From positions 1 to 64,000 of the IMG/VR virus record IMGVR_UViG_3300028030_000011: a stretch of DNA of 64,000 bases; one strand, written 5' to 3'. Both the position numbers and the translations under genes were made by a program. The stretch comes from a virus. Position 1 is the stretch's first letter. Every line of letters starts with the position of its first letter. A model generated the notes under the pieces. The model had not been told where the DNA came from, did no database searches, and worked only from the letters and a program-made list of their open reading frames with translations. Below, one piece after another: positions 1 through 64,000 of the stretch.

Positions 1-19
1 ATATATATAGGATTTTGAT

Positions 20-80
20 ACGATTAATTTGATATGGATTCGTATCAATTGATACGAATTGTATCAAAAAAGTATCAATC
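20..80. promoter_or_regulatory. Palindromic operator or centromere-like site upstream of the ParB-like gene
   Basis: A perfect 22-bp palindrome, ATTCGTATCAATTGATACGAAT, occupies 38-59. It is flanked by extra GATAC/GTATC half sites at about 16-22, 62-66 and 72-76. It ends about 40 bp before the -10 box of the ParB-like gene. It could be the operator for autoregulation of that gene, a parS-like partition site, or both. The sequence shows only the symmetry and the repeated half sites; the binding partner is inferred. Confidence 0.6.
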
Positions 81-92
81 ATTTAAGGTTAA

Positions 93-105
93 AATGCTAT
101 AATAT
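93..105 (+). promoter_or_regulatory. Promoter of the ParB-like gene
   Basis: TGCTATAAT at 95-103 is an extended -10 box (TG, one base, TATAAT), about 35 bp before the start codon. I see no -35 consensus, which matches the other promoters in this window. The GATAC repeats just upstream would allow repression. Confidence 0.55.
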
Positions 106-137
106 ATTTATTAAGAACCACAAACAAAGGAGTTACA

Positions 138-983
138 ATGAGTAATAAAATAATAGCAATTCTTAAAGATATTGATGAATCAGAAGTATCATATCATAAA
201 ATATCAAGGTTTCAATATCAATGGCATGAGTTATCATATACTGAGCCAAAGATGAGTGATAGTGATTATGAAGCATTGAAAGAGGATATACAGCTATTAG
301 GCAAAGTGCATAATCCTGTACTTATTTATGAGAATAAGATACTTGATGGAAGGCATAGACAAAAAGCCTGTGAAGAATTAGACTTTTTGATGCCTATCAA
401 GAAACTTACTAAAGAGTATAACATATCAGACTTAAGAGAGGTAGTTAGGAGTATTCATATGGCAAGAAATAAGACACAAAATCAAAAAATTATACAAGCA
501 TACAGATTCAAACAGACAGTATCTAATGTTACTTGGGAAGATGCTGCGCAAAGACATGGAGTAAAAGTATTAGCAATTAAAAGAATCAATACTCTATATA
601 ATCTTCTTCGAGATAATAATCATGAAAAAGATTTTTATGAAATCATGAGATTATTTGAGTATGGTATTGTATTGAATGAGAAAAAATTTAATTGGTTAAA
701 TAAAAATACTTCATCTTTTAGTGGAGCTATTAAACAGTTTAAAGATTATCTTGATAATTTACAATCAAAAATAAAAAATAAAAATATTGATACAACTGAA
801 ATAAATCCTGAGACAGGTGAGACATTAAAGAAAGATGTAAATCCATTTATAGAGGAATATAATGATGAAAATGCACAATTAAAAAAAGAGATTGAACGAT
901 TAAAAAAAGAAAATGAACAATTAAAGTCACAATTTGAAGAGAAAAATATGACTAAATTGGTTGATAAAATTAAAAACATCTAA
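138..983 (+). CDS. ParB/sulfiredoxin-fold domain protein
   Basis: Residues about 40-110 form a ParB N-terminal (ParB/Srx) domain: a stretch ending in NPVLIYENKILDGRHR, with the hallmark D70-G-R-H-R motif, then an RKACEE-type helix. Residues 115-150 include a helix-turn-helix-like segment (WEDAAQRHGVKVLAIKRI). The C-terminus (about 235-275) is a lysine/glutamate coiled coil. ParB proteins bind centromere sites as CTP switches, but related phage proteins are nucleases or regulators. No ParA gene is in the window. Start supported by AAAGGAG 7 bp upstream. A role in segregation or regulation is inferred from the palindrome upstream. Confidence 0.75.
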   Translation: MSNKIIAILKDIDESEVSYHKISRFQYQWHELSYTEPKMSDSDYEALKEDIQLLGKVHNPVLIYENKILDGRHRQKACEELDFLMPIKKLTKEYNISDLREVVRSIHMARNKTQNQKIIQAYRFKQTVSNVTWEDAAQRHGVKVLAIKRINTLYNLLRDNNHEKDFYEIMRLFEYGIVLNEKKFNWLNKNTSSFSGAIKQFKDYLDNLQSKIKNKNIDTTEINPETGETLKKDVNPFIEEYNDENAQLKKEIERLKKENEQLKSQFEEKNMTKLVDKIKNI

Positions 984-1030
984 CCAAATGAACCACCTCT
1001 ACCACAACAACTAAATAGAAAGGAAAAATA

Positions 1031-1204
1031 ATGATAACATTAAGTATAAAAGTACATGATAAAACTATCTCTAAACATGATATTCAAAATATGACTTATG
1101 ACCAAGTATACCAATTGGCTAGTATAATCTCTGAAAAAGAGTGGAAGACTATATGCAATTGGTGGAATTATGCTAATCCACATAGCTATAGAATATTACA
1201 ATAG
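1031..1204 (+). CDS. Small hypothetical protein (57 aa)
   Basis: A 57-codon frame begins at an ATG preceded by AGGA and ends 12 bp before the next gene, which has the same AGAAAGGAAAAATA ribosome binding segment. The product has a beta-like N-terminus (MITLSIKVHDKTISKH) and a tryptophan-rich end. I do not recognise it. Position and ribosome binding site support it as a real gene of the leftmost operon. Confidence 0.6.
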   Translation: MITLSIKVHDKTISKHDIQNMTYDQVYQLASIISEKEWKTICNWWNYANPHSYRILQ

Positions 1205-1216
1205 AAAGGAAAAATA

Positions 1217-1486
1217 ATGGATAATAAAATTAGAGGCAATCAAAAAAATATTAGACCTAAAGATACAATTTTAGAGGATGATAATCAAGCAAAACAAACA
1301 ATAGATGAAGCATTTAAAGCTTTTGGCAAAACATTCAATACGTCTGATGATAAAATAGGTATAACATTTCAAGATGATGACAATACAGTTGGAATACCAC
1401 AATCATTAATTGATTTAGTTGTAGCTCTTAATCCTGTTGATAAAGAGAAGCAAAAAGCAATTACTTATGAACTCTTCAAAAAATAA
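1217..1486 (+). CDS. Hypothetical protein (89 aa)
   Basis: Acidic, mostly polar protein with no recognised motif; the middle (GITFQDDDNTVGIP) looks like a short beta hairpin and the end is helical. GAAAGGAAAAATA precedes the ATG. It follows the 57-aa gene closely and probably shares its transcript. Function unknown. Confidence 0.65.
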   Translation: MDNKIRGNQKNIRPKDTILEDDNQAKQTIDEAFKAFGKTFNTSDDKIGITFQDDDNTVGIPQSLIDLVVALNPVDKEKQKAITYELFKK

Positions 1487-1569
1487 AAAAATAAAATATG
1501 TTCTTAATTGTTAGTTATTATTGATAAATTATGAGTAATCTGATAGACTACTAATAAAAAGGATTCCAA

Positions 1570-2271
1570 ATGAATATATTAACACCATTCGGAAAAATAG
1601 TAGTTAGGTGTACATTTTATGGATTAATTTTAACAACAGTTACATCAACTGTAACTGTTGTATATATGCAATATATCTACAATAAAAAAATAGATATTGT
1701 TGATACTGTGCTAAGAAAAATAAATCTTCAACATATACAACAATATGAACCACCTAAACATACTGTAAACAAACCAAAGAATATTATGACTGCTGTAATT
1801 AATCATAAGCCAAATAATATTGACATATATTCTCCTACATACGTAATTACAGATAGTGTAAAGAATGCTATTTATAGCTATGAAAGTAACTTCAATACTA
1901 CAGTATTCTCTCCAAGTAGAAAACATAGTGGATTATGTCAAATGTCTGACGCTGCACTAACTGATGTATTTTATAAAAAAAATCATTTTGCATTTGCAAA
2001 AGAAGATTATAAAACACAAGATATGTATTGCACTAGAAGATTTAATTATATCCTGAATCTTCTAGTGAAAAAACATATTACTCCGAATATTATGAATATA
2101 TATACTGTTCATCAGTTAGGGTATAAAGGTGGTATTAATTTTATAAAAAAACATAAAATCAACAAAACTCATATAGTTAGCAATGTAAATAAGAAAAATC
2201 TTATTGATGCATGGATTAAACAGACAGAATTTAATCTCAATAAAGGATTAAATAAAATCAGAAAGGAATAA
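1570..2271 (+). CDS. Membrane-anchored lysozyme-like (putative lytic transglycosylase) protein
   Basis: Residues about 15-36 are a transmembrane or signal-anchor segment (FYGLILTTVTSTVTVVYMQY). The segment from about residue 96 has the layout of an SLT/lysozyme fold: a candidate catalytic Glu in YESNFNTTVFSPS, then SGLCQMSD (compare the GLFQ-type motif of the family), and near residue 178 VHQLGYKGG. It would cut peptidoglycan while anchored in the membrane or, if packaged, at DNA entry. It lies in the replication-side operon, far from the endolysin at 53.8 kb, which is odd for a lysis gene. Similarity is judged by eye, so the enzyme class is tentative. Confidence 0.5.
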   Translation: MNILTPFGKIVVRCTFYGLILTTVTSTVTVVYMQYIYNKKIDIVDTVLRKINLQHIQQYEPPKHTVNKPKNIMTAVINHKPNNIDIYSPTYVITDSVKNAIYSYESNFNTTVFSPSRKHSGLCQMSDAALTDVFYKKNHFAFAKEDYKTQDMYCTRRFNYILNLLVKKHITPNIMNIYTVHQLGYKGGINFIKKHKINKTHIVSNVNKKNLIDAWIKQTEFNLNKGLNKIRKE

Positions 2272-2275
2272 AAAA

Positions 2276-3148
2276 ATGAAATTAAAAAAGAGAAAAAATA
2301 AAAAGAAATCAATAAGTAACAACACAAAGAAGCTTCTCATTCTTACCCTACTAGCTTCAAGCTGTATAGATGCAAGTGAATATACTGATTTAGCTGATGA
2401 GAAAGTAAAAAATGTTTTAAAAAATACTATCTCATTGGCTACAAAATTACATCCAAAAGAAGAGTTGAATAAACTATATGAATTTTTAACAGATGAATTA
2501 AAAAATCATAAATATGATGAGAAATATATAACTGTAGAACAAGCTTTTGTACTATCAATCTTAACAATAGACAGGCATAAACTAGAAAACTTCTTTGGAT
2601 TTAAAAAATTTTCAATAGGTGAACTCGGTTCTTTTACTTCAAAAGAGGTAACTATATGGTTATCATTTTTAAATAAACTTGATGCATTCTGTAATACAAA
2701 ACCTTATGTATCAAAGATAGACCCAAAAGTTATAACAATTATAGAAAGGAGAAAAATAAATAAAAAGAAAAAGACTAGAACACATTCACAATCAAACAAA
2801 ATTGCATCAAAAACAGCTAAACTCTCTAAAGGTAAGCAAAAGTATATAGAGAAGAAAGAAAAGGTTAGAAGTGTTTTAAATAACCTCAAAATTTTAGCAT
2901 TTAAAACTAAGGTAGATAAATTTGTTGAAAATGATGATGATAACTTCTTTATATCTTATGAACCACCTCTCAATACTGACAACATAATATATATACAAGA
3001 TAGTATCAATGGATTAGATTATTGGCTATGGTTCTTAAAAGAAGATGTTAGATACTCATGTGATTGGAAACTTATTACATCTAAAAGATATATTGAAACA
3101 CAAGAAGTACTCCAAGAAATATCGAATGAAATCAAGGAGTTATGGTAA
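2276..3148 (+). CDS. Hypothetical secreted or lipoprotein-like protein
   Basis: The basic N-terminus (KKRKNKKK) is followed by a hydrophobic stretch LLILTLLASSC, which could be a signal peptide with a weak lipobox (A-S-S-C). The rest is charged and mainly helical, with a lysine-rich patch near residues 160-200. I do not recognise a family. It starts 4 bp after the stop of the lysozyme-like gene and ends in a TAATG overlap with the next gene, so these genes are probably translated together; a joint envelope role is inference. Confidence 0.6.
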   Translation: MKLKKRKNKKKSISNNTKKLLILTLLASSCIDASEYTDLADEKVKNVLKNTISLATKLHPKEELNKLYEFLTDELKNHKYDEKYITVEQAFVLSILTIDRHKLENFFGFKKFSIGELGSFTSKEVTIWLSFLNKLDAFCNTKPYVSKIDPKVITIIERRKINKKKKTRTHSQSNKIASKTAKLSKGKQKYIEKKEKVRSVLNNLKILAFKTKVDKFVENDDDNFFISYEPPLNTDNIIYIQDSINGLDYWLWFLKEDVRYSCDWKLITSKRYIETQEVLQEISNEIKELW

Positions 3149-3381
3149 TGGATGAATATATCGTTGTTAAAAAAATATTCCAAGAATCAGATAAGAATAT
3201 CTATAGAGGTTCAAGAGATGATTGCGAATTTGTAAAAACAATATTAGAGGAATATCATAAATTTGATAGAGATGTATCTATTTCAATAATTGGTGTATAT
3301 ACTGAATTTAATACTATTAGAAGTTTTATGAATGAATATCAATACGAATATGATGAATTAAAAAAGAAAGGAAAATTATGA
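3148..3381 (+). CDS. Hypothetical protein (77 aa)
   Basis: Unrecognised small acidic protein. An ATG at 3142 is possible, but AAGGAG lies only 2 bp from it and 8 bp from the ATG at 3148, and the latter gives a TAATG overlap with the preceding stop. I therefore chose 3148. The 3' end overlaps the next start as ATGA. Confidence 0.6.
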   Translation: MDEYIVVKKIFQESDKNIYRGSRDDCEFVKTILEEYHKFDRDVSISIIGVYTEFNTIRSFMNEYQYEYDELKKKGKL

Positions 3382-3857
3382 AACTATGGTTCAATAAAAA
3401 AACTAAGAAATTCTTAGTAACAGATGATAACTATAATAAGCCAATAAAGCTATTTATGAACAAGGTGGAGGTTACTTTTAAAGAGTTAGAGAAAAGCTCT
3501 TATAATGGATGGAGTGACTTCATATTGCCAAAAAGAGACAATGTTATTCTAATCCCTAATAAGCATGGTAAAACATTTAGTAAATTCAAAGTAATGTATC
3601 ACAATATAAAGATTGCTAAAAGATTTATTGATAGTGGAGATTTACCAATTTATACTCAACATCTTTATTCTATACATTTCTTAAAAACAGAAAAGATGTA
3701 TTGGATTCCATCAAAATATAAAAATAAAGGATTCCCAATACATCTTGAAGATACAGATGGGTTCATTGTATCAATACAATTAGATGATGATGATAATGAT
3801 ATGGCTATATTTGATTACTATATGGCTCAAACAATTAGAGATTATGTGAATCCGTAA
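3378..3857 (+). CDS. Hypothetical protein (159 aa)
   Basis: No motif recognised. The sequence is beta-rich in appearance, with an acidic run (DDDDND) near residue 135. It overlaps the preceding stop by 4 bp and has AGAAAGGAAA before the ATG. It is the last gene before a 277-bp gap that holds a long hairpin. Confidence 0.6.
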   Translation: MKLWFNKKTKKFLVTDDNYNKPIKLFMNKVEVTFKELEKSSYNGWSDFILPKRDNVILIPNKHGKTFSKFKVMYHNIKIAKRFIDSGDLPIYTQHLYSIHFLKTEKMYWIPSKYKNKGFPIHLEDTDGFIVSIQLDDDDNDMAIFDYYMAQTIRDYVNP

Positions 3858-3929
3858 GACTATTGATTATTGGAATTTCTAGTAATCAACTAAAAGGTAA
3901 ACAGAACCACCTCTACTCCCAACACTCAT

Positions 3930-4082
3930 CCATGAAGTTCAAAATGGATGGGATTGAAATTAAAATGTATTTTAAAGCAACCAAAGCAGGACACCGTAGG
4001 TGTTCTGTCGAAACCCTCGTAGAGTGGTTGGTTTAAAATATATTTTAATTTCAAGTCCATTTATTTTTTACTTCATGGACTT
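3930..4082 (+). ncRNA. Long imperfect hairpin with conserved internal motif (copy 1)
   Basis: This gap of 277 bp (3858-4134) is filled by one large foldback. Arms 3954-3983 and 4025-4054 pair over about 30 bp with one G.U and one mismatch; outer pieces CCATGAAG/CTTCATGG and AAATGGA/TCCATTT extend it. The tip is a hairpin, 3987-3995 with 3999-4007. Between tip and closing arm lies TCGAAACCCTCGTAGAG; its ACCCTCGTAGAG (4013-4024) recurs in copy 2. Both wobbles (in the arms and in the tip) are G.U only on the + strand, so the + strand is the likely functional one. It could be an RNA element or a single-strand initiation site. Confidence 0.55.
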
Positions 4083-4087
4083 ACAGC

Positions 4088-4109
4088 GTAATTGATTTAA
4101 GATATATTA
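4088..4109 (+). repeat. Shared flank box, copy 1
   Basis: GTAATTGATTTAAGATATAT with two more bases follows hairpin copy 1, and near-identical boxes follow the hairpins at about 4954-4973 and 5780-5800. In each case an A-rich stretch and a gene start or promoter region come next. It may be a promoter segment (TTTAAG then TATATT) for the downstream gene or a protein site; the sequence shows only the repetition. Confidence 0.5.
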
Positions 4110-4134
4110 ACAAAAAAAATAAAAAGGAAAATAA

Positions 4135-4740
4135 ATGCAAATTATAAAAAAATTATCAAATTTACCACTTAAAGTAAATGAAAAATATTTACTTGAAAAT
4201 ATTACTTATTTAAATGAAAAAAAAGGAATTTATCCACAAGTAACTTTTACAATAAAAAATACAAAATATCAAATCAATTCTCAAAAAATATTCAAAGATA
4301 ATAGAAAAGATTTTGAAGGTAAAGGTGTTGAACTCTGGTTCTTAAGTTGGAAAGATTATAGAGGTGAGAAAAGAGTTAAATTTAGTTTGGATTATGAAGA
4401 TATTCCAGACGAACCAACTGATATAATGACTGTATTTTATTTAATTGATGTAGATGGTTCATTATTCATCAAATGGCATAAAAAAGTTACTAAAAAAACT
4501 ATAAATGAATATAAAGATAGAATAAAAAATAATGATAATATGACTCTTATTGATTCAGTAAATATACCTGTTTTCATTAAACCAAACTATATTCTAAATG
4601 CAATGTTCAAATATATGAAAGATTCAACTTATGGAGATTATCTTATTAGAGATACTCAGAACCATACTACATGGAAGTTTATATGTGAAGTAGTTCTAAA
4701 TGAAGATAGTTATACTAAAAAAAATAAAACTAAACTTTAG
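4135..4740 (+). CDS. Hypothetical protein (201 aa)
   Basis: Lysine-rich mixed alpha/beta protein; no family recognised. The N-terminal third (LPLKVNEKYLLENITYLNEK) resembles an OB-like or beta-barrel start, but this is only an impression. AAAAGGAAAATAA precedes the ATG. It stands alone between hairpin copies 1 and 2. Confidence 0.6.
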   Translation: MQIIKKLSNLPLKVNEKYLLENITYLNEKKGIYPQVTFTIKNTKYQINSQKIFKDNRKDFEGKGVELWFLSWKDYRGEKRVKFSLDYEDIPDEPTDIMTVFYLIDVDGSLFIKWHKKVTKKTINEYKDRIKNNDNMTLIDSVNIPVFIKPNYILNAMFKYMKDSTYGDYLIRDTQNHTTWKFICEVVLNEDSYTKKNKTKL

Positions 4741-4755
4741 TTTTTTTGAGAGAAA

Positions 4756-4783
4756 TTGACAAAAAACTTTTACTCTGTATGCT
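4756..4783 (+). promoter_or_regulatory. Candidate sigma70 promoter with -35 box
   Basis: TTGACA at 4756-4761 and TATGCT about 16 bp later would place a + strand transcript start close to 4790, at the base of hairpin copy 2. It is the only clear -35 box I noticed. Its direction disagrees with the wobble pattern of the hairpin, so it may instead read into the gene at 5178. Confidence 0.35.
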
Positions 4784-4933
4784 TCTAGCCTAAGAAATCT
4801 TCAAAGATAAAAATGAAAAGGATAAATTTAAAAGATTTCTCTACGAGGGTAACACGAAACGCTTACAGCGTTCCGTACAAATCTTTCAAATTCATCCTTT
4901 TCATTTTCACTTCTTGCTTTCTTAGACTAGAAG
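4782..4933 (-). ncRNA. Long imperfect hairpin with conserved internal motif (copy 2)
   Basis: The gap 4741-5177 (437 bp) is largely this foldback. Outer arms 4782-4797 and 4918-4933 pair over 16 bp; inner arms 4810-4838 and 4879-4907 pair over 29 bp. The tip is AACGC/GCGTT. The 12-nt motif CTCTACGAGGGT (4839-4850) is the reverse complement of the motif in copy 1. All three flaws are A.C on the + strand but G.U on the - strand, so the - strand is probably functional, and on that strand motif order matches copy 1. The arms themselves are unrelated to those of copy 1. RNA or ssDNA function is inferred. Confidence 0.55.
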
Positions 4934-4953
4934 AAGGGTTAAGGAATGAAGAA

Positions 4954-4973
4954 GTAATTGATTTAAGATAGAT
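4954..4973 (+). repeat. Shared flank box, copy 2
   Basis: GTAATTGATTTAAGATAGAT matches the boxes at 4088 and 5780 with one change in the shared part. It lies about 20 bp beyond hairpin copy 2. From here to 5177 I see only A/T-rich sequence with TATATAAATATATATAA runs that may carry a promoter for the next gene. Confidence 0.45.
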
Positions 4974-5177
4974 ACTCTAAAAAAATAAACCTTTTTATAT
5001 ATAAATATATATAAATATATAAGGGTAATTTTCATCAAATCCCATAATCTTGGGAAACATAAGCATTTTAAGCTATTAATTTTGTCGCTATACTATAGTG
5101 CTGACCTACAACTATGTCGTTATAAAGGTAGTTTCAGCTACAATATTGTCGGTAAAATTATAATAAAAGGAGGATTC

Positions 5178-5636
5178 ATGGAAGAAATGAACCCTGATTA
5201 CGAAAGATATTATGATGGTTACGGTGTACCATATCAGCATTATAGCAAAAGATATTTTAATCTTATTAGCAAAATATATCCACCAGAGGAGAGAAATTTG
5301 AAAGCACAAAATACAAAAATAAATTCTGCATATAGAAAAGAACTCATTGAAGCTGTAGGTATTGATGGATATGTACTTATGGAATGGTTCGTAGAAAGAG
5401 TTACATACAGATATTTTAATCCACAAGATAATAAACATATAGGAGATTCATTAGGACTATCACCAAAAAAAATAGAAAGAATAAAAAAGAAATTAAAAGA
5501 GCATAATTATCTTTTAATAGTAAAAGTAAATTCAAACCCTGATGTGTATCAAACAATTATGGGTAAATCAGCAATTAAAGCTTATCTTGGAGATAAGTTT
5601 AAACCAAATGAACCACCACAAGATACTATACAGTAG
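5178..5636 (+). CDS. Putative winged-helix DNA-binding protein
   Basis: A 152-residue product. Residues about 55-115 look like a winged helix: LIEAVGIDGYVLMEWF, then HIGDSLGLSPKKIERIKKKLKEHNYL, the recognition-helix pattern of a transcription or replication regulator. The frame is open from 5082, but AAAGGAGGA lies 6 bp before the ATG at 5178, so I chose that start. The last codons and stop lie inside a 56-bp sequence repeated at 6640. A role in replication control is suggested by the RepL-like gene downstream. Confidence 0.55.
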   Translation: MEEMNPDYERYYDGYGVPYQHYSKRYFNLISKIYPPEERNLKAQNTKINSAYRKELIEAVGIDGYVLMEWFVERVTYRYFNPQDNKHIGDSLGLSPKKIERIKKKLKEHNYLLIVKVNSNPDVYQTIMGKSAIKAYLGDKFKPNEPPQDTIQ

Positions 5637-5663
5637 ACGATATGTTGATGGTTCAAAAACAAC
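5608..5663 (+). repeat. 56-bp direct repeat, copy 1
   Basis: A perfect 56-bp match to 6640-6695. The unit starts with TGAACCACCAC and contains ATGTTGATGGTTCA, so it can fold as a hairpin (TGAACCA with TGGTTCA, extended by CAC/GTTG pairing). Here the first part codes for the end of the winged-helix protein; in copy 2 it begins with the stop of the RepL-like gene. It may be a duplicated terminator. Confidence 0.75.
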
Positions 5664-5775
5664 TTAGGGTGGAGCGTTCTGCTATGAGTGTGCTTTAGCA
5701 CACGAATGTAAGAAAACCCACACCTTATACTACTTTTGATTACAAGCCTATTTATTTTTTACTTCATGGGCTTAC
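5664..5775. ncRNA. Third hairpin-rich element
   Basis: The gap 5637-6040 (404 bp) contains a foldback with a perfect tip, GTGTGC-TTTA-GCACAC, an internal loop, GTTCT/AGAA pairing and a weaker base (TAGGGTGG with CCCACACC). Its right edge (TTTATTTTTTACTTCATGGGCTTA) closely matches the right edge of hairpin copy 1. The 12-nt core motif of copies 1 and 2 is not obvious here, so this is a relative of the flank more than of the core. Confidence 0.4.
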
Positions 5776-5779
5776 GGCA

Positions 5780-5800
5780 GTAATTGATTAAGATATATTA
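5780..5800 (+). repeat. Shared flank box, copy 3
   Basis: GTAATTGATTAAGATATATTA matches the boxes at 4088 and 4954 with one base missing. It follows the third hairpin at the same distance as in copy 1. Confidence 0.45.
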
Positions 5801-5884
5801 CTCAAAAAAATACTAAAAGATATACTTGTTCAACTTTAGCATAAAAAAACTCATGCAAATCCCACAGTTATGGTCTTTATAAAG

Positions 5885-6022
5885 GTTTTTAGCTGTAACT
5901 GACAGTTACACTTTTATATGTTTTTGCTTCCAAAAAATATCAAATAATAACTATTATTTACATTATTGTTTGCATATTTATGTAATCAACAGTTACTATA
6001 TTGTATACTATAATAATTAATA
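5885..6022 (+). promoter_or_regulatory. Promoter and operator-like region of the RepL-like gene
   Basis: CTGTAACTGACAGTTACA (about 5890-5908) is a near-palindrome, and a related half, CAACAGTTACTATA, recurs near 5987-6000. TATACTATAAT lies at about 6003-6013, before the GTG start at 6041. Spacing suits a repressible promoter for the replication gene. Between 5800 and 5885 I see nothing definite. Confidence 0.45.
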
Positions 6023-6040
6023 AGAACAAAGGATTTTTAA

Positions 6041-6643
6041 GTGGCTAATGAGTTTAAAGTGTATCCTGTGCATCAAACTTTAGTAGAACAAAGAACTATT
6101 GATGACACAAGAAAATACATAGAAATTATGAAAAGTAAATCTTACAATTATAGAGTCAAATTAATAAAAAAGGATTTAAAAAAGATGAATAGAGAAGGGA
6201 TAGTCATATTTAATTCAATAAGCATGAACTCTGGTAAAGCAGTTCTTCCTATAATGAATTTAATTATTGAAAATACTAATAGGCATAATATGTTATGTAT
6301 TAATAGAACTACTTTTGCAACAACAACTGATTTGGTTAAATTAGCAAAAGTTTCAAGACCTACTGTTACAAAATATATAAAAAAACTTGTAGATAAAAAT
6401 ATCATAAAAAGACATGATAAAAATTTTATGCTTAGTCCATATATCTTCTATCCTAATATTGATGACTTTAACCTCAAAATATTACAAGAGTATTGGGATA
6501 ATGATTTTAAAAAAAGCAAAGAGTCTATAGCTTCTGAAATTCAAGTAGAAATAAACTCTATGCTTGAAGATGCAAAAGAATTTGTAGGAGCTTCAAGAAC
6601 AGAGTTTGAACAATTACAATCAGTTAAAAAAATGACTAGATGA
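6041..6643 (+). CDS. RepL-like winged-helix replication initiator (putative)
   Basis: Starts at GTG with AAAGGA 8 bp upstream. Residues about 60-140 resemble the RepL family of plasmid initiators: a helical block with GIVIFNSISMNSGKAVLPIM, then a winged helix (LAKVSRPTVTKYIKKLVDKN) and a wing ending LSPYIFYPN. RepL-type proteins start replication of small plasmids from a site often within their own gene. The C-terminus is a charged helix. The stop codon is the first base triplet of the second 56-bp repeat. Judged by eye; it could instead be a winged-helix regulator. Confidence 0.55.
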   Translation: MANEFKVYPVHQTLVEQRTIDDTRKYIEIMKSKSYNYRVKLIKKDLKKMNREGIVIFNSISMNSGKAVLPIMNLIIENTNRHNMLCINRTTFATTTDLVKLAKVSRPTVTKYIKKLVDKNIIKRHDKNFMLSPYIFYPNIDDFNLKILQEYWDNDFKKSKESIASEIQVEINSMLEDAKEFVGASRTEFEQLQSVKKMTR

Positions 6644-6695
6644 ACCACCACAAGATACTATACAGTAGACGATATGTTGATGGTTCAAAAACAAC
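6640..6695 (+). repeat. 56-bp direct repeat, copy 2
   Basis: Identical to 5608-5663. Here the TGA stop of the RepL-like gene is part of the repeat, and the next gene starts 15 bp after it. The two copies bracket the RepL-like gene and its promoter almost exactly, as expected if this gene had been inserted or duplicated through the repeat. Confidence 0.75.
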
Positions 6696-6709
6696 GAAAG
6701 GAATAAAAA

Positions 6710-7216
6710 ATGATTAATAAAATTAAAAAATATATTGAATATCTAACAACTATGAGACAACATATTCAACTGGTTCATAAAGATAGAGCTATCTATGGTC
6801 AAGTACAAACAATAGATGACATTATCAGTATTCAGAATCATTTAAAGAAATTAGAAGCAATTCTACAAAAAGAACTTGATGATAAAAGATACTACATCAT
6901 ATCATTTGATTGTAATGGTTTACTTGTAATTAATGATGTAGTAATCAATCAACTAGTGTTCTATCGAGAGTTAATCGACTATAAACCAGAAAATAAGCTT
7001 GAATTGATTGAATCAATACAAGAGCTTACCAAAGATGCTGATGAACAGTATTTAGCACTAATGCGTGATGATATAGCCCATTTACAATCAATTGATGATG
7101 AGATATGCTTCAATCATATTGAAACTAATGAATATATCTTCTTTAGTGAACAACCTGATAAGTTCAATGAAATATGTGAAAGAATATTAGATGAGCATTA
7201 TACGTTATCTAGCTGA
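6710..7216 (+). CDS. Hypothetical protein (168 aa)
   Basis: Acidic, mostly helical protein with a predicted coiled coil near residues 40-60 (SIQNHLKKLEAILQKELDDK). No family recognised. CGAAAGGAATAAAAA precedes the ATG. It is the last gene before the repeat-rich control region. Confidence 0.6.
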   Translation: MINKIKKYIEYLTTMRQHIQLVHKDRAIYGQVQTIDDIISIQNHLKKLEAILQKELDDKRYYIISFDCNGLLVINDVVINQLVFYRELIDYKPENKLELIESIQELTKDADEQYLALMRDDIAHLQSIDDEICFNHIETNEYIFFSEQPDKFNEICERILDEHYTLSS

Positions 7217-7221
7217 CTGAT

Positions 7222-7270
7222 GAACCACTCTAAATAGTGTTACCTATACAATGAGTCTATTGAGTGGTTC
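7222..7270 (+). terminator. Stem-loop after the left operon
   Basis: GAACCACTC at 7222-7230 pairs perfectly with GAGTGGTTC at 7262-7270; inside, AATAG and CTATT can pair. It lies 5 bp after the stop of the 168-aa gene. There is no T-run directly behind it, so it may act as a 3' end or processing structure. Confidence 0.45.
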
Positions 7271-7315
7271 AAATAGCTTAGAATTGATTCTCATGCTTTT
7301 TTCTACATTTTACTT

Positions 7316-7341
7316 AGACACATGGCTTTTAGCCTGTGTCT
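7316..7341. terminator. Hairpin AGACACA...TGTGTCT
   Basis: AGACACA (7316-7322) pairs with TGTGTCT (7335-7341), with GGC/GCC inside the loop. A T-rich run lies on its left side, so it would suit a terminator for leftward transcripts or a structured boundary of the control region. Confidence 0.4.
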
Positions 7342-7350
7342 TAATACTGA

Positions 7351-7406
7351 TTGTTAGTTAATTTTAACTACCCTAAATGGACTACTTGTTAGTTAATTTT
7401 AACTAT
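7351..7406. repeat. Pair of 20-bp direct repeats with inner palindrome
   Basis: TTGTTAGTTAATTTTAACTA occurs at 7351-7370 and again at 7387-7406, 36 bp apart. Each contains AGTTAA-TT-TTAACT, a dyad typical of a dimeric regulator site. Together with the iterons 150 bp downstream they suggest a replicon or promoter control region. Confidence 0.6.
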
Positions 7407-7428
7407 ACCGAACTACTAAGTACATTTT

Positions 7429-7500
7429 CTCTCAATGAAGCGTAGCGAAAATTGAGAGTGGTTGTAAAACATATTTTCTATGCCATTATTTCTAATGGCA
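7429..7500. repeat. Two short perfect hairpins
   Basis: CTCTCAAT (7429-7436) pairs with ATTGAGAG (7451-7458), and TGCCATT (7481-7487) pairs with AATGGCA (7494-7500). They lie between the 20-bp repeats and the iterons in a 519-bp gene-free stretch (7217-7735), and add to the impression of a replication origin. Confidence 0.5.
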
Positions 7501-7548
7501 TTAAAGTTCCAATGGAAATAATAGAGAGTAAAATTTTTTAACTTTCTA

Positions 7549-7614
7549 CTAGATAGTAAAATTTTTTTACCTAGATAGTAAAATTTTTTTACCTAGATAG
7601 TAAAATTTTTTTAC
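7549..7614. repeat. Three tandem 22-bp iterons, possible origin
   Basis: CTAGATAGTAAAATTTTTTTAC is repeated three times without gaps (7549-7570, 7571-7592, 7593-7614); a degenerate fourth unit (GAGAGTAAAATTTTTTAAC) lies at about 7524-7542. Each unit holds the dyad GTAAAA...TTTTAC. A 22-bp period brings sites to the same DNA face every two turns, as in plasmid iterons. They lie about 75 bp before a TATAAT box and a ribbon-helix-helix gene, so they could be an origin, an operator, or both. Confidence 0.75.
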
Positions 7615-7690
7615 TATGGCTTTTTTAATTTAATCTTAAATATAAATATTATATGTATAGATAACATATATAATTTTTATATGTTTTTTA

Positions 7691-7696
7691 TATAAT
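7691..7696 (+). promoter_or_regulatory. -10 box of the ribbon-helix-helix gene
   Basis: TATAAT about 40 bp before the ATG at 7736, preceded by T-rich sequence. The iterons lie upstream and would suit repression or activation. Confidence 0.45.
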
Positions 7697-7735
7697 ATAT
7701 GCTACAATTGCATAACTAACAAATAGGAGTCAAAA

Positions 7736-7912
7736 ATGTCAGATATGACTAAAGTACGAAAAAAAGCTAAAAAAGGTGTTCTAATCAATCTTGATGAGAA
7801 CAGCAAAATGCTTCTTATTCTGTTAGCTGAAAAAGATACTAGCTCAATGAGCCAAGTAATTAGAAGGTTAATCAATGATGAAGCAAGAAGACGAGATATT
7901 AAGCTCGACTAA
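7736..7912 (+). CDS. Ribbon-helix-helix (CopG/Arc-type) DNA-binding protein
   Basis: A 58-residue basic protein. A beta strand (GVLINLDEN, residues 14-22) is followed by helix A (SKMLLILLAEKDT) and helix B after MSQ (VIRRLINDEARRR), the layout of MetJ/Arc/CopG repressors that bind dyads as dimers. AGGAG precedes the ATG. The three iterons with a GTAAAA/TTTTAC dyad about 120 bp upstream are natural candidate targets, as for plasmid copy-number repressors. The next gene starts inside this one in another frame. Confidence 0.7.
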   Translation: MSDMTKVRKKAKKGVLINLDENSKMLLILLAEKDTSSMSQVIRRLINDEARRRDIKLD

Positions 7913-8315
7913 TAGTTGGCAAAATATAGGTATTTGTACTCAATTAATGAGAGACAAAATTCAACCTAAGTATTGGAATGTTTATCTTGAAATTGTAAGT
8001 AGGTCATTTGGATATGGTCAATCTAAAACAAATAGATATATAATGAAAGAATGGTGCAAATGGCTTAAAATTACAAAACCAACTTTTATAAAACATATTC
8101 ATTGGTTATCTGATAACAATTTCATTGAAATAATTCAATATCAAGAATATGTTGTAGATGGTGGTTCAAAACCATTTGCTTATGCACCTACATTTCCACA
8201 TAAAATTGATAAAAAGTATGGTCTTATAAATATTAAAGATATACAAAAAGACCGTGATAGAAAGAAAAGAAAAAAAGAAGCACAAGAACAAGCAAAAAAT
8301 AGAACATTAATCTAA
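7875..8315 (+). CDS. Winged-helix protein, replication protein O/RepA-like N-terminus (putative)
   Basis: Residues about 20-90 match the pattern of the phage replication protein O N-terminal domain: WNVYLEIVSRSFGYGQSKTN, then WLKITKPTFIKHIHWLSDNNFIEI, which is a helix-turn-helix with wing. The C-terminus is a basic charged helix (KDRDRKKRKKEAQEQAK). The start overlaps the ribbon-helix-helix gene by 38 bp, with AGAAGG 7 bp upstream, so the two are coupled. With the iterons this could be the initiator of a plasmid-like replicon. No helicase-loader domain is visible. Confidence 0.55.
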   Translation: MMKQEDEILSSTNSWQNIGICTQLMRDKIQPKYWNVYLEIVSRSFGYGQSKTNRYIMKEWCKWLKITKPTFIKHIHWLSDNNFIEIIQYQEYVVDGGSKPFAYAPTFPHKIDKKYGLINIKDIQKDRDRKKRKKEAQEQAKNRTLI

Positions 8316-8372
8316 ATGACTACTACATGCTATAGGTGCATCATGCATCCAAATAAATAAAAAGGGAAAACA

Positions 8373-8879
8373 ATGGATATATTAAAAGAAAGAAAAGAGA
8401 AGTTAAAAAGAGACGAAATAGAGGATATCAGACTAAAGAAATTAAGAGAAAATATTTGTAAAAAAATAACTCTTAATAATGATATTAGACTAGAGATATT
8501 CGATAAATTATATGGTACTGATTTGATTGAAAAAGGCGAAGTTATTTTAGGAAGAAGTGATGAAATACAAACAATAGAAATATATAAAACAATGAATTGT
8601 TTCCCATTTACAAATGTTTCAGCAACTGATTTTGTAACAGCTTTTAAACCATTGGGTTATAAAAAATGGTCAAATATATGTGATGTATGGAGTTTTGGTA
8701 GAAAAATAACAGATTATGGAGATTTACTTAGAATAGAATCTTTATACCTGAATGAAGAGGAAAGTAAAAAAATAATAGATATTGGTAGTAAAAAATATAA
8801 TTGCAAAACAAAAATTGAAAATAGACAATTATTGTTTGGTGGTAAAGTAGAAGCAATAATTTTGTATTTAGATGAATAA
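8373..8879 (+). CDS. Hypothetical protein (168 aa)
   Basis: Starts with a highly charged helix (about residues 4-30), then a mixed fold with several aromatic residues. Not recognised. AAAAGGGAAAACA precedes the ATG. Confidence 0.6.
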   Translation: MDILKERKEKLKRDEIEDIRLKKLRENICKKITLNNDIRLEIFDKLYGTDLIEKGEVILGRSDEIQTIEIYKTMNCFPFTNVSATDFVTAFKPLGYKKWSNICDVWSFGRKITDYGDLLRIESLYLNEEESKKIIDIGSKKYNCKTKIENRQLLFGGKVEAIILYLDE

Positions 8880-8889
8880 GAGAAATAAA

Positions 8890-9000
8890 ATGACTGGAAA
8901 TATATGTTGTGACTGCTTTAGCAGTATATGCGTTGATAATCAATTATCATGCTACATTCAAGCTTCAAACAAAAGTGGTAAGTGTGAAGTATGTGGTTAA
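8890..9000 (+). CDS. Cysteine-rich microprotein (36 aa)
   Basis: Seven cysteines in 36 residues, arranged as CCDC near residue 6, single Cys at about 14 and 21, and CEVCG at the C-terminus. This suggests a zinc-binding knuckle. The ribosome binding site (AAGAGAAATAAA) is modest. It sits in a run of tiny overlapping genes. Function unknown. Confidence 0.45.
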   Translation: MTGNICCDCFSSICVDNQLSCYIQASNKSGKCEVCG

Positions 9001-9087
9001 GAATTTGGTATGTTTTATTCTATAAGAGATGAAATCGAAAAAGCAAAACAAGTAAAAAAATAACAAATTTACGAAAAGGTTATTGAA

Positions 9088-9162
9088 ATGAGCAAAAACA
9101 TAGAAGTAAATGATAACGATTATGGAAACGTTAAATTAATTGTTTACAGATTGGTTCGATAA
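9088..9162 (+). CDS. Possible 24-aa peptide
   Basis: Short frame with AAAAGG upstream of the ATG and a TAATG overlap with the next small gene, which argues for translation. No similarity can be judged at this length. A 17-codon frame at 9010-9063 lacks a ribosome binding site and is not called. Confidence 0.35.
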   Translation: MSKNIEVNDNDYGNVKLIVYRLVR

Positions 9163-9275
9163 TGAAATCTCTTAATATAGAACTTGGTCTTAAAGTCTTG
9201 CGACTGTATGTAAAGATACGTAAAAGAGCTACTGTTAGCGAATATGCTAGATTTATAAAAAGGAATAAATTATGA
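9162..9275 (+). CDS. Small basic protein (37 aa)
   Basis: Basic peptide with the helix-like end TVSEYARFIKRNK. It overlaps the preceding stop (TAATG) and the following start (ATGA), so it lies in a translationally coupled chain. Unrecognised. Confidence 0.45.
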   Translation: MKSLNIELGLKVLRLYVKIRKRATVSEYARFIKRNKL

Positions 9276-9505
9276 ATGATGATTTAATATTATTAATAAG
9301 CTATGTAGACTCAAAGTTGAGTCTACATAAAATTGTATTAACTGTAGAACATGGTATGAATGATAGAGAGTGGATAAACTGGAAATATTATGAAGAAGAT
9401 AGTATTCAAGAAATATACAAAAATGCATTACCTCTATATATTAAAAACCATGTTAACAAAATTATACATGTAGAGAAAATATTTCAAGCCATTATTAAAA
9501 AATAA
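9272..9505 (+). CDS. Hypothetical protein (77 aa)
   Basis: No recognised domain. AAAAAGGAATAAATT precedes the ATG, which overlaps the preceding stop by 4 bp. It is followed after 12 bp by the next gene. Confidence 0.55.
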   Translation: MNDDLILLISYVDSKLSLHKIVLTVEHGMNDREWINWKYYEEDSIQEIYKNALPLYIKNHVNKIIHVEKIFQAIIKK

Positions 9506-9517
9506 AAAGGAAACAAA

Positions 9518-10057
9518 ATGGAAAAAGATGATGTAATAGTAATAACAAGTGATGATACATGTTATGAAATAAATGTGACGCTAAATGACCTTGTAACGCC
9601 TTTCATGAAGAAGATGACCAAAGGTATGGATTACTTATTAGTCGTTGGTTCTATGGGCTTGTGGAACGGTAAAAAAGAGATTGTACCAACTTTAATTGAA
9701 GGTACTGAATTTTCTTCTGTTACAGATATGCTATCTAATGATATTAATGATATTGTTGTAAATATTTATCATAATAAATATGAACTTGAATGTTCGCATC
9801 ATGATGGTACGAACTATTATACAGTTATTCCATTTAAATGGGATATGCTAACTCATCCTGCTATGACAAGAGTTATTAAAGATTTAGATTTATATGTAGA
9901 TTTAGGTCATTTTGTAAAAGATAAAATATCTGTAATATTAAGAGCGTACAACAGTCAGAAAGAACATAAAATTCAATTTCTTGAAGAACTACATATTGAT
10001 AATCTTCCAAAAATTACAGCAGATGATTTTGTAAATAAATATGAAATAGAATTTTAA
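9518..10057 (+). CDS. Hypothetical protein (179 aa)
   Basis: Mixed alpha/beta protein with an acidic surface; nothing recognised. AAAAGGAAACAAA precedes the ATG. It belongs to a string of accessory genes ahead of thyX. Confidence 0.6.
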   Translation: MEKDDVIVITSDDTCYEINVTLNDLVTPFMKKMTKGMDYLLVVGSMGLWNGKKEIVPTLIEGTEFSSVTDMLSNDINDIVVNIYHNKYELECSHHDGTNYYTVIPFKWDMLTHPAMTRVIKDLDLYVDLGHFVKDKISVILRAYNSQKEHKIQFLEELHIDNLPKITADDFVNKYEIEF

Positions 10058-10082
10058 CACTCATAAATAAAAAGGAAAAATT

Positions 10083-10772
10083 ATGATTAAAGTCGAATAT
10101 GAAATAACAAAAAATAATGGTTATATATTTACTCTATTAAATAATACAATCTCAATATCAGAACCAAAAAGAGTATTTGAATTACAATCAAAAGAATCTT
10201 ATGAAGAAAATCTAAGATATGTTCCATCATCATATATCAGAGATAAATATACTATTGAAATAAATGGTAAATATAGAAACGATGATTATGCAATAGGTAG
10301 AGGTTCAATCAATAGAGGATTCAAGAAAGCTAATTCAATTGCAAGTGCAAAGAAAAAAGATAAATCTACAGATGAAATAGTAAGTATAATTACCTCTTCA
10401 AAATATAATGATAAAGCTAAATATTTCTTGCAAGATAATAAATATTATATCTATGAAAAAGAAGAAATGCATGAGCAACCTATGAGCAAACTTGAAGAAG
10501 CGATACATGTAGTATTTAATTATTTCGAATCATACACAAAAGCAAAAGAGTACGGTAACTTTGTTGAAGCAGAATCATTAGATTATTTTGCATCAGAATA
10601 TGGATTTAAAAAGGTTTCATCGTTATTGAATCATGTTAAATTCCTACAAGATACATATGGAGCTTTTAATAGTTTCTCAGAAAGCTATGAAGAAGATATT
10701 TATGAAATATGTAGTCAAGGTAGTTCAGAAGTATTAAAAGAATATATGGAGATAGAAAATGTTACAAAGTGA
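10083..10772 (+). CDS. Hypothetical protein (229 aa)
   Basis: The N-terminal half is beta-like, the C-terminal half helical with several Tyr/Glu-rich stretches. No family recognised. AAAAGGAAAAATT precedes the ATG. Its end overlaps the next gene by 14 bp. Confidence 0.6.
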   Translation: MIKVEYEITKNNGYIFTLLNNTISISEPKRVFELQSKESYEENLRYVPSSYIRDKYTIEINGKYRNDDYAIGRGSINRGFKKANSIASAKKKDKSTDEIVSIITSSKYNDKAKYFLQDNKYYIYEKEEMHEQPMSKLEEAIHVVFNYFESYTKAKEYGNFVEAESLDYFASEYGFKKVSSLLNHVKFLQDTYGAFNSFSESYEEDIYEICSQGSSEVLKEYMEIENVTK

Positions 10773-11040
10773 ATTAAAAAATAAATTTTCAAGTATACTT
10801 AAAGGTGTAAATTTTATTACACCAGAAGTTATAGAATATATAGAAGTAGATAATTATATTTGTGAAATATCTAAAGGTAAATTTTTAAATACAGACCTAT
10901 ATGGTATATCTACAGTAAATACAGATACAAACAAACATGAATTTGAATTATCTGCTGGTGGTTTTAAAACACTAGAACTTGCAAAAGCATATATTTATGA
11001 ATGTATTGGAGATAATAGGGAGGAAGAAGAGTGTGAATAA
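10759..11040 (+). CDS. Hypothetical protein (93 aa)
   Basis: Small beta-rich protein of unknown role. GGAG lies 7 bp before the ATG, inside the previous gene. Its last codons overlap the next gene in another frame. Confidence 0.55.
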   Translation: MLQSELKNKFSSILKGVNFITPEVIEYIEVDNYICEISKGKFLNTDLYGISTVNTDTNKHEFELSAGGFKTLELAKAYIYECIGDNREEEECE

Positions 11041-11422
11041 TGAAGAGTTTCTGAAAACAAAAATAGAACCAAAAACATCATGTGGTGCATGTAATAAAGC
11101 TTATTGCTGTAAATGGGCTAAAGGAATAGATGTTTCTAATGAAGAGTGGAATAAGCTTATTCCATATATTGATAACTCTGTAATTGCAAAAATGAGAATA
11201 GCTATAAGTAGCAAAGAGAAGTATGATAATTATGATTGTGCATTTTTAAAAAACAATAAATGTATTGCTTATACTGATAGACCATTAGCATGTAAATTAC
11301 ATTATGTTAATAGTTGTAAAAAGTATTGTAATTCAAAACAATATCCAAACAGAAATATAAATATGATAGACAAGGTTGCATTATATACATTTTTACCAGA
11401 AAAAAAAACCATTGCCATCTAA
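11033..11422 (+). CDS. YkgJ-like cysteine cluster protein
   Basis: Cysteine pattern CGACNKAYCC near the start, then CAFLKNNKCIAYTDRPLACK and later NSCKKYC: the signature of the YkgJ (CxxxCxxCC) family, small metal-binding proteins of unclear role. The frame is open from 10979, but a GTG at 11033 with GGGAGG 9 bp upstream is the best start, overlapping the previous stop by 8 bp. A metal-chelating or maturation role is inferred from the family only. Confidence 0.65.
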   Translation: MNNEEFLKTKIEPKTSCGACNKAYCCKWAKGIDVSNEEWNKLIPYIDNSVIAKMRIAISSKEKYDNYDCAFLKNNKCIAYTDRPLACKLHYVNSCKKYCNSKQYPNRNINMIDKVALYTFLPEKKTIAI

Positions 11423-11469
11423 TGGTTCAGATATGATTTATAAATATAAACAGTATATAAAGGAAAAAA

Positions 11470-11802
11470 ATGAACTTATTTGAAAACGATTATCCGTCTT
11501 GGGTTGATGAAATGTTTGAAACTTCTTGCAGAATGGGTATCTGTAATAATGTAGAGCTAGAACAATCAGTATGGAATATAGCTAGACAATCTATAGAAAT
11601 TCCTAATATAGGAAACATTACATGTGGAGTAATATTTAACAGAATTGCAAGTGGATTTAAAAATAAATATGAAGAAGATTATGATTTATCATCACTTGAA
11701 GTATATATAAATTCAATTGATTCTCATATTTATCTTAATGGAGAATCAATAACAACTTATCAAGAACTATTAGACCAATTAGAATATTTAGAAAAGGATT
11801 AA
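11470..11802 (+). CDS. Hypothetical protein (110 aa)
   Basis: Acidic protein with three cysteines in the first half and a long acidic helix at the end. Not recognised. AAAGGAAAAAA precedes the ATG, and thyX follows after 2 bp, so the two are probably co-expressed. Confidence 0.6.
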   Translation: MNLFENDYPSWVDEMFETSCRMGICNNVELEQSVWNIARQSIEIPNIGNITCGVIFNRIASGFKNKYEEDYDLSSLEVYINSIDSHIYLNGESITTYQELLDQLEYLEKD

Positions 11803-11804
11803 CT

Positions 11805-12437
11805 ATGAGTCAATTAAACGTGACATTAAACCATCATACACCATTATGGGTATGTGCTAAAGCAATTAGAGAGTGTTGGGATTCACATCATATATCAGAC
11901 AGTATAGGTGGTTCATGTGGTGAGAAAGATAGAGAGTTGATTAGACGTGTAGGTGTTAAGATGAACCACTCCTCCACATTGGAGCATTTAAACTTTAATG
12001 TAACTATTGAAAAATTTCCTAGAGCTGTACTACAGGAATTTAGTCGTTCAAGAATCGGAATCTCTCCATCAATTCAAAGTAGTAGATATACTCTTAAAAA
12101 GATGATGAAAGAGGTAAATGAAGATAACATGCATAAATATTTCTACTTTACAGGAGATAAAGATATTGATGAGTTGCTGATAGCTCAAATCAATATTCTA
12201 AAACAAGCTGTATTGCTTGGTAAAAGTAATGATGATATTAAACATCTTATTCCAGAAGCAATGTATACATCTGGTTCATATACAATCAATATGAGAGCTT
12301 TTAGACACCTGATAATGCTACGACAAGGCAAAGAGGTTTATAAGCCATTCAGAGAGCTTGTGAGAGCATTAATCGACAATATGCCAACAGAGTATGAATA
12401 TCTTATTGAAGATTTATGTTTAGCTAAAGGAGATTAA
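11805..12437 (+). CDS. thyX: Flavin-dependent thymidylate synthase
   Basis: ThyX makes dTMP from dUMP using FAD and methylene-tetrahydrofolate. The signature RHRxxSxNxxSxRY appears as SRSRIGISPSIQSSRY (about residues 80-95). Other family features are STLEHLNFNVTIE and, near the C-terminus, RAFRHLIMLRQGKEVYKPFREL. The usual RHR is SRS-R here and the Asn of the motif is Ser, so the active site deviates slightly. The length of 210 residues is normal. With NrdB at 46-48 kb it supports phage control of dNTP supply. Confidence 0.88.
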   Translation: MSQLNVTLNHHTPLWVCAKAIRECWDSHHISDSIGGSCGEKDRELIRRVGVKMNHSSTLEHLNFNVTIEKFPRAVLQEFSRSRIGISPSIQSSRYTLKKMMKEVNEDNMHKYFYFTGDKDIDELLIAQINILKQAVLLGKSNDDIKHLIPEAMYTSGSYTINMRAFRHLIMLRQGKEVYKPFRELVRALIDNMPTEYEYLIEDLCLAKGD

Positions 12438-12439
12438 TA

Positions 12440-12802
12440 ATGAAAATCAAAACACTTGAAAAACTAATGACTTATGATGAAGCATTGGAGTATATTAATA
12501 ATCATCAAGATTATAGATTTCCAACACTAGAAGAAGCAAGAGAATTAGATTATGAATATCCATACTGGGTAGAAGGTGAAAAAAAACCTGATATGGATTA
12601 TGACAATGTTTTTCTTGCTCTTACAAATATGGGAGCAAGAAATGTTCTTTATAGATTGAAAATTGTAGTTATAAAAAAAGAAAGAACAATATATGTTGCT
12701 ATAAAATTTAAAAATGCATTCAGAATGTTATTGACATCAATATTTGGAATCAAATATAATTTTATGATTGGAAAACAAGAGTATGAATTCGTGAAAGAAT
12801 AA
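12440..12802 (+). CDS. Hypothetical protein (120 aa)
   Basis: Starts 2 bp after thyX with AAAGGAG upstream. The N-terminal half has a pattern common in small phage proteins (MTYDEALEYI, then FPTLEEARELDYEYPYWV). Function unknown. Confidence 0.6.
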   Translation: MKIKTLEKLMTYDEALEYINNHQDYRFPTLEEARELDYEYPYWVEGEKKPDMDYDNVFLALTNMGARNVLYRLKIVVIKKERTIYVAIKFKNAFRMLLTSIFGIKYNFMIGKQEYEFVKE

Positions 12803-12803
12803 T

Positions 12804-12813
12804 ATGTTATAAT
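12804..12813 (+). promoter_or_regulatory. Extended -10 promoter of the helicase leader
   Basis: ATGTTATAATTTTTATG matches the extended -10 pattern (TG, one base, TATAAT then T-run) found before the antirepressor cassettes on the other strand. It would start a transcript at about 12820, some 200 nt before the helicase start codon. Confidence 0.55.
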
Positions 12814-12837
12814 TTTTATGTTAAAACATAAGATTAT

Positions 12838-12870
12838 CCTCTTCTTAATTGAAGAGGGTATTAACTTTTT
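12838..12870 (+). terminator. Terminator or attenuator hairpin in the helicase leader
   Basis: CCTCTTC (12838-12844) pairs with GAAGAGG (12851-12857), followed by TATTAACTTTTT. It is a fair intrinsic terminator for the thyX operon, but it lies after the -10 box at 12808, so transcripts from that promoter also cross it. The T-run doubles as arm A of the pseudoknot, so pseudoknot and terminator may compete. Confidence 0.5.
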
Positions 12871-12957
12871 GAGGTTTACCAGACCATTGCAAATCTAGGA
12901 ATATCACTTGGTATTCCTCAAAGAGTTTTCTACAAAAGATGTAATAGTCTGGTAAAC
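12863..12957 (+). ncRNA. Pseudoknot leader RNA of the SF2 helicase
   Basis: Arms in order: A 12863-12874 (AACUUUUUGAGG), B 12874-12884 (GUUUACCAGAC), hairpin 12897-12903/12912-12918, A' 12916-12927, B' 12947-12957. A and A' pair over 12 bp with one U.G; B and B' pair perfectly over 11 bp. The order A-B-A'-B' makes an H-type pseudoknot. The hairpin 3' arm overlaps A', so the two pairings compete. The same layout precedes the - strand antirepressor genes, and the hairpin loop ACUUGGUA recurs in the leader at 49980. It ends about 60 nt before the ATG and does not cover the ribosome binding site. Confidence 0.7.
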
Positions 12958-13019
12958 TTACTTCTTTTTTCTCTTTAAAAAAATATAAAATTACTATTGT
13001 TACTTTAAAAAGGATAACT

Positions 13020-14825
13020 ATGAAGATACAACTATACGATTATCAACAAGAAGCTGTTGATGAAATAGAATCAGAGTTTATGCTTGGTTCAAATAAAGTT
13101 ATATTATCAGCATGTACCTCTTATGGAAAGACATTTACGTCATTATTCTATGCCATAGAGAATACAATGGGTAGGGTATTTATCTCTCTATCAATATCAG
13201 CTTTAGTAGACCAATTTATAGAATCTATCAACAAACTTGAATTTGAAGATTATGGAGTTGTTAAAAGAGGATATGAGCATCTATACAATCCACAAGCTAG
13301 AATCCAAATAATTATGGATAATAGTTTTGTTAATAAACTTACTGATTTTGGTAGAGATTGTGAATTGCTCATTATAGATGAAATACATGTTAGAATAACT
13401 GGTGATAGGATGAAACAAATAATTGGTTGGTTACAACCTGAATATATTTTAGGAATGTCAGGTACACCTTATGATTCACGAGGATTCATTATAACAGGTT
13501 TTACTACCATAGAGACAATAACACTTAAAGAGTTAACAGATAGGGGTAAATTGACTCCTATACGTTATTTTACTACTAAATTTGCAACAGAAGAGGATTT
13601 ATCTTGTTACACAATTAGTGGAGATGATTATAGTCAAGAATCTTTGTCAAATTTATATAGCTCTGATGAGTATATGCGTAAAATGGTAGATGCTTATAAA
13701 AACATTGGTGATAAAATTGATTTAAATCCATATAACTGTAAAAGTATATGGCTATGCAGCACTATAGAAGCTTGTAATAAGTTGGAGGCAAAACTACAAG
13801 ATAATGGATTTGAAATATATGCTTATCATGGTAAGTTATCAGATACTGAAAGTAAGCAGTTGATGCACTCATTTAGGACAGGAGAACCACTTCCACCACA
13901 AGCAAGAAATTTATTAAATTATAATACAAGAGAAGAAAATAGATATGTTAATGGGTTAATATCAGTTCAAAAGTTAGCTGTAGGATTTGATGTTCCTGAC
14001 ATAGATATTGGTGTTGCTTGTAGCACTACAAAAGTTCGTTCAAAAATTATGCAGTACTATGGAAGATTGTGTAGGAAATCACCAAAAAAAGAAACAGCAT
14101 ACTTCTTAGACTTTGGTCAAAATATTATGCTCCATGGCTTTGCTGATGAAGATTATAAACCACTTCCACCTGATGCTGATGTTGAAGAGATAAAAGAAAA
14201 CAAAAGAAAACATTCTCTTGAATATCTTGATATTGTGTTTGATGGTTCAATTGGTTTACTTGAAATAAATAGAGAATCATACGAACTTAAATTAAAAGAA
14301 ATGAAACAAGAAGGCAAATCATTGTCTGAGTTAACAATAGAAGAGCTTAAGAATAAATTTGCAATAGAAGAAGATTATCTTGAATTGATAATTATGATGT
14401 TTGCATTTGTAAATAAAGTATATGGGTATGACGGAAAAAATGATACTCGTAATTATAAATCAAAATCATGGGATAAGGAGAACAATAGAGAAAAAGAAAA
14501 GGTAAATTATAACTTTTATAATGAATCAAAAGTTGATTGGGTAAGTGAAACATGGATAAAACTTTTCGATAAATATGATGATAAATATCTTCATAGAAAA
14601 TGGACTAAAGCTCTTAAAACAAGAATTAGAAGTGTTGTAAATTCTCAAAAGAGTATCTATAGTATTAGATTCTTTGCAGAAAAGTTAGAAGAGTGGTATC
14701 TTGAAGAGCAAGATAAAGAAATTGAAGTAGTTTATGAACCATCTGAATTAGAGAAACAATTAGAACAACAATCACAAGATGTATTTGAATATGAAATAGA
14801 AATAGATGAATCTATTCCATTCTGA
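13020..14825 (+). CDS. SF2 DNA helicase (DEAD/DEAH, UvsW/Rad25-like)
   Basis: A 601-residue superfamily 2 helicase. Motif Q/I region starts at QLYDYQQEAVDEI; Walker A is ACTSYGKTFT (31-40); Walker B is IDEIH (about 121-125); motif III MSGTP (about 147); motif VI is YYGRLCRKSP (about 345-354), followed by AYFLDFGQN. These enzymes unwind or remodel branched DNA in replication and recombination. The C-terminal 200 residues are charged, helical and not recognised. AAAAAGGATAACT precedes the ATG. It is the only metabolic gene with the pseudoknot leader, and it starts the replication cluster. Confidence 0.88.
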   Translation: MKIQLYDYQQEAVDEIESEFMLGSNKVILSACTSYGKTFTSLFYAIENTMGRVFISLSISALVDQFIESINKLEFEDYGVVKRGYEHLYNPQARIQIIMDNSFVNKLTDFGRDCELLIIDEIHVRITGDRMKQIIGWLQPEYILGMSGTPYDSRGFIITGFTTIETITLKELTDRGKLTPIRYFTTKFATEEDLSCYTISGDDYSQESLSNLYSSDEYMRKMVDAYKNIGDKIDLNPYNCKSIWLCSTIEACNKLEAKLQDNGFEIYAYHGKLSDTESKQLMHSFRTGEPLPPQARNLLNYNTREENRYVNGLISVQKLAVGFDVPDIDIGVACSTTKVRSKIMQYYGRLCRKSPKKETAYFLDFGQNIMLHGFADEDYKPLPPDADVEEIKENKRKHSLEYLDIVFDGSIGLLEINRESYELKLKEMKQEGKSLSELTIEELKNKFAIEEDYLELIIMMFAFVNKVYGYDGKNDTRNYKSKSWDKENNREKEKVNYNFYNESKVDWVSETWIKLFDKYDDKYLHRKWTKALKTRIRSVVNSQKSIYSIRFFAEKLEEWYLEEQDKEIEVVYEPSELEKQLEQQSQDVFEYEIEIDESIPF

Positions 14826-14841
14826 TAACAAGGAGTAAACA

Positions 14842-15666
14842 ATGGAAACATTAGAAAAAATATATAAAGAGATAATTCTTAATTCTACTCAATATAGTGG
14901 AGAAAAGAAGAAACGACAGAAGATACTTAGTGCATCACAACTACTTATTGACCCTATAGCATGGAGATTAAAGTATGAGCATGGTGTAATTGAGAGAGAT
15001 AATATAGGTCAAAATACTATAGGTTCACTATTGCAATTAGGTATAGATGAATGCGTTGACAAATATAATAAAAAACATACTGAAATACATGCATTATATG
15101 CACAAAGATTTACAGCTACATTGATAAATGATTTTACTCTATCAGGAGAAATTGACCAATTGATAGAAGTAGATGATACTCTTTGGATTATTGATAATAA
15201 ACTTATTAAACATGGTAAATTTGAACAAATCAAAAAAGAAGGAGCTTATAATGAGTATGCATTACAGGTAAGAGCATATAAGTATTTGCTACAACAATAT
15301 GACCATTATAGTAAATATAATATTCGTATGGTTTTATTTCTCTGGTTCAAAGATGGTACAAAATTTGGAAAAAAACCTTTAACTGATTATGAATTGTATG
15401 AGATAGAAGATAATTTCTCTAATAGTGAGTTTGAAAAAGAGATATTATACCCAAAAGTATTAGACCTTGAAGAGTCGCTTGTTATCCCTAGTGAAAATTT
15501 AGAACAATGTTCTAATTTGTTTTGGAACAATAGAGGAAAAGGAGAGAAATCAGAACCATTCAAATGTATGTATTTCTGTGATTATAATAAATATTGTCCT
15601 CATTATAAAAAATATAATAAAGGTGCAGGAAGAAAAAATCTAATTAATTTAATAAGTAAATTATAA
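14842..15666 (+). CDS. PD-(D/E)XK nuclease, RecB/Cas4-like
   Basis: Residues 30-185 show the RecB-family pattern: SASQLLIDPIAWRLKYE, GSLLQLGIDECVD, then the catalytic core GEIDQLIEV...WIIDNK (D, then DxK) and QVRAYKYLLQQ. Near the C-terminus FKCMYFCDYNKYCPHY plus an upstream Cys could bind an Fe-S cluster as in Cas4/AddB-type nucleases. Expected to be a DNA exonuclease or end-processing enzyme paired with the helicase just upstream (16 bp gap). AAGGAG precedes the ATG. Confidence 0.75.
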   Translation: METLEKIYKEIILNSTQYSGEKKKRQKILSASQLLIDPIAWRLKYEHGVIERDNIGQNTIGSLLQLGIDECVDKYNKKHTEIHALYAQRFTATLINDFTLSGEIDQLIEVDDTLWIIDNKLIKHGKFEQIKKEGAYNEYALQVRAYKYLLQQYDHYSKYNIRMVLFLWFKDGTKFGKKPLTDYELYEIEDNFSNSEFEKEILYPKVLDLEESLVIPSENLEQCSNLFWNNRGKGEKSEPFKCMYFCDYNKYCPHYKKYNKGAGRKNLINLISKL

Positions 15667-15676
15667 AGGAAAAATT

Positions 15677-16519
15677 ATGAATAAAAAAAATATAAGAAAA
15701 ATGATTGAATCTAAAATGAATAAATGGGTTAATTCTATTACAGATGAAGATTTAGTGCAAAGATTAAGACAAGATATTATTGTCACAGGTGGATGCATTA
15801 CATCAATGTATTTAAATGAAAATGTAAATGATTATGATATTTACATTTCGGATAAAAAAACGTTAATGATGTTAGCTCAATATTATTGTGATAGATACAA
15901 TGATATTGAATATAAAACAGCTCGTAATAATGACATTAACTCATTTCAGAGAGCTGTAGTAAATATTGAAAATAATAGAATTGAAATTTATTATAATAAA
16001 ACTACATTAGAAGATTATGAGGGCTATCAAAATATTTCTATTAAAACAGATGATTGTATCTGTTACCCAATTATTATTACTCCAAATGCTATAACTATTA
16101 CAGAAGGCATTCAAATTATTACAAGATTCTATGGAACTCCAAATGATATTCATTCAAACTTTGATTTTGTTCATGCAACAAATTACTGGACATATAAAGA
16201 TGGTTTAGTGTTAAGAGAAGAAGCATTAGAATCAATACTGTCAAAACAACTAAGATATATAGGTTCTAAATATCCATTAGCTTCTGTAATAAGAACTAAG
16301 AAATTCATCAAACGTGGATGGAATATTACAGCAGGTCAATATTTAAAAATGCTATTGCAATTAAACAAGATGAACTTAATGGATATTAGAACGCTTAAAG
16401 ACCAACTAGAAGGAGTTGATGCTACATACTTTATTCAATTTATAGAAGCAATAAAAGATAGAAAAGATGTAGATGATACATTTATGAGTGAAATTATTGA
16501 TAAAATATTTGAGGATTAA
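15677..16519 (+). CDS. Nucleotidyltransferase-fold protein
   Basis: Residues about 33-60 carry the polymerase-beta-type nucleotidyltransferase signature GGCITSMYLNENVNDYDIYI, that is GG...S, then DxD (D-Y-D). A further acidic residue (IEIYYN region) could complete the triad. Family members add nucleotides to RNA, protein or small molecules; the phage substrate is unknown. It lies between nuclease and primase genes with gaps of 3-10 bp. AAAGGAAAAATT precedes the ATG. Confidence 0.65.
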   Translation: MNKKNIRKMIESKMNKWVNSITDEDLVQRLRQDIIVTGGCITSMYLNENVNDYDIYISDKKTLMMLAQYYCDRYNDIEYKTARNNDINSFQRAVVNIENNRIEIYYNKTTLEDYEGYQNISIKTDDCICYPIIITPNAITITEGIQIITRFYGTPNDIHSNFDFVHATNYWTYKDGLVLREEALESILSKQLRYIGSKYPLASVIRTKKFIKRGWNITAGQYLKMLLQLNKMNLMDIRTLKDQLEGVDATYFIQFIEAIKDRKDVDDTFMSEIIDKIFED

Positions 16520-16522
16520 ATA

Positions 16523-18655
16523 ATGAAAATAGATGATATAGTAAATGAAATAATCAAGGCTGGTAAACGTAAAACAGACCCAATGATTATCAAAGCTACT
16601 CTTCTTTATTTTGGAGCTATCTTGTTAAATAGATACTCTATTAGAAAAAATATAGATACTCTTCCAAATAGAATAAATGCATATTTTCTTGTATTTGCAG
16701 TATCTGGTTCAGGTAAAAGTTTTATAATAAAAATAGTTGAAAATTTATGTGATTTAGAATCTTATGCAAAACAAAGAAAAACTGTATATGAATATATTAT
16801 GGATTTATCTGAATGTGAACCAGATGACCAAACAATAAAGTTCCTACAAGGTAATGCTTACTCTCTTGGAGTATCAGGAACAAAAGAAGGATTGTTTGAA
16901 TATTGTAAAGCTTATACTACTAGTCAGTTTGGTTCTATAAACATTCAATCTGATGAGATAGGAGATAATATAAATAGTTCTAACGACCTTTTGAACCAGC
17001 TTAAACAGATGTATGATGGTAAACTTCAAAAGAAGATTATTAAAGGCTCAGAAGAAGATTTTCCTGATGATGATATACATGGAATAGTTTGTAATTTTTA
17101 TGGAACTGGTTCAAAATCAGCCATAGATGCAAAAGATAGAAAAAAGCTAACAAATCTTGTTAAATCAGGTATGTTTAGAAGAAGTATATGTATTGATTCA
17201 AAATTACAAGTTGAGAAGAAAATAATGGAAGAAGTTAATTATGAACCAATTCACAAATGGTTCATAGATTTAAATTTAAAGCATAAAAAGTCATTATCAA
17301 ATAGACTTGAAAAGTATGGAATGATTGGAACTTTAGATACTTTTATAAAATTTAGCAATAAAGCTATAGAAAAAGTAGATGATATAGATAAGCTTCTTGT
17401 TCAAAGAGCTAATAAAGATAAAATCAATGACCTTAAACAGATAGATACAGGGTCACTTGATATGATTATTAATATTGCTTGTATCATTTCTTTTTTACAA
17501 GACGATAAAGAAGTTGAAACTATACATCTTGATACAGCGTATCAATTCTTCTTAGATACTAGAGAAACAGTAGAGAAAACATTTGATGATATTCATGCTC
17601 ATGATGAAGCATATAGAGTGTTAAAGCTAAAAAGTTCTCTTACGCATAGTGAAATAATGGATATTAGTGGACTTGATATTATACCTAAAGGTAAAAACTC
17701 TTGGAAAGATACAATAGAATTAGTTCATGAGCTATGTTATCGTAATGGAGAATATCTTAAAGAGAGTAGTGGCAGGGTTAAACGATATACGATTGAGCCA
17801 TTACCTGAAACTAATTTAGACCACCTAATCTTTTCATTGTCTACTGACGATAGAGGTGCTAAAGCAATTGCATTTAATCCTGTAGAGCTTGAATGGAATG
17901 ATATTGAATATCTTGTTAAAAGTAACAAGGTTGAATCATTTACAACTTCTCATTATAAAGAAAGTAATCATACAGGAGATTATGGTCATAGAAAAGCAGA
18001 ATATGCAATACAAGGGCAAAACGTAATAGCATTCGATATAGATAGTGGGTTAACAATAGAAAAGGCTAGAGAGCTATTTTCAAGCTTTACATATTGTTTA
18101 TATACAACAAAATCACATCAAACAGAGAAAGGAGATTATTGTGATAGATTTAGAATAATATTACCAACAAAACATAAATTTTATGTTACACCTGAACAAC
18201 ATAAAGAGATGATAAAAAATGCTGAAATGGTATTAGGGTTAAAAAGTAATGATATACAAACTAGAAATGTATCTAGGCTTTGGTTCACTAATCAAAATGC
18301 TGATGAAGTAATTATTAATGATGGAGAACTATTTGATATATCAGGAATGATACCTGATACTAATAAATCAGATAAGTTTTTACCAAAACTCAAAGAGATG
18401 ATGTCTAATGTTAATCAGACTTGTGAAATGCAAGATGAAATAACCAATAGAATAAATGGATTTACTAGGTATGCAATGTCTGTAGTAGCAGTAGGTAATC
18501 TTAAAGATACACTATTTAAACTAGGAACTTTCTGTATTGATTTAGGTTATCCATTATGGGAACAAAAGATGATTGATTTTACAAGAACTATTGGCTCTCC
18601 AATGCATATTACAGAAACAACAATAAAATCTCTTAAATCAAAATATAAATTATAA
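16523..18655 (+). CDS. ATPase/helicase-primase fusion with C-terminal AEP-type primase
   Basis: The N-terminal half is a P-loop ATPase resembling DUF3987 or phage replicative helicases: Walker A AVSGSGKS (59-66), Walker B-like INIQSDEIGD (about 140). The C-terminal third has archaeo-eukaryotic primase motifs: VIAFDIDSG (D505, D507), TTKSHQT (about 530), DRFRIILPT (about 545) and VSRLWF (about 588). It would lay primers and move on ssDNA at the fork. In most phage primase-helicase fusions the primase comes first; here it comes last. GAGGATTAAATA precedes the ATG. Domain calls rest on motifs read by eye. Confidence 0.72.
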   Translation: MKIDDIVNEIIKAGKRKTDPMIIKATLLYFGAILLNRYSIRKNIDTLPNRINAYFLVFAVSGSGKSFIIKIVENLCDLESYAKQRKTVYEYIMDLSECEPDDQTIKFLQGNAYSLGVSGTKEGLFEYCKAYTTSQFGSINIQSDEIGDNINSSNDLLNQLKQMYDGKLQKKIIKGSEEDFPDDDIHGIVCNFYGTGSKSAIDAKDRKKLTNLVKSGMFRRSICIDSKLQVEKKIMEEVNYEPIHKWFIDLNLKHKKSLSNRLEKYGMIGTLDTFIKFSNKAIEKVDDIDKLLVQRANKDKINDLKQIDTGSLDMIINIACIISFLQDDKEVETIHLDTAYQFFLDTRETVEKTFDDIHAHDEAYRVLKLKSSLTHSEIMDISGLDIIPKGKNSWKDTIELVHELCYRNGEYLKESSGRVKRYTIEPLPETNLDHLIFSLSTDDRGAKAIAFNPVELEWNDIEYLVKSNKVESFTTSHYKESNHTGDYGHRKAEYAIQGQNVIAFDIDSGLTIEKARELFSSFTYCLYTTKSHQTEKGDYCDRFRIILPTKHKFYVTPEQHKEMIKNAEMVLGLKSNDIQTRNVSRLWFTNQNADEVIINDGELFDISGMIPDTNKSDKFLPKLKEMMSNVNQTCEMQDEITNRINGFTRYAMSVVAVGNLKDTLFKLGTFCIDLGYPLWEQKMIDFTRTIGSPMHITETTIKSLKSKYKL

Positions 18656-18666
18656 AAGGAAAAAAT

Positions 18667-19371
18667 ATGGAAATTAAAAAATTAACTAATGAACCACCTG
18701 AAACTGTAAATATTATCATTTTTGGTATTTCAGGGTCAGGCAAGACGAGAGGAGCTGTAAACGGTCTTGAAGATTGTTTGATTGTTGGATTTGAAAAGAA
18801 CGGTCTTACATCTACTGAACCATCTCAAACAGCTGATATGGTAGAGTTTTTTGATGCTAGTGGAGTTTCAGAAGTATTAGAGATTGCTAATGCTGGTACA
18901 TATAAGACTATTGTATTTGATGGGTTTACTCACTACTCTGAATATCTTGCTAAAGCTTTCCAAGAAATTGATGATAAAACATGGGGTTTAGAGTATACCA
19001 ATTTTATAAGAGACTTCTTTGTGAACTTAATCAATTCTCCTACAAATATAGTGTTTACTATGTTAGAAGAATCTATTATCCAAGATGGGTATAAGTCTAA
19101 AGCTCCAACTATGGTAGGAGATAAATTTAGAAATACTATTGTTGCTAAAGTAGATATATGTCTTCATGCAGAGAAAATCAGTAATGATAATAGCATTTAC
19201 AGATATGTATCAGAGGGAGATATTGTCGGTAAAAATAGATTAAAAAGATTCTTCCCTGAATCATATACTCATTTTGGTCATGGAACTCAAATAGAAACTG
19301 TTCAAGATATATTGGATGTGTTGAGTGGTTCAAAAGTTATCGAAGAAGAGAAAACAGATGAAACAGCGTGA
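18667..19371 (+). CDS. Sak4-like RecA-fold ATPase (single-strand annealing)
   Basis: Walker A is IIFGISGSGKT (about 17-27); a Walker B-like TIVFDGFTHY follows near residue 82. The size (234 aa) and a core without RecA N- or C-terminal domains fit the Sak4/AAA_24 family of phage recombinases, which anneal or pair DNA together with a phage SSB. An ssDNA-binding candidate lies two genes downstream. AAAAGGAAAAAAT precedes the ATG. Confidence 0.72.
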   Translation: MEIKKLTNEPPETVNIIIFGISGSGKTRGAVNGLEDCLIVGFEKNGLTSTEPSQTADMVEFFDASGVSEVLEIANAGTYKTIVFDGFTHYSEYLAKAFQEIDDKTWGLEYTNFIRDFFVNLINSPTNIVFTMLEESIIQDGYKSKAPTMVGDKFRNTIVAKVDICLHAEKISNDNSIYRYVSEGDIVGKNRLKRFFPESYTHFGHGTQIETVQDILDVLSGSKVIEEEKTDETA

Positions 19372-19939
19372 AAAAAAACCATTAGAATGGATGGCATGGA
19401 GTACATTTCTCAGAGAAGAGAAATTAGCTCCAAAGAAAGGTATTAATGCAGAAGTTATTATCGAAGAACTTGGTATTGAATGGCAAGTAGGTAGCTATAA
19501 GTTTAATAGAGATGATTTATATAAAGTTGTAAAACATTTTAAAATTAAACCTAAAGAAGAACCAAAACTATTAAATAGAGAAATTCAAGTATATTTACTT
19601 GGTGATAACCATTATGCGTTTATAGTTCAAGATGATAAAAATAAAGTTAGTTCTGAGTTGATAACAGCTATAAGAATAGCAACAAATGACAATAGTAAAA
19701 AGACTTTATTAAATCTAAAAGAAGGAGGATTATACAATGAACAAACATATCAATTATTAACATATTGGAAACAATTTAAAGCATTTATGGAGTTCCATTA
19801 TGACATGGAATTAACAAATGCTTTTAGAGAAGAGATGGGTACTGTAAATGGTAGTAGAGTGATTATATTACCAATAGATGACCTTACAAATGCTATTATA
19901 GCAAAATTAAAAGAAACAAAAGGAAATGACAATGAGTAA
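19358..19939 (+). CDS. Hypothetical protein in the recombination cluster (193 aa)
   Basis: Open from 19325, but the ATG at 19358 has AAGAAGAG upstream and overlaps the Sak4-like gene by only 14 bp, so it is preferred. Basic N-terminus with tryptophans (PLEWMAWSTFLREEK), remainder mixed alpha/beta. No family recognised. Its place between a Sak4-like ATPase and an SSB candidate suggests a DNA-transaction role. Confidence 0.6.
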   Translation: MKQREKKPLEWMAWSTFLREEKLAPKKGINAEVIIEELGIEWQVGSYKFNRDDLYKVVKHFKIKPKEEPKLLNREIQVYLLGDNHYAFIVQDDKNKVSSELITAIRIATNDNSKKTLLNLKEGGLYNEQTYQLLTYWKQFKAFMEFHYDMELTNAFREEMGTVNGSRVIILPIDDLTNAIIAKLKETKGNDNE

Positions 19940-20561
19940 ATTATTAGATGTATTAAATATTAGCAAAGAAGAGATTAGCAATGTAGAAGTAGCTGAAATT
20001 AGAGAAGGCAAAGAAATTCTTGATTCAGGTATATATAAAGGTACTATTGAACTATATCTATTTAAAACAAAAGAGACATCAGATGTGAAAATGCTTAAAA
20101 CTAAAGCTACAATCATCATTGATGAAAGCGAACATATTCTTGAAACATACACTAACATTATCAAGAAAGATGGAAAAAGCAATGAATATGGTCTTAGAGA
20201 TTTAGTTGGTTATCTTGCTGCTGTTGGAGTTGATATTAATGAAATTGAAACAACTCTTGTAGAAGAGAAATGCTATGGAAGTAAAAAAGAGTGTAATCAA
20301 ATTAATCTTCCAAAGAAACAAGTTACAGTATTTGTTCGTAAAGTATTTGAAGAAGGAGCTGATTATCCTGATTACAATGAAATTGAAGGTATTTTTGATG
20401 AAAATGGTAATAATGCTAAAGGTGAAGACCAAATTGAAACATTTAATGCTAAAATTGAAAAGATGCCTGTGTTAAAGAAAAAAGCTAAAACCAAAGAATC
20501 TTCAAGTTATAACAAATCTATAGCTAAAGAACCATCTAAAAAAGCTAAATCATTGCTTTAA
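19932..20561 (+). CDS. Candidate ssDNA-binding protein
   Basis: The first 150 residues look like a beta-rich domain (DSGIYKGTIELYLFKTKE, then KATIIIDESEHILETYTNI) of the type seen in phage ssDNA-binding or DUF669-like proteins. The tail is low-complexity and basic (KKKAKTKESSSYNKS...KKAKSLL) instead of the acidic tail of typical SSBs. The ATG at 19932 is chosen over 19926 because AAAGG lies 8 bp before it. Neighbours (Sak4-like, helicases) support the role; the assignment is inference. Confidence 0.5.
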   Translation: MSKLLDVLNISKEEISNVEVAEIREGKEILDSGIYKGTIELYLFKTKETSDVKMLKTKATIIIDESEHILETYTNIIKKDGKSNEYGLRDLVGYLAAVGVDINEIETTLVEEKCYGSKKECNQINLPKKQVTVFVRKVFEEGADYPDYNEIEGIFDENGNNAKGEDQIETFNAKIEKMPVLKKKAKTKESSSYNKSIAKEPSKKAKSLL

Positions 20562-20570
20562 GGGTCGAAT

Positions 20571-22133
20571 ATGACCTTTAAACCTACAAAGGAACAGTCT
20601 CTTATTATAGAGGCTGTCAATGATAAAGTAACTCCTATAATAGCTATACAAGCTAATTCTGGCTCTGCGAAAACAAGTAGTTTGCTTATGTCTTTACAGC
20701 ATGATTCTTGTTGGTTCAAAAGTGGTTTATTTTTAGCATTCAACAAGAAGATAGCAATGGAAAATGCTAAAAAAGTTCCTAACTATATTGAATGTGTAAC
20801 TCTTCATAGTTTAGCATATAAATATATTGTAAGACCATTGAGATTAAAAGTTAAAAACAATATTCAAGAGAGTGATTTTAATCATGAGAATAGTAAAGTT
20901 AGGAATAAATGTGTATGGCTAATGAACAAGTTTTGTACATCTAGGTATACAAAACTTGATGAATTTTTTGAAAGTATGAAAAATAAACCTAAATCATTTT
21001 ACAAAAAATTACTTAAAGATGTGATTATAGACATGGAAGAAGGCAAAAAGCCTATACCTCATTCAGTCTACATGAAACTATTTCATCTACATTTAGCAAG
21101 TGGTTCTGTTGATATGCCTGAATATGATTTGCTATTTTTAGATGAAGCTGGTGATATTAATGGTGTGTATCTGGAAGTATTTTTGCTTATAAATGCAAAG
21201 AAAAAAGTAGCTACAGGAGATTCAAGTCAAAATATTTATGGCTTTAATCATACATTAAATGGATTAGAAATTCTAGTAAATGAGTATAGAGCTAAAGAGT
21301 TTTCTCTTAGTAAAACTTTTCGTTGCTCACATGAAATCAGTAAAACAATTCAGTCTTTTTGTGATAAATATATTGATGATGAAGTCTCCTTTATTGGTAC
21401 TAAAAACACTCTCACAGAACCAAAGACATTCATGTTTCTAACAAGAGGGAATAGAGAATTATTAGAAGAGATTTATACCTGTATGCTCAATGATACAAAG
21501 TTTTCACTTGCTAGAGATGCTAATGCAATATTTGATTTGTTAATATGGTGCAAAAGCACTATTTACAATATTTATGAAGAGTATAAAGAGACAAATATTG
21601 AACCAGATATACCACAAGGGTATGAATATATTTGGAAAGAGTTTAAAGATGCAAAAGCAAATAGATATAGCTTTTCCAAATGGGTAAAAGAGAGAGCAAA
21701 AGATGATAAATTCTTTCCACAAGAATTAATTAGAACAATTGAATTGATTCGTGATTATAGTAGTAAAGACCTTATCTCTATGAAGCAATATTGCAAGGAT
21801 AGAGCTAATAAAGACTCTAGGTATACTTTAGGTACTGTATTCTCTACAAAAGGATTAGAAGCTGATTGCGTGTATATAGGAGATAGTCTGAATAAGTCAA
21901 TGAAAGACTATATAATGAATCCTGATGAGTATACAGATGAAACAGAGGCATTTCTGTACTACACAGGATGTACTAGGGCTAAAAAATGGTTAATCAATGC
22001 TGAGATACTCAGAAAAGAATATATAGGTAATGATGATTATTCTATTGTAGATGGTTCAAATATGAACTATGGAGTATTTAAGAGAATGATTGATACTAAA
22101 GATAGTATCAATGAAAAATTTAAAGGATTGTAA
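20571..22133 (+). CDS. SF1 DNA helicase (UvrD/Dda-like)
   Basis: A 520-residue superfamily 1 helicase. Q motif PTKEQSLIIEAV; Walker A QANSGSAKTSS (about 27-37); Walker B LLFLDEAGDI (about 188); motif III ATGDSSQNIYGF; motif IV LSKTFRCS; motif V TVFSTKGLEAD; motif VI YYTGCTRAKKWL. The Ala in place of Gly within the P-loop (SGSAKT) is seen in some UvrD-like phage helicases. It would unwind DNA at forks or during recombination. AAGGG precedes the ATG. The next gene overlaps its stop as TAATG. Confidence 0.85.
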   Translation: MTFKPTKEQSLIIEAVNDKVTPIIAIQANSGSAKTSSLLMSLQHDSCWFKSGLFLAFNKKIAMENAKKVPNYIECVTLHSLAYKYIVRPLRLKVKNNIQESDFNHENSKVRNKCVWLMNKFCTSRYTKLDEFFESMKNKPKSFYKKLLKDVIIDMEEGKKPIPHSVYMKLFHLHLASGSVDMPEYDLLFLDEAGDINGVYLEVFLLINAKKKVATGDSSQNIYGFNHTLNGLEILVNEYRAKEFSLSKTFRCSHEISKTIQSFCDKYIDDEVSFIGTKNTLTEPKTFMFLTRGNRELLEEIYTCMLNDTKFSLARDANAIFDLLIWCKSTIYNIYEEYKETNIEPDIPQGYEYIWKEFKDAKANRYSFSKWVKERAKDDKFFPQELIRTIELIRDYSSKDLISMKQYCKDRANKDSRYTLGTVFSTKGLEADCVYIGDSLNKSMKDYIMNPDEYTDETEAFLYYTGCTRAKKWLINAEILRKEYIGNDDYSIVDGSNMNYGVFKRMIDTKDSINEKFKGL

Positions 22134-22348
22134 TGAATTATGGATTACAAAAAGCAACTGAGGTTATGACTAAGGCAGACGCTATAGCCATTAAGCAAAT
22201 AAATGGTGAACCTGTAATGTCTACATTGAGAATTGCTGAGGTAACAGGGAAAGAACATAGTGATGTGCTAAAAAGCTCTCGAAGAGTGTTTGAAGAGCTA
22301 GAATTAGCCGAGGGAAAATATTCCCTGAGCTATTTTGATGCAAAATAG
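22133..22348 (+). CDS. Rha-type regulatory protein, short (71 aa)
   Basis: Residues 22-60 match the N-terminal HTH of the Rha (pRha) family: GEPVMSTLRIAEVTGKEHSD, then VLKSSRRVFEEL. Rha proteins are usually longer, with a C-terminal domain; here a stop follows at 71, so it is a truncated or stand-alone domain. The next gene 60 bp on is a longer Rha/antirepressor-like protein. AAAGGATTG precedes the ATG. Confidence 0.65.
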   Translation: MNYGLQKATEVMTKADAIAIKQINGEPVMSTLRIAEVTGKEHSDVLKSSRRVFEELELAEGKYSLSYFDAK

Positions 22349-22408
22349 GAGAGTCCAAATTTAGCTTCTCCTATTTAAATCTGATACAAAAACAATAAAA
22401 GGTAAATA

Positions 22409-23161
22409 ATGGAATTTAAAATAATTACAGTAGAGAATGATGAGTCGTTTGTAACGATAGATACATTAATTAAATTTAGTGGTAATGTAGAATACTCTGT
22501 TAAAGAATTAATAAGAGAGAATGAGTCAGATATTATGGAATTTAGAAATGAGGGTTCAACCCCCAATTTTGAAAAAAGTGAAAAAGGTAATATTAAATGG
22601 AAACTTGTAAGACTTAATGAAGACCAAGCATCTTTTATTTTAACACTCATGGCAAACAGTCCAGAAGTTAAACTATTTAAGAAAAATCTAATCAAAGAGT
22701 TTAGAGCCTTGAAGAATCAAGTGTTAGAGATTAAGTCTCCAATGCAATTAATTCAAGAAGCTATTGTACTTGCTAATGAACAAGTAGAGAAAGAGAGAAG
22801 TGCAAAAGAGAGAGCATTGAACATGATTCAAACTGCAAAACTTATAGAATCTACTAATGAAGAATCTAAAAAAGATGTCTCAGTAGAAGAGTTCTGCAAA
22901 ATGATTAGTGATAAGTATTCTGTTTTAGTTGGAAGAACGTTAATATATCATATTTTAAGAGAGATGGGATTAGTAATGAAAGACTCAACTAAACCTACTC
23001 AAAGAGGTTTAATGGTCTATCTTGCATATCGTAAACATGAAAGAGGTTATTCAACTAGAATATTCAGAGATAAGGCAAATAAACTTGCTAAATACATGCT
23101 AACGTTTCTAGCAAATAACAGAGAGATTAACGATGCACTTGGTAATCCGTTTGAAATATAA
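22409..23161 (+). CDS. Rha/KilAC-type antirepressor-like protein
   Basis: The N-terminal half (about 1-105) is Rha-like: RLNEDQASFILTLMANSPEV followed by FKKNLIKEFRALK. A helical linker leads to a C-terminal KilAC/ANT-like domain (about 155-200): VEEFCKMISDKYSVLVGRT, then ILREMGLVMKDSTKPTQRG. Phage antirepressors of this type release repressors or control gene expression. AAAAGGTAAATA precedes the ATG. It lacks the leader structure found before the - strand relatives. Confidence 0.7.
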   Translation: MEFKIITVENDESFVTIDTLIKFSGNVEYSVKELIRENESDIMEFRNEGSTPNFEKSEKGNIKWKLVRLNEDQASFILTLMANSPEVKLFKKNLIKEFRALKNQVLEIKSPMQLIQEAIVLANEQVEKERSAKERALNMIQTAKLIESTNEESKKDVSVEEFCKMISDKYSVLVGRTLIYHILREMGLVMKDSTKPTQRGLMVYLAYRKHERGYSTRIFRDKANKLAKYMLTFLANNREINDALGNPFEI

Positions 23162-23182
23162 TATAGCAGAGGAGTTACAATT

Positions 23183-24112
23183 ATGAATGTACTATCATTA
23201 TTTGACGGTATAGGTACTGGTCAATTGGCATTGAAGCATTTAAATTTTAAAGTTGATAAATGTGTAGCTTATGAAATAGATGAATTGCCAAAATCTATAG
23301 CTATGAGACATTTCCCTGATACTGATTATAGAGGAGATGTTAAGGAGTTTAATGTTAAAGATTTTGATTTTAAATTTGACCTCGTAATGGGTGGTAGTAG
23401 CTGTAATGACTTATCAAATGCTATGGCTAATAGAGATGGTATAGTTGGTTCAAAATCAAGTATATTCTTTGAATTTGTACGCATTTTAAAAAGCGTTAAA
23501 CCTAAATACTTCTTATTTGAAAATGTAGGAAGCATGAGTAAAGCAGACGAAATAATTATAACTCAAATGCTTGGATGTGAACCAATAAAGATTAACAGTA
23601 AAGATTATTCTCCTGCTCTTCGTAATCGTTATTATTGGACTAATATTCCACAAGACAAACATGATAATGCATTTAAGAATGATATAAATTTAAATGATAT
23701 TCTTGAAGATGGTTGGTATTCAGATAGAAAGAAAGCTAGAGCATTATTGGCTTCTGATAGTAGACCTCTTACATCTCCTATTAAGATGATGCATCGTTAT
23801 ATTAATACCGGATTTACAACTGTAGTATTCAGAAATAAAGAGATTGCAGATATGATGATTAAAGATTTCAAAGAAAGATTCTATGGGTTAAAAGCCAAAG
23901 ATATTGATATGGAGTCTATTGATAAAAATATATACAGTAGCGAAAATATTAGATATTTGAACCAACTAGAATTAGAATCATGTCAAACTATACCTCATGG
24001 CTATACAGATGGATTAACTAGAAATCAAGCTGCACATGTACTTGGTAATGGATGGACTTGTCTTGTTATTATGAAGCTACTTAACGGAATGGAAATGGAG
24101 AAAACATTATGA
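23183..24112 (+). CDS. DNA cytosine-5 methyltransferase, DNMT3-like
   Basis: Motif I MNVLSLFDGIGTGQLAL binds AdoMet; motif IV is MGGSSCNDLS (residues about 70-79), with the catalytic Cys; motif VI is FENVGSM; motif VIII SPALRNRYYWTNIP; motif X LGNGWTCLVIMKLL. The order and the CNDLS and RYYWTNIP segments resemble DNMT3 enzymes and their phage relatives more than Dcm. The usual PC before the catalytic step is SC here. It probably methylates phage DNA to evade host restriction. GAGGAG precedes the ATG, and the stop overlaps the next ATG. Confidence 0.85.
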   Translation: MNVLSLFDGIGTGQLALKHLNFKVDKCVAYEIDELPKSIAMRHFPDTDYRGDVKEFNVKDFDFKFDLVMGGSSCNDLSNAMANRDGIVGSKSSIFFEFVRILKSVKPKYFLFENVGSMSKADEIIITQMLGCEPIKINSKDYSPALRNRYYWTNIPQDKHDNAFKNDINLNDILEDGWYSDRKKARALLASDSRPLTSPIKMMHRYINTGFTTVVFRNKEIADMMIKDFKERFYGLKAKDIDMESIDKNIYSSENIRYLNQLELESCQTIPHGYTDGLTRNQAAHVLGNGWTCLVIMKLLNGMEMEKTL

Positions 24113-24471
24113 TATGTATAACAGATTCTAGTGGTGGAGTATTATTTGAAGATGATGAAATATCTCTTGAAGAAGCAAATGCCATAGTAAATACTTATGG
24201 TAAAAAAAATGAAAAATACTATATTCAAGTAGCTAATTCAGGAATTATATTGGATGATGAACTGAAAGAATTGATTGAACAGTATTATACTAAGGAAGAA
24301 ATATTTGAATTATTTTTAGTATCTAGTTTAAACATCACAACAATGTTAGAATATGAGATAAAACCTATTGTTAAAAAAGCATCATTAAAAAAATTTGAAA
24401 AATTATTATTGGGTATTAAAGAGACTCAAATAGATTTTAAAGACACTACATTTGATATACTTAAAAGATAA
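24109..24471 (+). CDS. Hypothetical protein (120 aa)
   Basis: Overlaps the methyltransferase stop by 4 bp. Acidic N-terminal half, helical basic C-terminal half. Not recognised; coupling to the methyltransferase may be only positional. Confidence 0.55.
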   Translation: MICITDSSGGVLFEDDEISLEEANAIVNTYGKKNEKYYIQVANSGIILDDELKELIEQYYTKEEIFELFLVSSLNITTMLEYEIKPIVKKASLKKFEKLLLGIKETQIDFKDTTFDILKR

Positions 24472-24474
24472 TAA

Positions 24475-24984
24475 ATGATGCAAAATTGGATTACAAAAGA
24501 TAAATTAGTAGATAATATTCATAAAGATATTCATGGTTTTGTATATTGTATCTATTATGAAGATGGTAAAAAATATATTGGTAAAAAGTCTTGTCACTCT
24601 TATATAACTAAACGACCTCTTAAAAGAGGTACAAATAAAGGATTTGTTTGCAAGATTAAAAGAACTGTGTATAGGGATATAGATGGTTCAATCGTTACGA
24701 GCAAAAACAAAATAAAAGCTCTAAGAGCGAAAGGGATTAAAGGAAAGATAGAAGAGTTTGATAAATGTATAGTGGAAAGTAATTGGCGTAAATATATAGG
24801 TTCTAGCAAAGAAGCAAAAGCTAGAAAAAATATGATTACTAAAAGAGAAATATTACATTTTTGTAGAAATAAAAAATATCTTTCATATATGGAGACAAAA
24901 GAGTTATTTTGTAGAGAAGTATTGGAAAATGAAAATTACATTAATGATAATATAAATGGTAGCTATTACCGAAAGGACGTATAG
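24475..24984 (+). CDS. GIY-YIG endonuclease, SegE-like
   Basis: GFVYCIYYEDGKKYIGKKS (about residues 21-39) is the GIY-YIG core in the form used by T4 SegE-type putative endonucleases, and ESNWRKYIGSS (about 100-110) is the second conserved block. Such enzymes are usually free-standing homing endonucleases that cut related phage genomes. The start may be the first or second ATG. It is one of three homing-type nucleases in the window, each of a different kind. Confidence 0.72.
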   Translation: MMQNWITKDKLVDNIHKDIHGFVYCIYYEDGKKYIGKKSCHSYITKRPLKRGTNKGFVCKIKRTVYRDIDGSIVTSKNKIKALRAKGIKGKIEEFDKCIVESNWRKYIGSSKEAKARKNMITKREILHFCRNKKYLSYMETKELFCREVLENENYINDNINGSYYRKDV

Positions 24985-25179
24985 ATGCATTGGTATATGT
25001 TGATGAAACAAATACTTAAACAAGGTCTTATAGAGTCTACAGAAGCTGTTATATATGATAGTAGTGGTTTTATGCTTTATGAACCAAAACACGAAGATAT
25101 AAATCAATATGAAGCTGATATGATAGCATATCAAGAATACATAAGCGATAACTATGGAATGGGATATAAATATGAATAA
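24985..25179 (+). CDS. Hypothetical protein (64 aa)
   Basis: Starts directly after the previous stop with AAAGGACG upstream. Acidic C-terminal half. Unrecognised. Confidence 0.5.
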   Translation: MHWYMLMKQILKQGLIESTEAVIYDSSGFMLYEPKHEDINQYEADMIAYQEYISDNYGMGYKYE

Positions 25180-25408
25180 TATAAAACAGCAATTATTAAC
25201 TAGAAATCAATTTATAATGCTTTTAGCAAATACTCCAGAAGAGTATATTTATGATAATAAAACAGGAGAAGGAAAAGCATGGTTTTATTCAAATAAATTT
25301 GTAGAACCTTTACAAATGAGACAAGATGATGGAAAGATAAGAGAATTTAAACTTTCTGAAATACCTTTGAGAGCTACATATTGGGTGGTTCAGCATGAAA
25401 ACAATTAA
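25172..25408 (+). CDS. Hypothetical protein (78 aa)
   Basis: Frame open from 25154; the ATG at 25172 has GGGAT upstream and overlaps the preceding gene by 8 bp, so it is preferred. No motif recognised. Confidence 0.45.
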   Translation: MNNIKQQLLTRNQFIMLLANTPEEYIYDNKTGEGKAWFYSNKFVEPLQMRQDDGKIREFKLSEIPLRATYWVVQHENN

Positions 25409-25529
25409 AGCTATAGCAACAGCTTTAGGAGCTATGACAATAGTTACTCTATTGATTGTAGCACCATTACAGCTATTTGTAGGAACAATGGTATTTCTAT
25501 TGATAATGGAAGAAAAGGAGACAAAATAA
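25395..25529 (+). CDS. Small membrane protein (44 aa)
   Basis: Almost entirely hydrophobic: AIATALGAMTIVTLLIVAPL then QLFVGTMVFLLIM, which can span the membrane once or twice, followed by a charged tail EEKETK. It overlaps the previous gene by 14 bp. Small size and topology resemble holins or host-membrane effectors, but the canonical holin is at 54.6 kb. Confidence 0.5.
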   Translation: MKTIKAIATALGAMTIVTLLIVAPLQLFVGTMVFLLIMEEKETK

Positions 25530-25530
25530 T

Positions 25531-25761
25531 ATGTATTTAACAAAATGTTTAAAATGCAATACAATTATGTATGAGGATAATCCTAGTGAAGTCAGTAGAG
25601 ATTATACTGATAAAGAGATAGAGGATATTAATATATTAAATATTACAATAGTATATGATGATAATGATGATGAAAAAGAGTATGGATTTTTAGCATGTCC
25701 TAAATGTTTACATGATGGTAATTTAATTGATTGTGTAGATGACATAAAGGAATATAAATGA
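25531..25761 (+). CDS. Putative zinc-ribbon protein (76 aa)
   Basis: CLKCN at residues 6-10 and CPKC at about 57-60 would bind one zinc ion, with an acidic stretch between. AAAAGGAGACAAAATAAT precedes the ATG. Possible DNA- or protein-binding adaptor; unknown. Confidence 0.5.
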   Translation: MYLTKCLKCNTIMYEDNPSEVSRDYTDKEIEDINILNITIVYDDNDDEKEYGFLACPKCLHDGNLIDCVDDIKEYK

Positions 25762-26069
25762 AACATCCATTATTGAATGAAAATAGTATTCATTATGATA
25801 CAAATGATAAACCTACAATATATGAGATTGAAAAAGAACTTACAATTGAAGAGATGATAGGTGCTTGTAAATTTAATATAATGAAATACAGAATGAGAGA
25901 TAAAGGTCAAGATGTAGAAGATAATGAAAAAATAACAGACTATATCGCTTATAGAGTATTCTTGGAATTATTGATAGAAGAATATAAAGATACTCTTGAT
26001 GATATAAGAGGATATAGAGTAAGAACTATAATTGATACATGTATGCCTGACTTGGAGTATAAATCATGA
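25758..26069 (+). CDS. Hypothetical protein (103 aa)
   Basis: Acidic helical protein; overlaps the previous stop by 4 bp and the following start by 4 bp, so it is part of a coupled string. Nothing recognised. Confidence 0.55.
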   Translation: MKHPLLNENSIHYDTNDKPTIYEIEKELTIEEMIGACKFNIMKYRMRDKGQDVEDNEKITDYIAYRVFLELLIEEYKDTLDDIRGYRVRTIIDTCMPDLEYKS

Positions 26070-26152
26070 ATGATATTATATTAGGAATAGTAGCATTGAA
26101 AATATCAATGTTAATGACTATGATTTTAAAGGTTATTTTGAACCACATATAA
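26066..26152 (+). CDS. Possible 28-aa membrane peptide
   Basis: ATGA overlap with the preceding gene and a hydrophobic sequence (IILGIVALKISMLMTMILKV) support it. It ends inside the shared terminator hairpin. The length makes this call uncertain. Confidence 0.35.
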   Translation: MNDIILGIVALKISMLMTMILKVILNHI

Positions 26153-26162
26153 GAGATGGTTC
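26140..26162. terminator. Convergent terminator, GAACCA...TGGTTC type
   Basis: GAACCACATATAAGAGATGGTTC can fold as a stem of 6-8 bp. T-runs follow on the + side (TCATTTTTATT). It separates the + operon from the convergent - gene at 26170. The same hairpin with one change recurs at 27060, 27907 and 28849. Confidence 0.6.
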
Positions 26163-26169
26163 ATTTTTA

Positions 26170-26781
26170 TTATGCTAGTAGATTTTTAGCTTCTTCTATT
26201 TTAGTTTCATAGTAAGAAGCTATTTGTTTAAATTCTTCTTGCAATCTTTCAACCTCTGACTTCTGAGGCTTATTTGCTTTACACCATCTATCATAAGCAT
26301 TTCTTACTAAAGAAGAATCATAGGTTGGAGTATTATAAATCATTTTACCAACAGTACCATTTAATTCATCTGGTATTTCTCTTCTAACAGTTATTTTGGC
26401 TTTTGTTTGAGCTAATCCACTCCATACTAAAGCATCCCATACCTCAGTCTCCATTACATCATCTTCAATATCTTCAAATGTAGTACCTATACAACCTCTA
26501 ACACTCATATAGCCATTTTCATATACTTTTGGTTTTTTAGCTATTTTAACAGCTTGTTCTATAGTTGGTCTTAATTCTCCTTTTTTATCTGTATATTTAA
26601 CGGGCTGAAATTTCAGCTCGTTAAATCTTTCTTCATCAAGAGTTGAAATCATTTTATTGAAATCAGAAACTAAATTTTTATTCTCTTTTCCATATTGGTC
26701 AGCTACATCTTTTAATGTCATTTTAAATCCTGCATTTTGCAAGAAACTCTCTGTTGGTGTTAATTCGATTAAATCTTTCAT
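26170..26781 (-). CDS. Antirepressor-like protein with Rha-like N-terminus
   Basis: The N-terminus (about 19-50) reads MTLKDVADQYGKENKNLVSD, like the Rha HTH. From residue about 85 it shares a C-terminal domain with four other genes here: KPKVYENGYMSVRGCI, then an acidic helix with VWDALVWSGLA and a basic beta stretch (KITVRREIP). The shared pattern is [K/R]-x-hydrophobic-x-[D/N]-G-x-x-S-x-x-G. AAAGGATAAATCT precedes the ATG. Expected to act as a regulator; target unknown. Its leader (26842-27038) is a compound of two foldbacks. Confidence 0.62.
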   Translation of the reverse strand: MKDLIELTPTESFLQNAGFKMTLKDVADQYGKENKNLVSDFNKMISTLDEERFNELKFQPVKYTDKKGELRPTIEQAVKIAKKPKVYENGYMSVRGCIGTTFEDIEDDVMETEVWDALVWSGLAQTKAKITVRREIPDELNGTVGKMIYNTPTYDSSLVRNAYDRWCKANKPQKSEVERLQEEFKQIASYYETKIEEAKNLLA

Positions 26782-26849
26782 AGATTTATCCTTTAATTAA
26801 AAGTACGGACAATGATAAATTTTGTGAGAGTGAAGTTATGAAGAATCTT

Positions 26850-27032
26850 GTCCAGAGAGTTCTTCAAACTATATATACACTCATTTCAGGTTCAAAAGTA
26901 GTTTAGAGAGGTAAAGTTACCTCTCAAAGAACTCTCTGGACGAGAAATCAATGTATACAAAACAATAAGTTTACTCAATGGTATTCATCTCTGAATACCT
27001 AGAAAGTGGCTTGAACACCATTCAGTAAACTT
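26850..27032 (-). ncRNA. Compound structured leader RNA
   Basis: The 352-bp gap 26782-27133 holds two foldbacks. First (5' in the - transcript): arm A 27017-27032 pairs with A' 26967-26982 over 16 bp with one mismatch, enclosing a perfect hairpin at 26980-26999. Second: a perfect 15-bp stem, 26927-26941 with 26850-26864, enclosing GAGAGGTA/TACCTCTC. The A arm, the GGTGTTCAAGCC segment after it and the hairpin match the layout of the other leaders; a B' partner (TTTTGAAC) exists only inside the second stem. It looks like a pseudoknot leader with an insertion. Confidence 0.6.
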
Positions 27033-27038
27033 TATAAC

Positions 27039-27050
27039 AGTATATCACAT
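27039..27050 (-). promoter_or_regulatory. Extended -10 promoter, antirepressor cassette 1
   Basis: On the - strand TTAAAATAGATGTGATATACT. TGATATACT is the extended -10 (AGTATA on +, 27039-27044). The predicted start lies at the first base of arm A. Confidence 0.6.
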
Positions 27051-27059
27051 CTATTTTAA

Positions 27060-27082
27060 GAACCACCTATAAGAGATGGTTC
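27060..27082 (-). terminator. Hairpin terminator after cassette 2
   Basis: GAACCACCTATAAGAGATGGTTC, repeated at 27907 and nearly at 26140 and 28849. On the - strand it follows the gene ending at 27134 and directly precedes the next promoter. There is no strong T-run, so termination may be partial. Confidence 0.5.
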
Positions 27083-27133
27083 AGTTCTACCTTTTCCTGA
27101 CTGACTCGCCTGACTGTCGAGCCAATAATTTAA

Positions 27134-27736
27134 TTAGTTGTAATACTGCTTTAATAAATTTATTGCACTATCAAATTTTATATAAGGTGTTTGAAACTCA
27201 CCTCTAGTCTTCAATAAGCCATTGCAATCATTTTTCATGTGCCAATATCTAGTTGGTCTTATTGAATCTTCTATTGCTCCAAGTTTAACAAAGAACTCTT
27301 GTATTTGAGATTCTGTATAATCAGTTCTTTGTGCTATACCTCTTATAGAAGAATATCCATCAGAATCTATCATGCATAATTTCTTTTCTGATTTCAATAG
27401 TTTAATCTCTTCTTCTTTTGATGCTGTTAACATTTCATAAATAATATTATCACACCAAATTGCAAATTCTGGAGAAATCCATCTAGCAAATATAATCAAT
27501 AAACTATTATGGATTAATGTCTTTCCAACTATAGTTGTATTGATTAAGGTTCTTTTAACAGCGTTACATTTTTGTAACGCACTTAAATATTCCTTAACTC
27601 CTTTTGATTTTCTCCAATGAGTAAAATTTTTACCATGAGATTTAGCTATACCACTAACATCAATCATAAATTCTTTTTCATTGATTACCTCTATAGGCAA
27701 TACAGCTTCATTAAAAACTTTTACAAGTTCTTTCAT
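27134..27736 (-). CDS. KilA-N domain antirepressor-like protein
   Basis: KilA-N-type N-terminus: MIDVSGIAKSHGKNFTHWRK, then LLIIFARWISPEFAIWCDNI, the strongest family block. The C-terminal part carries the shared pattern DSDGYSSIRGIAQRT. ATG at 27736 has GGAAAG about 8 bp upstream; the frame is open to 27796 but without a better site. KilA-N proteins bind DNA; as phage regulators they often sit in variable copy number. The leader at 27779-27881 is a clean pseudoknot. Confidence 0.75.
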   Translation of the reverse strand: MKELVKVFNEAVLPIEVINEKEFMIDVSGIAKSHGKNFTHWRKSKGVKEYLSALQKCNAVKRTLINTTIVGKTLIHNSLLIIFARWISPEFAIWCDNIIYEMLTASKEEEIKLLKSEKKLCMIDSDGYSSIRGIAQRTDYTESQIQEFFVKLGAIEDSIRPTRYWHMKNDCNGLLKTRGEFQTPYIKFDSAINLLKQYYN

Positions 27737-27778
27737 GATATTTTCTTTCCATAACAATAATTCTAAGTTTTGATTGAT

Positions 27779-27881
27779 GGTGTATGAAATCAACAATCAC
27801 AAATTAATAACTTAGAGGTATATGAAAATTGAGTAATTTCCATATACCAATTATTGGCTTCATACACCTCTAAGCTATTAA
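27779..27881 (-). ncRNA. Pseudoknot leader RNA, cassette 2
   Basis: In the - transcript: A 27881-27866, B 27868-27859, hairpin GGUAUAUG/CAUAUACC, A' 27819-27804, B' 27788-27779. A-A' is 16 bp with one G.U; B-B' (GGTGTATGAA with TTCATACACC) is a perfect 10 bp. The hairpin 3' arm overlaps A' by three bases. The A arm begins 4-5 bases after the -10 box, at about the predicted +1. Confidence 0.72.
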
Positions 27882-27885
27882 CAAA

Positions 27886-27897
27886 ATTATATCACAT
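27886..27897 (-). promoter_or_regulatory. Extended -10 promoter, cassette 2
   Basis: TTAAAATAGATGTGATATAAT on the - strand; TATAAT is 27886-27891 reversed. The same block precedes cassettes 1 and 3. Confidence 0.65.
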
Positions 27898-27906
27898 CTA
27901 TTTTAA

Positions 27907-27929
27907 GAACCACCTATAAGAGATGGTTC
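27907..27929 (-). terminator. Hairpin terminator after cassette 3
   Basis: GAACCACCTATAAGAGATGGTTC, identical to 27060-27082. It follows the stop at 27936 within a few bases and directly precedes the cassette 2 promoter. Confidence 0.5.
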
Positions 27930-27935
27930 ATTTAG

Positions 27936-28667
27936 CTATGCTAACAGATTTTCATCAACATACTTTATTGCAGCGTTAGAGAATCTCTCTCTCAATTCAT
28001 CGGCTTCTTCTGATGTTGGTTTGCCATCTTGAATATATTTATAAACTAAATCATTTATGAATTTTAAATCAAATGTAGGTAGTCCATAACTAGTTCTTGA
28101 AGCCATCACATATTTAGCAATCTCATTATCTGTATCTATATCTCTTGATATTGTAATTTTAGGCATAGTCTTAACATACCCATAATGAACTAGCATATCC
28201 CATGCTTCATGTTCTTTTACTACTTCTATACCTTGCTCTTTCAATTCTACTAAACAACCCTTCAAACTCATAAAACCATTGTCATATACTTTTGGCTTTT
28301 TAGCATCTCTTATTGCTTTTGCCTTTTCTTTAGAAAATTCAATCCTTAAAGCATCTTCTCTAATCTTTTGAATTTCATCTCTCATAGTAAAAAATTGATT
28401 TACAAGTTCCTCTTTGAATTTTTCAGTAATTTCATTGTTTGGTAACAATGTTAAAAGTAAGGTACAAGATTTTTCATCAAACTTCATTTCAGAATAATTT
28501 AAGTCTTCCGACAAATCGTATGGATAACTTAATCCATTCTTAATCAACATATTTATCTTTCGTTTAACTATTTTCTTAACAGCTTCATCTCCAAGTTTAG
28601 AAAATTTAATAATAGTAGATAATTCTACAACAGCATTAGTGTTTTCAATAGTAATAAGATTTTGCAT
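27936..28667 (-). CDS. Rha-type N-terminus with shared antirepressor C-terminal domain
   Basis: The N-terminal half resembles pRha: DEKSCTLLLTLLPNNEITEK, then FKEELVNQFFTMRDEI, parallel to the gene at 22409. From residue about 140 it has the shared block KPKVYDNGFMSLKGCL, an acidic helix with AWDMLVHYGYV and PKITISRDI. The frame is open to 28721, but AAGAGGAATAAAG precedes the ATG at 28667, so this start is used. It shows that different N-terminal DNA-binding modules are joined to one C-terminal domain in this phage. Confidence 0.68.
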   Translation of the reverse strand: MQNLITIENTNAVVELSTIIKFSKLGDEAVKKIVKRKINMLIKNGLSYPYDLSEDLNYSEMKFDEKSCTLLLTLLPNNEITEKFKEELVNQFFTMRDEIQKIREDALRIEFSKEKAKAIRDAKKPKVYDNGFMSLKGCLVELKEQGIEVVKEHEAWDMLVHYGYVKTMPKITISRDIDTDNEIAKYVMASRTSYGLPTFDLKFINDLVYKYIQDGKPTSEEADELRERFSNAAIKYVDENLLA

Positions 28668-28711
28668 CTTTATTCCTCTTAACAATGGTAATAAATTTAG
28701 AGTTTGGATTT

Positions 28712-28819
28712 GATGTACCAAATCAATCCATAAACCTATTTAATATAGTAAACTCAAAGATGAACCAATTACGAGTGTAATTAGAACATCAAGATGATTT
28801 GGTACATCTTTCAATTTAC
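28712..28819 (-). ncRNA. Pseudoknot leader RNA, cassette 3
   Basis: In the - transcript: A 28819-28805, B 28808-28795, hairpin AATTAC/GTAATT (28767-28782), A' 28762-28748, B' 28725-28712. A-A' is 15 bp with one U.G and one mismatch; B-B' (GATGTACCAAATCA) is a perfect 14 bp. Order A-B-A'-B' gives a pseudoknot. The leader ends about 45 nt before the ATG. Confidence 0.72.
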
Positions 28820-28827
28820 ATACTAAA

Positions 28828-28841
28828 ATTATATCACATCT
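28828..28841 (-). promoter_or_regulatory. Extended -10 promoter, cassette 3
   Basis: TTAAAATAGATGTGATATAAT on the - strand; TATAAT is 28828-28833 reversed. It lies right after the terminator of the giant virion gene. Confidence 0.65.
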
Positions 28842-28848
28842 ATTTTAA

Positions 28849-28871
28849 GAACCACCTATATAGGATGGTTC
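28849..28871 (-). terminator. Hairpin terminator of the giant virion gene
   Basis: GAACCACCTATATAGGATGGTTC lies 3 bp after the stop of the 3626-codon gene on the - strand. Same family as 26140, 27060 and 27907. Confidence 0.55.
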
Positions 28872-28873
28872 AT

Positions 28874-31800
28874 TTAAAGCATATCATTTATAATATGTAC
28901 TGGTGCAGGAATAATTAAATCCTCTATATTTCCAAATGGATTTCTCATCTTCTCATCAGGAGTCATTAGTAACCAATAATTCTCAAATGGTGTAGCTATA
29001 TCATATACCACTTTTTCAAATGCTTCTATAGCAAGTACAGTCTTAGGATTCTCTCTTAATAGCCTAGACATTACTTTTTGCATTCTAAGATAGTATTTAA
29101 TGAATGGAAACCAAGCTACTTGGTCAGCCCATCTAACAGCTTTACCAAGAGGTATATCATACTGAACAAAATCATCTAATGCTTCATCATATATCTGTTG
29201 ATATGATTTATTTGTATTGTTCTCTTTCTCTAACTCTATTTGAGCATATCTAGCTGTAAAATCACTAGCTTGTGTAAAGTGATACATGAGTTTAAAATAG
29301 TTAGTGTCTTCTGCTAAATACAATTCTCTACCTATTTTTACTACCTTTTCAGGTAATATTTCTTCAACTTTATCTATAGCATCTCTGATAGGTTTTAGAG
29401 ACTCAAAAGCTTTATTAATAGTTATGTCTTCTATTCTAGCTGACAATAATCCATCATCAATTAAACTTCTTATCTTATTCTGGTTCAATCTACTTTGCAA
29501 ATCTGTAATTAACTCTTCATCATAAAGTAACCCAGAATCTCTTTTAAGCTCTTCTTGCTTAAGTAAATCATCAGTTCTCATATAATCATTGAGATACAAA
29601 AGACCTTCTTTTTGTTTTGCGTATATATCTCTTAAAGAATATCCTTTTGATTTAGTGAGGAATAAGTTAGAAACAAAGTTGCTTAACAACGTAAGAGGAT
29701 ATTTGATAATTACAGTAGCTTTCCATAATCCCATTAATTCTTTCCAAAAATCTTCTGCAAATTTTGCAACTTTCTTCATTGTTGGTATGTCATTAAAAAT
29801 ACTAGATATAGAGCTATCACGAGAACCAAGAAATATATTTTTAGTATTACCATTAGCTGGTATATAGAATCTGCCTTTATATTTATCAACAATATAGTCT
29901 CTAGTATCTTGTGGCAACATATACCATATATCATCATATTCACTTACTTTATTCTCAAAGCCTTTACTAGCAAATGGAGCTGATATTTTTATCCACTCTT
30001 TATTGTCTGTTTTATCTACAAACTTATCAACTGTTTCATTATCTTCTAGTCCAAGTCTAACAATACTATCAATAACTCTAATATTTACTTCTTTTGCTTT
30101 TTGCTTTTCAAATCCTCTAGCTCTTTGGTTCGCATATATATCAGCAATATTGTATGAGTATTTTAGATATTTTTTCTTCTCTTCAAATGATAATGGGTCA
30201 TAATCATAGCGTGAACCATTTCTATTGAATACATACTCAGTATTATGAATTTTTACAAAATTAGGTCTAGCTCTACCATAAAGTTCAAAATACAATTTAT
30301 CTATATCTTGACTAACACTCTTTTCACCATATACTAATGCTCCTCTAGTATATGAATTCATTTCAGGAGTAAGAGAATATACATGAATATTACCCGGACT
30401 AAATGGATTCTTAATTATCTTAATTCTTTCTCCACCTAATTCTCTGACTCTTTTTATTTCATCTTTGTTACTGTCTAATATATTTACTACAGAATTAACT
30501 TTACTACTGTTTTGTATAGCAAGACCATCTTGAACTAAATCAGGGTTATCATGATAGAATTGCTCTAACATCTCTCTCTCATAGCTGTTTGTCATAATCA
30601 TTAAATCATGAAATGCATTCTTATCTTTTGTTACTTTAGATAAAAACTCTTTTTTGTAATTTTTTATTCCTAATAAAGATGCTAAAGCTGTCATCTCATT
30701 CTTTTTGCTAAAATCAAATCTAGTAGCAATAACATGTATATTTCTAAATTTAGTATTCTCATCATGAGTGAGTCTATATTTAACTAGCTTCTTAATGTGT
30801 GGAATAGATTTTTTAGGAACTAATTTTTCTAATCTTCTTATCTCTTCATTTGGATTCTCAATAAGAGATAATATTTGGTCTATTGAATACCCTACATCTA
30901 ATAAATTACCAACTTTAGATGAATTAAGTAAGTTACCTAACAATGACTTCTCATATTCATTTAGACCCATATATTGAATCTTTTCATTAATAAACTCATG
31001 TGTATTGGTTCGTAATTTTTCTCTTACAATATCAACTTCTTTAATTGAATTTCTAAGCTCTTGAACTTCAATGCTAGTATCTTTTGCTGTTTTAAATATA
31101 TTATCACCCAATACTTGCAATTCATCAACTATATTATTTAGGAAACCTTCTTTATCTATTCTCGCTTTAGACATAGAATCAATACCTTTTGAGATAATAT
31201 CACCAATTGCATAACCAAACTCTTTTTTAGAGAATGGAATATTATTCATAGCCATAATAGCTAAAACTTTAGCAATTGTTTTTGTGTCTCCAACTATAAA
31301 TTTAGATATATTTCTTTTTAAAGAATCACTATCTTTTGACATATATTCAATTATATGAAAAACAGAAGATTTATTATCCTTGATTAAATCACTTCTTATT
31401 TTCAATGTTTTACTATGATAGAAGAATGCTAATTTGTTAACATTTGGTTTAATATTTTCATTATATTTATCACCAGCAAATCTAAGAGCTTTATACACAC
31501 CATTAAATACTTTATTCTCATTTTCAATAGTTATTCCTACACTCTGTTTTACAAGTGTTTGTAATTTACTTTGCATATCTAAATCTATTCTTCCATTAGT
31601 GAGAAGCATAGTTAATTTCTTTAATGAAGATGTAACAATATTTACAAGATTACTCAAAATAGAACCATTACCTTTATTCAATATTGTATTCATGCCAGAT
31701 AGATTGTTCATAAAATTCTTATTTGTTAATCCATATGCTGCAAACTCTGATACATCTCCTTTACCACCAAATACATGTTTAGCCATTCTTTTAGCTAATT

Positions 31801-34800
31801 GTTCATCTTCTACTGTATATACACCATCTTTAGGAAGGAATAATTTATATATATCTTTACCATGCTGCTGTTTTAACTCTTTCATCATATCTGTTATTTG
31901 ATTAACAAATATATTTGCGTCTTTTAATGCACCATCAAAAATATTATGAACTAACTCATGCACATATACTTCTTGTGCTGACATGCTCATATTGTCACTA
32001 CCTTGGTTAGCAATAGCTATTTTAGCAACATTCGAACCACTTGCACTACCGTAACTCATACTATCTGTTTTACCTACTGCAACTACAATTGTTTCCATTA
32101 CAGGAGCTATAATACTACTTAAAACATTTGATAGTTTATTGCTGTATTCAGAGCTAATTACATCATTTGACCATTGTTTTATTTTCTCAAATGATTTAAT
32201 TATATTCTCTTTATTTACTTTAAATGTAAAATATGGTTTAAACTCTTCATTTGTATCAAGAGATTGTTTTGTGTTGTTAATCTCTTGTTTTGCTTTTTTA
32301 AGTTTCGTCAAATGACTATTCAATTTGGTCTTATCCAATTGAATAATCTCTATGCCACTATCCTTCATTATTTCATTAACAGCTCTAACTAAAGCATAGC
32401 CTGTTAGGCTTTCAAGTTTTCTAACAGGTATTTTATCAAATGCTTCTAATACATCTTCAAGCTCTATTTTTGATAATTCAGGATTAGAACCATTCTTCAT
32501 GAGATGCTCATAATTTAAATCATTAGCTGTCGTTTTAGTCTTAGGGGTGTAATTATTAATCTCATTATTAAGACCTGTCAATGATTCACTTTGACCTAAT
32601 TTTTCATTTGTCTCTTCTTTATATTTGTCATAAATTTTTTTATGCTCAGTAGTATCTATAGGTTTAAAATCATTTGATTCATTTTTGACATATCTTTCGT
32701 CTACTCCAACAGAATGCTCAATTGTAGTTACAATGTCCTTTAATATGCGTCTGTTTAACTGATTCAATTCAATATGAAAATCAATAGATATAGGGTCAAA
32801 ATATATGCTACCATTATCACCTACTTTTACAGTAGATAAAGTTCCTATCATCATTGAATCTATTTGCTTTTTCGATAATTTATCTTTATCTAATGATTCG
32901 TAGAATCTAAATAATCTATCTGTAGCATATTCAGTATATGGTATTATTTTATTATCTACTTTCATATCATGAACAGATTTAGGCAACATTGCATTTATAT
33001 TTTCTTTAGTCCACTCATAATTGTTAAATGCTATTTTTGCATTTTTAAGAACTTCAACAAATGGTGAATATCCACTATCAATAAGTTTATTAACACTTTT
33101 ATTATATTGTTTAGCTCCACCTTCTGCTGATAGAACAGCATCAAAAATATACAATCCTATATTTTCTTGTGAAGTATTTTTGATAGTGTCTGCAAGTACA
33201 CCAGAGTCAGTCATAAGAGTTGATAGAGCTGGTGTTCTTACTCCAATATCAATCCATGATGTAACTCCAATAGTTTGAGTAGACATCAAATGTCTATCCT
33301 TGCCTTTTGTAGCCACTTTGACTTGATAGTTTTTACCCTTTATAATATTGTTTATTTGGTCATTAAAACCTCTCTTCATTAACTCACCTTGTCTACCCTC
33401 AAAAGTGGTTAAAACAGGTGCTATCCCATCTTTAATGAGCTTATTTGTTATCTCATTGATTACTTGCTTAGAGATAAATCCATGTTCTTTATGATATGCG
33501 TCTAATCGTCTAAAGAACTCATCTAAAAAATATTTATTTTGAAGATTAGATACTCTTTGAGTAATCTCTGTACCTTGCTTAAAAGGAGCTAGAACTTTAT
33601 TTATAGAATCAGTAATCACTTTACCTAAAGTGTTTCTATAATTAGTTCTTAATGTAGCTAACTGTTTAGCAGTAAATTCAAAATCATTTAAATTATAATT
33701 ATATTTATTTGTATTTGTAGGATTCTCTAAACTATGTAACCTCTCATTGAGGTGGTTCATCAATTCTTGAATATTTTCATCATTAAATTGAGACTCTTGT
33801 ACTTTACCATTTATTGTAAGTTTAACCTCTTTCCCATTTGAATCTTTGTTAAAATTAACAATTGATTGAACCATCTGAACGACTAATTGTATCTCTTGCT
33901 TTGTTGATTTACCATTAGCAATATCTTCTATTTTAGTATAAAAATCATCTATCATTTCATCAAATTTACTGTCCTGAATAGACTTGTCACCAGCTGTATA
34001 TCCTTTAGCAATTATAGGTGTTTTAAAGAAGTTTCTAGCTTGTCTAAGAGCTTCTGACCCTTTAGATAATGTATCAGATACAACCCATGATTCTAGCATA
34101 GGCTTAAAAAAGTTATTGAATAGATTATATCTAGCTACTTTAGCATAGTATGCATTCTTTTCGTTAACTGTCTTTAATTCTTTCTTTGGTGGCTCAGGCT
34201 TACGATTATGCTCATAATCATTATCTTTATCCTGCAATCTATTGTGCATTTCAATACCTGATTCTTCATAGTTATCAAGACCTACATAGTCAGTATTTTT
34301 TGTTGTGTCAGTTTGGTTCGTATAGATACCACCTTTATGAAGCATTTCAACAGATTTGCTATCTAATGGATTGAAATAGAATATTGATTGTAAAGTCGAA
34401 CCACTCTGTTTTGCATCAGTCTCTTTTTCAAGTGTAGTTTCAAATATATCACCTTTTTTATTTACAAACTTTTTAAGTTCTACCAATCCTTGAAGAGTAT
34501 ATGCTCCTTCTCCATATTTTTGAACCAGTTCAATAGGAGGATATATAGACTTATCATTGAGATATGACATTAGTTCACTATCTAATAACAACTTACCAAA
34601 CTCTTCTAGTATTTCATCAGGCTTCATATTCTCAGATTTCATTCCAAATGAATCAAGAATAGCTGATTTCCATATTAGCATTCTACCTTCATCTTTAATA
34701 TCAACAGTTCTTTTAGAGTTGATATTATGAGTCAAAAATCTATGTAATTTATTTGACTGAGGGTTAATCAGTTCAGCTACCAAATGCATTCTCTCTTCAC

Positions 34801-37800
34801 TAGCTCTCTTATATTTGTAATACATAGGTGTATTACCTATTGTTTCTATTACCTCCATAAGAGTATCTATTGAATCATCTATTTGTAGATTCTTACCTTT
34901 AATAGAAGCATGTTTAGATGTATGTGAATATATTCCAGCAGTATTAGCAAATTTAAAATCATATCCCATAATAGTTCTAAGATAGTCTCTAAACTCTTTT
35001 TCTCCTAACTCTTGATATAAATCAATTATCTCTTGCTTTATCTGTCTGGGTGCTTGTTGTTGCTTATTTATAGCCTCATCTTTTACTATTTCGTGTGGAG
35101 TGGTTCTCTCTTCTGGTAAATGCATTCTGAACACTTTTTTAAGTACAGCCTTACCTTTACCTCTAATTGGAGATTTATCATTTGCACGAAGGAAATTTAC
35201 TCTTTTATTGCTATCTGTACTGTATGGTATAGCTCTATACGCATTAAACTCTTTCATTGTCATTGAGAACTGTTCTACATTAGCTAAATTAGATGTTCTA
35301 AGCAAATGAGTAGCAAGTAGTGCTATAGCACTACCAAATCTCTCTTTTGCTAATGGGTTATTAGATTGGAGAGAGATATATTCATTCATAAGATTTGACA
35401 TTGAAGAGATAATATTGGATTGTAATTTACCATATTTAAATCTACTTTTCATGGCTACAGTCACATCATGTTCAGAGTTTAAACCAAGAAGTGTAGCTAT
35501 ATCTTCATCAGTATTCTCATTGAACATCTCTCCACCTTGATTCATCATCCCATCAATGGCTACAAATGTAACAAGATTAACAAGAGTATTTTCATCTAAT
35601 CCATTTAACATTTCATTGTATTTATCAGAATCTTCTTTATTGAAATCCATGGCAAATATCTCACCTCTATCAGATATGTTTTGAACCAGTTCTCTAGCTT
35701 GTTTTATTAGGGGTCTAACAATATTGTTAAAATATTGAATCTCCTTATCTTTTGTAGAATAATCATTACCTTGTGTACCTTCAATACTTTGAGATATTAA
35801 ATCCCATGTCTCAAAGGCTTTCATTAAACCAAATTTCACCCCTTTAGGTAATTTCATTTTTTGTAATTTATTATAGAAGCCTTTATCTATTGTATTTATC
35901 TTGGCAATAAATCCATCTGTTAATTTACCTGTAGCTTTTAGCTTCTTCTTGTACTCTGACATCAAAACATTTATATTTTGTTTTCTTGATACTTCATTGG
36001 TTCTATATTGTTTAGATTTTACTTGTAATTCAATTAAAGCACTAAGCTCTTTATTTAAAGAATCAAGTTCTTTTTGAATCTGTTCTTTATTTTTGAAAAG
36101 TTTTGTAATCAGAGAGTTAATCTCTTTTACAAATTGTTTTATTTTTTCAACAATTACTTCTCTTAGTGATGGAAGAATTTCAGATTTCTTATCTTTATTT
36201 AATTTAGATTTTTTACCTTTTTTAAACTTTTTAGTATTCTCTATCCTTTTATTAATGGTTTCTAAATCTTTTTCTAATTTAGCTATTTTTTTCTTTTTAT
36301 CATTTATCTCTTTTTGTACCCCTTTATATCTCTTTTTCCATTTACCATCTTTAGTTTGGTATATTCCATCAAGTTTAGCTTGTAGCTCATCAATTTTTCT
36401 TTCAAGTCTACTAGCTCTTTTATCTTCTTTTACAGGTGTAAGCTCTTTCTTTTTAGTGTTAAAAGATTTCTTTAACTCATTAGCATATTGATTAGCTAAT
36501 TTTCTATTTTGTAAATCTTGTAAACCTTTAGCAAATGCATCTTTAGCTTCATCTATAGTAGATGCTTTCTCTATATTAGAGATATGTGAACCAACTACTT
36601 TTTTATCTTCTTTTATTTGCTTATCTTCTTTAGTATCTTGTTGAGATGGTTCATTAGTTATAGATGTTTCGCTTGGTATTCCACCCCTACTTTTTAAAAA
36701 GTTATTATAGCTCTCATTGACAGCTTTAGCTTCTCTCTCTATTCTATCGACTAATTTAACACTACCATTGTGATTAGCATCTACATACTCTTCTGTACCA
36801 AGACTATTTACTCCAAGAGAAACTCTTTTGCCTGTCGCTCTAGATTCTACAAGTGCTTGTTTGAATCTTATAGCCTTATCATTCATTTGACCAACAAATC
36901 TTTTGTATCCAGACTCTTCTATTTGTTTTGGTGTAGCATCAGATAGTCTTGACTCCCATTGGGAAATACCTACATTATTATTATCACCAGTAAATATCTC
37001 TTTAGAGACTTGATATTTATCTTTTACTTGATTATACTCTTTAGATTTATCAATTTGTTCCTGAACACTTTTATCTTCTGTTCTGATAGTATCAACATTA
37101 GGCATATCCATAAAAGCACTAATATTGGCACTTTCATTATCACTAATAGAGTTTTTAGTTATTGGATTATTATCTACTACACTTTTAAGAGATGCTTTAG
37201 CTGTTTGTATAGAATCAAGTACTTGTTTGATATTTAGGATATTGTCTATATCTTGTAGTGTATAGCCTTTATCTTTTAAAGATTTTGGAACTTTAGGATT
37301 CTCTTTATCGTATAAAGCATCATACTCTTCATCAGTTATAACATTTTGAATTTCATTTGAAATGTTATCAATCTCTTTAACAGCATCTTTACCAATCTTA
37401 TCATGAAACTCTTTTTCAAGATTATCTACTTCATTATACGAGTTAGATGCATCTTCAACAGTTTTAACTTCTTTGCCCATTACTTGATGATAATTAGGCA
37501 TCTTGCTTTGTACTGTATGATATGCTCTCTTCGTATCTATCTTCTTTGCAGTATCTTGTTTAGGTGGTTCATTTACTACTGTAGTCTCTTGTTGTGTAGA
37601 AGGCTCTGTTGTTGGTGTTTGTGGTTCAGGATACTCATTGGTTGCATTAGGTGTTACAGGCTCTGTATTAGATTGCTTTGTCTTAAAATTATCTCTAGCT
37701 CTTGTAAGTGTCTGTAGCAACTCTTCTTTTGATAATTTACTTAAAGACATTTTAGTAATTGTACCAGTATTTCTAATAATAGGACTATTGTCTATAATAG

Positions 37801-39754
37801 TTTGTATTTTGTCTCTATCATTGGTTTTATCAATTATACGGATTAGATTATCAAATTCAAGCTCTCCATCAATATCTTTAAATTTGACTTCTCGTTTGGC
37901 TACTCCACCATCAGGAGTAGGTTCATTTTGAGACATCGTTGTTTTCTTATTTATAGATGTCCTTAAATCAGACGATAATACATTTCCAAGTCTATTAAAC
38001 TCATCTTCTTTAGTTGGTTCAGGCTCTGTAGTGGCTTTTGAACCATCTGTAGAAGGAGTATCATTAGGAGATGGTTCATTATCTTTACCAAAGAACGGTG
38101 TTCCATCGTCATTAGTTGAAATAGACTCATAAAATCTAGCTCTCTCTTTAGCATCTGCTTCATCTTTAATAGCTTGTTGCTCTTTTTGGTACGCTCTATC
38201 CTCCCCTAATCTTCTAGTAGTATCAGGAAGTGAATGTACACTACTCATACCAGCACCAATACTTAGACCTGCTAAAGCACCTTTCAGTACAGTATCAATA
38301 GTCTTTTGGTCTTTAGGGAAGTTATTGCCAAATGCATCAGTACCAAGAGTTGTAGCCAATAACTCTCCATAAGTTTGAACAGCTTCTGTAGAACCCTCCC
38401 ATGCTCCACCTGTAGCTGCTCTTTTTGATAAATCAATGGCTGATGTAAGCATCTCAGTAGTTAATGCTCTTTGAGCTGTAGGAGATGAACCAGCTAGTAA
38501 CTTCTTAATATTATCAATATTAGATGCACCTGCTTTACCTTTTATTATACTTTGAAATGCAAGTCTATCTAATGCATTCTTAGCCAATAAGAAAGTAAAT
38601 GTATTTATAGCACTACCAGATGTTTCTCCATCAAGATTATTCTTAGCTCTTTCTTCTAATGCTGTATTCGTCTCTCCAAGAGTATATGATAATAGACCAC
38701 CATTCTTTAACGCTAAACCTTTAGCACCTTCAAGCATAGCTTTTGTCTTTTCTATTCCTTGAAGTAATTCAGAACCACCATTCACCAATCCTTTAGATGC
38801 ATTAAGCAATGCTCCAGATTCACCTACAGGAGTCATCATTAAAGCCATATCTCCAGCACTCTCAGAGAATAATGCATCAGCTTGTTTAAACGCTTCCCAT
38901 GCTGCTTTAGCATATTTCATTTTATGAGAGTTCTTTGAGTTCCAACCAATCTTTAAATTATGTAATCCCTCATCAAGTGCTATATTTGATTCGGTATCAT
39001 CATAGCTATTTAGTCTATTTGAATACTCTTTATCTTTTAGCTTATTGAAGTATGTGCTGTCTCCAAGATATAATGCATCTCCTTTTTTACTCCCTAGTGC
39101 AGTATCAATTAATGCTGATGTAGTATCTAATGCAAAATCTCCAATTGATGAACTAGCTCTACCAAGTGATGCGTAAGCACCTTTTAGGTCATTCCATGGT
39201 CTTCCGAGAAAACCTAACCCATCATCTGTAGCATCATTGTTATACTCTTTTAAAGCTTCTAGCTCTTTAGCTCTATCATCTTCACCAAGAGCATATAATT
39301 TTTCTATCTCCTTATTGGCTAATTCTTGACGTTTTCTATCGTATTTATTTGAAGATACAGCTTTACCACTAGCAATAGACAAATCAGCTAATTCAGGTAT
39401 ATCAACAAGTAATCTACCATACTTATCTCTTTTTCCTGTATAGTTATTGTATATATCTTTTGCTGTTATTTTGCCAGTATTAATCATCATCTCTAACATA
39501 CTACTACCAGTAGTATTGTCAGGTGTTATACCAGATTCATTTTCTAATTCTTGTGCTTTTTTTGAATCAATTGTTTCTAATGAATCATAACCCTTGAATC
39601 TAAAAATTCTACCTGTTATATTATCCTTTACAGTATCACCATCAATGACTTCTAATGTATTGTCTTTTACGCCAAGAGACTCATCAATTCTGTCATCAGT
39701 AGATGAACCAAGTTTTTGTAACATTTCATCAAATTTATCTAAAGATTGTGGCAT
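28874..39754 (-). CDS. Giant polyvalent virion protein (3626 aa) with nuclease-like and zincin motifs
   Basis: Residues 34-120 form a staphylococcal nuclease-like domain: VIDGDTV (D38, D40), RFKGYDSLE and DKYGRLLVD. A hydrophobic Ala/Gly-rich region (about 290-520) could insert into membranes. Pro/Thr/Glu-rich linkers (about 550-760) and charged coiled coils (about 1050-1250) follow. H2599-E-L-V-H2603 is an HExxH zinc protease motif. The C-terminus (about 3350-3600: YPLTLLSNFVSNLFL, SDFTARYAQIE, WFPFIKYYLRM) resembles large polyvalent phage proteins. Such proteins are packed and injected with DNA. Size and position recall N4 vRNAP, but I see no convincing polymerase motifs. It overlaps the upstream stop as TAATG. 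Confidence 0.8.
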   Translation of the reverse strand: MPQSLDKFDEMLQKLGSSTDDRIDESLGVKDNTLEVIDGDTVKDNITGRIFRFKGYDSLETIDSKKAQELENESGITPDNTTGSSMLEMMINTGKITAKDIYNNYTGKRDKYGRLLVDIPELADLSIASGKAVSSNKYDRKRQELANKEIEKLYALGEDDRAKELEALKEYNNDATDDGLGFLGRPWNDLKGAYASLGRASSSIGDFALDTTSALIDTALGSKKGDALYLGDSTYFNKLKDKEYSNRLNSYDDTESNIALDEGLHNLKIGWNSKNSHKMKYAKAAWEAFKQADALFSESAGDMALMMTPVGESGALLNASKGLVNGGSELLQGIEKTKAMLEGAKGLALKNGGLLSYTLGETNTALEERAKNNLDGETSGSAINTFTFLLAKNALDRLAFQSIIKGKAGASNIDNIKKLLAGSSPTAQRALTTEMLTSAIDLSKRAATGGAWEGSTEAVQTYGELLATTLGTDAFGNNFPKDQKTIDTVLKGALAGLSIGAGMSSVHSLPDTTRRLGEDRAYQKEQQAIKDEADAKERARFYESISTNDDGTPFFGKDNEPSPNDTPSTDGSKATTEPEPTKEDEFNRLGNVLSSDLRTSINKKTTMSQNEPTPDGGVAKREVKFKDIDGELEFDNLIRIIDKTNDRDKIQTIIDNSPIIRNTGTITKMSLSKLSKEELLQTLTRARDNFKTKQSNTEPVTPNATNEYPEPQTPTTEPSTQQETTVVNEPPKQDTAKKIDTKRAYHTVQSKMPNYHQVMGKEVKTVEDASNSYNEVDNLEKEFHDKIGKDAVKEIDNISNEIQNVITDEEYDALYDKENPKVPKSLKDKGYTLQDIDNILNIKQVLDSIQTAKASLKSVVDNNPITKNSISDNESANISAFMDMPNVDTIRTEDKSVQEQIDKSKEYNQVKDKYQVSKEIFTGDNNNVGISQWESRLSDATPKQIEESGYKRFVGQMNDKAIRFKQALVESRATGKRVSLGVNSLGTEEYVDANHNGSVKLVDRIEREAKAVNESYNNFLKSRGGIPSETSITNEPSQQDTKEDKQIKEDKKVVGSHISNIEKASTIDEAKDAFAKGLQDLQNRKLANQYANELKKSFNTKKKELTPVKEDKRASRLERKIDELQAKLDGIYQTKDGKWKKRYKGVQKEINDKKKKIAKLEKDLETINKRIENTKKFKKGKKSKLNKDKKSEILPSLREVIVEKIKQFVKEINSLITKLFKNKEQIQKELDSLNKELSALIELQVKSKQYRTNEVSRKQNINVLMSEYKKKLKATGKLTDGFIAKINTIDKGFYNKLQKMKLPKGVKFGLMKAFETWDLISQSIEGTQGNDYSTKDKEIQYFNNIVRPLIKQARELVQNISDRGEIFAMDFNKEDSDKYNEMLNGLDENTLVNLVTFVAIDGMMNQGGEMFNENTDEDIATLLGLNSEHDVTVAMKSRFKYGKLQSNIISSMSNLMNEYISLQSNNPLAKERFGSAIALLATHLLRTSNLANVEQFSMTMKEFNAYRAIPYSTDSNKRVNFLRANDKSPIRGKGKAVLKKVFRMHLPEERTTPHEIVKDEAINKQQQAPRQIKQEIIDLYQELGEKEFRDYLRTIMGYDFKFANTAGIYSHTSKHASIKGKNLQIDDSIDTLMEVIETIGNTPMYYKYKRASEERMHLVAELINPQSNKLHRFLTHNINSKRTVDIKDEGRMLIWKSAILDSFGMKSENMKPDEILEEFGKLLLDSELMSYLNDKSIYPPIELVQKYGEGAYTLQGLVELKKFVNKKGDIFETTLEKETDAKQSGSTLQSIFYFNPLDSKSVEMLHKGGIYTNQTDTTKNTDYVGLDNYEESGIEMHNRLQDKDNDYEHNRKPEPPKKELKTVNEKNAYYAKVARYNLFNNFFKPMLESWVVSDTLSKGSEALRQARNFFKTPIIAKGYTAGDKSIQDSKFDEMIDDFYTKIEDIANGKSTKQEIQLVVQMVQSIVNFNKDSNGKEVKLTINGKVQESQFNDENIQELMNHLNERLHSLENPTNTNKYNYNLNDFEFTAKQLATLRTNYRNTLGKVITDSINKVLAPFKQGTEITQRVSNLQNKYFLDEFFRRLDAYHKEHGFISKQVINEITNKLIKDGIAPVLTTFEGRQGELMKRGFNDQINNIIKGKNYQVKVATKGKDRHLMSTQTIGVTSWIDIGVRTPALSTLMTDSGVLADTIKNTSQENIGLYIFDAVLSAEGGAKQYNKSVNKLIDSGYSPFVEVLKNAKIAFNNYEWTKENINAMLPKSVHDMKVDNKIIPYTEYATDRLFRFYESLDKDKLSKKQIDSMMIGTLSTVKVGDNGSIYFDPISIDFHIELNQLNRRILKDIVTTIEHSVGVDERYVKNESNDFKPIDTTEHKKIYDKYKEETNEKLGQSESLTGLNNEINNYTPKTKTTANDLNYEHLMKNGSNPELSKIELEDVLEAFDKIPVRKLESLTGYALVRAVNEIMKDSGIEIIQLDKTKLNSHLTKLKKAKQEINNTKQSLDTNEEFKPYFTFKVNKENIIKSFEKIKQWSNDVISSEYSNKLSNVLSSIIAPVMETIVVAVGKTDSMSYGSASGSNVAKIAIANQGSDNMSMSAQEVYVHELVHNIFDGALKDANIFVNQITDMMKELKQQHGKDIYKLFLPKDGVYTVEDEQLAKRMAKHVFGGKGDVSEFAAYGLTNKNFMNNLSGMNTILNKGNGSILSNLVNIVTSSLKKLTMLLTNGRIDLDMQSKLQTLVKQSVGITIENENKVFNGVYKALRFAGDKYNENIKPNVNKLAFFYHSKTLKIRSDLIKDNKSSVFHIIEYMSKDSDSLKRNISKFIVGDTKTIAKVLAIMAMNNIPFSKKEFGYAIGDIISKGIDSMSKARIDKEGFLNNIVDELQVLGDNIFKTAKDTSIEVQELRNSIKEVDIVREKLRTNTHEFINEKIQYMGLNEYEKSLLGNLLNSSKVGNLLDVGYSIDQILSLIENPNEEIRRLEKLVPKKSIPHIKKLVKYRLTHDENTKFRNIHVIATRFDFSKKNEMTALASLLGIKNYKKEFLSKVTKDKNAFHDLMIMTNSYEREMLEQFYHDNPDLVQDGLAIQNSSKVNSVVNILDSNKDEIKRVRELGGERIKIIKNPFSPGNIHVYSLTPEMNSYTRGALVYGEKSVSQDIDKLYFELYGRARPNFVKIHNTEYVFNRNGSRYDYDPLSFEEKKKYLKYSYNIADIYANQRARGFEKQKAKEVNIRVIDSIVRLGLEDNETVDKFVDKTDNKEWIKISAPFASKGFENKVSEYDDIWYMLPQDTRDYIVDKYKGRFYIPANGNTKNIFLGSRDSSISSIFNDIPTMKKVAKFAEDFWKELMGLWKATVIIKYPLTLLSNFVSNLFLTKSKGYSLRDIYAKQKEGLLYLNDYMRTDDLLKQEELKRDSGLLYDEELITDLQSRLNQNKIRSLIDDGLLSARIEDITINKAFESLKPIRDAIDKVEEILPEKVVKIGRELYLAEDTNYFKLMYHFTQASDFTARYAQIELEKENNTNKSYQQIYDEALDDFVQYDIPLGKAVRWADQVAWFPFIKYYLRMQKVMSRLLRENPKTVLAIEAFEKVVYDIATPFENYWLLMTPDEKMRNPFGNIEDLIIPAPVHIINDML

Positions 39755-41184
39755 TATTTTATCCCTTTTATAATATCTTCCAATTTTCTTCTATCTTTCT
39801 TATCTAAATCCATTTTATTCATAGCATCATTTATTTTTTTGATATTTTTTTCTCTATCTCTTATTCCTTTTTCCTGCTTTTTTAAATTGGCTACTTTTTC
39901 AGAAGTTTTCATATTTTTATAATCATATATTGCATTAGCAACGATTCCTTTATCATCAGGCGTATTTGCACCAAGAAGTTTCATTATTTGAGCTATGTTT
40001 GGTTTTCTATTTTCTTGTTTAAATTGAGGTAAATCTTTTGTATTTTTAATGGCATTTTTCACGTATGCTTCATAATCTTTATCAGCTTCATCTCTATATA
40101 ACGCTTCAATTTCATTTTTCATAGACCATTGTGTTTGAAATTTATTTGTTGTTACAACTTTACCTTTTCTCATTTTATCTATTTTATTTTTTAGGAATTT
40201 ATTCTTTGGTAAAATAACTTTATTATCAACAAGCCATTTCTGTCTCTCTTTATATGATGTAGGAACATTAGTTTCAACTCCATGAGTGTATAGTAGTTTT
40301 GCTAAACCAGCTATTGAATCAGCTTTAGCCTTTCTGTCGCCTTTACTATTTTTATTATTGATATTCATATCTTTATTATATTGAAGCATCCCATCAGTAA
40401 AAGGTTGAGAATCTTTTGGTTTAACAGTACCATTACTATTTGTGATAACATCTTTTGAGGTGAATCCATATTTTAAATAACTTCCTGAACGAGATAAAGC
40501 ATTTAGTCTACTATTAATATCTTCACTCTTTGCACCTAACTCTTCTCTCAATTTAAGTGCTTCTTCTCCTGTAACCTCTCCATTTTCATAAGCTATTTTA
40601 GCTCTATTTGTTCTTTCAATAACATCCTTTAATTCATTTTTTAATTGCAATTCTTCTGCTAAATTATCAGCTTGTTTACTTTTAATAGGAAGTATTTTAT
40701 CACTTAGTTTACGTTCATTACTTTTTATTATTGATTTATCAGAAGAGTAATTTGCTTCATTCTGTTTAATCTCAACATCTAAAGGATTTGTTTTTTCAAG
40801 TTGATTATATTTTTGAATCCCTGTATATAATTTATTTTTTTTGATTCTAACATCTAAAGGATTTGTCAATTCTGCTTGGTCTATTATTTGCCTCTCCCTC
40901 TCAGCTTTTAACGCATCCATTTTAGCTTTAGCAATTCTAGCATCATTATTAATTGAGAATTGCAACAATGACTTTCTGTCAACTTGACCATTTACGTTAA
41001 CATGTTTACCTGCTCTTATTTGCTCCATTGCATCAATAGTATTTGACTCTATCTCTCTATCATATATATCTTTTAGTGTAGAACTTACACCTGCTGTTGC
41101 TTTAGTAAATTGATTTATAGCACCTGTTATATCACTTCTGACATTGCTATTAACATTGCTCCATCTTATTGGATTTCTAGGCAT
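39754..41184 (-). CDS. Internal virion protein candidate (476 aa)
   Basis: Almost wholly helical and charged. A duplicated motif, LTNPLDVRIKKNKLY and KTNPLDVEIKQNEA (about residues 105-150), is reminiscent of internal or injected virion proteins of podoviruses. The start has AAAGGATGTGTT upstream. It is coupled to the giant gene, so both are probably ejected together with the DNA. Confidence 0.55.
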   Translation of the reverse strand: MPRNPIRWSNVNSNVRSDITGAINQFTKATAGVSSTLKDIYDREIESNTIDAMEQIRAGKHVNVNGQVDRKSLLQFSINNDARIAKAKMDALKAERERQIIDQAELTNPLDVRIKKNKLYTGIQKYNQLEKTNPLDVEIKQNEANYSSDKSIIKSNERKLSDKILPIKSKQADNLAEELQLKNELKDVIERTNRAKIAYENGEVTGEEALKLREELGAKSEDINSRLNALSRSGSYLKYGFTSKDVITNSNGTVKPKDSQPFTDGMLQYNKDMNINNKNSKGDRKAKADSIAGLAKLLYTHGVETNVPTSYKERQKWLVDNKVILPKNKFLKNKIDKMRKGKVVTTNKFQTQWSMKNEIEALYRDEADKDYEAYVKNAIKNTKDLPQFKQENRKPNIAQIMKLLGANTPDDKGIVANAIYDYKNMKTSEKVANLKKQEKGIRDREKNIKKINDAMNKMDLDKKDRRKLEDIIKGIK

Positions 41185-41198
41185 AACACATCCTTTAA

Positions 41199-41384
41199 TG
41201 CTTAATTATTATCATTATAACACAAAGCTTCTATGATAATAAAAATAGCTATAATTTTAAGTCATATAGTAATAATTGTAGTGATATTTTTCCCTTTTTT
41301 AATAACTACAAAAATATTACTGTATGGCTTCTAATATTTTTTATGGTAATATGTAAATTAAATATATAAAAAGGTTATACAAAA
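41199..41384. promoter_or_regulatory. Divergent promoter region
   Basis: This 186-bp gap separates the - strand internal virion genes from the + strand virion genes. On the - strand TGTGTTATAATG (about 41212-41223) is an extended -10 close to the gene start. On the + strand the best candidate is the GTAATATG and TAAATATATAA area before AAAAAGGTT. No large foldback is visible. Confidence 0.45.
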
Positions 41385-41870
41385 ATGACAAGAGAAGATA
41401 TAGAAAGAGAGCTGCAATCGTTATCATGGAATAAATTGAAAACTTATTGTAAAGACAATAACTTAGATATAAAAGGTCTTAAAAAAGAAGAGGTTATAAA
41501 TCTAGCAGTAAGAAAAAGACTTGCTGATGTAGAAACATTAAATTCTGATAAAGCTACTGATATAGATGATGACAATCTGACTCCACTTCAAAATATGACT
41601 TTAATGAAAACTGCTACTATTCAAAATCTAAATCCTTCTGATGCAAAATTACCATCAAAAGTAGTAACTGTTGGTAATATGGAATATGGATTCCCATTAC
41701 CAAGTTATGTTGTTCAATTTGGTATGAAGCAGAGACTACCAAATGGTATTATTAAATATCTACAAAAACAAGAATACAGAAGTTCTAAAAGTGTAAGAAA
41801 TAAACAAGGTGTACCTGTTACTGTTAATGTCATGAATCCATATTATCAAGTAATAATCCACCCTGAATAA
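41385..41870 (+). CDS. Virion-cluster protein with SAP/HeH-like N-terminus
   Basis: Residues 8-50 (LSWNKLKTYCKDNNLDIKGL, then KKEEVINLAVRKRL) have the helix-extension-helix look of SAP/HeH DNA-binding motifs. The remainder is beta-rich and unrecognised. It leads a + strand string of virion genes, so it may be a minor structural or DNA-contacting protein. Confidence 0.5.
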   Translation: MTREDIERELQSLSWNKLKTYCKDNNLDIKGLKKEEVINLAVRKRLADVETLNSDKATDIDDDNLTPLQNMTLMKTATIQNLNPSDAKLPSKVVTVGNMEYGFPLPSYVVQFGMKQRLPNGIIKYLQKQEYRSSKSVRNKQGVPVTVNVMNPYYQVIIHPE

Positions 41871-41884
41871 TAAGGATATAACTA

Positions 41885-42925
41885 ATGGCAGCGAATCAAG
41901 ATGTAGTTGACACGTATAATGCTCTATTGGACGCAATAGATAGCAGGACTCTTACATGGTTAAATGATAAGATTATTGACAAGAAAAAAAGAGTTGAAAT
42001 TATATCTGCTCATTTTGCACCATTTGCAACAGAAGCTTTTACATGGCAAAAAACAAAAGCTGAAATAAGTAGTATTGACTATGAAACAAATACTATTTTA
42101 CCACTTACTGCTACAAAACTTCAATTAGAATCAAAATTAATTAAATGTCAAGGTGATACATGTTGTTATGAACTAGAACATCTTCTTCCTGAACAAGTGA
42201 ATAAAGTGTTAGCAGAAATATCACAAATAGAATGTGCAACTTCTAAATGTACTTATGAAGTGGAACATTTACTACCTTCACAGAAGAGTAAAATAGAGTG
42301 TGAAACATCTTTATGTGGTATACAGGGTTCTGAATTACAATTAAATGGTACTAGCAATAGAGCATTGAATACAATTAAAGGTGAACTGTACACTAGGCAA
42401 AAAGAAGGGTTTACTGATAAGCAACAGCAAGAAATGCTATCTAAACTTATTGATATATGGACTATTACTGTATCACAAGAGATTAGTAGTGAAGATGCAC
42501 AGATGAACCTAACAAAGAGAGATTACAGTAGTGGTGAAATCTCAGAAGTAGAATGTGCAATAAATAGTGTTGCTCAAACAATTGATGCTTTAACATGTGT
42601 AAATGGTGCTTCTGGTGTATTAGCAATAACAAGCTATCCACAAGAGGCAGGTACATTAAAACTATTAAAAATGGAATTTACAGAGGGAACAGGATTAATA
42701 CTACATGGTAGAGGAGTAGTTGGATATAAAGCTAGATTCTTCTTCATGGTTGATGATGAACAAGATGTTACTCTTGCTAATATTAGTAATTCAGGTGGTG
42801 GATTTAAAATTGTAGTAGATGGTGTACTTGGTTCAAAAATAAAAAAATATGATTTATACACAGTTAAAGAGTATGATGACTCTGGAACATATACAGGCAA
42901 TCAAATTAATGGCGTAATTGGATAA
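41885..42925 (+). CDS. Putative virion structural protein (346 aa)
   Basis: Contains a duplicated, cysteine-bearing segment: CCYELEHLLPEQVNK and CTYEVEHLLPSQKSK (about residues 95-140). The C-terminal part is beta-rich (GTGLILHGRGVVGYKARFFF). Location and composition suggest a tail or connector protein. The next gene begins 2 bp after the stop. Confidence 0.5.
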   Translation: MAANQDVVDTYNALLDAIDSRTLTWLNDKIIDKKKRVEIISAHFAPFATEAFTWQKTKAEISSIDYETNTILPLTATKLQLESKLIKCQGDTCCYELEHLLPEQVNKVLAEISQIECATSKCTYEVEHLLPSQKSKIECETSLCGIQGSELQLNGTSNRALNTIKGELYTRQKEGFTDKQQQEMLSKLIDIWTITVSQEISSEDAQMNLTKRDYSSGEISEVECAINSVAQTIDALTCVNGASGVLAITSYPQEAGTLKLLKMEFTEGTGLILHGRGVVGYKARFFFMVDDEQDVTLANISNSGGGFKIVVDGVLGSKIKKYDLYTVKEYDDSGTYTGNQINGVIG

Positions 42926-42927
42926 TC

Positions 42928-45378
42928 ATGGGTTGTTGTACTGCTATTGAAAATTTCTTTAAAGACCCTATAGGCTCAATAGAAGACTTCTTTGATGGAG
43001 AGGATATCCAATCCGTTGGCGTATCAATGCAACCTATAATGCCATTAGATACAATAGAAGCTAATGCCATGATGAATCTAAGAAAAAAAGCTAAAGCATA
43101 TAATACATCAATTGCAAAACAATTGATAGAAGAGTATACAACAGGGAGATTCTTTCATATAACTGATACAATACGATACCTAAGAAAAGGTAATGGATTG
43201 GATGGAGAAGCAAAATTTAAAGTACTTGGAGATACAGGTGACTATAGAAACTTCTTGTTATCTCAATTAGCATTAGAATCAGGTGTAGTAGGTGCTACTT
43301 CAAATGATGTATATATAAACAGTTATAGTGATACAGAAGTACCATCAATGGATTGTATAGCATATAAATATTTATATGACAATGGTGCTATTTATGGTTC
43401 ATGGAATAATGATAATATATTCACGTTTGACTCACATATTGATATAAATTCCATTGATTTTCTACAAAGTGAACCACAGATACAACAGACAACAAATGTT
43501 GATACTAGTGGTTCATCAAATGAGATTATGTTCAATACACCAAAAGATTTAAAGGTAGTAAATATATGGGCTATGAATAAAAAGAGACAAGATATGATAA
43601 ATGATGTATTGTGTGGTGAAGGAGAGAATCCTATACTTAATCAATGTGATTATACTCTAGAACCACCTAATGACAATCTACATGTTATAGTATTGGAACT
43701 AGAAGACCCATTAACAAATGATATATACTATTATGAGCTTAGAGAACTTTCATTAGATATAGATAATCTAAATATGATAATTGTACACTATGGGGTAACT
43801 GGTTCAGATTGCTGCTATTTCTACACATACCAATTGGGTTCAGATGTACATAGTGAGCTTGAAAATGTAACAGAACAGACTATTGATAATTCATATAGTA
43901 CATTTACATTGTTTCCAATAATATGTCTCAAATATAATGGCGAATATGTTGCAGATATGAAAGATACAAATTATGATAGATATATTGATACTAAAACATT
44001 ATGTAGGAAAATTGGTTATCCATTAAAATATTTAGATGCAATTATAAAAGAGAGAGGTACTACTCCTGCAGAGCAACAACAAGCTGACGATAGTCACTCT
44101 CAAACAAAAGATACATTTATAGAATATGGACTAAACATTGATAGAGATTCACATAGCAATTATAAAGCTCTATGGTATACAGCTAAGATGATAAAAGAGC
44201 ATACAACTTCAAAAACTGTATTTACAAATGATGGTCAATCTGATTCAACATACTCATTCTCAATAAGCTATGACGAGAATACAACATCAAGATACAATAA
44301 GAATATACGTATAGGAAACATAAATACCTCTACTCATTCAGGAGTATATACAGTTAGAAAATATGATGCAATAAATGGAGTAACACTATTTGAACCACTT
44401 CCCCCCCACAAATATTTAAAAGAAAAATATTTAATAGAAGAGGGGTCTGAACTTTTGGCAGATGGTTCAAATGGAGAGATGCAATATCAAATACGTCTTA
44501 ATACTAAAAGTCACTATTCAGATTACAAATCAGTACTTAGACTTGTGTATCAAGGTGAAAATGAATATACAATATATGATATTGAGTCATTAGCTACGCA
44601 TTCAACTGTTGTTGATGGAGGGAATGCAAAAGGTGCTGCATATAATATGTTTGATTCATTTTCGTTTAGTGATAGTCAAGGAACAAATGTAACATTACCA
44701 TTATTTGCTGAAATAGTGAACCATTTCAATTATTCTGAACAGTATGCATTATATGGTGAATCAATACATATCATAAACTTTGCTTCTGTAACAACTCATC
44801 TATCATGGTATGAAACAGGATTCTTTTTTAAGCTAGTACAAGTAGTTCTTATTGTTGTAGCAGTAGTTATATTGATTGCTACACTTGGTACAGGTGCAGG
44901 GTTCTCTGCATATCTTTTAGCTATTGCATCAGGACTTGCATCAGGTATGGCTATAAGGTATATGCTATATCATGTATCTAGTCCTTGGCTAAAAGCAATT
45001 CTAATAATTGCATATGTAGCTCTAATGGCTGAGACAGGAAATGTATCAGATATTGATGATACTCTAATGTTGTTAGCATCTACATCAGCAGACTCAATAA
45101 ATATACATTATCAACAGGAAATGAAAAGAGAAAGAGAATCATTTGATAAATTTAGACAATCTCTAAACTCAAAATTATCTGAACTTGAAGAGAAGCAAAA
45201 ACAGTTTATAGAACCAAATGTAATTGGTGAAGAAATTGTAATTGAGACACCTGACCAATTCTATGATAGGGTTTTAAATAACGATATAATAGAATTAGTT
45301 GATTCAATGTATAATAGCTTTGTATCAAGTGATTTAGACTCATACTTAGATACAGATAACCTATATTTAAAAAAATAA
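42928..45378 (+). CDS. Putative tail/injection protein with transmembrane region (816 aa)
   Basis: The first 600 residues are soluble and mixed. A strongly hydrophobic block follows: VVLIVVAVVILIATLG (about 640-655), AYLLAIASGLASGMAI (about 662-677) and AILIIAYVALMAE (about 692-704). A coiled coil (about 735-775) ends it. This suggests a virion protein that enters the host membrane during DNA entry. No family recognised. Confidence 0.5.
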   Translation: MGCCTAIENFFKDPIGSIEDFFDGEDIQSVGVSMQPIMPLDTIEANAMMNLRKKAKAYNTSIAKQLIEEYTTGRFFHITDTIRYLRKGNGLDGEAKFKVLGDTGDYRNFLLSQLALESGVVGATSNDVYINSYSDTEVPSMDCIAYKYLYDNGAIYGSWNNDNIFTFDSHIDINSIDFLQSEPQIQQTTNVDTSGSSNEIMFNTPKDLKVVNIWAMNKKRQDMINDVLCGEGENPILNQCDYTLEPPNDNLHVIVLELEDPLTNDIYYYELRELSLDIDNLNMIIVHYGVTGSDCCYFYTYQLGSDVHSELENVTEQTIDNSYSTFTLFPIICLKYNGEYVADMKDTNYDRYIDTKTLCRKIGYPLKYLDAIIKERGTTPAEQQQADDSHSQTKDTFIEYGLNIDRDSHSNYKALWYTAKMIKEHTTSKTVFTNDGQSDSTYSFSISYDENTTSRYNKNIRIGNINTSTHSGVYTVRKYDAINGVTLFEPLPPHKYLKEKYLIEEGSELLADGSNGEMQYQIRLNTKSHYSDYKSVLRLVYQGENEYTIYDIESLATHSTVVDGGNAKGAAYNMFDSFSFSDSQGTNVTLPLFAEIVNHFNYSEQYALYGESIHIINFASVTTHLSWYETGFFFKLVQVVLIVVAVVILIATLGTGAGFSAYLLAIASGLASGMAIRYMLYHVSSPWLKAILIIAYVALMAETGNVSDIDDTLMLLASTSADSINIHYQQEMKRERESFDKFRQSLNSKLSELEEKQKQFIEPNVIGEEIVIETPDQFYDRVLNNDIIELVDSMYNSFVSSDLDSYLDTDNLYLKK

Positions 45379-45395
45379 GAAAAGGAGCAAACAAA

Positions 45396-45836
45396 ATGAC
45401 ATACGAAGAATATATGATGCTAAATAAGAATATTAATAGTTCTATGCCTCAAACTTTTGGAGATGCTTTAACTAATAGCGATTTAAAACAAAATCCTGTA
45501 GCACTATATGGTGGAACACAAAACAATGGTAGTTGGTTCAAAGGTATGTTCAAAGATTGGAATATGCAAAATACTATGGATACAGCAAACCTAGCACTTG
45601 GTGGGTTTAATTCATGGATGGCTTATAAAAACTATAGAGAACAACGAAAGAATAATGCTTTCAATAGAAAACTTGGTAGAGCAAACTATAAGAACCAAGC
45701 TAAATCATATAACTTACAAGTTGAAGATAGAGCTAGATACAGACAAGCATTCAGAGGAAACAATAGTGATGCTATTAATTCATATTTGCAAAATAATCAA
45801 GAATATAGAAGACGTTTAGTTGATGAAACATTTTAG
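45396..45836 (+). CDS. Small internal virion protein candidate (146 aa)
   Basis: A hydrophobic middle (ANLALGGFNSWMAYKNY) followed by Asn/Arg/Gln-rich helices resembles T7 gp14-like inner virion proteins in layout. AAAAGGAGCAAACAAA precedes the ATG. Position after the transmembrane injection candidate fits this. Confidence 0.45.
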   Translation: MTYEEYMMLNKNINSSMPQTFGDALTNSDLKQNPVALYGGTQNNGSWFKGMFKDWNMQNTMDTANLALGGFNSWMAYKNYREQRKNNAFNRKLGRANYKNQAKSYNLQVEDRARYRQAFRGNNSDAINSYLQNNQEYRRRLVDETF

Positions 45837-45848
45837 AAAGAATTGATA

Positions 45849-46229
45849 ATGTTAAGAAAAATAACAAAGCAAGAATATCTATTCTTCTACAAAAAGAAAC
45901 AAAGTAAAAGTGATTTAGATTTAAGTGATTATATTGACATATTAAAGTATTCTGATTCATACTACGCACTTAACAACAATGCTTTCGTAGGTGTTGAGTA
46001 TCTTAAAAATGGAGTTGTGAGAATAAACGGTTTATTCTCTCTTGAACCAAGCAGAGGACGTGATTTACTAAATACAATGATTGAAAACTTGGAGTCACTT
46101 GGCAAGACTGCTATAGTACTAGATTGTACTAAAGAGTTAAAAGATAAGTATTATACTAAGCATTGGGGGTTCTATAATGCATGGTATTTATCATCTATTA
46201 ACTATTATGAGTTAGTATTATTCTTGTAA
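45849..46229 (+). CDS. GNAT-like acetyltransferase (putative)
   Basis: The C-terminal half has the GNAT pattern: VVRINGLFSLEPSRGRDLLN, then MIENLESLGKTAIVLDC and YYTKHWGFYNAWY, where GRDLL takes the place of the acetyl-CoA loop. The open frame reaches 45843, but the ATG at 45849 has GAAAG upstream. Substrate unknown; virion-linked acetyltransferases occur in other podoviruses. Confidence 0.5.
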   Translation: MLRKITKQEYLFFYKKKQSKSDLDLSDYIDILKYSDSYYALNNNAFVGVEYLKNGVVRINGLFSLEPSRGRDLLNTMIENLESLGKTAIVLDCTKELKDKYYTKHWGFYNAWYLSSINYYELVLFL

Positions 46230-46252
46230 AACTTATATAAAAAAGGAATAAC

Positions 46253-46413
46253 ATGATTACAAGTAAAAAATATTTCAATCCAGATGGTTGTGAAATTCTC
46301 AATGAGAGAATATTTGCATCAACCCAAAATAATACAGGCTTTGTAGATTTCAATAGAAGCAAGTATCAATGGGATAGTGATGTGTATGACCTAATGAATG
46401 CCAATACATGGTT
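46253..46413 (+). CDS. nrdB: Ribonucleotide reductase small subunit NrdB, exon 1
   Basis: Codes for the first 53 residues and two bases of the next codon (MITSKKYFNP... ending in ANTW-F). AAAAAGGAATAAC precedes the ATG. Continued as ORF it would stop within 10 bp, but joining 46413 to 47227 restores the frame: 161 + 874 = 1035 bp, 344 codons plus stop, reading ...NTWFEYKRPSEV. The exon ends in U, as required at a group I 5' splice site. Confidence 0.85.
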
Positions 46414-47226
46414 TAACTAAAAATAGACCAGTTTAAACACATTGAATTGCTGGGAAGCCTAAGTTGGTTCAAAGTGAAGTTAATCTATAATAAGAGAAAT
46501 ATTACAAGGAATCAATATGGTAATCAGCAGGGAAGCAGAGTATAACGAAACAAATGAAGTTTTTAAACAGATAGGTACTACGATTTATTCTGTTAGTACA
46601 CATGGAAGGGTAAGGAACGACAAAAGAATGAAATTTTTAACTCCAAGAAATCTTAGAGGATATGCAAGAGTTTCATTGTGGTTCGATGGGAAAGCAAACG
46701 ACAAAAGAATACATAGATTAGTCGCAGAAGCTTTCTTACCTAATCCTGATTGTAAACCAGAAGTAAATCATAAAAATGGTATCAGAAATGATAATCGTTT
46801 ATGTAATCTTGAATGGGTAACACCACAAGAAAATGTAAAACATAAAATGGAAGTTTTGAAACAAGAATCACAACAAGGCGAAAAAAACGCTAATTCAAAA
46901 CTTTCAGAAAGTGATATTATTTCTATACGAAACTCTAAAAAAGATGCTAAATTATTAGCAAAAGAATATGGAGTATCGTTAACACATATCTATCGGATAA
47001 AAGCCAAAAAAATGTGGAGTCATATCTGAACCTTCAACGACTATCGAAACGGTACTACTATAAGAGATTATAGTAGAAGAACGGAGTAGAGTACACCTAA
47101 GTAGGTGGAAGTGGTGTGGCATATAGAGAAGACTTAATTGAGTTCTTTATGTGTATGATATAGTCTAGCCTATATAGAAATATATAGAAGTTCATAAGAG
47201 AACTGCATAGGATTAACGACCCTATG
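46414..47226 (+). ncRNA. Group I intron in nrdB
   Basis: 813 bp. The last exon bases TGGTT pair with GACCA at 46426-46430, giving P1 with the expected U.G at the splice site. ATTGCTGGGAAGCC (about 46444-46457) matches a P3/P4 core. CGACTATCGAAAC near 47038 and GATATAGTC near 47157 can form P7, with the CTACTATA/TATAGTAG hairpin as P8. The last base is G (47226). The ORF inside is looped out ahead of the P7 region. Self-splicing is inferred from these features. Confidence 0.82.
46517..47029 (+). CDS. Intron-encoded HNH homing endonuclease (NUMOD4-HNH)
   Basis: N-terminal NUMOD4-like segment (IYSVSTHGRVRNDKRMKFLT), then the HNH core IHRLVAEAFLPNPDCKPEVNHKNG... with NRLCNLEWVTPQENVKH, and a C-terminal helix-turn-helix (AKLLAKEYGVSLTHIYRIK) for DNA binding. 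It would cut intronless nrdB genes and spread the intron. AAGGAATCAAT precedes the ATG. Confidence 0.88.
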   Translation: MVISREAEYNETNEVFKQIGTTIYSVSTHGRVRNDKRMKFLTPRNLRGYARVSLWFDGKANDKRIHRLVAEAFLPNPDCKPEVNHKNGIRNDNRLCNLEWVTPQENVKHKMEVLKQESQQGEKNANSKLSESDIISIRNSKKDAKLLAKEYGVSLTHIYRIKAKKMWSHI

Positions 47227-48100
47227 TGAATATAAGCGTCCATCTGAGGTTAATACATCTAATGAAAAAAAGCAATTTAGTCAACTAACAGAAAATGAAC
47301 AAGCTATTTATAAAATGACATTTGCTCAACTTAGCTTTAATGATTCTGCTCAGGAAGAATACCTTAGTGACTTTAGGCGACTAGCAAATAACCGTTTACT
47401 GAAAGCTGTTATGTCTTTACAGATTACCCAAGAGGTAAACCACTCAAAGAGTTACGCTGTGCTACTTGATGCTTGTGGCAATTCGGAAGAGGTCTTTAAT
47501 CTTTATAAATATGATGATATGCTAAATAGAAAGAATCAACGAATCTCGGAACAATTTGCCAGATATATAAATGGTAATTCTGTTGATAAGATGTTGCTTT
47601 CAGCCATGGCTTCTGTTAATCTTGAAGGTATTTATTTCTTGCTTGGATTTGGATATATCTATACTCTTGGGGAGAAAGTTCAAGGAGCTAGAGATATGAT
47701 AAAATTTATTGCTAGAGATGAACTAAACACGCATCTGCCACTCTTTGCCAATATTTTCAAGACTATACAAAAAGAGAACAAAATTAAAACAAGCACAATA
47801 GATTCAGTTCATAAAATGATAGAAGAAGCTGTTGAAATAGAATTAGAATATGGAGAGTATTTATTAGATACATATCCTATTATGGGTATAACTAAAGAAT
47901 TGATGAGAGATACAGTCTATAATTATGCTAATGATAGACTTGATAAGATAGGACTAAAACCTATATTCAAAGAGAGTCATACTACACATATTCAAAAATT
48001 AGTAACTAAACATTTAAATATAAATGATGTAAAGAGTAACTTCTTTGAATCAAATGTAGCTGGATATGCTAAATCAAGTATTGAATTAGATGACTTTTAA
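47227..48100 (+). CDS. nrdB: Ribonucleotide reductase small subunit NrdB, exon 2
   Basis: Begins with the third base of a Phe codon and reads EYKRPSEVNTSNEKKQFSQL. All iron and radical residues are present: the Asp in SFNDSAQEE, E and H in QEVNHSKSY plus the radical Tyr, E in NLEGIYFLLGF, and E/H in ARDELNTHLP. The C-terminus ESNVAGYAKSSIELDDF is the peptide that binds NrdA. So the spliced product looks fully active as class Ia R2. NrdA is not in the window and may be elsewhere in the phage or supplied by the host. Confidence 0.9.
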
Positions 48101-48247
48101 GATATTACAATGTATAATGTATTGAGCCAGTGTACAACTTCTCCCCAGTTAATGCGTTGGCTCATAGATGATATTTTCCTTGTGTGTGTGTTTCATTTTT
48201 TTTCCCACCAAAGAATAAGAACTCCTTTCGATTTTGAAATTTATTTT

Positions 48248-48269
48248 GAACCACCTAAATGAGTGGTTC
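48248..48269. terminator. GAACCAC...GTGGTTC hairpin between convergent genes
   Basis: GAACCAC (48248-48254) pairs with GTGGTTC (48263-48269). It lies between nrdB and the convergent KilA-N gene. Upstream, GAGCCA/TGGCTC (48124-48163) may form a further weak stem; otherwise 48101-48311 shows only T-rich sequence. Confidence 0.5.
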
Positions 48270-48274
48270 ATGTA

Positions 48275-48295
48275 GAGTTAGTGTTTAGCTAACTC
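48275..48295 (-). terminator. GAGTTAG...CTAACTC terminator, copy 1
   Basis: Perfect 7-bp stem GAGTTAG/CTAACTC with a 7-nt loop, after the KilA-N gene at 48312. The same 21-bp sequence occurs after the next two - strand genes. Confidence 0.6.
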
Positions 48296-48311
48296 CATTT
48301 GATTGGTTATG

Positions 48312-49076
48312 CTATTTATCAGATAGATACTCTTCTAGTTGTCTTCTCATCTTAGTTTTAAAGTCTTGATTTACACATGGACTTCCTACTTTATTATATT
48401 GATTTATTATGGCTCTAACAGCATCTGGAATATAAGTATAATCTCTAGTAGCTTTTACACCATCTTTTTTAAATGTTTTAGACTTGTAGACTAAACCCAT
48501 ATAGTCATCATTCATTGTTGGTCTAGTTGTTATTTTAATGTCTACAGTCATAACCTCTTTCCACACCAAAGCATCTTTTATATAATCATAAGACTCTTGA
48601 AATCCATAATGTTGAATAAGACCTGTAATAGATGTTGTGCCATCATCATGCAATCTAACTTTATTTGCATCAGCTTCTATTTGAGCTATTTGCTGTTGAG
48701 CTTCTTCTAAGATTAGCATTTCATTTTTTTTAGATTCAAGTCGTATTTCATTTTTAATCCATCTATCACAAGCTACAGCAAAATCAGAAGAAATCCATCT
48801 TGCAAAATGGATTATTAAATCTGGATGAATATATGTTCCACCATACTTTCCTTGAATAGCTTGTTTTAACTCCGTAGATTTTACGGAGTTAAAATTACAT
48901 ACAGACTTCATATATTCTTGTGTATCTTGACTTTTCCAATAATTAGATAAATCTTTACCAAAAGTTTTAGAAACCTCTGTAGCATTTAACCATGCTCCAT
49001 TTTCTAATGCAAATTTAATATTTACATCAACTAAGTCTAATGTAGTGTTTGAGAAATTTTTTAATTGAATTTCCAT
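48312..49076 (-). CDS. KilA-N domain antirepressor-like protein
   Basis: Clear KilA-N domain at about 20-110: NGAWLNATEVSKTFGKDLSNY, then LKQAIQGKYGGTYIHPDLII and HFARWISSDFAVACDRWI. A helical linker leads to the shared C-terminal block KVRLHDDGTTSITGLIQHYG and a basic beta part. The ribosome binding site is weak (GAAAGTAATACTGTTAA). Paralogue of 49255. Expected DNA-binding regulator. Confidence 0.8.
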   Translation of the reverse strand: MEIQLKNFSNTTLDLVDVNIKFALENGAWLNATEVSKTFGKDLSNYWKSQDTQEYMKSVCNFNSVKSTELKQAIQGKYGGTYIHPDLIIHFARWISSDFAVACDRWIKNEIRLESKKNEMLILEEAQQQIAQIEADANKVRLHDDGTTSITGLIQHYGFQESYDYIKDALVWKEVMTVDIKITTRPTMNDDYMGLVYKSKTFKKDGVKATRDYTYIPDAVRAIINQYNKVGSPCVNQDFKTKMRRQLEEYLSDK

Positions 49077-49117
49077 TTAACAGTATTACTTTCATTAATT
49101 TTAAGTGAAGGATTTGG

Positions 49118-49204
49118 AGAGGTTATCAAGCTTTCTAATCCTATTATACACTTAGAGGTTAGCATCTCTACTAACCGACTAGAAGGCTTGATAACCTCTA
49201 AATG
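49118..49204 (-). ncRNA. Pseudoknot leader RNA, cassette 4
   Basis: In the - transcript: A 49204-49193, B 49199-49186 (overlapping A), hairpin GGTTAG/CTAACC (49176-49157), A' 49160-49149, B' 49131-49118. A-A' is 12 bp with one U.G; B-B' (AGAGGTTATCAAGC) is a perfect 14 bp. The overlap of A and B means the full pairings compete, so part of each may form or the RNA may switch. Confidence 0.7.
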
Positions 49205-49212
49205 TCTTTAAA

Positions 49213-49224
49213 ATTATATCATAT
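49213..49224 (-). promoter_or_regulatory. Extended -10 promoter, cassette 4
   Basis: TTAAAGATTTATATGATATAAT on the - strand; TATAAT is 49213-49218 reversed. Same design as 50081. Confidence 0.65.
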
Positions 49225-49240
49225 AAATCTTTAATGAGTA

Positions 49241-49261
49241 GAGTTAGTGTTTAGCTAACTC
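49241..49261 (-). terminator. GAGTTAG...CTAACTC terminator, copy 2
   Basis: Identical 21-bp hairpin; the stop codon of the KilA-N gene at 49255 lies inside it. Confidence 0.6.
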
Positions 49262-49935
49262 TTGTTTGATTGTCTTACATAATCAATTACAGCTTGTTTA
49301 ACGACTTGTGGATAGTATGTAGGTGCTTGTGTGCCTCTATCAGTACCTATATAGCTTGGAGTACCTTCTGGTAATCTTCTATACTTTGTAACTTTAGTAA
49401 TATCTTCATTCCACCCCTTAAATGTTAAAGCTTCCCAAACAAAGTCTTCTGATACATCTAATCCAGTATGTTGAATAACTCCTCTAACACTCATCGTACC
49501 ATCATCATAAATTTTACATTTCTTAGCATTAGCTACTGCTAACTGTTTTTCTTTCTCTGCTTGTTCTAATAGAGCTTCTGTTTTAATCTGATTTACTTTA
49601 ATCATTTCTGATTTAATAAATCTATCACACTCAATAGCAAATTTAGGAGAACACCATCTTGCAAAATGAACCACGAGTTCTGGGTGTAAATATGTTCCTT
49701 GTTGTTTTCCTTTACCTGTAACAACAATTTTAAGGTCACTGATTTTCAGTGAGCATAATTCTGCTAATTCAATCATATATTCTTCAGTATCTTTTGATGT
49801 GAAATAGTTATCAATACGCTTACCAAACTCTTTAGCTGTTGTTGTAGCATTAATCCATAAACCATTCTGTAATGCGAACATTACTTCTTTACTTGATATA
49901 GCTTCATTACTAAAGCTGTGTAATTCTAAATCCAT
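49255..49935 (-). CDS. KilA-N domain antirepressor-like protein
   Basis: KilA-N domain at about 18-108: NGLWINATTTAKEFGKRIDN, KIVVTGKGKQQGTYLHPELV and HFARWCSPKFAIECDRFI. Shared C-terminal block: KCKIYDDGTMSVRGVIQHTG and VWEALTFKGW. AGGAATCTATT precedes the ATG. Close paralogue of the neighbour at 48312, suggesting local duplication with its cassette. Confidence 0.8.
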   Translation of the reverse strand: MDLELHSFSNEAISSKEVMFALQNGLWINATTTAKEFGKRIDNYFTSKDTEEYMIELAELCSLKISDLKIVVTGKGKQQGTYLHPELVVHFARWCSPKFAIECDRFIKSEMIKVNQIKTEALLEQAEKEKQLAVANAKKCKIYDDGTMSVRGVIQHTGLDVSEDFVWEALTFKGWNEDITKVTKYRRLPEGTPSYIGTDRGTQAPTYYPQVVKQAVIDYVRQSNKS

Positions 49936-49979
49936 AATAGATTCCTAAACATAGACAAATTTTAAAGGTTGATGATTGT

Positions 49980-50074
49980 GAGTCCAATACGACCATCTAA
50001 ATAAATACCTTAGAGGAATACCCTTACCAAGTAGTAAAGAAATTCCAAGTCGGATTGGACTCCTCTAAAGTATT
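49980..50074 (-). ncRNA. Pseudoknot leader RNA, cassette 5
   Basis: In the - transcript: A 50074-50061, B 50062-50049, hairpin GGAAU/AUUCC around ACUUGGUAAGGG, A' 50017-50004, B' 49993-49980. A-A' is 14 bp with one U.G; B-B' is 14 bp with one mismatch. The hairpin loop and its 3' arm (ACUUGGUA then UAUUCCU) match the helicase leader at 12.9 kb, the clearest primary-sequence link within the family. Confidence 0.74.
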
Positions 50075-50080
50075 AATAAA

Positions 50081-50092
50081 ATTATATCATAT
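50081..50092 (-). promoter_or_regulatory. Extended -10 promoter, cassette 5
   Basis: TTAAAGATTTATATGATATAATTTTATT on the - strand; TATAAT is 50081-50086 reversed. Arm A begins about seven bases after it, close to the expected start. Confidence 0.65.
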
Positions 50093-50108
50093 AAATCTTT
50101 AACGAGTA

Positions 50109-50129
50109 GAGTTAGTGTTTAGCTAACTC
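50109..50129 (-). terminator. GAGTTAG...CTAACTC terminator, copy 3
   Basis: Identical hairpin, 14 bp after the stop of the HNH gene at 50143. Confidence 0.6.
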
Positions 50130-50142
50130 TTGTTTGATTATG

Positions 50143-50916
50143 CTAGTTCTCCCCTAGCTCATCCATTGGTCTATATTTGGCTCCCCAACCCTTTACAGAC
50201 TTTCTAACACCTCTAAGAACTTTAGCCATATTGCTAGTAGTAGAACCAACGAACTCAGAAGCTTCTTTATTTGATGTGAATACTTTTTCTTCTCCTGTAT
50301 CATTGTTTGTTAGAATTATATCTCTACCAGAAATCTTAACTATTTTAGGAACAGCTTTCTCCTCCATCTTTCTATATGAGTACATATAGCCACCATGAAC
50401 TTGTCTACCCTCTTCTGTATTATTGTTTGTATCATTTGTTAAACACTCTGATACATGAGCAGTATTGAGCTTTAATAGTCTACAAGCTTCTATAGGGTTT
50501 CTATAGCTTCCTAAGTACTTTCCATCTAAAGCATCATATAAGAACACTCTCTTTGGTTTAGAAGCTATCTGTGAATTTTCTCCTAATGATATAACTCTAC
50601 AGTTATTTGGGGTATAATTCTTTAGTGGGTCTATTCTATCACATACAAGAGTTTGTTGGTTCGCACTACCAATTCTTGGAATATATCCACCAACTATCAT
50701 CCATCTAGCGTATGCAAAATAATCATATCTCCACTCATCACATACCTCAATACCTTTAGCTCCATACTTATGGTAATTACGGTCGTTCTCATTATGGCAT
50801 CTTCTATTCATAGTATTCCATATTCTTCTAAGTTTATGGTTCACTAACGACTTAGGGTCTGTCATGAGGTCATGAAGTAATTCTTCTGTTGTAAACTTTT
50901 CTACAAAATTAGCCAT
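50143..50916 (-). CDS. Free-standing HNH-type homing endonuclease with NUMOD1-like repeats
   Basis: The N-terminal 100 residues have the phage HNH layout: LRRIWNTMNRRCHNENDRNY, YGAKGIEVCDEWRYDY and DRIDPLKNYTPNNCRVISL. Two NUMOD1-like DNA-binding segments follow: GKYLGSYRNPIEACRLLKL (about 135-155) and EEKVFTSNKEASEFVGST (about 205-225). AAAGGATTAGC precedes the ATG. It sits downstream of the capsid gene as its own unit. Confidence 0.78.
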   Translation of the reverse strand: MANFVEKFTTEELLHDLMTDPKSLVNHKLRRIWNTMNRRCHNENDRNYHKYGAKGIEVCDEWRYDYFAYARWMIVGGYIPRIGSANQQTLVCDRIDPLKNYTPNNCRVISLGENSQIASKPKRVFLYDALDGKYLGSYRNPIEACRLLKLNTAHVSECLTNDTNNNTEEGRQVHGGYMYSYRKMEEKAVPKIVKISGRDIILTNNDTGEEKVFTSNKEASEFVGSTTSNMAKVLRGVRKSVKGWGAKYRPMDELGEN

Positions 50917-50941
50917 GCTAATCCTTTTATATATGTATTAT

Positions 50942-50980
50942 TCCTATTGGAATATCATATTATACAGTTTATGACCTCTA
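50942..50980 (-). promoter_or_regulatory. Promoter of the HNH gene
   Basis: On the - strand CTGTATAATATG (about 50968-50979) offers a TATAAT box; a short hairpin, ATTCC-TATT-GGAAT (about 50942-50955), lies in the short leader. No pseudoknot is seen here. Confidence 0.4.
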
Positions 50981-51055
50981 TGGTTGCTGAATGTAAGGAA
51001 ATGTAGTGGAAGATGTTATTTAGTGATTGTTATGGGAAAAAGCTAAGTAAGAGGT

Positions 51056-51089
51056 AGGCAAATGAGTATAAATACTCAAATGCCTATTT
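51056..51089 (-). terminator. Hairpin after the major capsid gene
   Basis: AGGCA...GAGTATAAATACTC...TGCCT forms a two-part stem 7 bp past the stop of the capsid gene. No T-run, so it may stabilise the 3' end. Confidence 0.45.
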
Positions 51090-51095
51090 TGTGGG

Positions 51096-52316
51096 CTACA
51101 TCTCAGCAACAGTAAGAATTTTTGCGATTCTTTCGGGTCTACTGAAAAGCGACCCATAGTACCATTCCGTAACAGTCCAGCCAACTTTTCCATACGGGTC
51201 TTGTCTATCACGAGATTGGATAGATTGTGGTTTCTTATCATGGTACAAGAATTTCTTGCCTTGTGTACCAGCTTTAAATGAAATAGTAGTAAATGAACCA
51301 CCACCTACAACAAGCATAGGATATACGTCATATCTATCTTCACCTCCTGCATTAGTGCTATGTCTGTAACCTTGGTTAGCACCTGTAGCTAAAGCTCCTG
51401 ATGCTTCATATCTCATCATGTATTTACCAACATTAATGAATCTAAAGTTACCTACTCTACCCCACTCACCATTAGCCATTCCACCTGCATCAGCATATCT
51501 TTCAAGTGGTTCAAATGCTTCATTACCAAAGTAGTCAGTAAGCTTCATAATGGTTTTTTTCATGTGAGTACCAATATACATATATCTAGCATTAGAGATA
51601 GTAACAGTATCAATTAATCTACTACCTTTTACAATTGTAGTATTCATAGGAACATCAAGGTCATCTAGCTTGTCATTAAGAGCCATAAGCCCATCATAAG
51701 TGACAACAGAGACGTTACCACCTTCACCTGTTACTTCATCCATTTGTGTAGCTACACCACCATACATAACAGTACCAGCATTTGCAAGTAAGTCAAGTTG
51801 CAATGTATCTTCATAAATCTGTGCAACAGCCTTATATGTCTCTCTTGTATTCCATTGGATTAAATCAGACTCTGAGTCAAACTGTGCTGAATCTTTTGTA
51901 TATTCCCAAAATAAACCATAGTCTTCAAATGTACCTTCAATTTGTAATCTAGTGAATGAAACACGGTTAACTCTACCACCCATCTCTCCTACTCTTGGAA
52001 GAAGTGAAGTAATAGTTCCCACATCTCTACTTGAACCATATAGATTCTGTGTTACAGTATTGTCTGTAGCATAATCAACACCTGCTGAGTTAATACCTTC
52101 TGTACCAACGTTTCTGTCATCCAATAATGGTACATGAACCAATTGAACAATTTTTTTACCATGGTTCTTTGGTGTCTCTTTAGGGTCTGTTAATTGAGAA
52201 AAGTAATCATACCCAACTCTCTCTTCAATAGCTTTTTTAATCCAATAATCAGTTACTGTCTGACTACCAATACTTGATTGTGTACCACCTAAAGGGTCAT
52301 TATATTTAATTGGCAT
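51096..52316 (-). CDS. Major capsid protein, N4 gp56-like
   Basis: 406 residues, HK97-fold family of the N4 gp56 type. Supporting parts: the N-terminal VTDYWIKKAIEERVGYDYF, the central KLDDLDVPMN...ISNARYMYIGT segment and the C-terminal DRQDPYGKVGWTVTEWYYGS followed by RPERIAKILTVAEM, a typical ending of this family. AAAGGAATAAGAT precedes the ATG. The scaffold candidate lies immediately upstream. Confidence 0.85.
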   Translation of the reverse strand: MPIKYNDPLGGTQSSIGSQTVTDYWIKKAIEERVGYDYFSQLTDPKETPKNHGKKIVQLVHVPLLDDRNVGTEGINSAGVDYATDNTVTQNLYGSSRDVGTITSLLPRVGEMGGRVNRVSFTRLQIEGTFEDYGLFWEYTKDSAQFDSESDLIQWNTRETYKAVAQIYEDTLQLDLLANAGTVMYGGVATQMDEVTGEGGNVSVVTYDGLMALNDKLDDLDVPMNTTIVKGSRLIDTVTISNARYMYIGTHMKKTIMKLTDYFGNEAFEPLERYADAGGMANGEWGRVGNFRFINVGKYMMRYEASGALATGANQGYRHSTNAGGEDRYDVYPMLVVGGGSFTTISFKAGTQGKKFLYHDKKPQSIQSRDRQDPYGKVGWTVTEWYYGSLFSRPERIAKILTVAEM

Positions 52317-52336
52317 ATCTTATTCCTTTGTATAAT

Positions 52337-53389
52337 TTAAGTAGGTAAATCTTTCAGATATTTTTCATAAAATTCATCTGCTTCTTTTTCAGTCATTCCA
52401 AATAAATCTATTTCTGCAAGATTAACCTTTTCTTTTGTTTGTGTTGGCTGTTGTCTGCTAGGTGTTTTTGATACCTTAGCAACATCAACATTAGCTTTTT
52501 TCTGTTGTTTTGATTTAATACTAGTCACAACGTCACTATACGATTCAATATAAATATCTATCGTAGGTCTATTATCTTTTTCAAACAATTTCTTAGATTG
52601 AACAGTAGCCATAACTTTATTATATATTCCATTTTCCATATCAGCATTTAATGCTTCTAACAGTTGTGGAGATTTATAAAAAACTTGTGAACTTTCATCG
52701 CTAAAATCATTTACAATATTCTTTTGAAATTTATCATAATTATTTGATGATTTCAATCTTGAAAATGTATCTTCAAATTCTATTTCTTCCTCAGAAGATA
52801 TATTATCATTTGGAACATAAGCATCTTCAACTTCTTCATCATCAGATAAATCAAGTTCTCTTTTTTTAGCAAAATCCAATAATGCTTGTTTATCACCTTT
52901 TGCTATATCAATTAACTGGTTCATAACTGTTTTATCATCAGCTATTCCAGCATCTTTTAATGCGTTTATAATTCCCATATAAGGTTTAGCCTCTTGCATT
53001 TTCTTATTGTAATTTATACCCATTTGCATAAGCTGTACAGCCTTCTCAGGAGTATCTACAATAACTTCATGACCATTAGCCTTTATTGGATTTTGTAATA
53101 GTTTAGAAAAGGTAGATTCCGTATCAACTTCATCTAATTTACTATTATCATCCTCAACTTGACCTTCATTGTTTTCGATTGGGTCAATATTCTCTTCTTG
53201 TACTGGTTCATTAACCACATCTTCTTGTACTTGTTCATCAGGAGAATCTAACTCTATATTATAGTTATCATCATTATCTTCATGCTCAGAGAGATAAGCA
53301 TCTAAATCAAATGATGCAAACTCATCAGCACTCATATTGTTGAAGTCTGGAGTATTAGTAGTTGCGTAAGCATTGCTTCTGTCATCCAT
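52337..53389 (-). CDS. Capsid scaffolding protein candidate
   Basis: Very acidic and low-complexity in the first 100 residues, then helical, with a short conserved-looking tail EIDLFGMTEKEADEFYEKYL. Composition, size (350 aa) and place just before the capsid gene are typical of scaffolds. No motif proves it. Confidence 0.65.
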   Translation of the reverse strand: MDDRSNAYATTNTPDFNNMSADEFASFDLDAYLSEHEDNDDNYNIELDSPDEQVQEDVVNEPVQEENIDPIENNEGQVEDDNSKLDEVDTESTFSKLLQNPIKANGHEVIVDTPEKAVQLMQMGINYNKKMQEAKPYMGIINALKDAGIADDKTVMNQLIDIAKGDKQALLDFAKKRELDLSDDEEVEDAYVPNDNISSEEEIEFEDTFSRLKSSNNYDKFQKNIVNDFSDESSQVFYKSPQLLEALNADMENGIYNKVMATVQSKKLFEKDNRPTIDIYIESYSDVVTSIKSKQQKKANVDVAKVSKTPSRQQPTQTKEKVNLAEIDLFGMTEKEADEFYEKYLKDLPT

Positions 53390-53391
53390 AA

Positions 53392-53769
53392 TTATTTACC
53401 TGCCTGTTTTTTTTGAAGCTCTTCTTGAATCTCTTCAATTTGAGCTTTTGCATTTAAACCCTCAGCTTCTAGCTGTTTGAACCAAACTTGAACCACCCCA
53501 CTAGCATTAATAATACTATCTAATCTTTCACGTTGCACATCAGCCATTTCACCGAAAGAGACAGAAGGGTCTTGCTTTAATCTAATGCAACGTAAAGGAT
53601 ACTTATTGAAAAATTCCTCTGTAAACAACAATTTAAAATCTTTATTTTCTTTAAGATTTTCCATAGCATTATAAAGTTCAATCCTACCACTATCTTCAAT
53701 CTCTTTGATTGCGTCAGTTAATAATTGTGGGTTTACTGAATCATCTTTTTTAAGTTTATTTTTACTCAT
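53392..53769 (-). CDS. Head-cluster protein (125 aa)
   Basis: Helical protein with a charged N-terminus and a C-terminal coiled coil (EAEGLNAKAQIEEIQEELQK). Ends 2 bp before the scaffold candidate. Possibly a head or assembly factor; not recognised. Confidence 0.55.
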   Translation of the reverse strand: MSKNKLKKDDSVNPQLLTDAIKEIEDSGRIELYNAMENLKENKDFKLLFTEEFFNKYPLRCIRLKQDPSVSFGEMADVQRERLDSIINASGVVQVWFKQLEAEGLNAKAQIEEIQEELQKKQAGK

Positions 53770-53840
53770 TATTTTTCCTTTTTTATTTAATTGTGATATT
53801 CAAATAATATCTCATTGTCACTTAATAAATTAAAACTAAG

Positions 53841-54275
53841 TTATAGTTTCAACTTTATTAATTTATTATATCGTAATTCTCTGACATTATATTTGTCTCT
53901 GAAACTTTTGTTAACTTGCCAATGTGGGTAATCTTTACCCCATAAGTCATATCCATGTTCTATAGGAAGATTATATTTATCTATAATTGTATGCATAGCA
54001 ATAGCTATAGATTTATATTCATCTCCAACATTATCCCATTGTAATGAATCATCTTTCCAAACAACAAGGTCTACAGCATTACCTGTTAAATGATTAGAGT
54101 TCATAGTCCAAGATACACCTCTTTTAACAAGTTGTTTTTGTCTCTTAAGACTTCTAACACCTTCAAATACAGTAAAATCTTGTTCTGTAATCTTTATTGC
54201 TTCTGTAACAGCAAAAGCTAATATAGGATTAATTCCTAATAATTTAGATTGACTTTTTTTACCAAGTTCATACAT
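53841..54275 (-). CDS. Endolysin, M15-type peptidase (L-Ala-D-Glu/VanY-like)
   Basis: EGVRSLKRQKQLVKRGVSWT, then SNHLTGNAVDLVVW (His and Asp zinc ligands) and, near the end, DYPHWQVNK (third ligand) form the M15 peptidase pattern of T5-type endolysins. It cleaves peptide stems of peptidoglycan. The frame extends to 54311, but GGTGA precedes the ATG at 54275, right after the upstream stop. It forms a lysis block with the next two genes. Confidence 0.85.
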   Translation of the reverse strand: MYELGKKSQSKLLGINPILAFAVTEAIKITEQDFTVFEGVRSLKRQKQLVKRGVSWTMNSNHLTGNAVDLVVWKDDSLQWDNVGDEYKSIAIAMHTIIDKYNLPIEHGYDLWGKDYPHWQVNKSFRDKYNVRELRYNKLIKLKL

Positions 54276-54276
54276 G

Positions 54277-54579
54277 TTATTCACCAAATATTTTAATAAT
54301 ACCACTAACACCTACAAATTGCATTGTTAATATAATACCTAATGCTATATAGATAAATTTAGATTGTTTATCTATCTTTGCATTAACCTCTTTCCAATCA
54401 TTCTTATCATCTAGTATAAATCTGTCAAATTGTTCACCAAGTAATTTTAGGCTATTTGCAGTCTCAACCCTAAGTTTTGTTGCTTCATATCCACAACAAC
54501 CATTCTCCAATGTAGAGATTCTCTCTTCAAGTCTTTCTATTTGTGCCTTTAACACAGGGCATACTTTATTATTAACCAT
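54277..54579 (-). CDS. Coiled-coil tail-anchored lysis accessory (XhlA/Rz-like)
   Basis: Helical, with a coiled coil (QIERLEERISTLEN and later EVNAKIDKQSKF) and one transmembrane segment at the C-terminal end (IYIALGIILTMQFVGVSGII, about 77-96). This is the layout of XhlA-like holin partners. It stands between holin and endolysin. Confidence 0.6.
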   Translation of the reverse strand: MVNNKVCPVLKAQIERLEERISTLENGCCGYEATKLRVETANSLKLLGEQFDRFILDDKNDWKEVNAKIDKQSKFIYIALGIILTMQFVGVSGIIKIFGE

Positions 54580-54843
54580 CTAAAATCCAATATCAATATT
54601 TTTTCTATCTCTAATCAATGGTTTATCATCACCATCTTTACGATATTTTGCTAATCCAAATGCTCCAGCTAATCCAACGATTATATTCATTACTACAAAT
54701 ATAGTGTTACCATAATTGTTGTTACCTGTAATTGATTCTAGTATCGGCAACAATGTATCTTTATATTGTAGTAACACAGATAATACTGTTATTACTGTTA
54801 TACCAAATTTTACCGTATTGCTTTTTCTGATAGTACTTAACAT
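54580..54843 (-). CDS. Holin candidate (87 aa)
   Basis: Two transmembrane segments: KFGITVITVLSVLLQY (about 12-27) and FVVMNIIVGLAGAFGLA (about 49-65), with a basic and charged C-terminus (KYRKDGDDKP). Size, topology and position next to the endolysin support a class II-type holin. Confidence 0.72.
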   Translation of the reverse strand: MLSTIRKSNTVKFGITVITVLSVLLQYKDTLLPILESITGNNNYGNTIFVVMNIIVGLAGAFGLAKYRKDGDDKPLIRDRKNIDIGF

Positions 54844-54855
54844 TATATGTCCTTT

Positions 54856-56556
54856 TTATAATGTTGCATTATCACTTCTGATTACACTAAAGCCTGTCTT
54901 ATCAAATATAGTTCCATTCCCAACAACGGTTGATTCTAAAGAGAAAGATACATAGTAATCACTAGGTAATTTAAATCTTAAATATAAATGGTCATCACTA
55001 CCAAGATAACTATCTACTTCTGTGAACACACCACTTCTATCCAAAGATTGTCTGTTTAGCAATGAGTTATTTGTAGAATAGACATACCCAACATATACAA
55101 TATCCAATATTGCAGACGCACCATACGCATACCCAATTACAGAGAAGTGGAACATTGCACTAAAGTCTATATTTAATGGTGTTCTTATATGAATATAATC
55201 ATTTGTAGCAGCAGAGTGAAAATGCTCTAGTATTCGTGTTCGTGTTCCTCTTATTGATTGAGATAATTGCATTGGATATTTCCAGCTACCCTTCCCATTA
55301 TCATCAGATGTGTACACTTTCCCATCTGATGCGTATTGTGGCTGGACTAGTCCTTTATCTGAATTGTAAATTTTCAAATCTCCATTTTTAATATTAACAA
55401 CATCTGCTACATCAAGGTATACATCAACTTCCGTACTCCCATTGCCATAACCAATATACATACCTCTAATATCATCAACATTTCTATATTCTGTGTATCC
55501 ATAATGCAACGCAGTATCATAAGTTGCTCTTATATATTTAGCATCTGGATGGATAAGTAGCTTACCATCTTTGTTGTATACTCCACTTCCAAGATGCAAA
55601 TTACCACCATTTATACTGCACAGACTGTCCTGTAGTTGACCATTTGAACCATCGAAAATTGGGATATGTTCATCAGTAGATGCAACTTTATCTACTTTAT
55701 TTGAGAGACTTGTACGTTCAATTTGTGTCATCCATTTTTTTGTTGTTGTCTCAGACACATCATCTGCTGTATGAACGTGTGTTGAATTTGATTTTAAATC
55801 CAATTCAGTTCTTACTGCTTTCTCGGTTGGGTACAATGTGTCATTTGAATTTGCTGTTCTTACTGATGTTGTCTTGTTTAATTTAAGTTCTCTATCATCT
55901 AACGCACTAGATAAACCAGCAATATTTCCAATAGATAATGTATCTAAATCATCTTTATTTTGTTTTATAAAATCAACAATTTCTTGTAGCTCATCCAATG
56001 TGGCATCATCACTAAGTAGTAACGTAGTAATGTCATCAATTAAGCCTTTCAGTATTCTAAGTTGATTTGCACTACCAGCTTTATCTGTATCATTACTAGT
56101 TAGATTATCTTTGATGTCATTTAATCTAGCTAGAGTATTTTCGGCTACTGTTGTAAAACTAGCTGTTGTAGCATCAAGAATTAACGAATTAGCATGTGTA
56201 TGTTCATTGTTTACGGCATCTGTAGTATCAAGATTTGGAACATTACCTAATCCAACCTTCTCTTTAGTTACATCATTTAATGTTGTCTCTGACGTATAAT
56301 ACCCAATTTTTTGCTCTCCTCTTTGTTGAGAGTTTAAATGGTATACCCATACAGTAGAACCAACTAGCATGTCCTCATTATATTTAATTGTAGTGTCTAC
56401 AATCGTATTATATGTATCTAAATCATCAGGGTTGTCAGAAACATATAGGTTGCCAATAAATTTATTGTCATTAATTATCGTAACAAAATTACCTTCATTT
56501 ACATTGAATTCTCTTTTGACTCCATGCTCATGCAATAAAAACTTATTTGGTATCAT
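54856..56556 (-). CDS. Tail fibre-like protein (566 aa)
   Basis: The N-terminal 95 residues resemble those of the protein at 61795: FIGNLYVSDNPDDLDTY and VWVYHLNSQQRGEQKIGYY, a probable virion-attachment module. A fibre-type linker follows (KVGLGNVPNLDTTDAVN, then YPTEKAVRTELDLKS). The C-terminal third is a beta-rich receptor or trimerisation region. It overlaps the portal stop by 14 bp. Confidence 0.7.
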   Translation of the reverse strand: MIPNKFLLHEHGVKREFNVNEGNFVTIINDNKFIGNLYVSDNPDDLDTYNTIVDTTIKYNEDMLVGSTVWVYHLNSQQRGEQKIGYYTSETTLNDVTKEKVGLGNVPNLDTTDAVNNEHTHANSLILDATTASFTTVAENTLARLNDIKDNLTSNDTDKAGSANQLRILKGLIDDITTLLLSDDATLDELQEIVDFIKQNKDDLDTLSIGNIAGLSSALDDRELKLNKTTSVRTANSNDTLYPTEKAVRTELDLKSNSTHVHTADDVSETTTKKWMTQIERTSLSNKVDKVASTDEHIPIFDGSNGQLQDSLCSINGGNLHLGSGVYNKDGKLLIHPDAKYIRATYDTALHYGYTEYRNVDDIRGMYIGYGNGSTEVDVYLDVADVVNIKNGDLKIYNSDKGLVQPQYASDGKVYTSDDNGKGSWKYPMQLSQSIRGTRTRILEHFHSAATNDYIHIRTPLNIDFSAMFHFSVIGYAYGASAILDIVYVGYVYSTNNSLLNRQSLDRSGVFTEVDSYLGSDDHLYLRFKLPSDYYVSFSLESTVVGNGTIFDKTGFSVIRSDNATL

Positions 56557-58546
56557 TTTTACTCTCCTGTTTAATTTTCTCTATTGTAGCTTGTTTTGCT
56601 ACATCTTCTGTTGCTTCACTACCATCAATTTTTCTTGTAAACTCTAAATCATCTAAATCAGCTTTTGAACCAGCTTGTTTAGCCATAGCAAGATAGTGTT
56701 CAGCCTGAGCTTTCTCTTTATATATTTTAGCTTTTTGCTCTTCTAATTGCAACTGTTGCATCTCTTGCATGAATTGGTCAGGTTGAGGTTTGAAGTTTAG
56801 TATAGCTTTACTCATTGACTCTTCGCCATCAAGTCTACTTATTTGTGCTTGGTAGATTCTTCTTTCTCTCTCATCCATATTATTACCTGTAGTCTGTAAT
56901 AAGAATGCTAATCGTTCAGCTTTTGCTGCTCTAATCTCAGGAGATGATATATTTATATTCATACCAAATAATGGTTGGTATTGAGTTCTCTCTATAAATA
57001 ATTGTTCAGAACCTGTTTTTAACATTATCTCTTCATCAGATAGTAACTCTATATCTAATCTAGCAACTTTTATTGCTAACTTTTTAAGACCACTAGCTAA
57101 TCTTCTAAGTATTGAAGCTTCTCTTTTAGATACAGCATCTACTGCACTTCTAACACCTGTAGCTGTACTTCCCATAGAATCACCTGTGATACCATTAGAG
57201 CTAAAAGCTTTAACTCCTGTAAGGCTCTCAGCTTCATTGTTAAACGTTCCTATTAGCCAAGGTACTATCTGTGGTATATCTTCAAAATTTTGAGTATATA
57301 TAGCTTCCTGTGGATTATGTTCAGGATTTATCTCACAATCTTCTCCAGCTTGTAATTTATGTCTATTGTATCTATCAAAAGCACCTTTTCTATATATCTT
57401 TTGTCCTAATGCTTTTTTACCTGTTAAATCAATAACTCCTCTTAATATAGCTGATATAATATCTTGATTATCAGTTATCAAATCAGTAGGACTATCTCCA
57501 TAATTACTATTTACTTTTGGCAAACATTGAACCAACTCAAATGGTAACTCATGAAGAGGATATGGATTTTTCTCCATCCTAACTATAGTTTCATTTATCC
57601 ATGATATAACAACTGGTTCAGATACTCCATCATTATCAATATCATAATATCCCCAATATTCATTTACTATTAACTCTTTATTTGGAATATGAGCTACTCC
57701 ATTTGATTGTAACCAATCAAGTTCAGCTGTCAATGAAAAATCTTCAGGAACAACAGCTAAGTCTCCAACTGTTAGTTTACTTAAATTAAAATATCTACCA
57801 TCCTCTTTTAAATCAGATAATGTACTTCTGAATCTATGTCTTACATATTTAGCTTTAGATATATCTCCTTTTGCTGATGGGTCAATAGTTACGTTTTCAA
57901 TATCACAAAACTCAAATACAGGTTGATTTCTTACCACTATCTCTCTAACGACAGTCATTGAACCATCTCCATTGTTTGGCGATATAATATCAGTATAAGT
58001 ATCCATATCATATTCCTCAATTGGAATAATTAATTCATCTCTTTTAATCTCTCTATCCCAAGAAATTTTTATAATTGATGTTCCATCATCTACTGTTTTA
58101 GCAATGTATCGTGTAAGGAAATCATCATAATCATTCTCTTTTGTGAATTGAAAATTTAATAAATCTTGCAATTGAAAGAGAGCCAATCTATTCATTGGCA
58201 TTGAATCGCTTAATTCAAACAATGCATCATTTTGTGTTAACGCTGCTTCTAAATTTGGATATTGCCATGTAGATTGTTTTTTAACTAATCTATATACAAA
58301 TTTAGAACCATTATCAGAAGTATCGAAATTAATTTCACCATCTCTGTAACTATGCCATTCAATTATCTTGGAAAGCTGAGCCATAAGCTCATTCTCTCCA
58401 GATTGCATTTCATCATTTAGATTGTCAATAGTTGGTATATTCTTCCAATCTACTTTTAGATTCCCATTATCATTATAATGTTTATCTATTTTGTAGTCAT
58501 TTTCTTTATTTTCAATATCGTATGTTTTTTCTATTTTTTTAGACAT
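56543..58546 (-). CDS. Portal protein, N4 gp59/P22-like
   Basis: 667 residues. The N-terminal part contains STWQYPNLEAALTQND and DFLTRYIAKTVDDGTSIIKI; the middle FEFCDIENVTIDPSAKGDIS and later LRGVIDLTGKKALGQKIYRK; the C-terminal helices (EEQKAKIYKEKAQAEHYLA) would form the barrel. These features match portals of N4- and P22-like phages. It forms the DNA entry vertex of the head. Confidence 0.8.
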   Translation of the reverse strand: MSKKIEKTYDIENKENDYKIDKHYNDNGNLKVDWKNIPTIDNLNDEMQSGENELMAQLSKIIEWHSYRDGEINFDTSDNGSKFVYRLVKKQSTWQYPNLEAALTQNDALFELSDSMPMNRLALFQLQDLLNFQFTKENDYDDFLTRYIAKTVDDGTSIIKISWDREIKRDELIIPIEEYDMDTYTDIISPNNGDGSMTVVREIVVRNQPVFEFCDIENVTIDPSAKGDISKAKYVRHRFRSTLSDLKEDGRYFNLSKLTVGDLAVVPEDFSLTAELDWLQSNGVAHIPNKELIVNEYWGYYDIDNDGVSEPVVISWINETIVRMEKNPYPLHELPFELVQCLPKVNSNYGDSPTDLITDNQDIISAILRGVIDLTGKKALGQKIYRKGAFDRYNRHKLQAGEDCEINPEHNPQEAIYTQNFEDIPQIVPWLIGTFNNEAESLTGVKAFSSNGITGDSMGSTATGVRSAVDAVSKREASILRRLASGLKKLAIKVARLDIELLSDEEIMLKTGSEQLFIERTQYQPLFGMNINISSPEIRAAKAERLAFLLQTTGNNMDERERRIYQAQISRLDGEESMSKAILNFKPQPDQFMQEMQQLQLEEQKAKIYKEKAQAEHYLAMAKQAGSKADLDDLEFTRKIDGSEATEDVAKQATIEKIKQESKNDTK

Positions 58547-58557
58547 GCTTCTCGACC

Positions 58558-60465
58558 TTACAATGTATTCTCATATATGTCTTGTACAGTTACTGTATCT
58601 AACTCTTCTTTATAATATCTTACGTCTGAGAATAAACATTTTGTATTGTATGCAGAGTTTGTAACATTTGTATATCCACCTAGAGACAGAGGAGTATTAT
58701 AGTTTTTTGACATATTATTTAATGTGGCACTTTTTATAATCTGACCATTTACATATACTCTTGCTATTGAATTTGTATAATCAATAGAAAACGCTATATG
58801 AACCCATGTATCTATTGGGAAATAATTGTTATTGTCAAAATACAATACTACAGTTGTGTCACCATATATATTTATTCTAGCTTTTGAATTTGTTACATCA
58901 TTGATAACAGCCCATTCATAATACGGTGATGAATGAGATGTGTACGCTTTATTCATAAGAATATTATCGTCTCCACTAACTGTTTCTAAAGGCTTAATCC
59001 ATGCAGTAACAGTAAATATGTCTCCCATATTTCCTAGTGGTAAGTCTATCCTATCATCAGTTCCATCAGTATAATAAACATCACCTCTAGTGCCATCAGT
59101 ATATGCTGATGCCCCATTAATTAACGAAGCATTAGAGTAATTACCTTGCTTGTCTACTAATGTGTTAATAAATGTATAGTATGCATCTGGCGAAGACACG
59201 AATAGTAGTGGAATATCTTTTGCTCCCAATGAAGCACTATATATTCTCACATAACTTATTTTACCATCATACGCATCACTCTCAGAGAATGAGATTCTAT
59301 CTCCACTTGTTATTAAAGAAGCATCAGTAGTACCTGCTGACTGTGTTACTAGTTCACCATTAACATGAATATCGTACTTGGAATTTGCACTATTCCAATT
59401 ACATATAATTCGTGAACAATATGTATTGGCGATATTATCAGTTATATATGTTACTTCTCCATCAGCACTTTTAATAGAAAGTGTTTCATTAGTTGCAGAA
59501 CCGTCTGATTGACCTAAAAATACGCCTATGTCACTTGCTCCAAACCCAATAAGTTGTTGTTTTAATGATGCACTAGTTATTTCATTTGTTGGAGTAATAT
59601 CAAATACAATAGCATATATATCAGGTACTGATAATGAAAGTTTTAAAAAGTTTCCAGAATTACCATTGAAATTAGCTGCTCTGTCAGTTAGTGGAACACT
59701 ACCTGTAACAGTCAAATGTCTTTGAGTGTGCCAATTATCATCATAACTATCATAGAATGGATATACAGCTATTAAATCATTGTCAACTCTTAGTGGATGA
59801 TTATATAAATCATAATCAAATATATGTTTAACATCTGATTGTGACAAGACACTATTCCATGCTCTAAGAGTAGAGTATCTCCCAACCATCCCATTTGTTC
59901 TAGTAGATACATGATTGCCAATAGTTATATTTGGTGTATTTGCTGTAAATGTAGTTGATTGCTGATATACTTGTGAACCATCCAAGAATAGTGTTACCTC
60001 TCCGTTGTTGCCTGTAACCAATATGTGATACCATCTATTAGGTACAATAGGTTCAAGAGTATTTAGTACCGTTGCAGAGTTCCCTTTAACTTCCAATTTT
60101 ACATTATTGGATGAACCATCTCCCATACTGACCATAACGTATTCAGTTGTATCATCTCCTATAGATAATATGTTTTGGTTCACCATATTACTATTTGTCT
60201 TTTTGACACACAAAGATATAGTCCATGTTGAAGATATATCAAATGTAGATACTCCATCTAGATAATCACCTGTTTGATTTTGAGCCAAGCATGACCCCTT
60301 TAATGTGTCACTACTCCATTCAGCTCCTGTAGCTGTAAAGTCATTGTCATATCTAAAATCTTCACCTGTTCCAGTTAACGGTACAGTTAATATTTGATTA
60401 TTTGGTATTCTACCTCTTGTATTTAGAAAAACTCTTTGACACGCACTCATGAAAGCACCAAACAT
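58558..60465 (-). CDS. LamG/concanavalin-fold adhesin, three repeats (635 aa)
   Basis: Three laminin G-like domains at about 55-225, 265-425 and 465-630. Each has the pattern hydrophobic strand, then W-Y/T-H-I-(L/A)-x-x, then V/L-F/Y-x-(D/N)-G (VPNRWYHILVTG, VTLFLDGSQV; YDIHVNGELV; DTWVHIAFSI, ARVYVNGQII). Such domains bind glycans or surface polymers. It lies next to the portal among fibre genes and is likely a receptor-binding or head decoration protein. Its start overlaps the upstream stop as TAATG. Confidence 0.75.
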   Translation of the reverse strand: MFGAFMSACQRVFLNTRGRIPNNQILTVPLTGTGEDFRYDNDFTATGAEWSSDTLKGSCLAQNQTGDYLDGVSTFDISSTWTISLCVKKTNSNMVNQNILSIGDDTTEYVMVSMGDGSSNNVKLEVKGNSATVLNTLEPIVPNRWYHILVTGNNGEVTLFLDGSQVYQQSTTFTANTPNITIGNHVSTRTNGMVGRYSTLRAWNSVLSQSDVKHIFDYDLYNHPLRVDNDLIAVYPFYDSYDDNWHTQRHLTVTGSVPLTDRAANFNGNSGNFLKLSLSVPDIYAIVFDITPTNEITSASLKQQLIGFGASDIGVFLGQSDGSATNETLSIKSADGEVTYITDNIANTYCSRIICNWNSANSKYDIHVNGELVTQSAGTTDASLITSGDRISFSESDAYDGKISYVRIYSASLGAKDIPLLFVSSPDAYYTFINTLVDKQGNYSNASLINGASAYTDGTRGDVYYTDGTDDRIDLPLGNMGDIFTVTAWIKPLETVSGDDNILMNKAYTSHSSPYYEWAVINDVTNSKARINIYGDTTVVLYFDNNNYFPIDTWVHIAFSIDYTNSIARVYVNGQIIKSATLNNMSKNYNTPLSLGGYTNVTNSAYNTKCLFSDVRYYKEELDTVTVQDIYENTL

Positions 60466-60953
60466 TAGTCCATCCTTCCTATTCTTATAATTGTTGTTGA
60501 TTGAATAAAATATCCAAAAGTTTCATCACCTGTTAAAGAGCTAGGAACTGTTTTGAATTTAAACTCAGTTCCCCAACCTGTAACATTTTCAGCTGATTGT
60601 ATTACTATAATTCCTGATTGACCTACATTGAGATTTGTAGCTGTTACATTAGCACTTGTGGCTGTAAATACAAAATTATTTTCAGTATCGAAATCAATAA
60701 CATTAGAAGCTGTTGTTGTATCTATACCTGTTGTCTGAACACCTGTGAAATTATTTCCACCAGACAAGACAGCACCACCACCACCACTATTGGCTACCCA
60801 ACTTCTAGTTCCACTAGTTGTTGATGATAATATATATCCATCAGTAGGAGGATTTCCTAAAGATGGTTCTCTAGCTTCTACTTCGCTTTTAATCTTTGTC
60901 AAATACGTTTGAAATTGAGTTCTTACATATTGATATAAATTTATTACAGCCAT
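60465..60953 (-). CDS. Small fibre-like virion protein (162 aa)
   Basis: The N-terminus INLYQYVRTQFQTYLTKIK matches that of the next gene upstream (IDLKAYVRSQFQTYLPVIK), a shared attachment helix. A glycine hinge (SGGGGAVLSGG, about 75-85) leads to a small beta domain. AAAGGATAATAA precedes the ATG. Confidence 0.6.
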   Translation of the reverse strand: MAVINLYQYVRTQFQTYLTKIKSEVEAREPSLGNPPTDGYILSSTTSGTRSWVANSGGGGAVLSGGNNFTGVQTTGIDTTTASNVIDFDTENNFVFTATSANVTATNLNVGQSGIIVIQSAENVTGWGTEFKFKTVPSSLTGDETFGYFIQSTTIIRIGRMD

Positions 60954-60963
60954 TTATTATCCT

Positions 60964-61779
60964 TTATGCATTATTCCAATCATCTGTAGCTTCTGTGGAA
61001 GTAATATTGGTTGTATTCGCTGCATCATCAGGAATCCATAAACTATTTGTATTATCCCATTTCAGTATTTGATTATCGGTAGGAGCATTTGTTGATGTAT
61101 CGACATCTGATAAATCGTCTATTGCACTTACATTCCCAGCATTAGCCATTTGGTCATCTACATACTTTTTATTAGCTATTTGGTAATCGGTAGTAGGAGC
61201 TGAGCTAGGAGTAATAGGAAAGTCTCCAAATGTTTTAACACCGTTTACTGTTTCAGCTCCTGTATTGTGAACCACTCCACTATCATCTGCTTTTGCATTT
61301 AAAGCTGTTTGTGTAGCTGTTGATACAGGCTTATCAGCATCACTTGTATTGTCTACATTACCTAATCCTACATCTGATTTAGAGTAATCACCTGACTGAG
61401 GTGTTACAGCTCCTGTTCTACCGTTAAATGAACTTACACCACTACTTGGGGTAGTAATAGCTCTCCATGAACTAGCTTGTGTTAAATCATTATCAATTGC
61501 AATATAATCTTTTGATTCATCTGTTCTTGTACACCAATCACCCTTTTGTCCTGTCAATGCTAACATTGCAGTTTGGTTTGCTACTTCACCTAAAAAATCA
61601 CTTATTGTTATATCTGGTACTTGTGCATTAGGAATCTTCCCATCAGCTCCAAGTGAAGCGTATCCATTTGCTACACCCTTATCACTTGTACTTTGTTTAC
61701 TATTGGTTACTGTTTTAATTACAGGTAAATATGTTTGAAATTGACTTCTTACATACGCTTTTAAATCTATTGCTGCCAT
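60964..61779 (-). CDS. Tail fibre-like protein with shared attachment helix (271 aa)
   Basis: N-terminal helix AIDLKAYVRSQFQTYLPVIK, then a phage fibre segment (GYASLGADGKIPNAQVPD), a tail-fibre repeat motif (DVGLGNVDNTSDADKPVSTA) and a short C-terminal region. AAAGGATATATATA precedes the ATG. It probably hands a receptor-binding module onto the virion. Confidence 0.7.
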   Translation of the reverse strand: MAAIDLKAYVRSQFQTYLPVIKTVTNSKQSTSDKGVANGYASLGADGKIPNAQVPDITISDFLGEVANQTAMLALTGQKGDWCTRTDESKDYIAIDNDLTQASSWRAITTPSSGVSSFNGRTGAVTPQSGDYSKSDVGLGNVDNTSDADKPVSTATQTALNAKADDSGVVHNTGAETVNGVKTFGDFPITPSSAPTTDYQIANKKYVDDQMANAGNVSAIDDLSDVDTSTNAPTDNQILKWDNTNSLWIPDDAANTTNITSTEATDDWNNA

Positions 61780-61794
61780 TATATATATCCTTTG

Positions 61795-63135
61795 TTATGA
61801 GTTAACCCAATCAGCATCAGCTTCTAAATTTGTTATTGGATTATTTGCAATTGTTATAGCTTCCCACTCAGGAGTTACGTTAGCTCCTTTTGATGTTAGC
61901 ACCTCATTATTATTTCCTACGGAACTATTAACTGATAATCCATTCTCTGATAGTATTGTAACCAATCCAGTATTGTCAACTTTTACATTTGCTGTTTTAC
62001 CATTACCAGAAGATTCAATGTCAGTAAATGTATCATTTAACCTAATTCTACCATTAGTTTCTTCAAATTCTAAACTATGACCATTGAGCGTCAATGTTCT
62101 ATCACTTGTCAAAGTTCCATCTTGTGTGTATAAATTAGCAGAAGATGATATATTCTCCCATGTATACACACCTGCTGTAGCACCTGCTGTAAGCACTTTA
62201 CCACCATTGTTTGTACCATTTGCTGGTACATGAAGATTCCCATCTCCACTTGGATGAGTATAGTTGTTTGCATTACTGTCAATACTGTCTAGCTTTGTCT
62301 TATCAGTACCAGACATTAGACCAGCTTCTGTTGTTGTAGCTTGTGGTAATATAACAACATTGCCTGTACTAGAATCAATGCTAAAACTAGTAGATGTTTT
62401 ATTTGTTACTGATAGATTTGTATCTCTTTCAGGATTATCCATTGGAATAAAATTAGTTCCATTCCAAACTAATAATTGACCATTTTGAATAGGATTTGTT
62501 GCAATATCAACATCAGGGAGAGAACCTATACCTTGCTCATTTTCATCAACATGAACCACACCATTCACATCTATACTTAATCCATTCCCAATTTTTATAC
62601 CACCTAAAGTAGAATTATTTGCAGTAGGCAATGAGTAATTATTTGCTCCAGATTCAATATTGTTAAGCTTTGTCTTTTCAGTTGTTGTGTAGTCTTCTGT
62701 AGATAAACCCTTACCAACAACCTTATCTACTTTTATTTCATTGATATGTTTACCCATGTGTGCTGACAATGCATCTGTTGTTGCGTCAGATGTTAAAGAG
62801 TCTTCAATGTTTACTGTATTTGGATTAAACCCACCAGTAAAGCTAGAGCCACCATCATCAGTTTCAAGATATTCAATAAGTACAGAACGTTTATAATCTG
62901 TATTTAAATGATATACAAAGAAATCTCCTGCAGTTAATATAACTTGGTCTTTATAATCTAATTTATGGTCTACATCTACATCATGAATATATAAATTTAA
63001 TGATTTGTTGCTATCACTAATGTATAACGCACCTAAAGTTGGTTCATTGTTTGTAATGGAAGCATTCTTCCCAGATGGGACTACTAATTGTTCTTTTACT
63101 CCTGCATAAGGAATTATTTTTGTTTTTCTTATCAT
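61795..63135 (-). CDS. Tail fibre-like protein (446 aa)
   Basis: The N-terminal 95 residues share the module of 54856 (TLGALYISDSNKSLNLYIHD, then FFVYHLNTDYKRSVLIEYLE). Fibre repeat-like turns (KTKLNNIESGANNYSLPTAN and KTKLDSIDSNANNYTHPSGD) occur twice. The C-terminal part is beta-rich. It overlaps the upstream gene by 4 bp (ATGA). Confidence 0.7.
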   Translation of the reverse strand: MIRKTKIIPYAGVKEQLVVPSGKNASITNNEPTLGALYISDSNKSLNLYIHDVDVDHKLDYKDQVILTAGDFFVYHLNTDYKRSVLIEYLETDDGGSSFTGGFNPNTVNIEDSLTSDATTDALSAHMGKHINEIKVDKVVGKGLSTEDYTTTEKTKLNNIESGANNYSLPTANNSTLGGIKIGNGLSIDVNGVVHVDENEQGIGSLPDVDIATNPIQNGQLLVWNGTNFIPMDNPERDTNLSVTNKTSTSFSIDSSTGNVVILPQATTTEAGLMSGTDKTKLDSIDSNANNYTHPSGDGNLHVPANGTNNGGKVLTAGATAGVYTWENISSSANLYTQDGTLTSDRTLTLNGHSLEFEETNGRIRLNDTFTDIESSGNGKTANVKVDNTGLVTILSENGLSVNSSVGNNNEVLTSKGANVTPEWEAITIANNPITNLEADADWVNS

Positions 63136-64000
63136 ACTATTTTACCTACCATACTAATTGTATTTTGTCTATTATTGGCTAATGTAGCTGTTGCTTCTAA
63201 ACATAATATCGTACCTGTTTCTATATTGTTATCTAATGATATGTTAAAAGAGTGCGTTGCAATATCTCCTTGATAAGAATACTCATCGCCTAATAACATG
63301 TTTGTAATTTTTAAATCCATTGAAACTAAAGAAGATACTCCGTTAATTGATGTGAATAATGTTTTTAATATTGAAGCTCCTCTATGTATTAGAACAATAG
63401 GAACATTGTTAATCATTTCAATTGTAAACCCATCAGTTATAAAAAATATAATAGGAGATGGTTTATCATAGATTGTAAAGTTATTTTTATCCTTAATTAT
63501 ACTATATGTACCATTAGTGTTATGAGCTAGTATGCTGATGCCATTTTCCTCAATATTAATCGTATCAGATACATAGTTATTTATATCAATCATCAATTCA
63601 TTTTTACTACCTATATTATCTATGTATGTATTTGTGTTATCACCAGATGATGTATAAACGTTACCTCTAAGAGTTCTTAATTCAACTTCTGAACCATCTG
63701 ATAAAACCCTTAGTGTATCAATTGGTTGTTCATATTTTTCATATATAACAATAATATTTTGCTCTGTAAATGATAATTGATTCTTATTCGTGAGTTTCAA
63801 GTCAATAGTTACAAGATTTTGATTCAAGGTGTTATCAGCTACTAATACAGATAAGTTTACATTGAAATTCGATAGTGGATTTGCTAATGTTTCACTATAA
63901 ATAGTTTGACCATCTTTATCTTTAACTGTAACTTCTTTTGATGTAATGTAATGGTCAATATTTAATGGAATTGTTAATCCATTTAATGGTGTTATCTCTA
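63132..64000 (-). CDS. Baseplate or fibre-attachment protein, 5' end outside the window
   Basis: The frame stays open to the window edge; an internal TTG at 63827 is not a credible start, since reading on upstream gives a good protein segment (LTIPLNIDHYITSKEVTVKD, then TIYSETLANPLSNFNVNLSV). Alternating beta strands suggest a BppU-like N-terminal adaptor, a role consistent with the fibre genes that follow. Partial: at least 288 residues are coded here. Confidence 0.6.
   Translation of the reverse strand, partial: EITPLNGLTIPLNIDHYITSKEVTVKDKDGQTIYSETLANPLSNFNVNLSVLVADNTLNQNLVTIDLKLTNKNQLSFTEQNIIVIYEKYEQPIDTLRVLSDGSEVELRTLRGNVYTSSGDNTNTYIDNIGSKNELMIDINNYVSDTINIEENGISILAHNTNGTYSIIKDKNNFTIYDKPSPIIFFITDGFTIEMINNVPIVLIHRGASILKTLFTSINGVSSLVSMDLKITNMLLGDEYSYQGDIATHSFNISLDNNIETGTILCLEATATLANNRQNTISMVGKIV

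Follow-up and report, generated by a model that had tools for sequence, protein, structure and literature searches.

A pseudoknot leader RNA family of N4-like phages at KilA-N/Rha-type genes and at a helicase gene

The window analysed here comprises 64,000 nucleotides of a 76,293-base viral record (G000), which belongs to an N4-like phage with a genomic G+C content of 30%. The record harbors an SU10/N4-type portal gene (56543-58546, minus strand; E = 2e-92), the best phage matches being N4-like podoviruses at about 34%, and encodes a protein of 3,626 amino acids, which is the size of a virion RNA polymerase. The low G+C content and the extended -10 promoters described below would suit Campylobacterota as host, which is only a guess. 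On the plus strand an SF2 helicase gene is located at 13020-14825 (Pfam ResIII, 5.8e-14, and Helicase_C, 5.6e-7; phrog_16, 5e-46), followed by genes for a PD-(D/E)XK nuclease and a primase-like protein. The early region contains two long inverted repeats between genes, one at 3929-4079 (85% complementarity over 55 nt) and one at 4810-4907 (93% over 29 nt).

Anatomy of the helicase leader

The region upstream of the helicase gene contains two interleaved stems around a small hairpin, in the order A-B-hairpin-A'-B'. Segment A (AACUUUUUGAGG, 12863-12874) forms 12 pairs with A' (CCUCAAAGAGUU, 12916-12927), namely 11 Watson-Crick pairs and one G.U, and segment B (GUUUACCAGAC, 12874-12884) forms 11 Watson-Crick pairs with B' (GUCUGGUAAAC, 12947-12957), which lies 62 nt 5' of the helicase ATG. 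All four segments are thus present in the sequence as the first-pass annotation had given them, including the single U.G in A and the perfect pairing of B. Stem B can be continued by further pairs out to 12891/12940 with two mismatches. The inner hairpin (12897-12918, -9.4 kcal/mol alone) carries an ACUU tetraloop at 12906-12909 closed by a C-G pair. Its last three pairs use the bases CCU 12916-12918, which also belong to A', so that the complete pseudoknot retains the upper part of the hairpin only. Nested folding of the helicase leader favours B:B' alone; that A:A' and B:B' form together is inferred from conservation rather than from computed folding. Downstream of B' follows a G-poor, A/U-rich spacer (12958-13009) with no G in its first 30 nt and an AUUGUU box at 12996-13001, and then the Shine-Dalgarno sequence AAGGA (13010-13014), which is unpaired in the pseudoknot.

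An extended -10 element had been reported upstream of the fold. It is indeed present as TGTTATAAT at 12805-12813. Across the 76 kb of the genome, only seven intergenic positions match TGnTATAAT exactly, this one among them, and five of the seven are located at leaders, the helicase leader included. However, it is separated from A by 50 nt, as opposed to 3-8 nt at most other leaders, and two further elements lie 5' of the fold. These are a sigma70-type promoter match within the 3' end of the upstream gene (TTGACA-18-TATAAT, 12731-12760, 12/12 consensus positions) and a terminator-like hairpin (12835-12860) in the interval between the promoters and the pseudoknot, whose weak U tract overlaps A.

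A leader family maintained by compensatory change

Five genes on the minus strand are preceded by leaders of the same organization. All encode KilA-N or Rha-like regulators with a common C-terminal region. The leader of the KilA-N gene 49255-49935 spans 49980-50074 (A 50074-50062, B 50062-50054, A' 50016-50004, B' 49988-49980; UACUUG loop, score 55), that of the KilA-N gene 48312-49076 spans 49121-49205 (A 49205-49195, B 49196-49186, A' 49158-49148, B' 49131-49121; GAGA loop, score 58), that of the Rha-like gene 27936-28667 spans 28712-28819 (A 28819-28808, B 28808-28795, A' 28759-28748, B' 28725-28712; CACUCG loop, score 48.5) and that of the KilA-N gene 27134-27736 spans 27779-27882 (A 27882-27867, B 27868-27859, A' 27818-27803, B' 27789-27779; UACUCA loop, score 62). 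The Rha-like gene 26170-26781 harbors a complete, ribosome-site-proximal unit at 26846-26959 (score 63.5) and, upstream of it at 26967-27032, a truncated unit that retains A, a GAGA-loop hairpin and A' but has lost B'. One and the same terminator-like stretch, GAGUUAGCUAAACACUAACUC, occurs at 48310-48265, 49255-49225 and 50143-50100 on the minus strand, each time 3' of a gene, and at two of these three sites lies directly 5' of the next leader promoter, as if gene cassettes had been duplicated. The KilA-N genes are adjoined by an HNH/I-HmuI-like homing endonuclease gene (50143-50916, minus strand) without a leader.

The scores given above refer to a descriptor which rates two interleaved stems in a split-point form, with first-order Markov-shuffled sequence as control. 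A strict search for contiguous stems was dropped, as known leaders escaped it owing to the overlap of B with A and to G.U pairs within the stems. The helicase leader scores 58.0, compared with a maximum of 51.5 among the 26 above-threshold matches in shuffled sequence (706,335 bases, both strands). Among 50 gene starts tested in the genome, six (13020, 49935, 49076, 28667, 27736 and 26781) are preceded by a unit scoring at least 48 and ending 42-64 nt 5' of the start; in the same scan the descriptor found no unit at the early-strand Rha/antirepressor-like gene 22409. Rfam yielded no gathering-score match in the window; a threshold of E<=10 added nothing but weak matches attributable to chance, most of them with families of miRNAs and snoRNAs. 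The pattern TTAGAGGTnnnCAAGCC occurred in 119 stretches of the viral contigs scanned, none of them with the fold.

Searches of viral contigs for KilA-N/Rha proteins led to contigs G003, G004, G005 and G006, while G001 was found via its portal; the portal family is common to G001, G004, G005 and G006, and G001 and G003, judged by their shared end sequence, probably represent one phage. Twelve further units were obtained from G003, G004 and G005. The leader family numbers about 18 copies, diverse in sequence, from four N4-like phages. Two genome scans revealed no relatives of the KilA-N/Rha family in the bacterial genomes covered. Two family members are decayed, one at G005:38265, where the leader passes straight into coding sequence, and one at G006:5140, with a stop in frame and no visible leader. 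Related units with UUUA loops and TTGACA/TATAAT-like promoters 5' of them occur away from KilA-N/Rha genes at G005:14698-14794 (plus strand) and, outside the window, at 70622-70527 (minus strand) of G000, the latter preceding the RepL-like gene 70291 (weak match).

Pairing was counted on segmented leaders because a MAFFT alignment of the leaders misplaced the stems. Stem A is paired in 261 of 266 cells and stem B in 194 of 196, with four to five standard pair types at each of the first eight columns of B; three G004 units pair weakly in B. The leader's own B' is the best partner of its B in 16 of 19 leaders, and the observed pairing sum was reached in none of 20,000 permutations, which are not fully independent as part of the leader set had been found with the pairing-demanding descriptor. 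The window units and the scan of 50 starts are independent of this pairing-selected sampling. Since B pairs with its own B' while the sequences differ, the fold is maintained by compensatory change.

Within the family stem A usually comprises 10-17 bp and stem B 8-17 bp. The inner hairpin is capped by C-ACUU-G at the helicase and in three more leaders, by C-ACUC-G in three, or else by U-ACUU-G, U-ACUC-A or A-ACUU-U. The ACUU/ACUC tetraloop recurs on differing stem sequences; exceptions are GAGA loops in two units, UUUA loops in two and three units in which a long A occurs without a hairpin. The match noticed earlier between the helicase hairpin and the leader at 49980 is real, C-ACUU-G corresponding to U-ACUU-G, with GGUA and UAUUCCU after them, and it recurs in other phages. 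The distance from B' to the start codon is 37-69 nt, with one outlier of at least 104 nt at gene 70291, for which the start codon is uncertain. The spacer contains 1.35 G per 30 nt, compared with 3.3 for other upstream sequence between genes (p = 2.5e-5), and an AUUGUY box is present at 7 of 14 leader genes versus 3 of 200 others (p = 1e-7). The helicase leader displays the A-B-A'-B' pseudoknot, the host-type -10, the ACUU loop, the G-poor spacer and the AUUGUY box and consequently belongs to the KilA-N/Rha leader family; fold, tetraloop, promoter class and 3' box agree with the earlier proposal of one leader type at the helicase and the minus-strand genes.

Certain features of the stems would also fit a co-transcriptional switch, in which A' and B' compete for bases at the junction and the winning helix sets elongation or translation. 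The junction (GAGG and neighbouring bases) is able to pair in both helices of many leaders, stem A of the 27736 leader can extend across the B region, and the terminator-like hairpin at the helicase lies just 5' of the fold. On the other hand, no U-tract terminator follows B' among the leaders read, and a terminator-like hairpin between promoter and fold is found at the helicase only, hence we consider such an attenuator improbable.

Exchange of leaders and their absence at related helicases

Leaders move from one paralogous gene to another. That of gene 49935 shares 84% identity with the one before G003:184, yet these genes are not orthologous, the orthologue of 49935 being G003:3452 (84% protein identity) and that of 28667 being G003:184. 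At 26781, the unit which is intact before the orthologous gene G003:1216, and whose sequence is the same as that of the intact unit at G003:1046, is reduced to A-hairpin-A', and a different complete unit adjoins the gene. The tandem of G003 (~985-1146) follows the same pattern with another unit, its upstream member at ~985 being devoid of B'. In both tandem arrays, at 27032 of G000 and at ~985 of G003, it is therefore the 5' unit that has lost B' and the ribosome-site-proximal unit that is intact.

A part of the leader in replication control finds no support. The nearest relatives of the helicase, in G003 (39%) and G005 (31%), start within an upstream ORF with no room for a leader, while both phages do have leaders at their own KilA-N/Rha genes. 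The helicase gene is thus kept and the fold is missing, the outcome that the first-pass annotation had itself named as refuting its proposal. Among the available relatives, the replication module does not include the helicase leader as a conserved component. Among 42 helicase-relative loci, those beyond G003 and G005 encode distant SF2 helicases; the few A+T-rich ones lack an upstream unit, and many are G+C-rich, where the descriptor yields chance matches. G003 and G005 are not close relatives, so loss and gain of the leader at the helicase are indistinguishable, but on these comparisons it looks as though this lineage had recruited to the helicase a leader that normally stands before antirepressor-type genes. 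The leader constitutes a real, previously undescribed leader-RNA family and not a conserved replication switch.

Such mobility might also be expected of a passive cassette border, if promoter-leader units recombined together with antirepressor genes and one of them landed before the helicase without regulatory consequence. Leaders are shuffled among paralogues, tandem units are truncated, and in G003 AntA and Rha antirepressor genes without leaders lie between the nuclease and the helicase (G003:33943-35539; L028:14443-16039, minus strand). Both stems show compensatory change, however, and loop, box and spacer have been kept, which implies that the RNA is under selection and makes this explanation a poor prospect.

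Possible function and comparison with known systems

Control of translation initiation is indicated by the position of the intact unit in the tandem arrays, by the narrow range of start distances and by the lack of structure in the spacer. Tentatively, and with rather less than even confidence, we favour a cis-acting pseudoknot leader family of N4-like phages that was acquired by the helicase gene and controls translation initiation as does the T4 gene 32 operator. The anatomy, the compensatory change, the recurrence of the leader and its absence at related helicases are shown by the sequences, the mode of control being inferred. The usual genes of the family, KilA-N/Rha-type regulators, would be read from host-type extended -10 promoters, and in their RNAs 37-69 nt of unstructured A/U-rich sequence separate the pseudoknot from the start codon. 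The structured element would seat a putative RNA-binding factor, with the conserved ACUY tetraloop as the likely recognition point, and this factor would spread over, or clear, the spacer and the ribosome site. Counting against this explanation, the ribosome site is unpaired in the fold, the ACUY loop is not universal, and nested folding at the helicase favours B:B' alone.

The putative factor is probably a shared one, since leaders pass from gene to gene; together with the common loop, this exchange makes the idea plausible. The suggestion of a single factor for the helicase and the minus-strand genes stands in part, as leader exchange is more readily reconciled with a putative common factor, or with some generic function, than with a separate regulator for every gene. 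A full RNA regulon, in which one phage or host RNA-binding factor recognises ACUY-capped leaders exchanged by recombination and sets the translation of the unlinked KilA-N/Rha genes and of the helicase, seems rather unlikely.

Alternatively, the leader could protect the mRNA. In most leaders TATAAT is followed by A at a distance of 3-8 nt, which places the predicted +1 at or near the first paired base, as in the known class of 5'-terminal mRNA stabilisers; transcripts would then start in stem A and the pseudoknot would block 5'-end-dependent decay by RppH/RNase E or the 5'-3' exonuclease RNase J. The location of stem A is the best argument for such protection, with which the unsequestered ribosome site agrees. 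The argument fails at the helicase, where the copy is internal with A ~42 nt from the predicted transcript start, and in the two tandem arrays, where the 5'-terminal unit has lost B' and the proximal one is kept intact. Nor would this role account for the spacer or for an AUUGUY box close to the start codon, and we regard a stabiliser as rather unlikely.

The C4 antisense RNA of P1/P7/P22-type antirepressor operons pairs with a downstream ribosome site. Structured RNA beginning antirepressor transcripts resembles this arrangement and would be compatible with a free or trans-acting RNA cut from the transcript, either of C4 type or similar to type III antitoxin RNAs. Contrary to C4, the leaders have no Rfam match and pair with themselves, B having its partner in its own B', which ends 37-69 nt 5' of the start, and the ribosome site remaining free without C4-type complementarity. 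Contrary to type III systems, they are single or double units of ~100 nt rather than short tandem repeats, and the proteins downstream are KilA-N/Rha-type or the helicase and not ToxN/CptN/TenpN nucleases. A free RNA is accordingly very improbable. The promoters of the N4 virion RNA polymerase take the form of short hairpins in single-strand DNA, located 5' of +1 and having a loop of 3 nt. Although these are likewise hairpin elements 5' of genes in N4-like phages, the leaders are ~100 nt long, lie 3' of a sigma70-type -10 and contain interleaved stems, of 12 bp and 11 bp at the helicase.

Pseudoknots are rarely found as operators in the mRNA leaders of phages. In the operator of T4 gene 32, the pseudoknot is succeeded by A+U-rich sequence that covers the ribosome site, and a 2010 review named this element as possibly the sole viral pseudoknot used in translational autoregulation (PMC3014915). 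The leader family offers a clear record of compensatory change together with movement from gene to gene, which renders the role of the fold testable with simple reporters, and it provides a lead to the control of multiple KilA-N/antirepressor paralogues in N4-like phages. The leaders share with the T4 operator a pseudoknot 5' of the start codon, an unstructured A+U-rich stretch to the ribosome site and a location adjoining replication functions. In T4, however, one small H-type pseudoknot serves one autoregulated SSB gene, whereas the family described here comprises large pseudoknots with an inserted hairpin before several unrelated genes on both strands, encoding an SF2 helicase, KilA-N and Rha-like proteins, none of which is an SSB.
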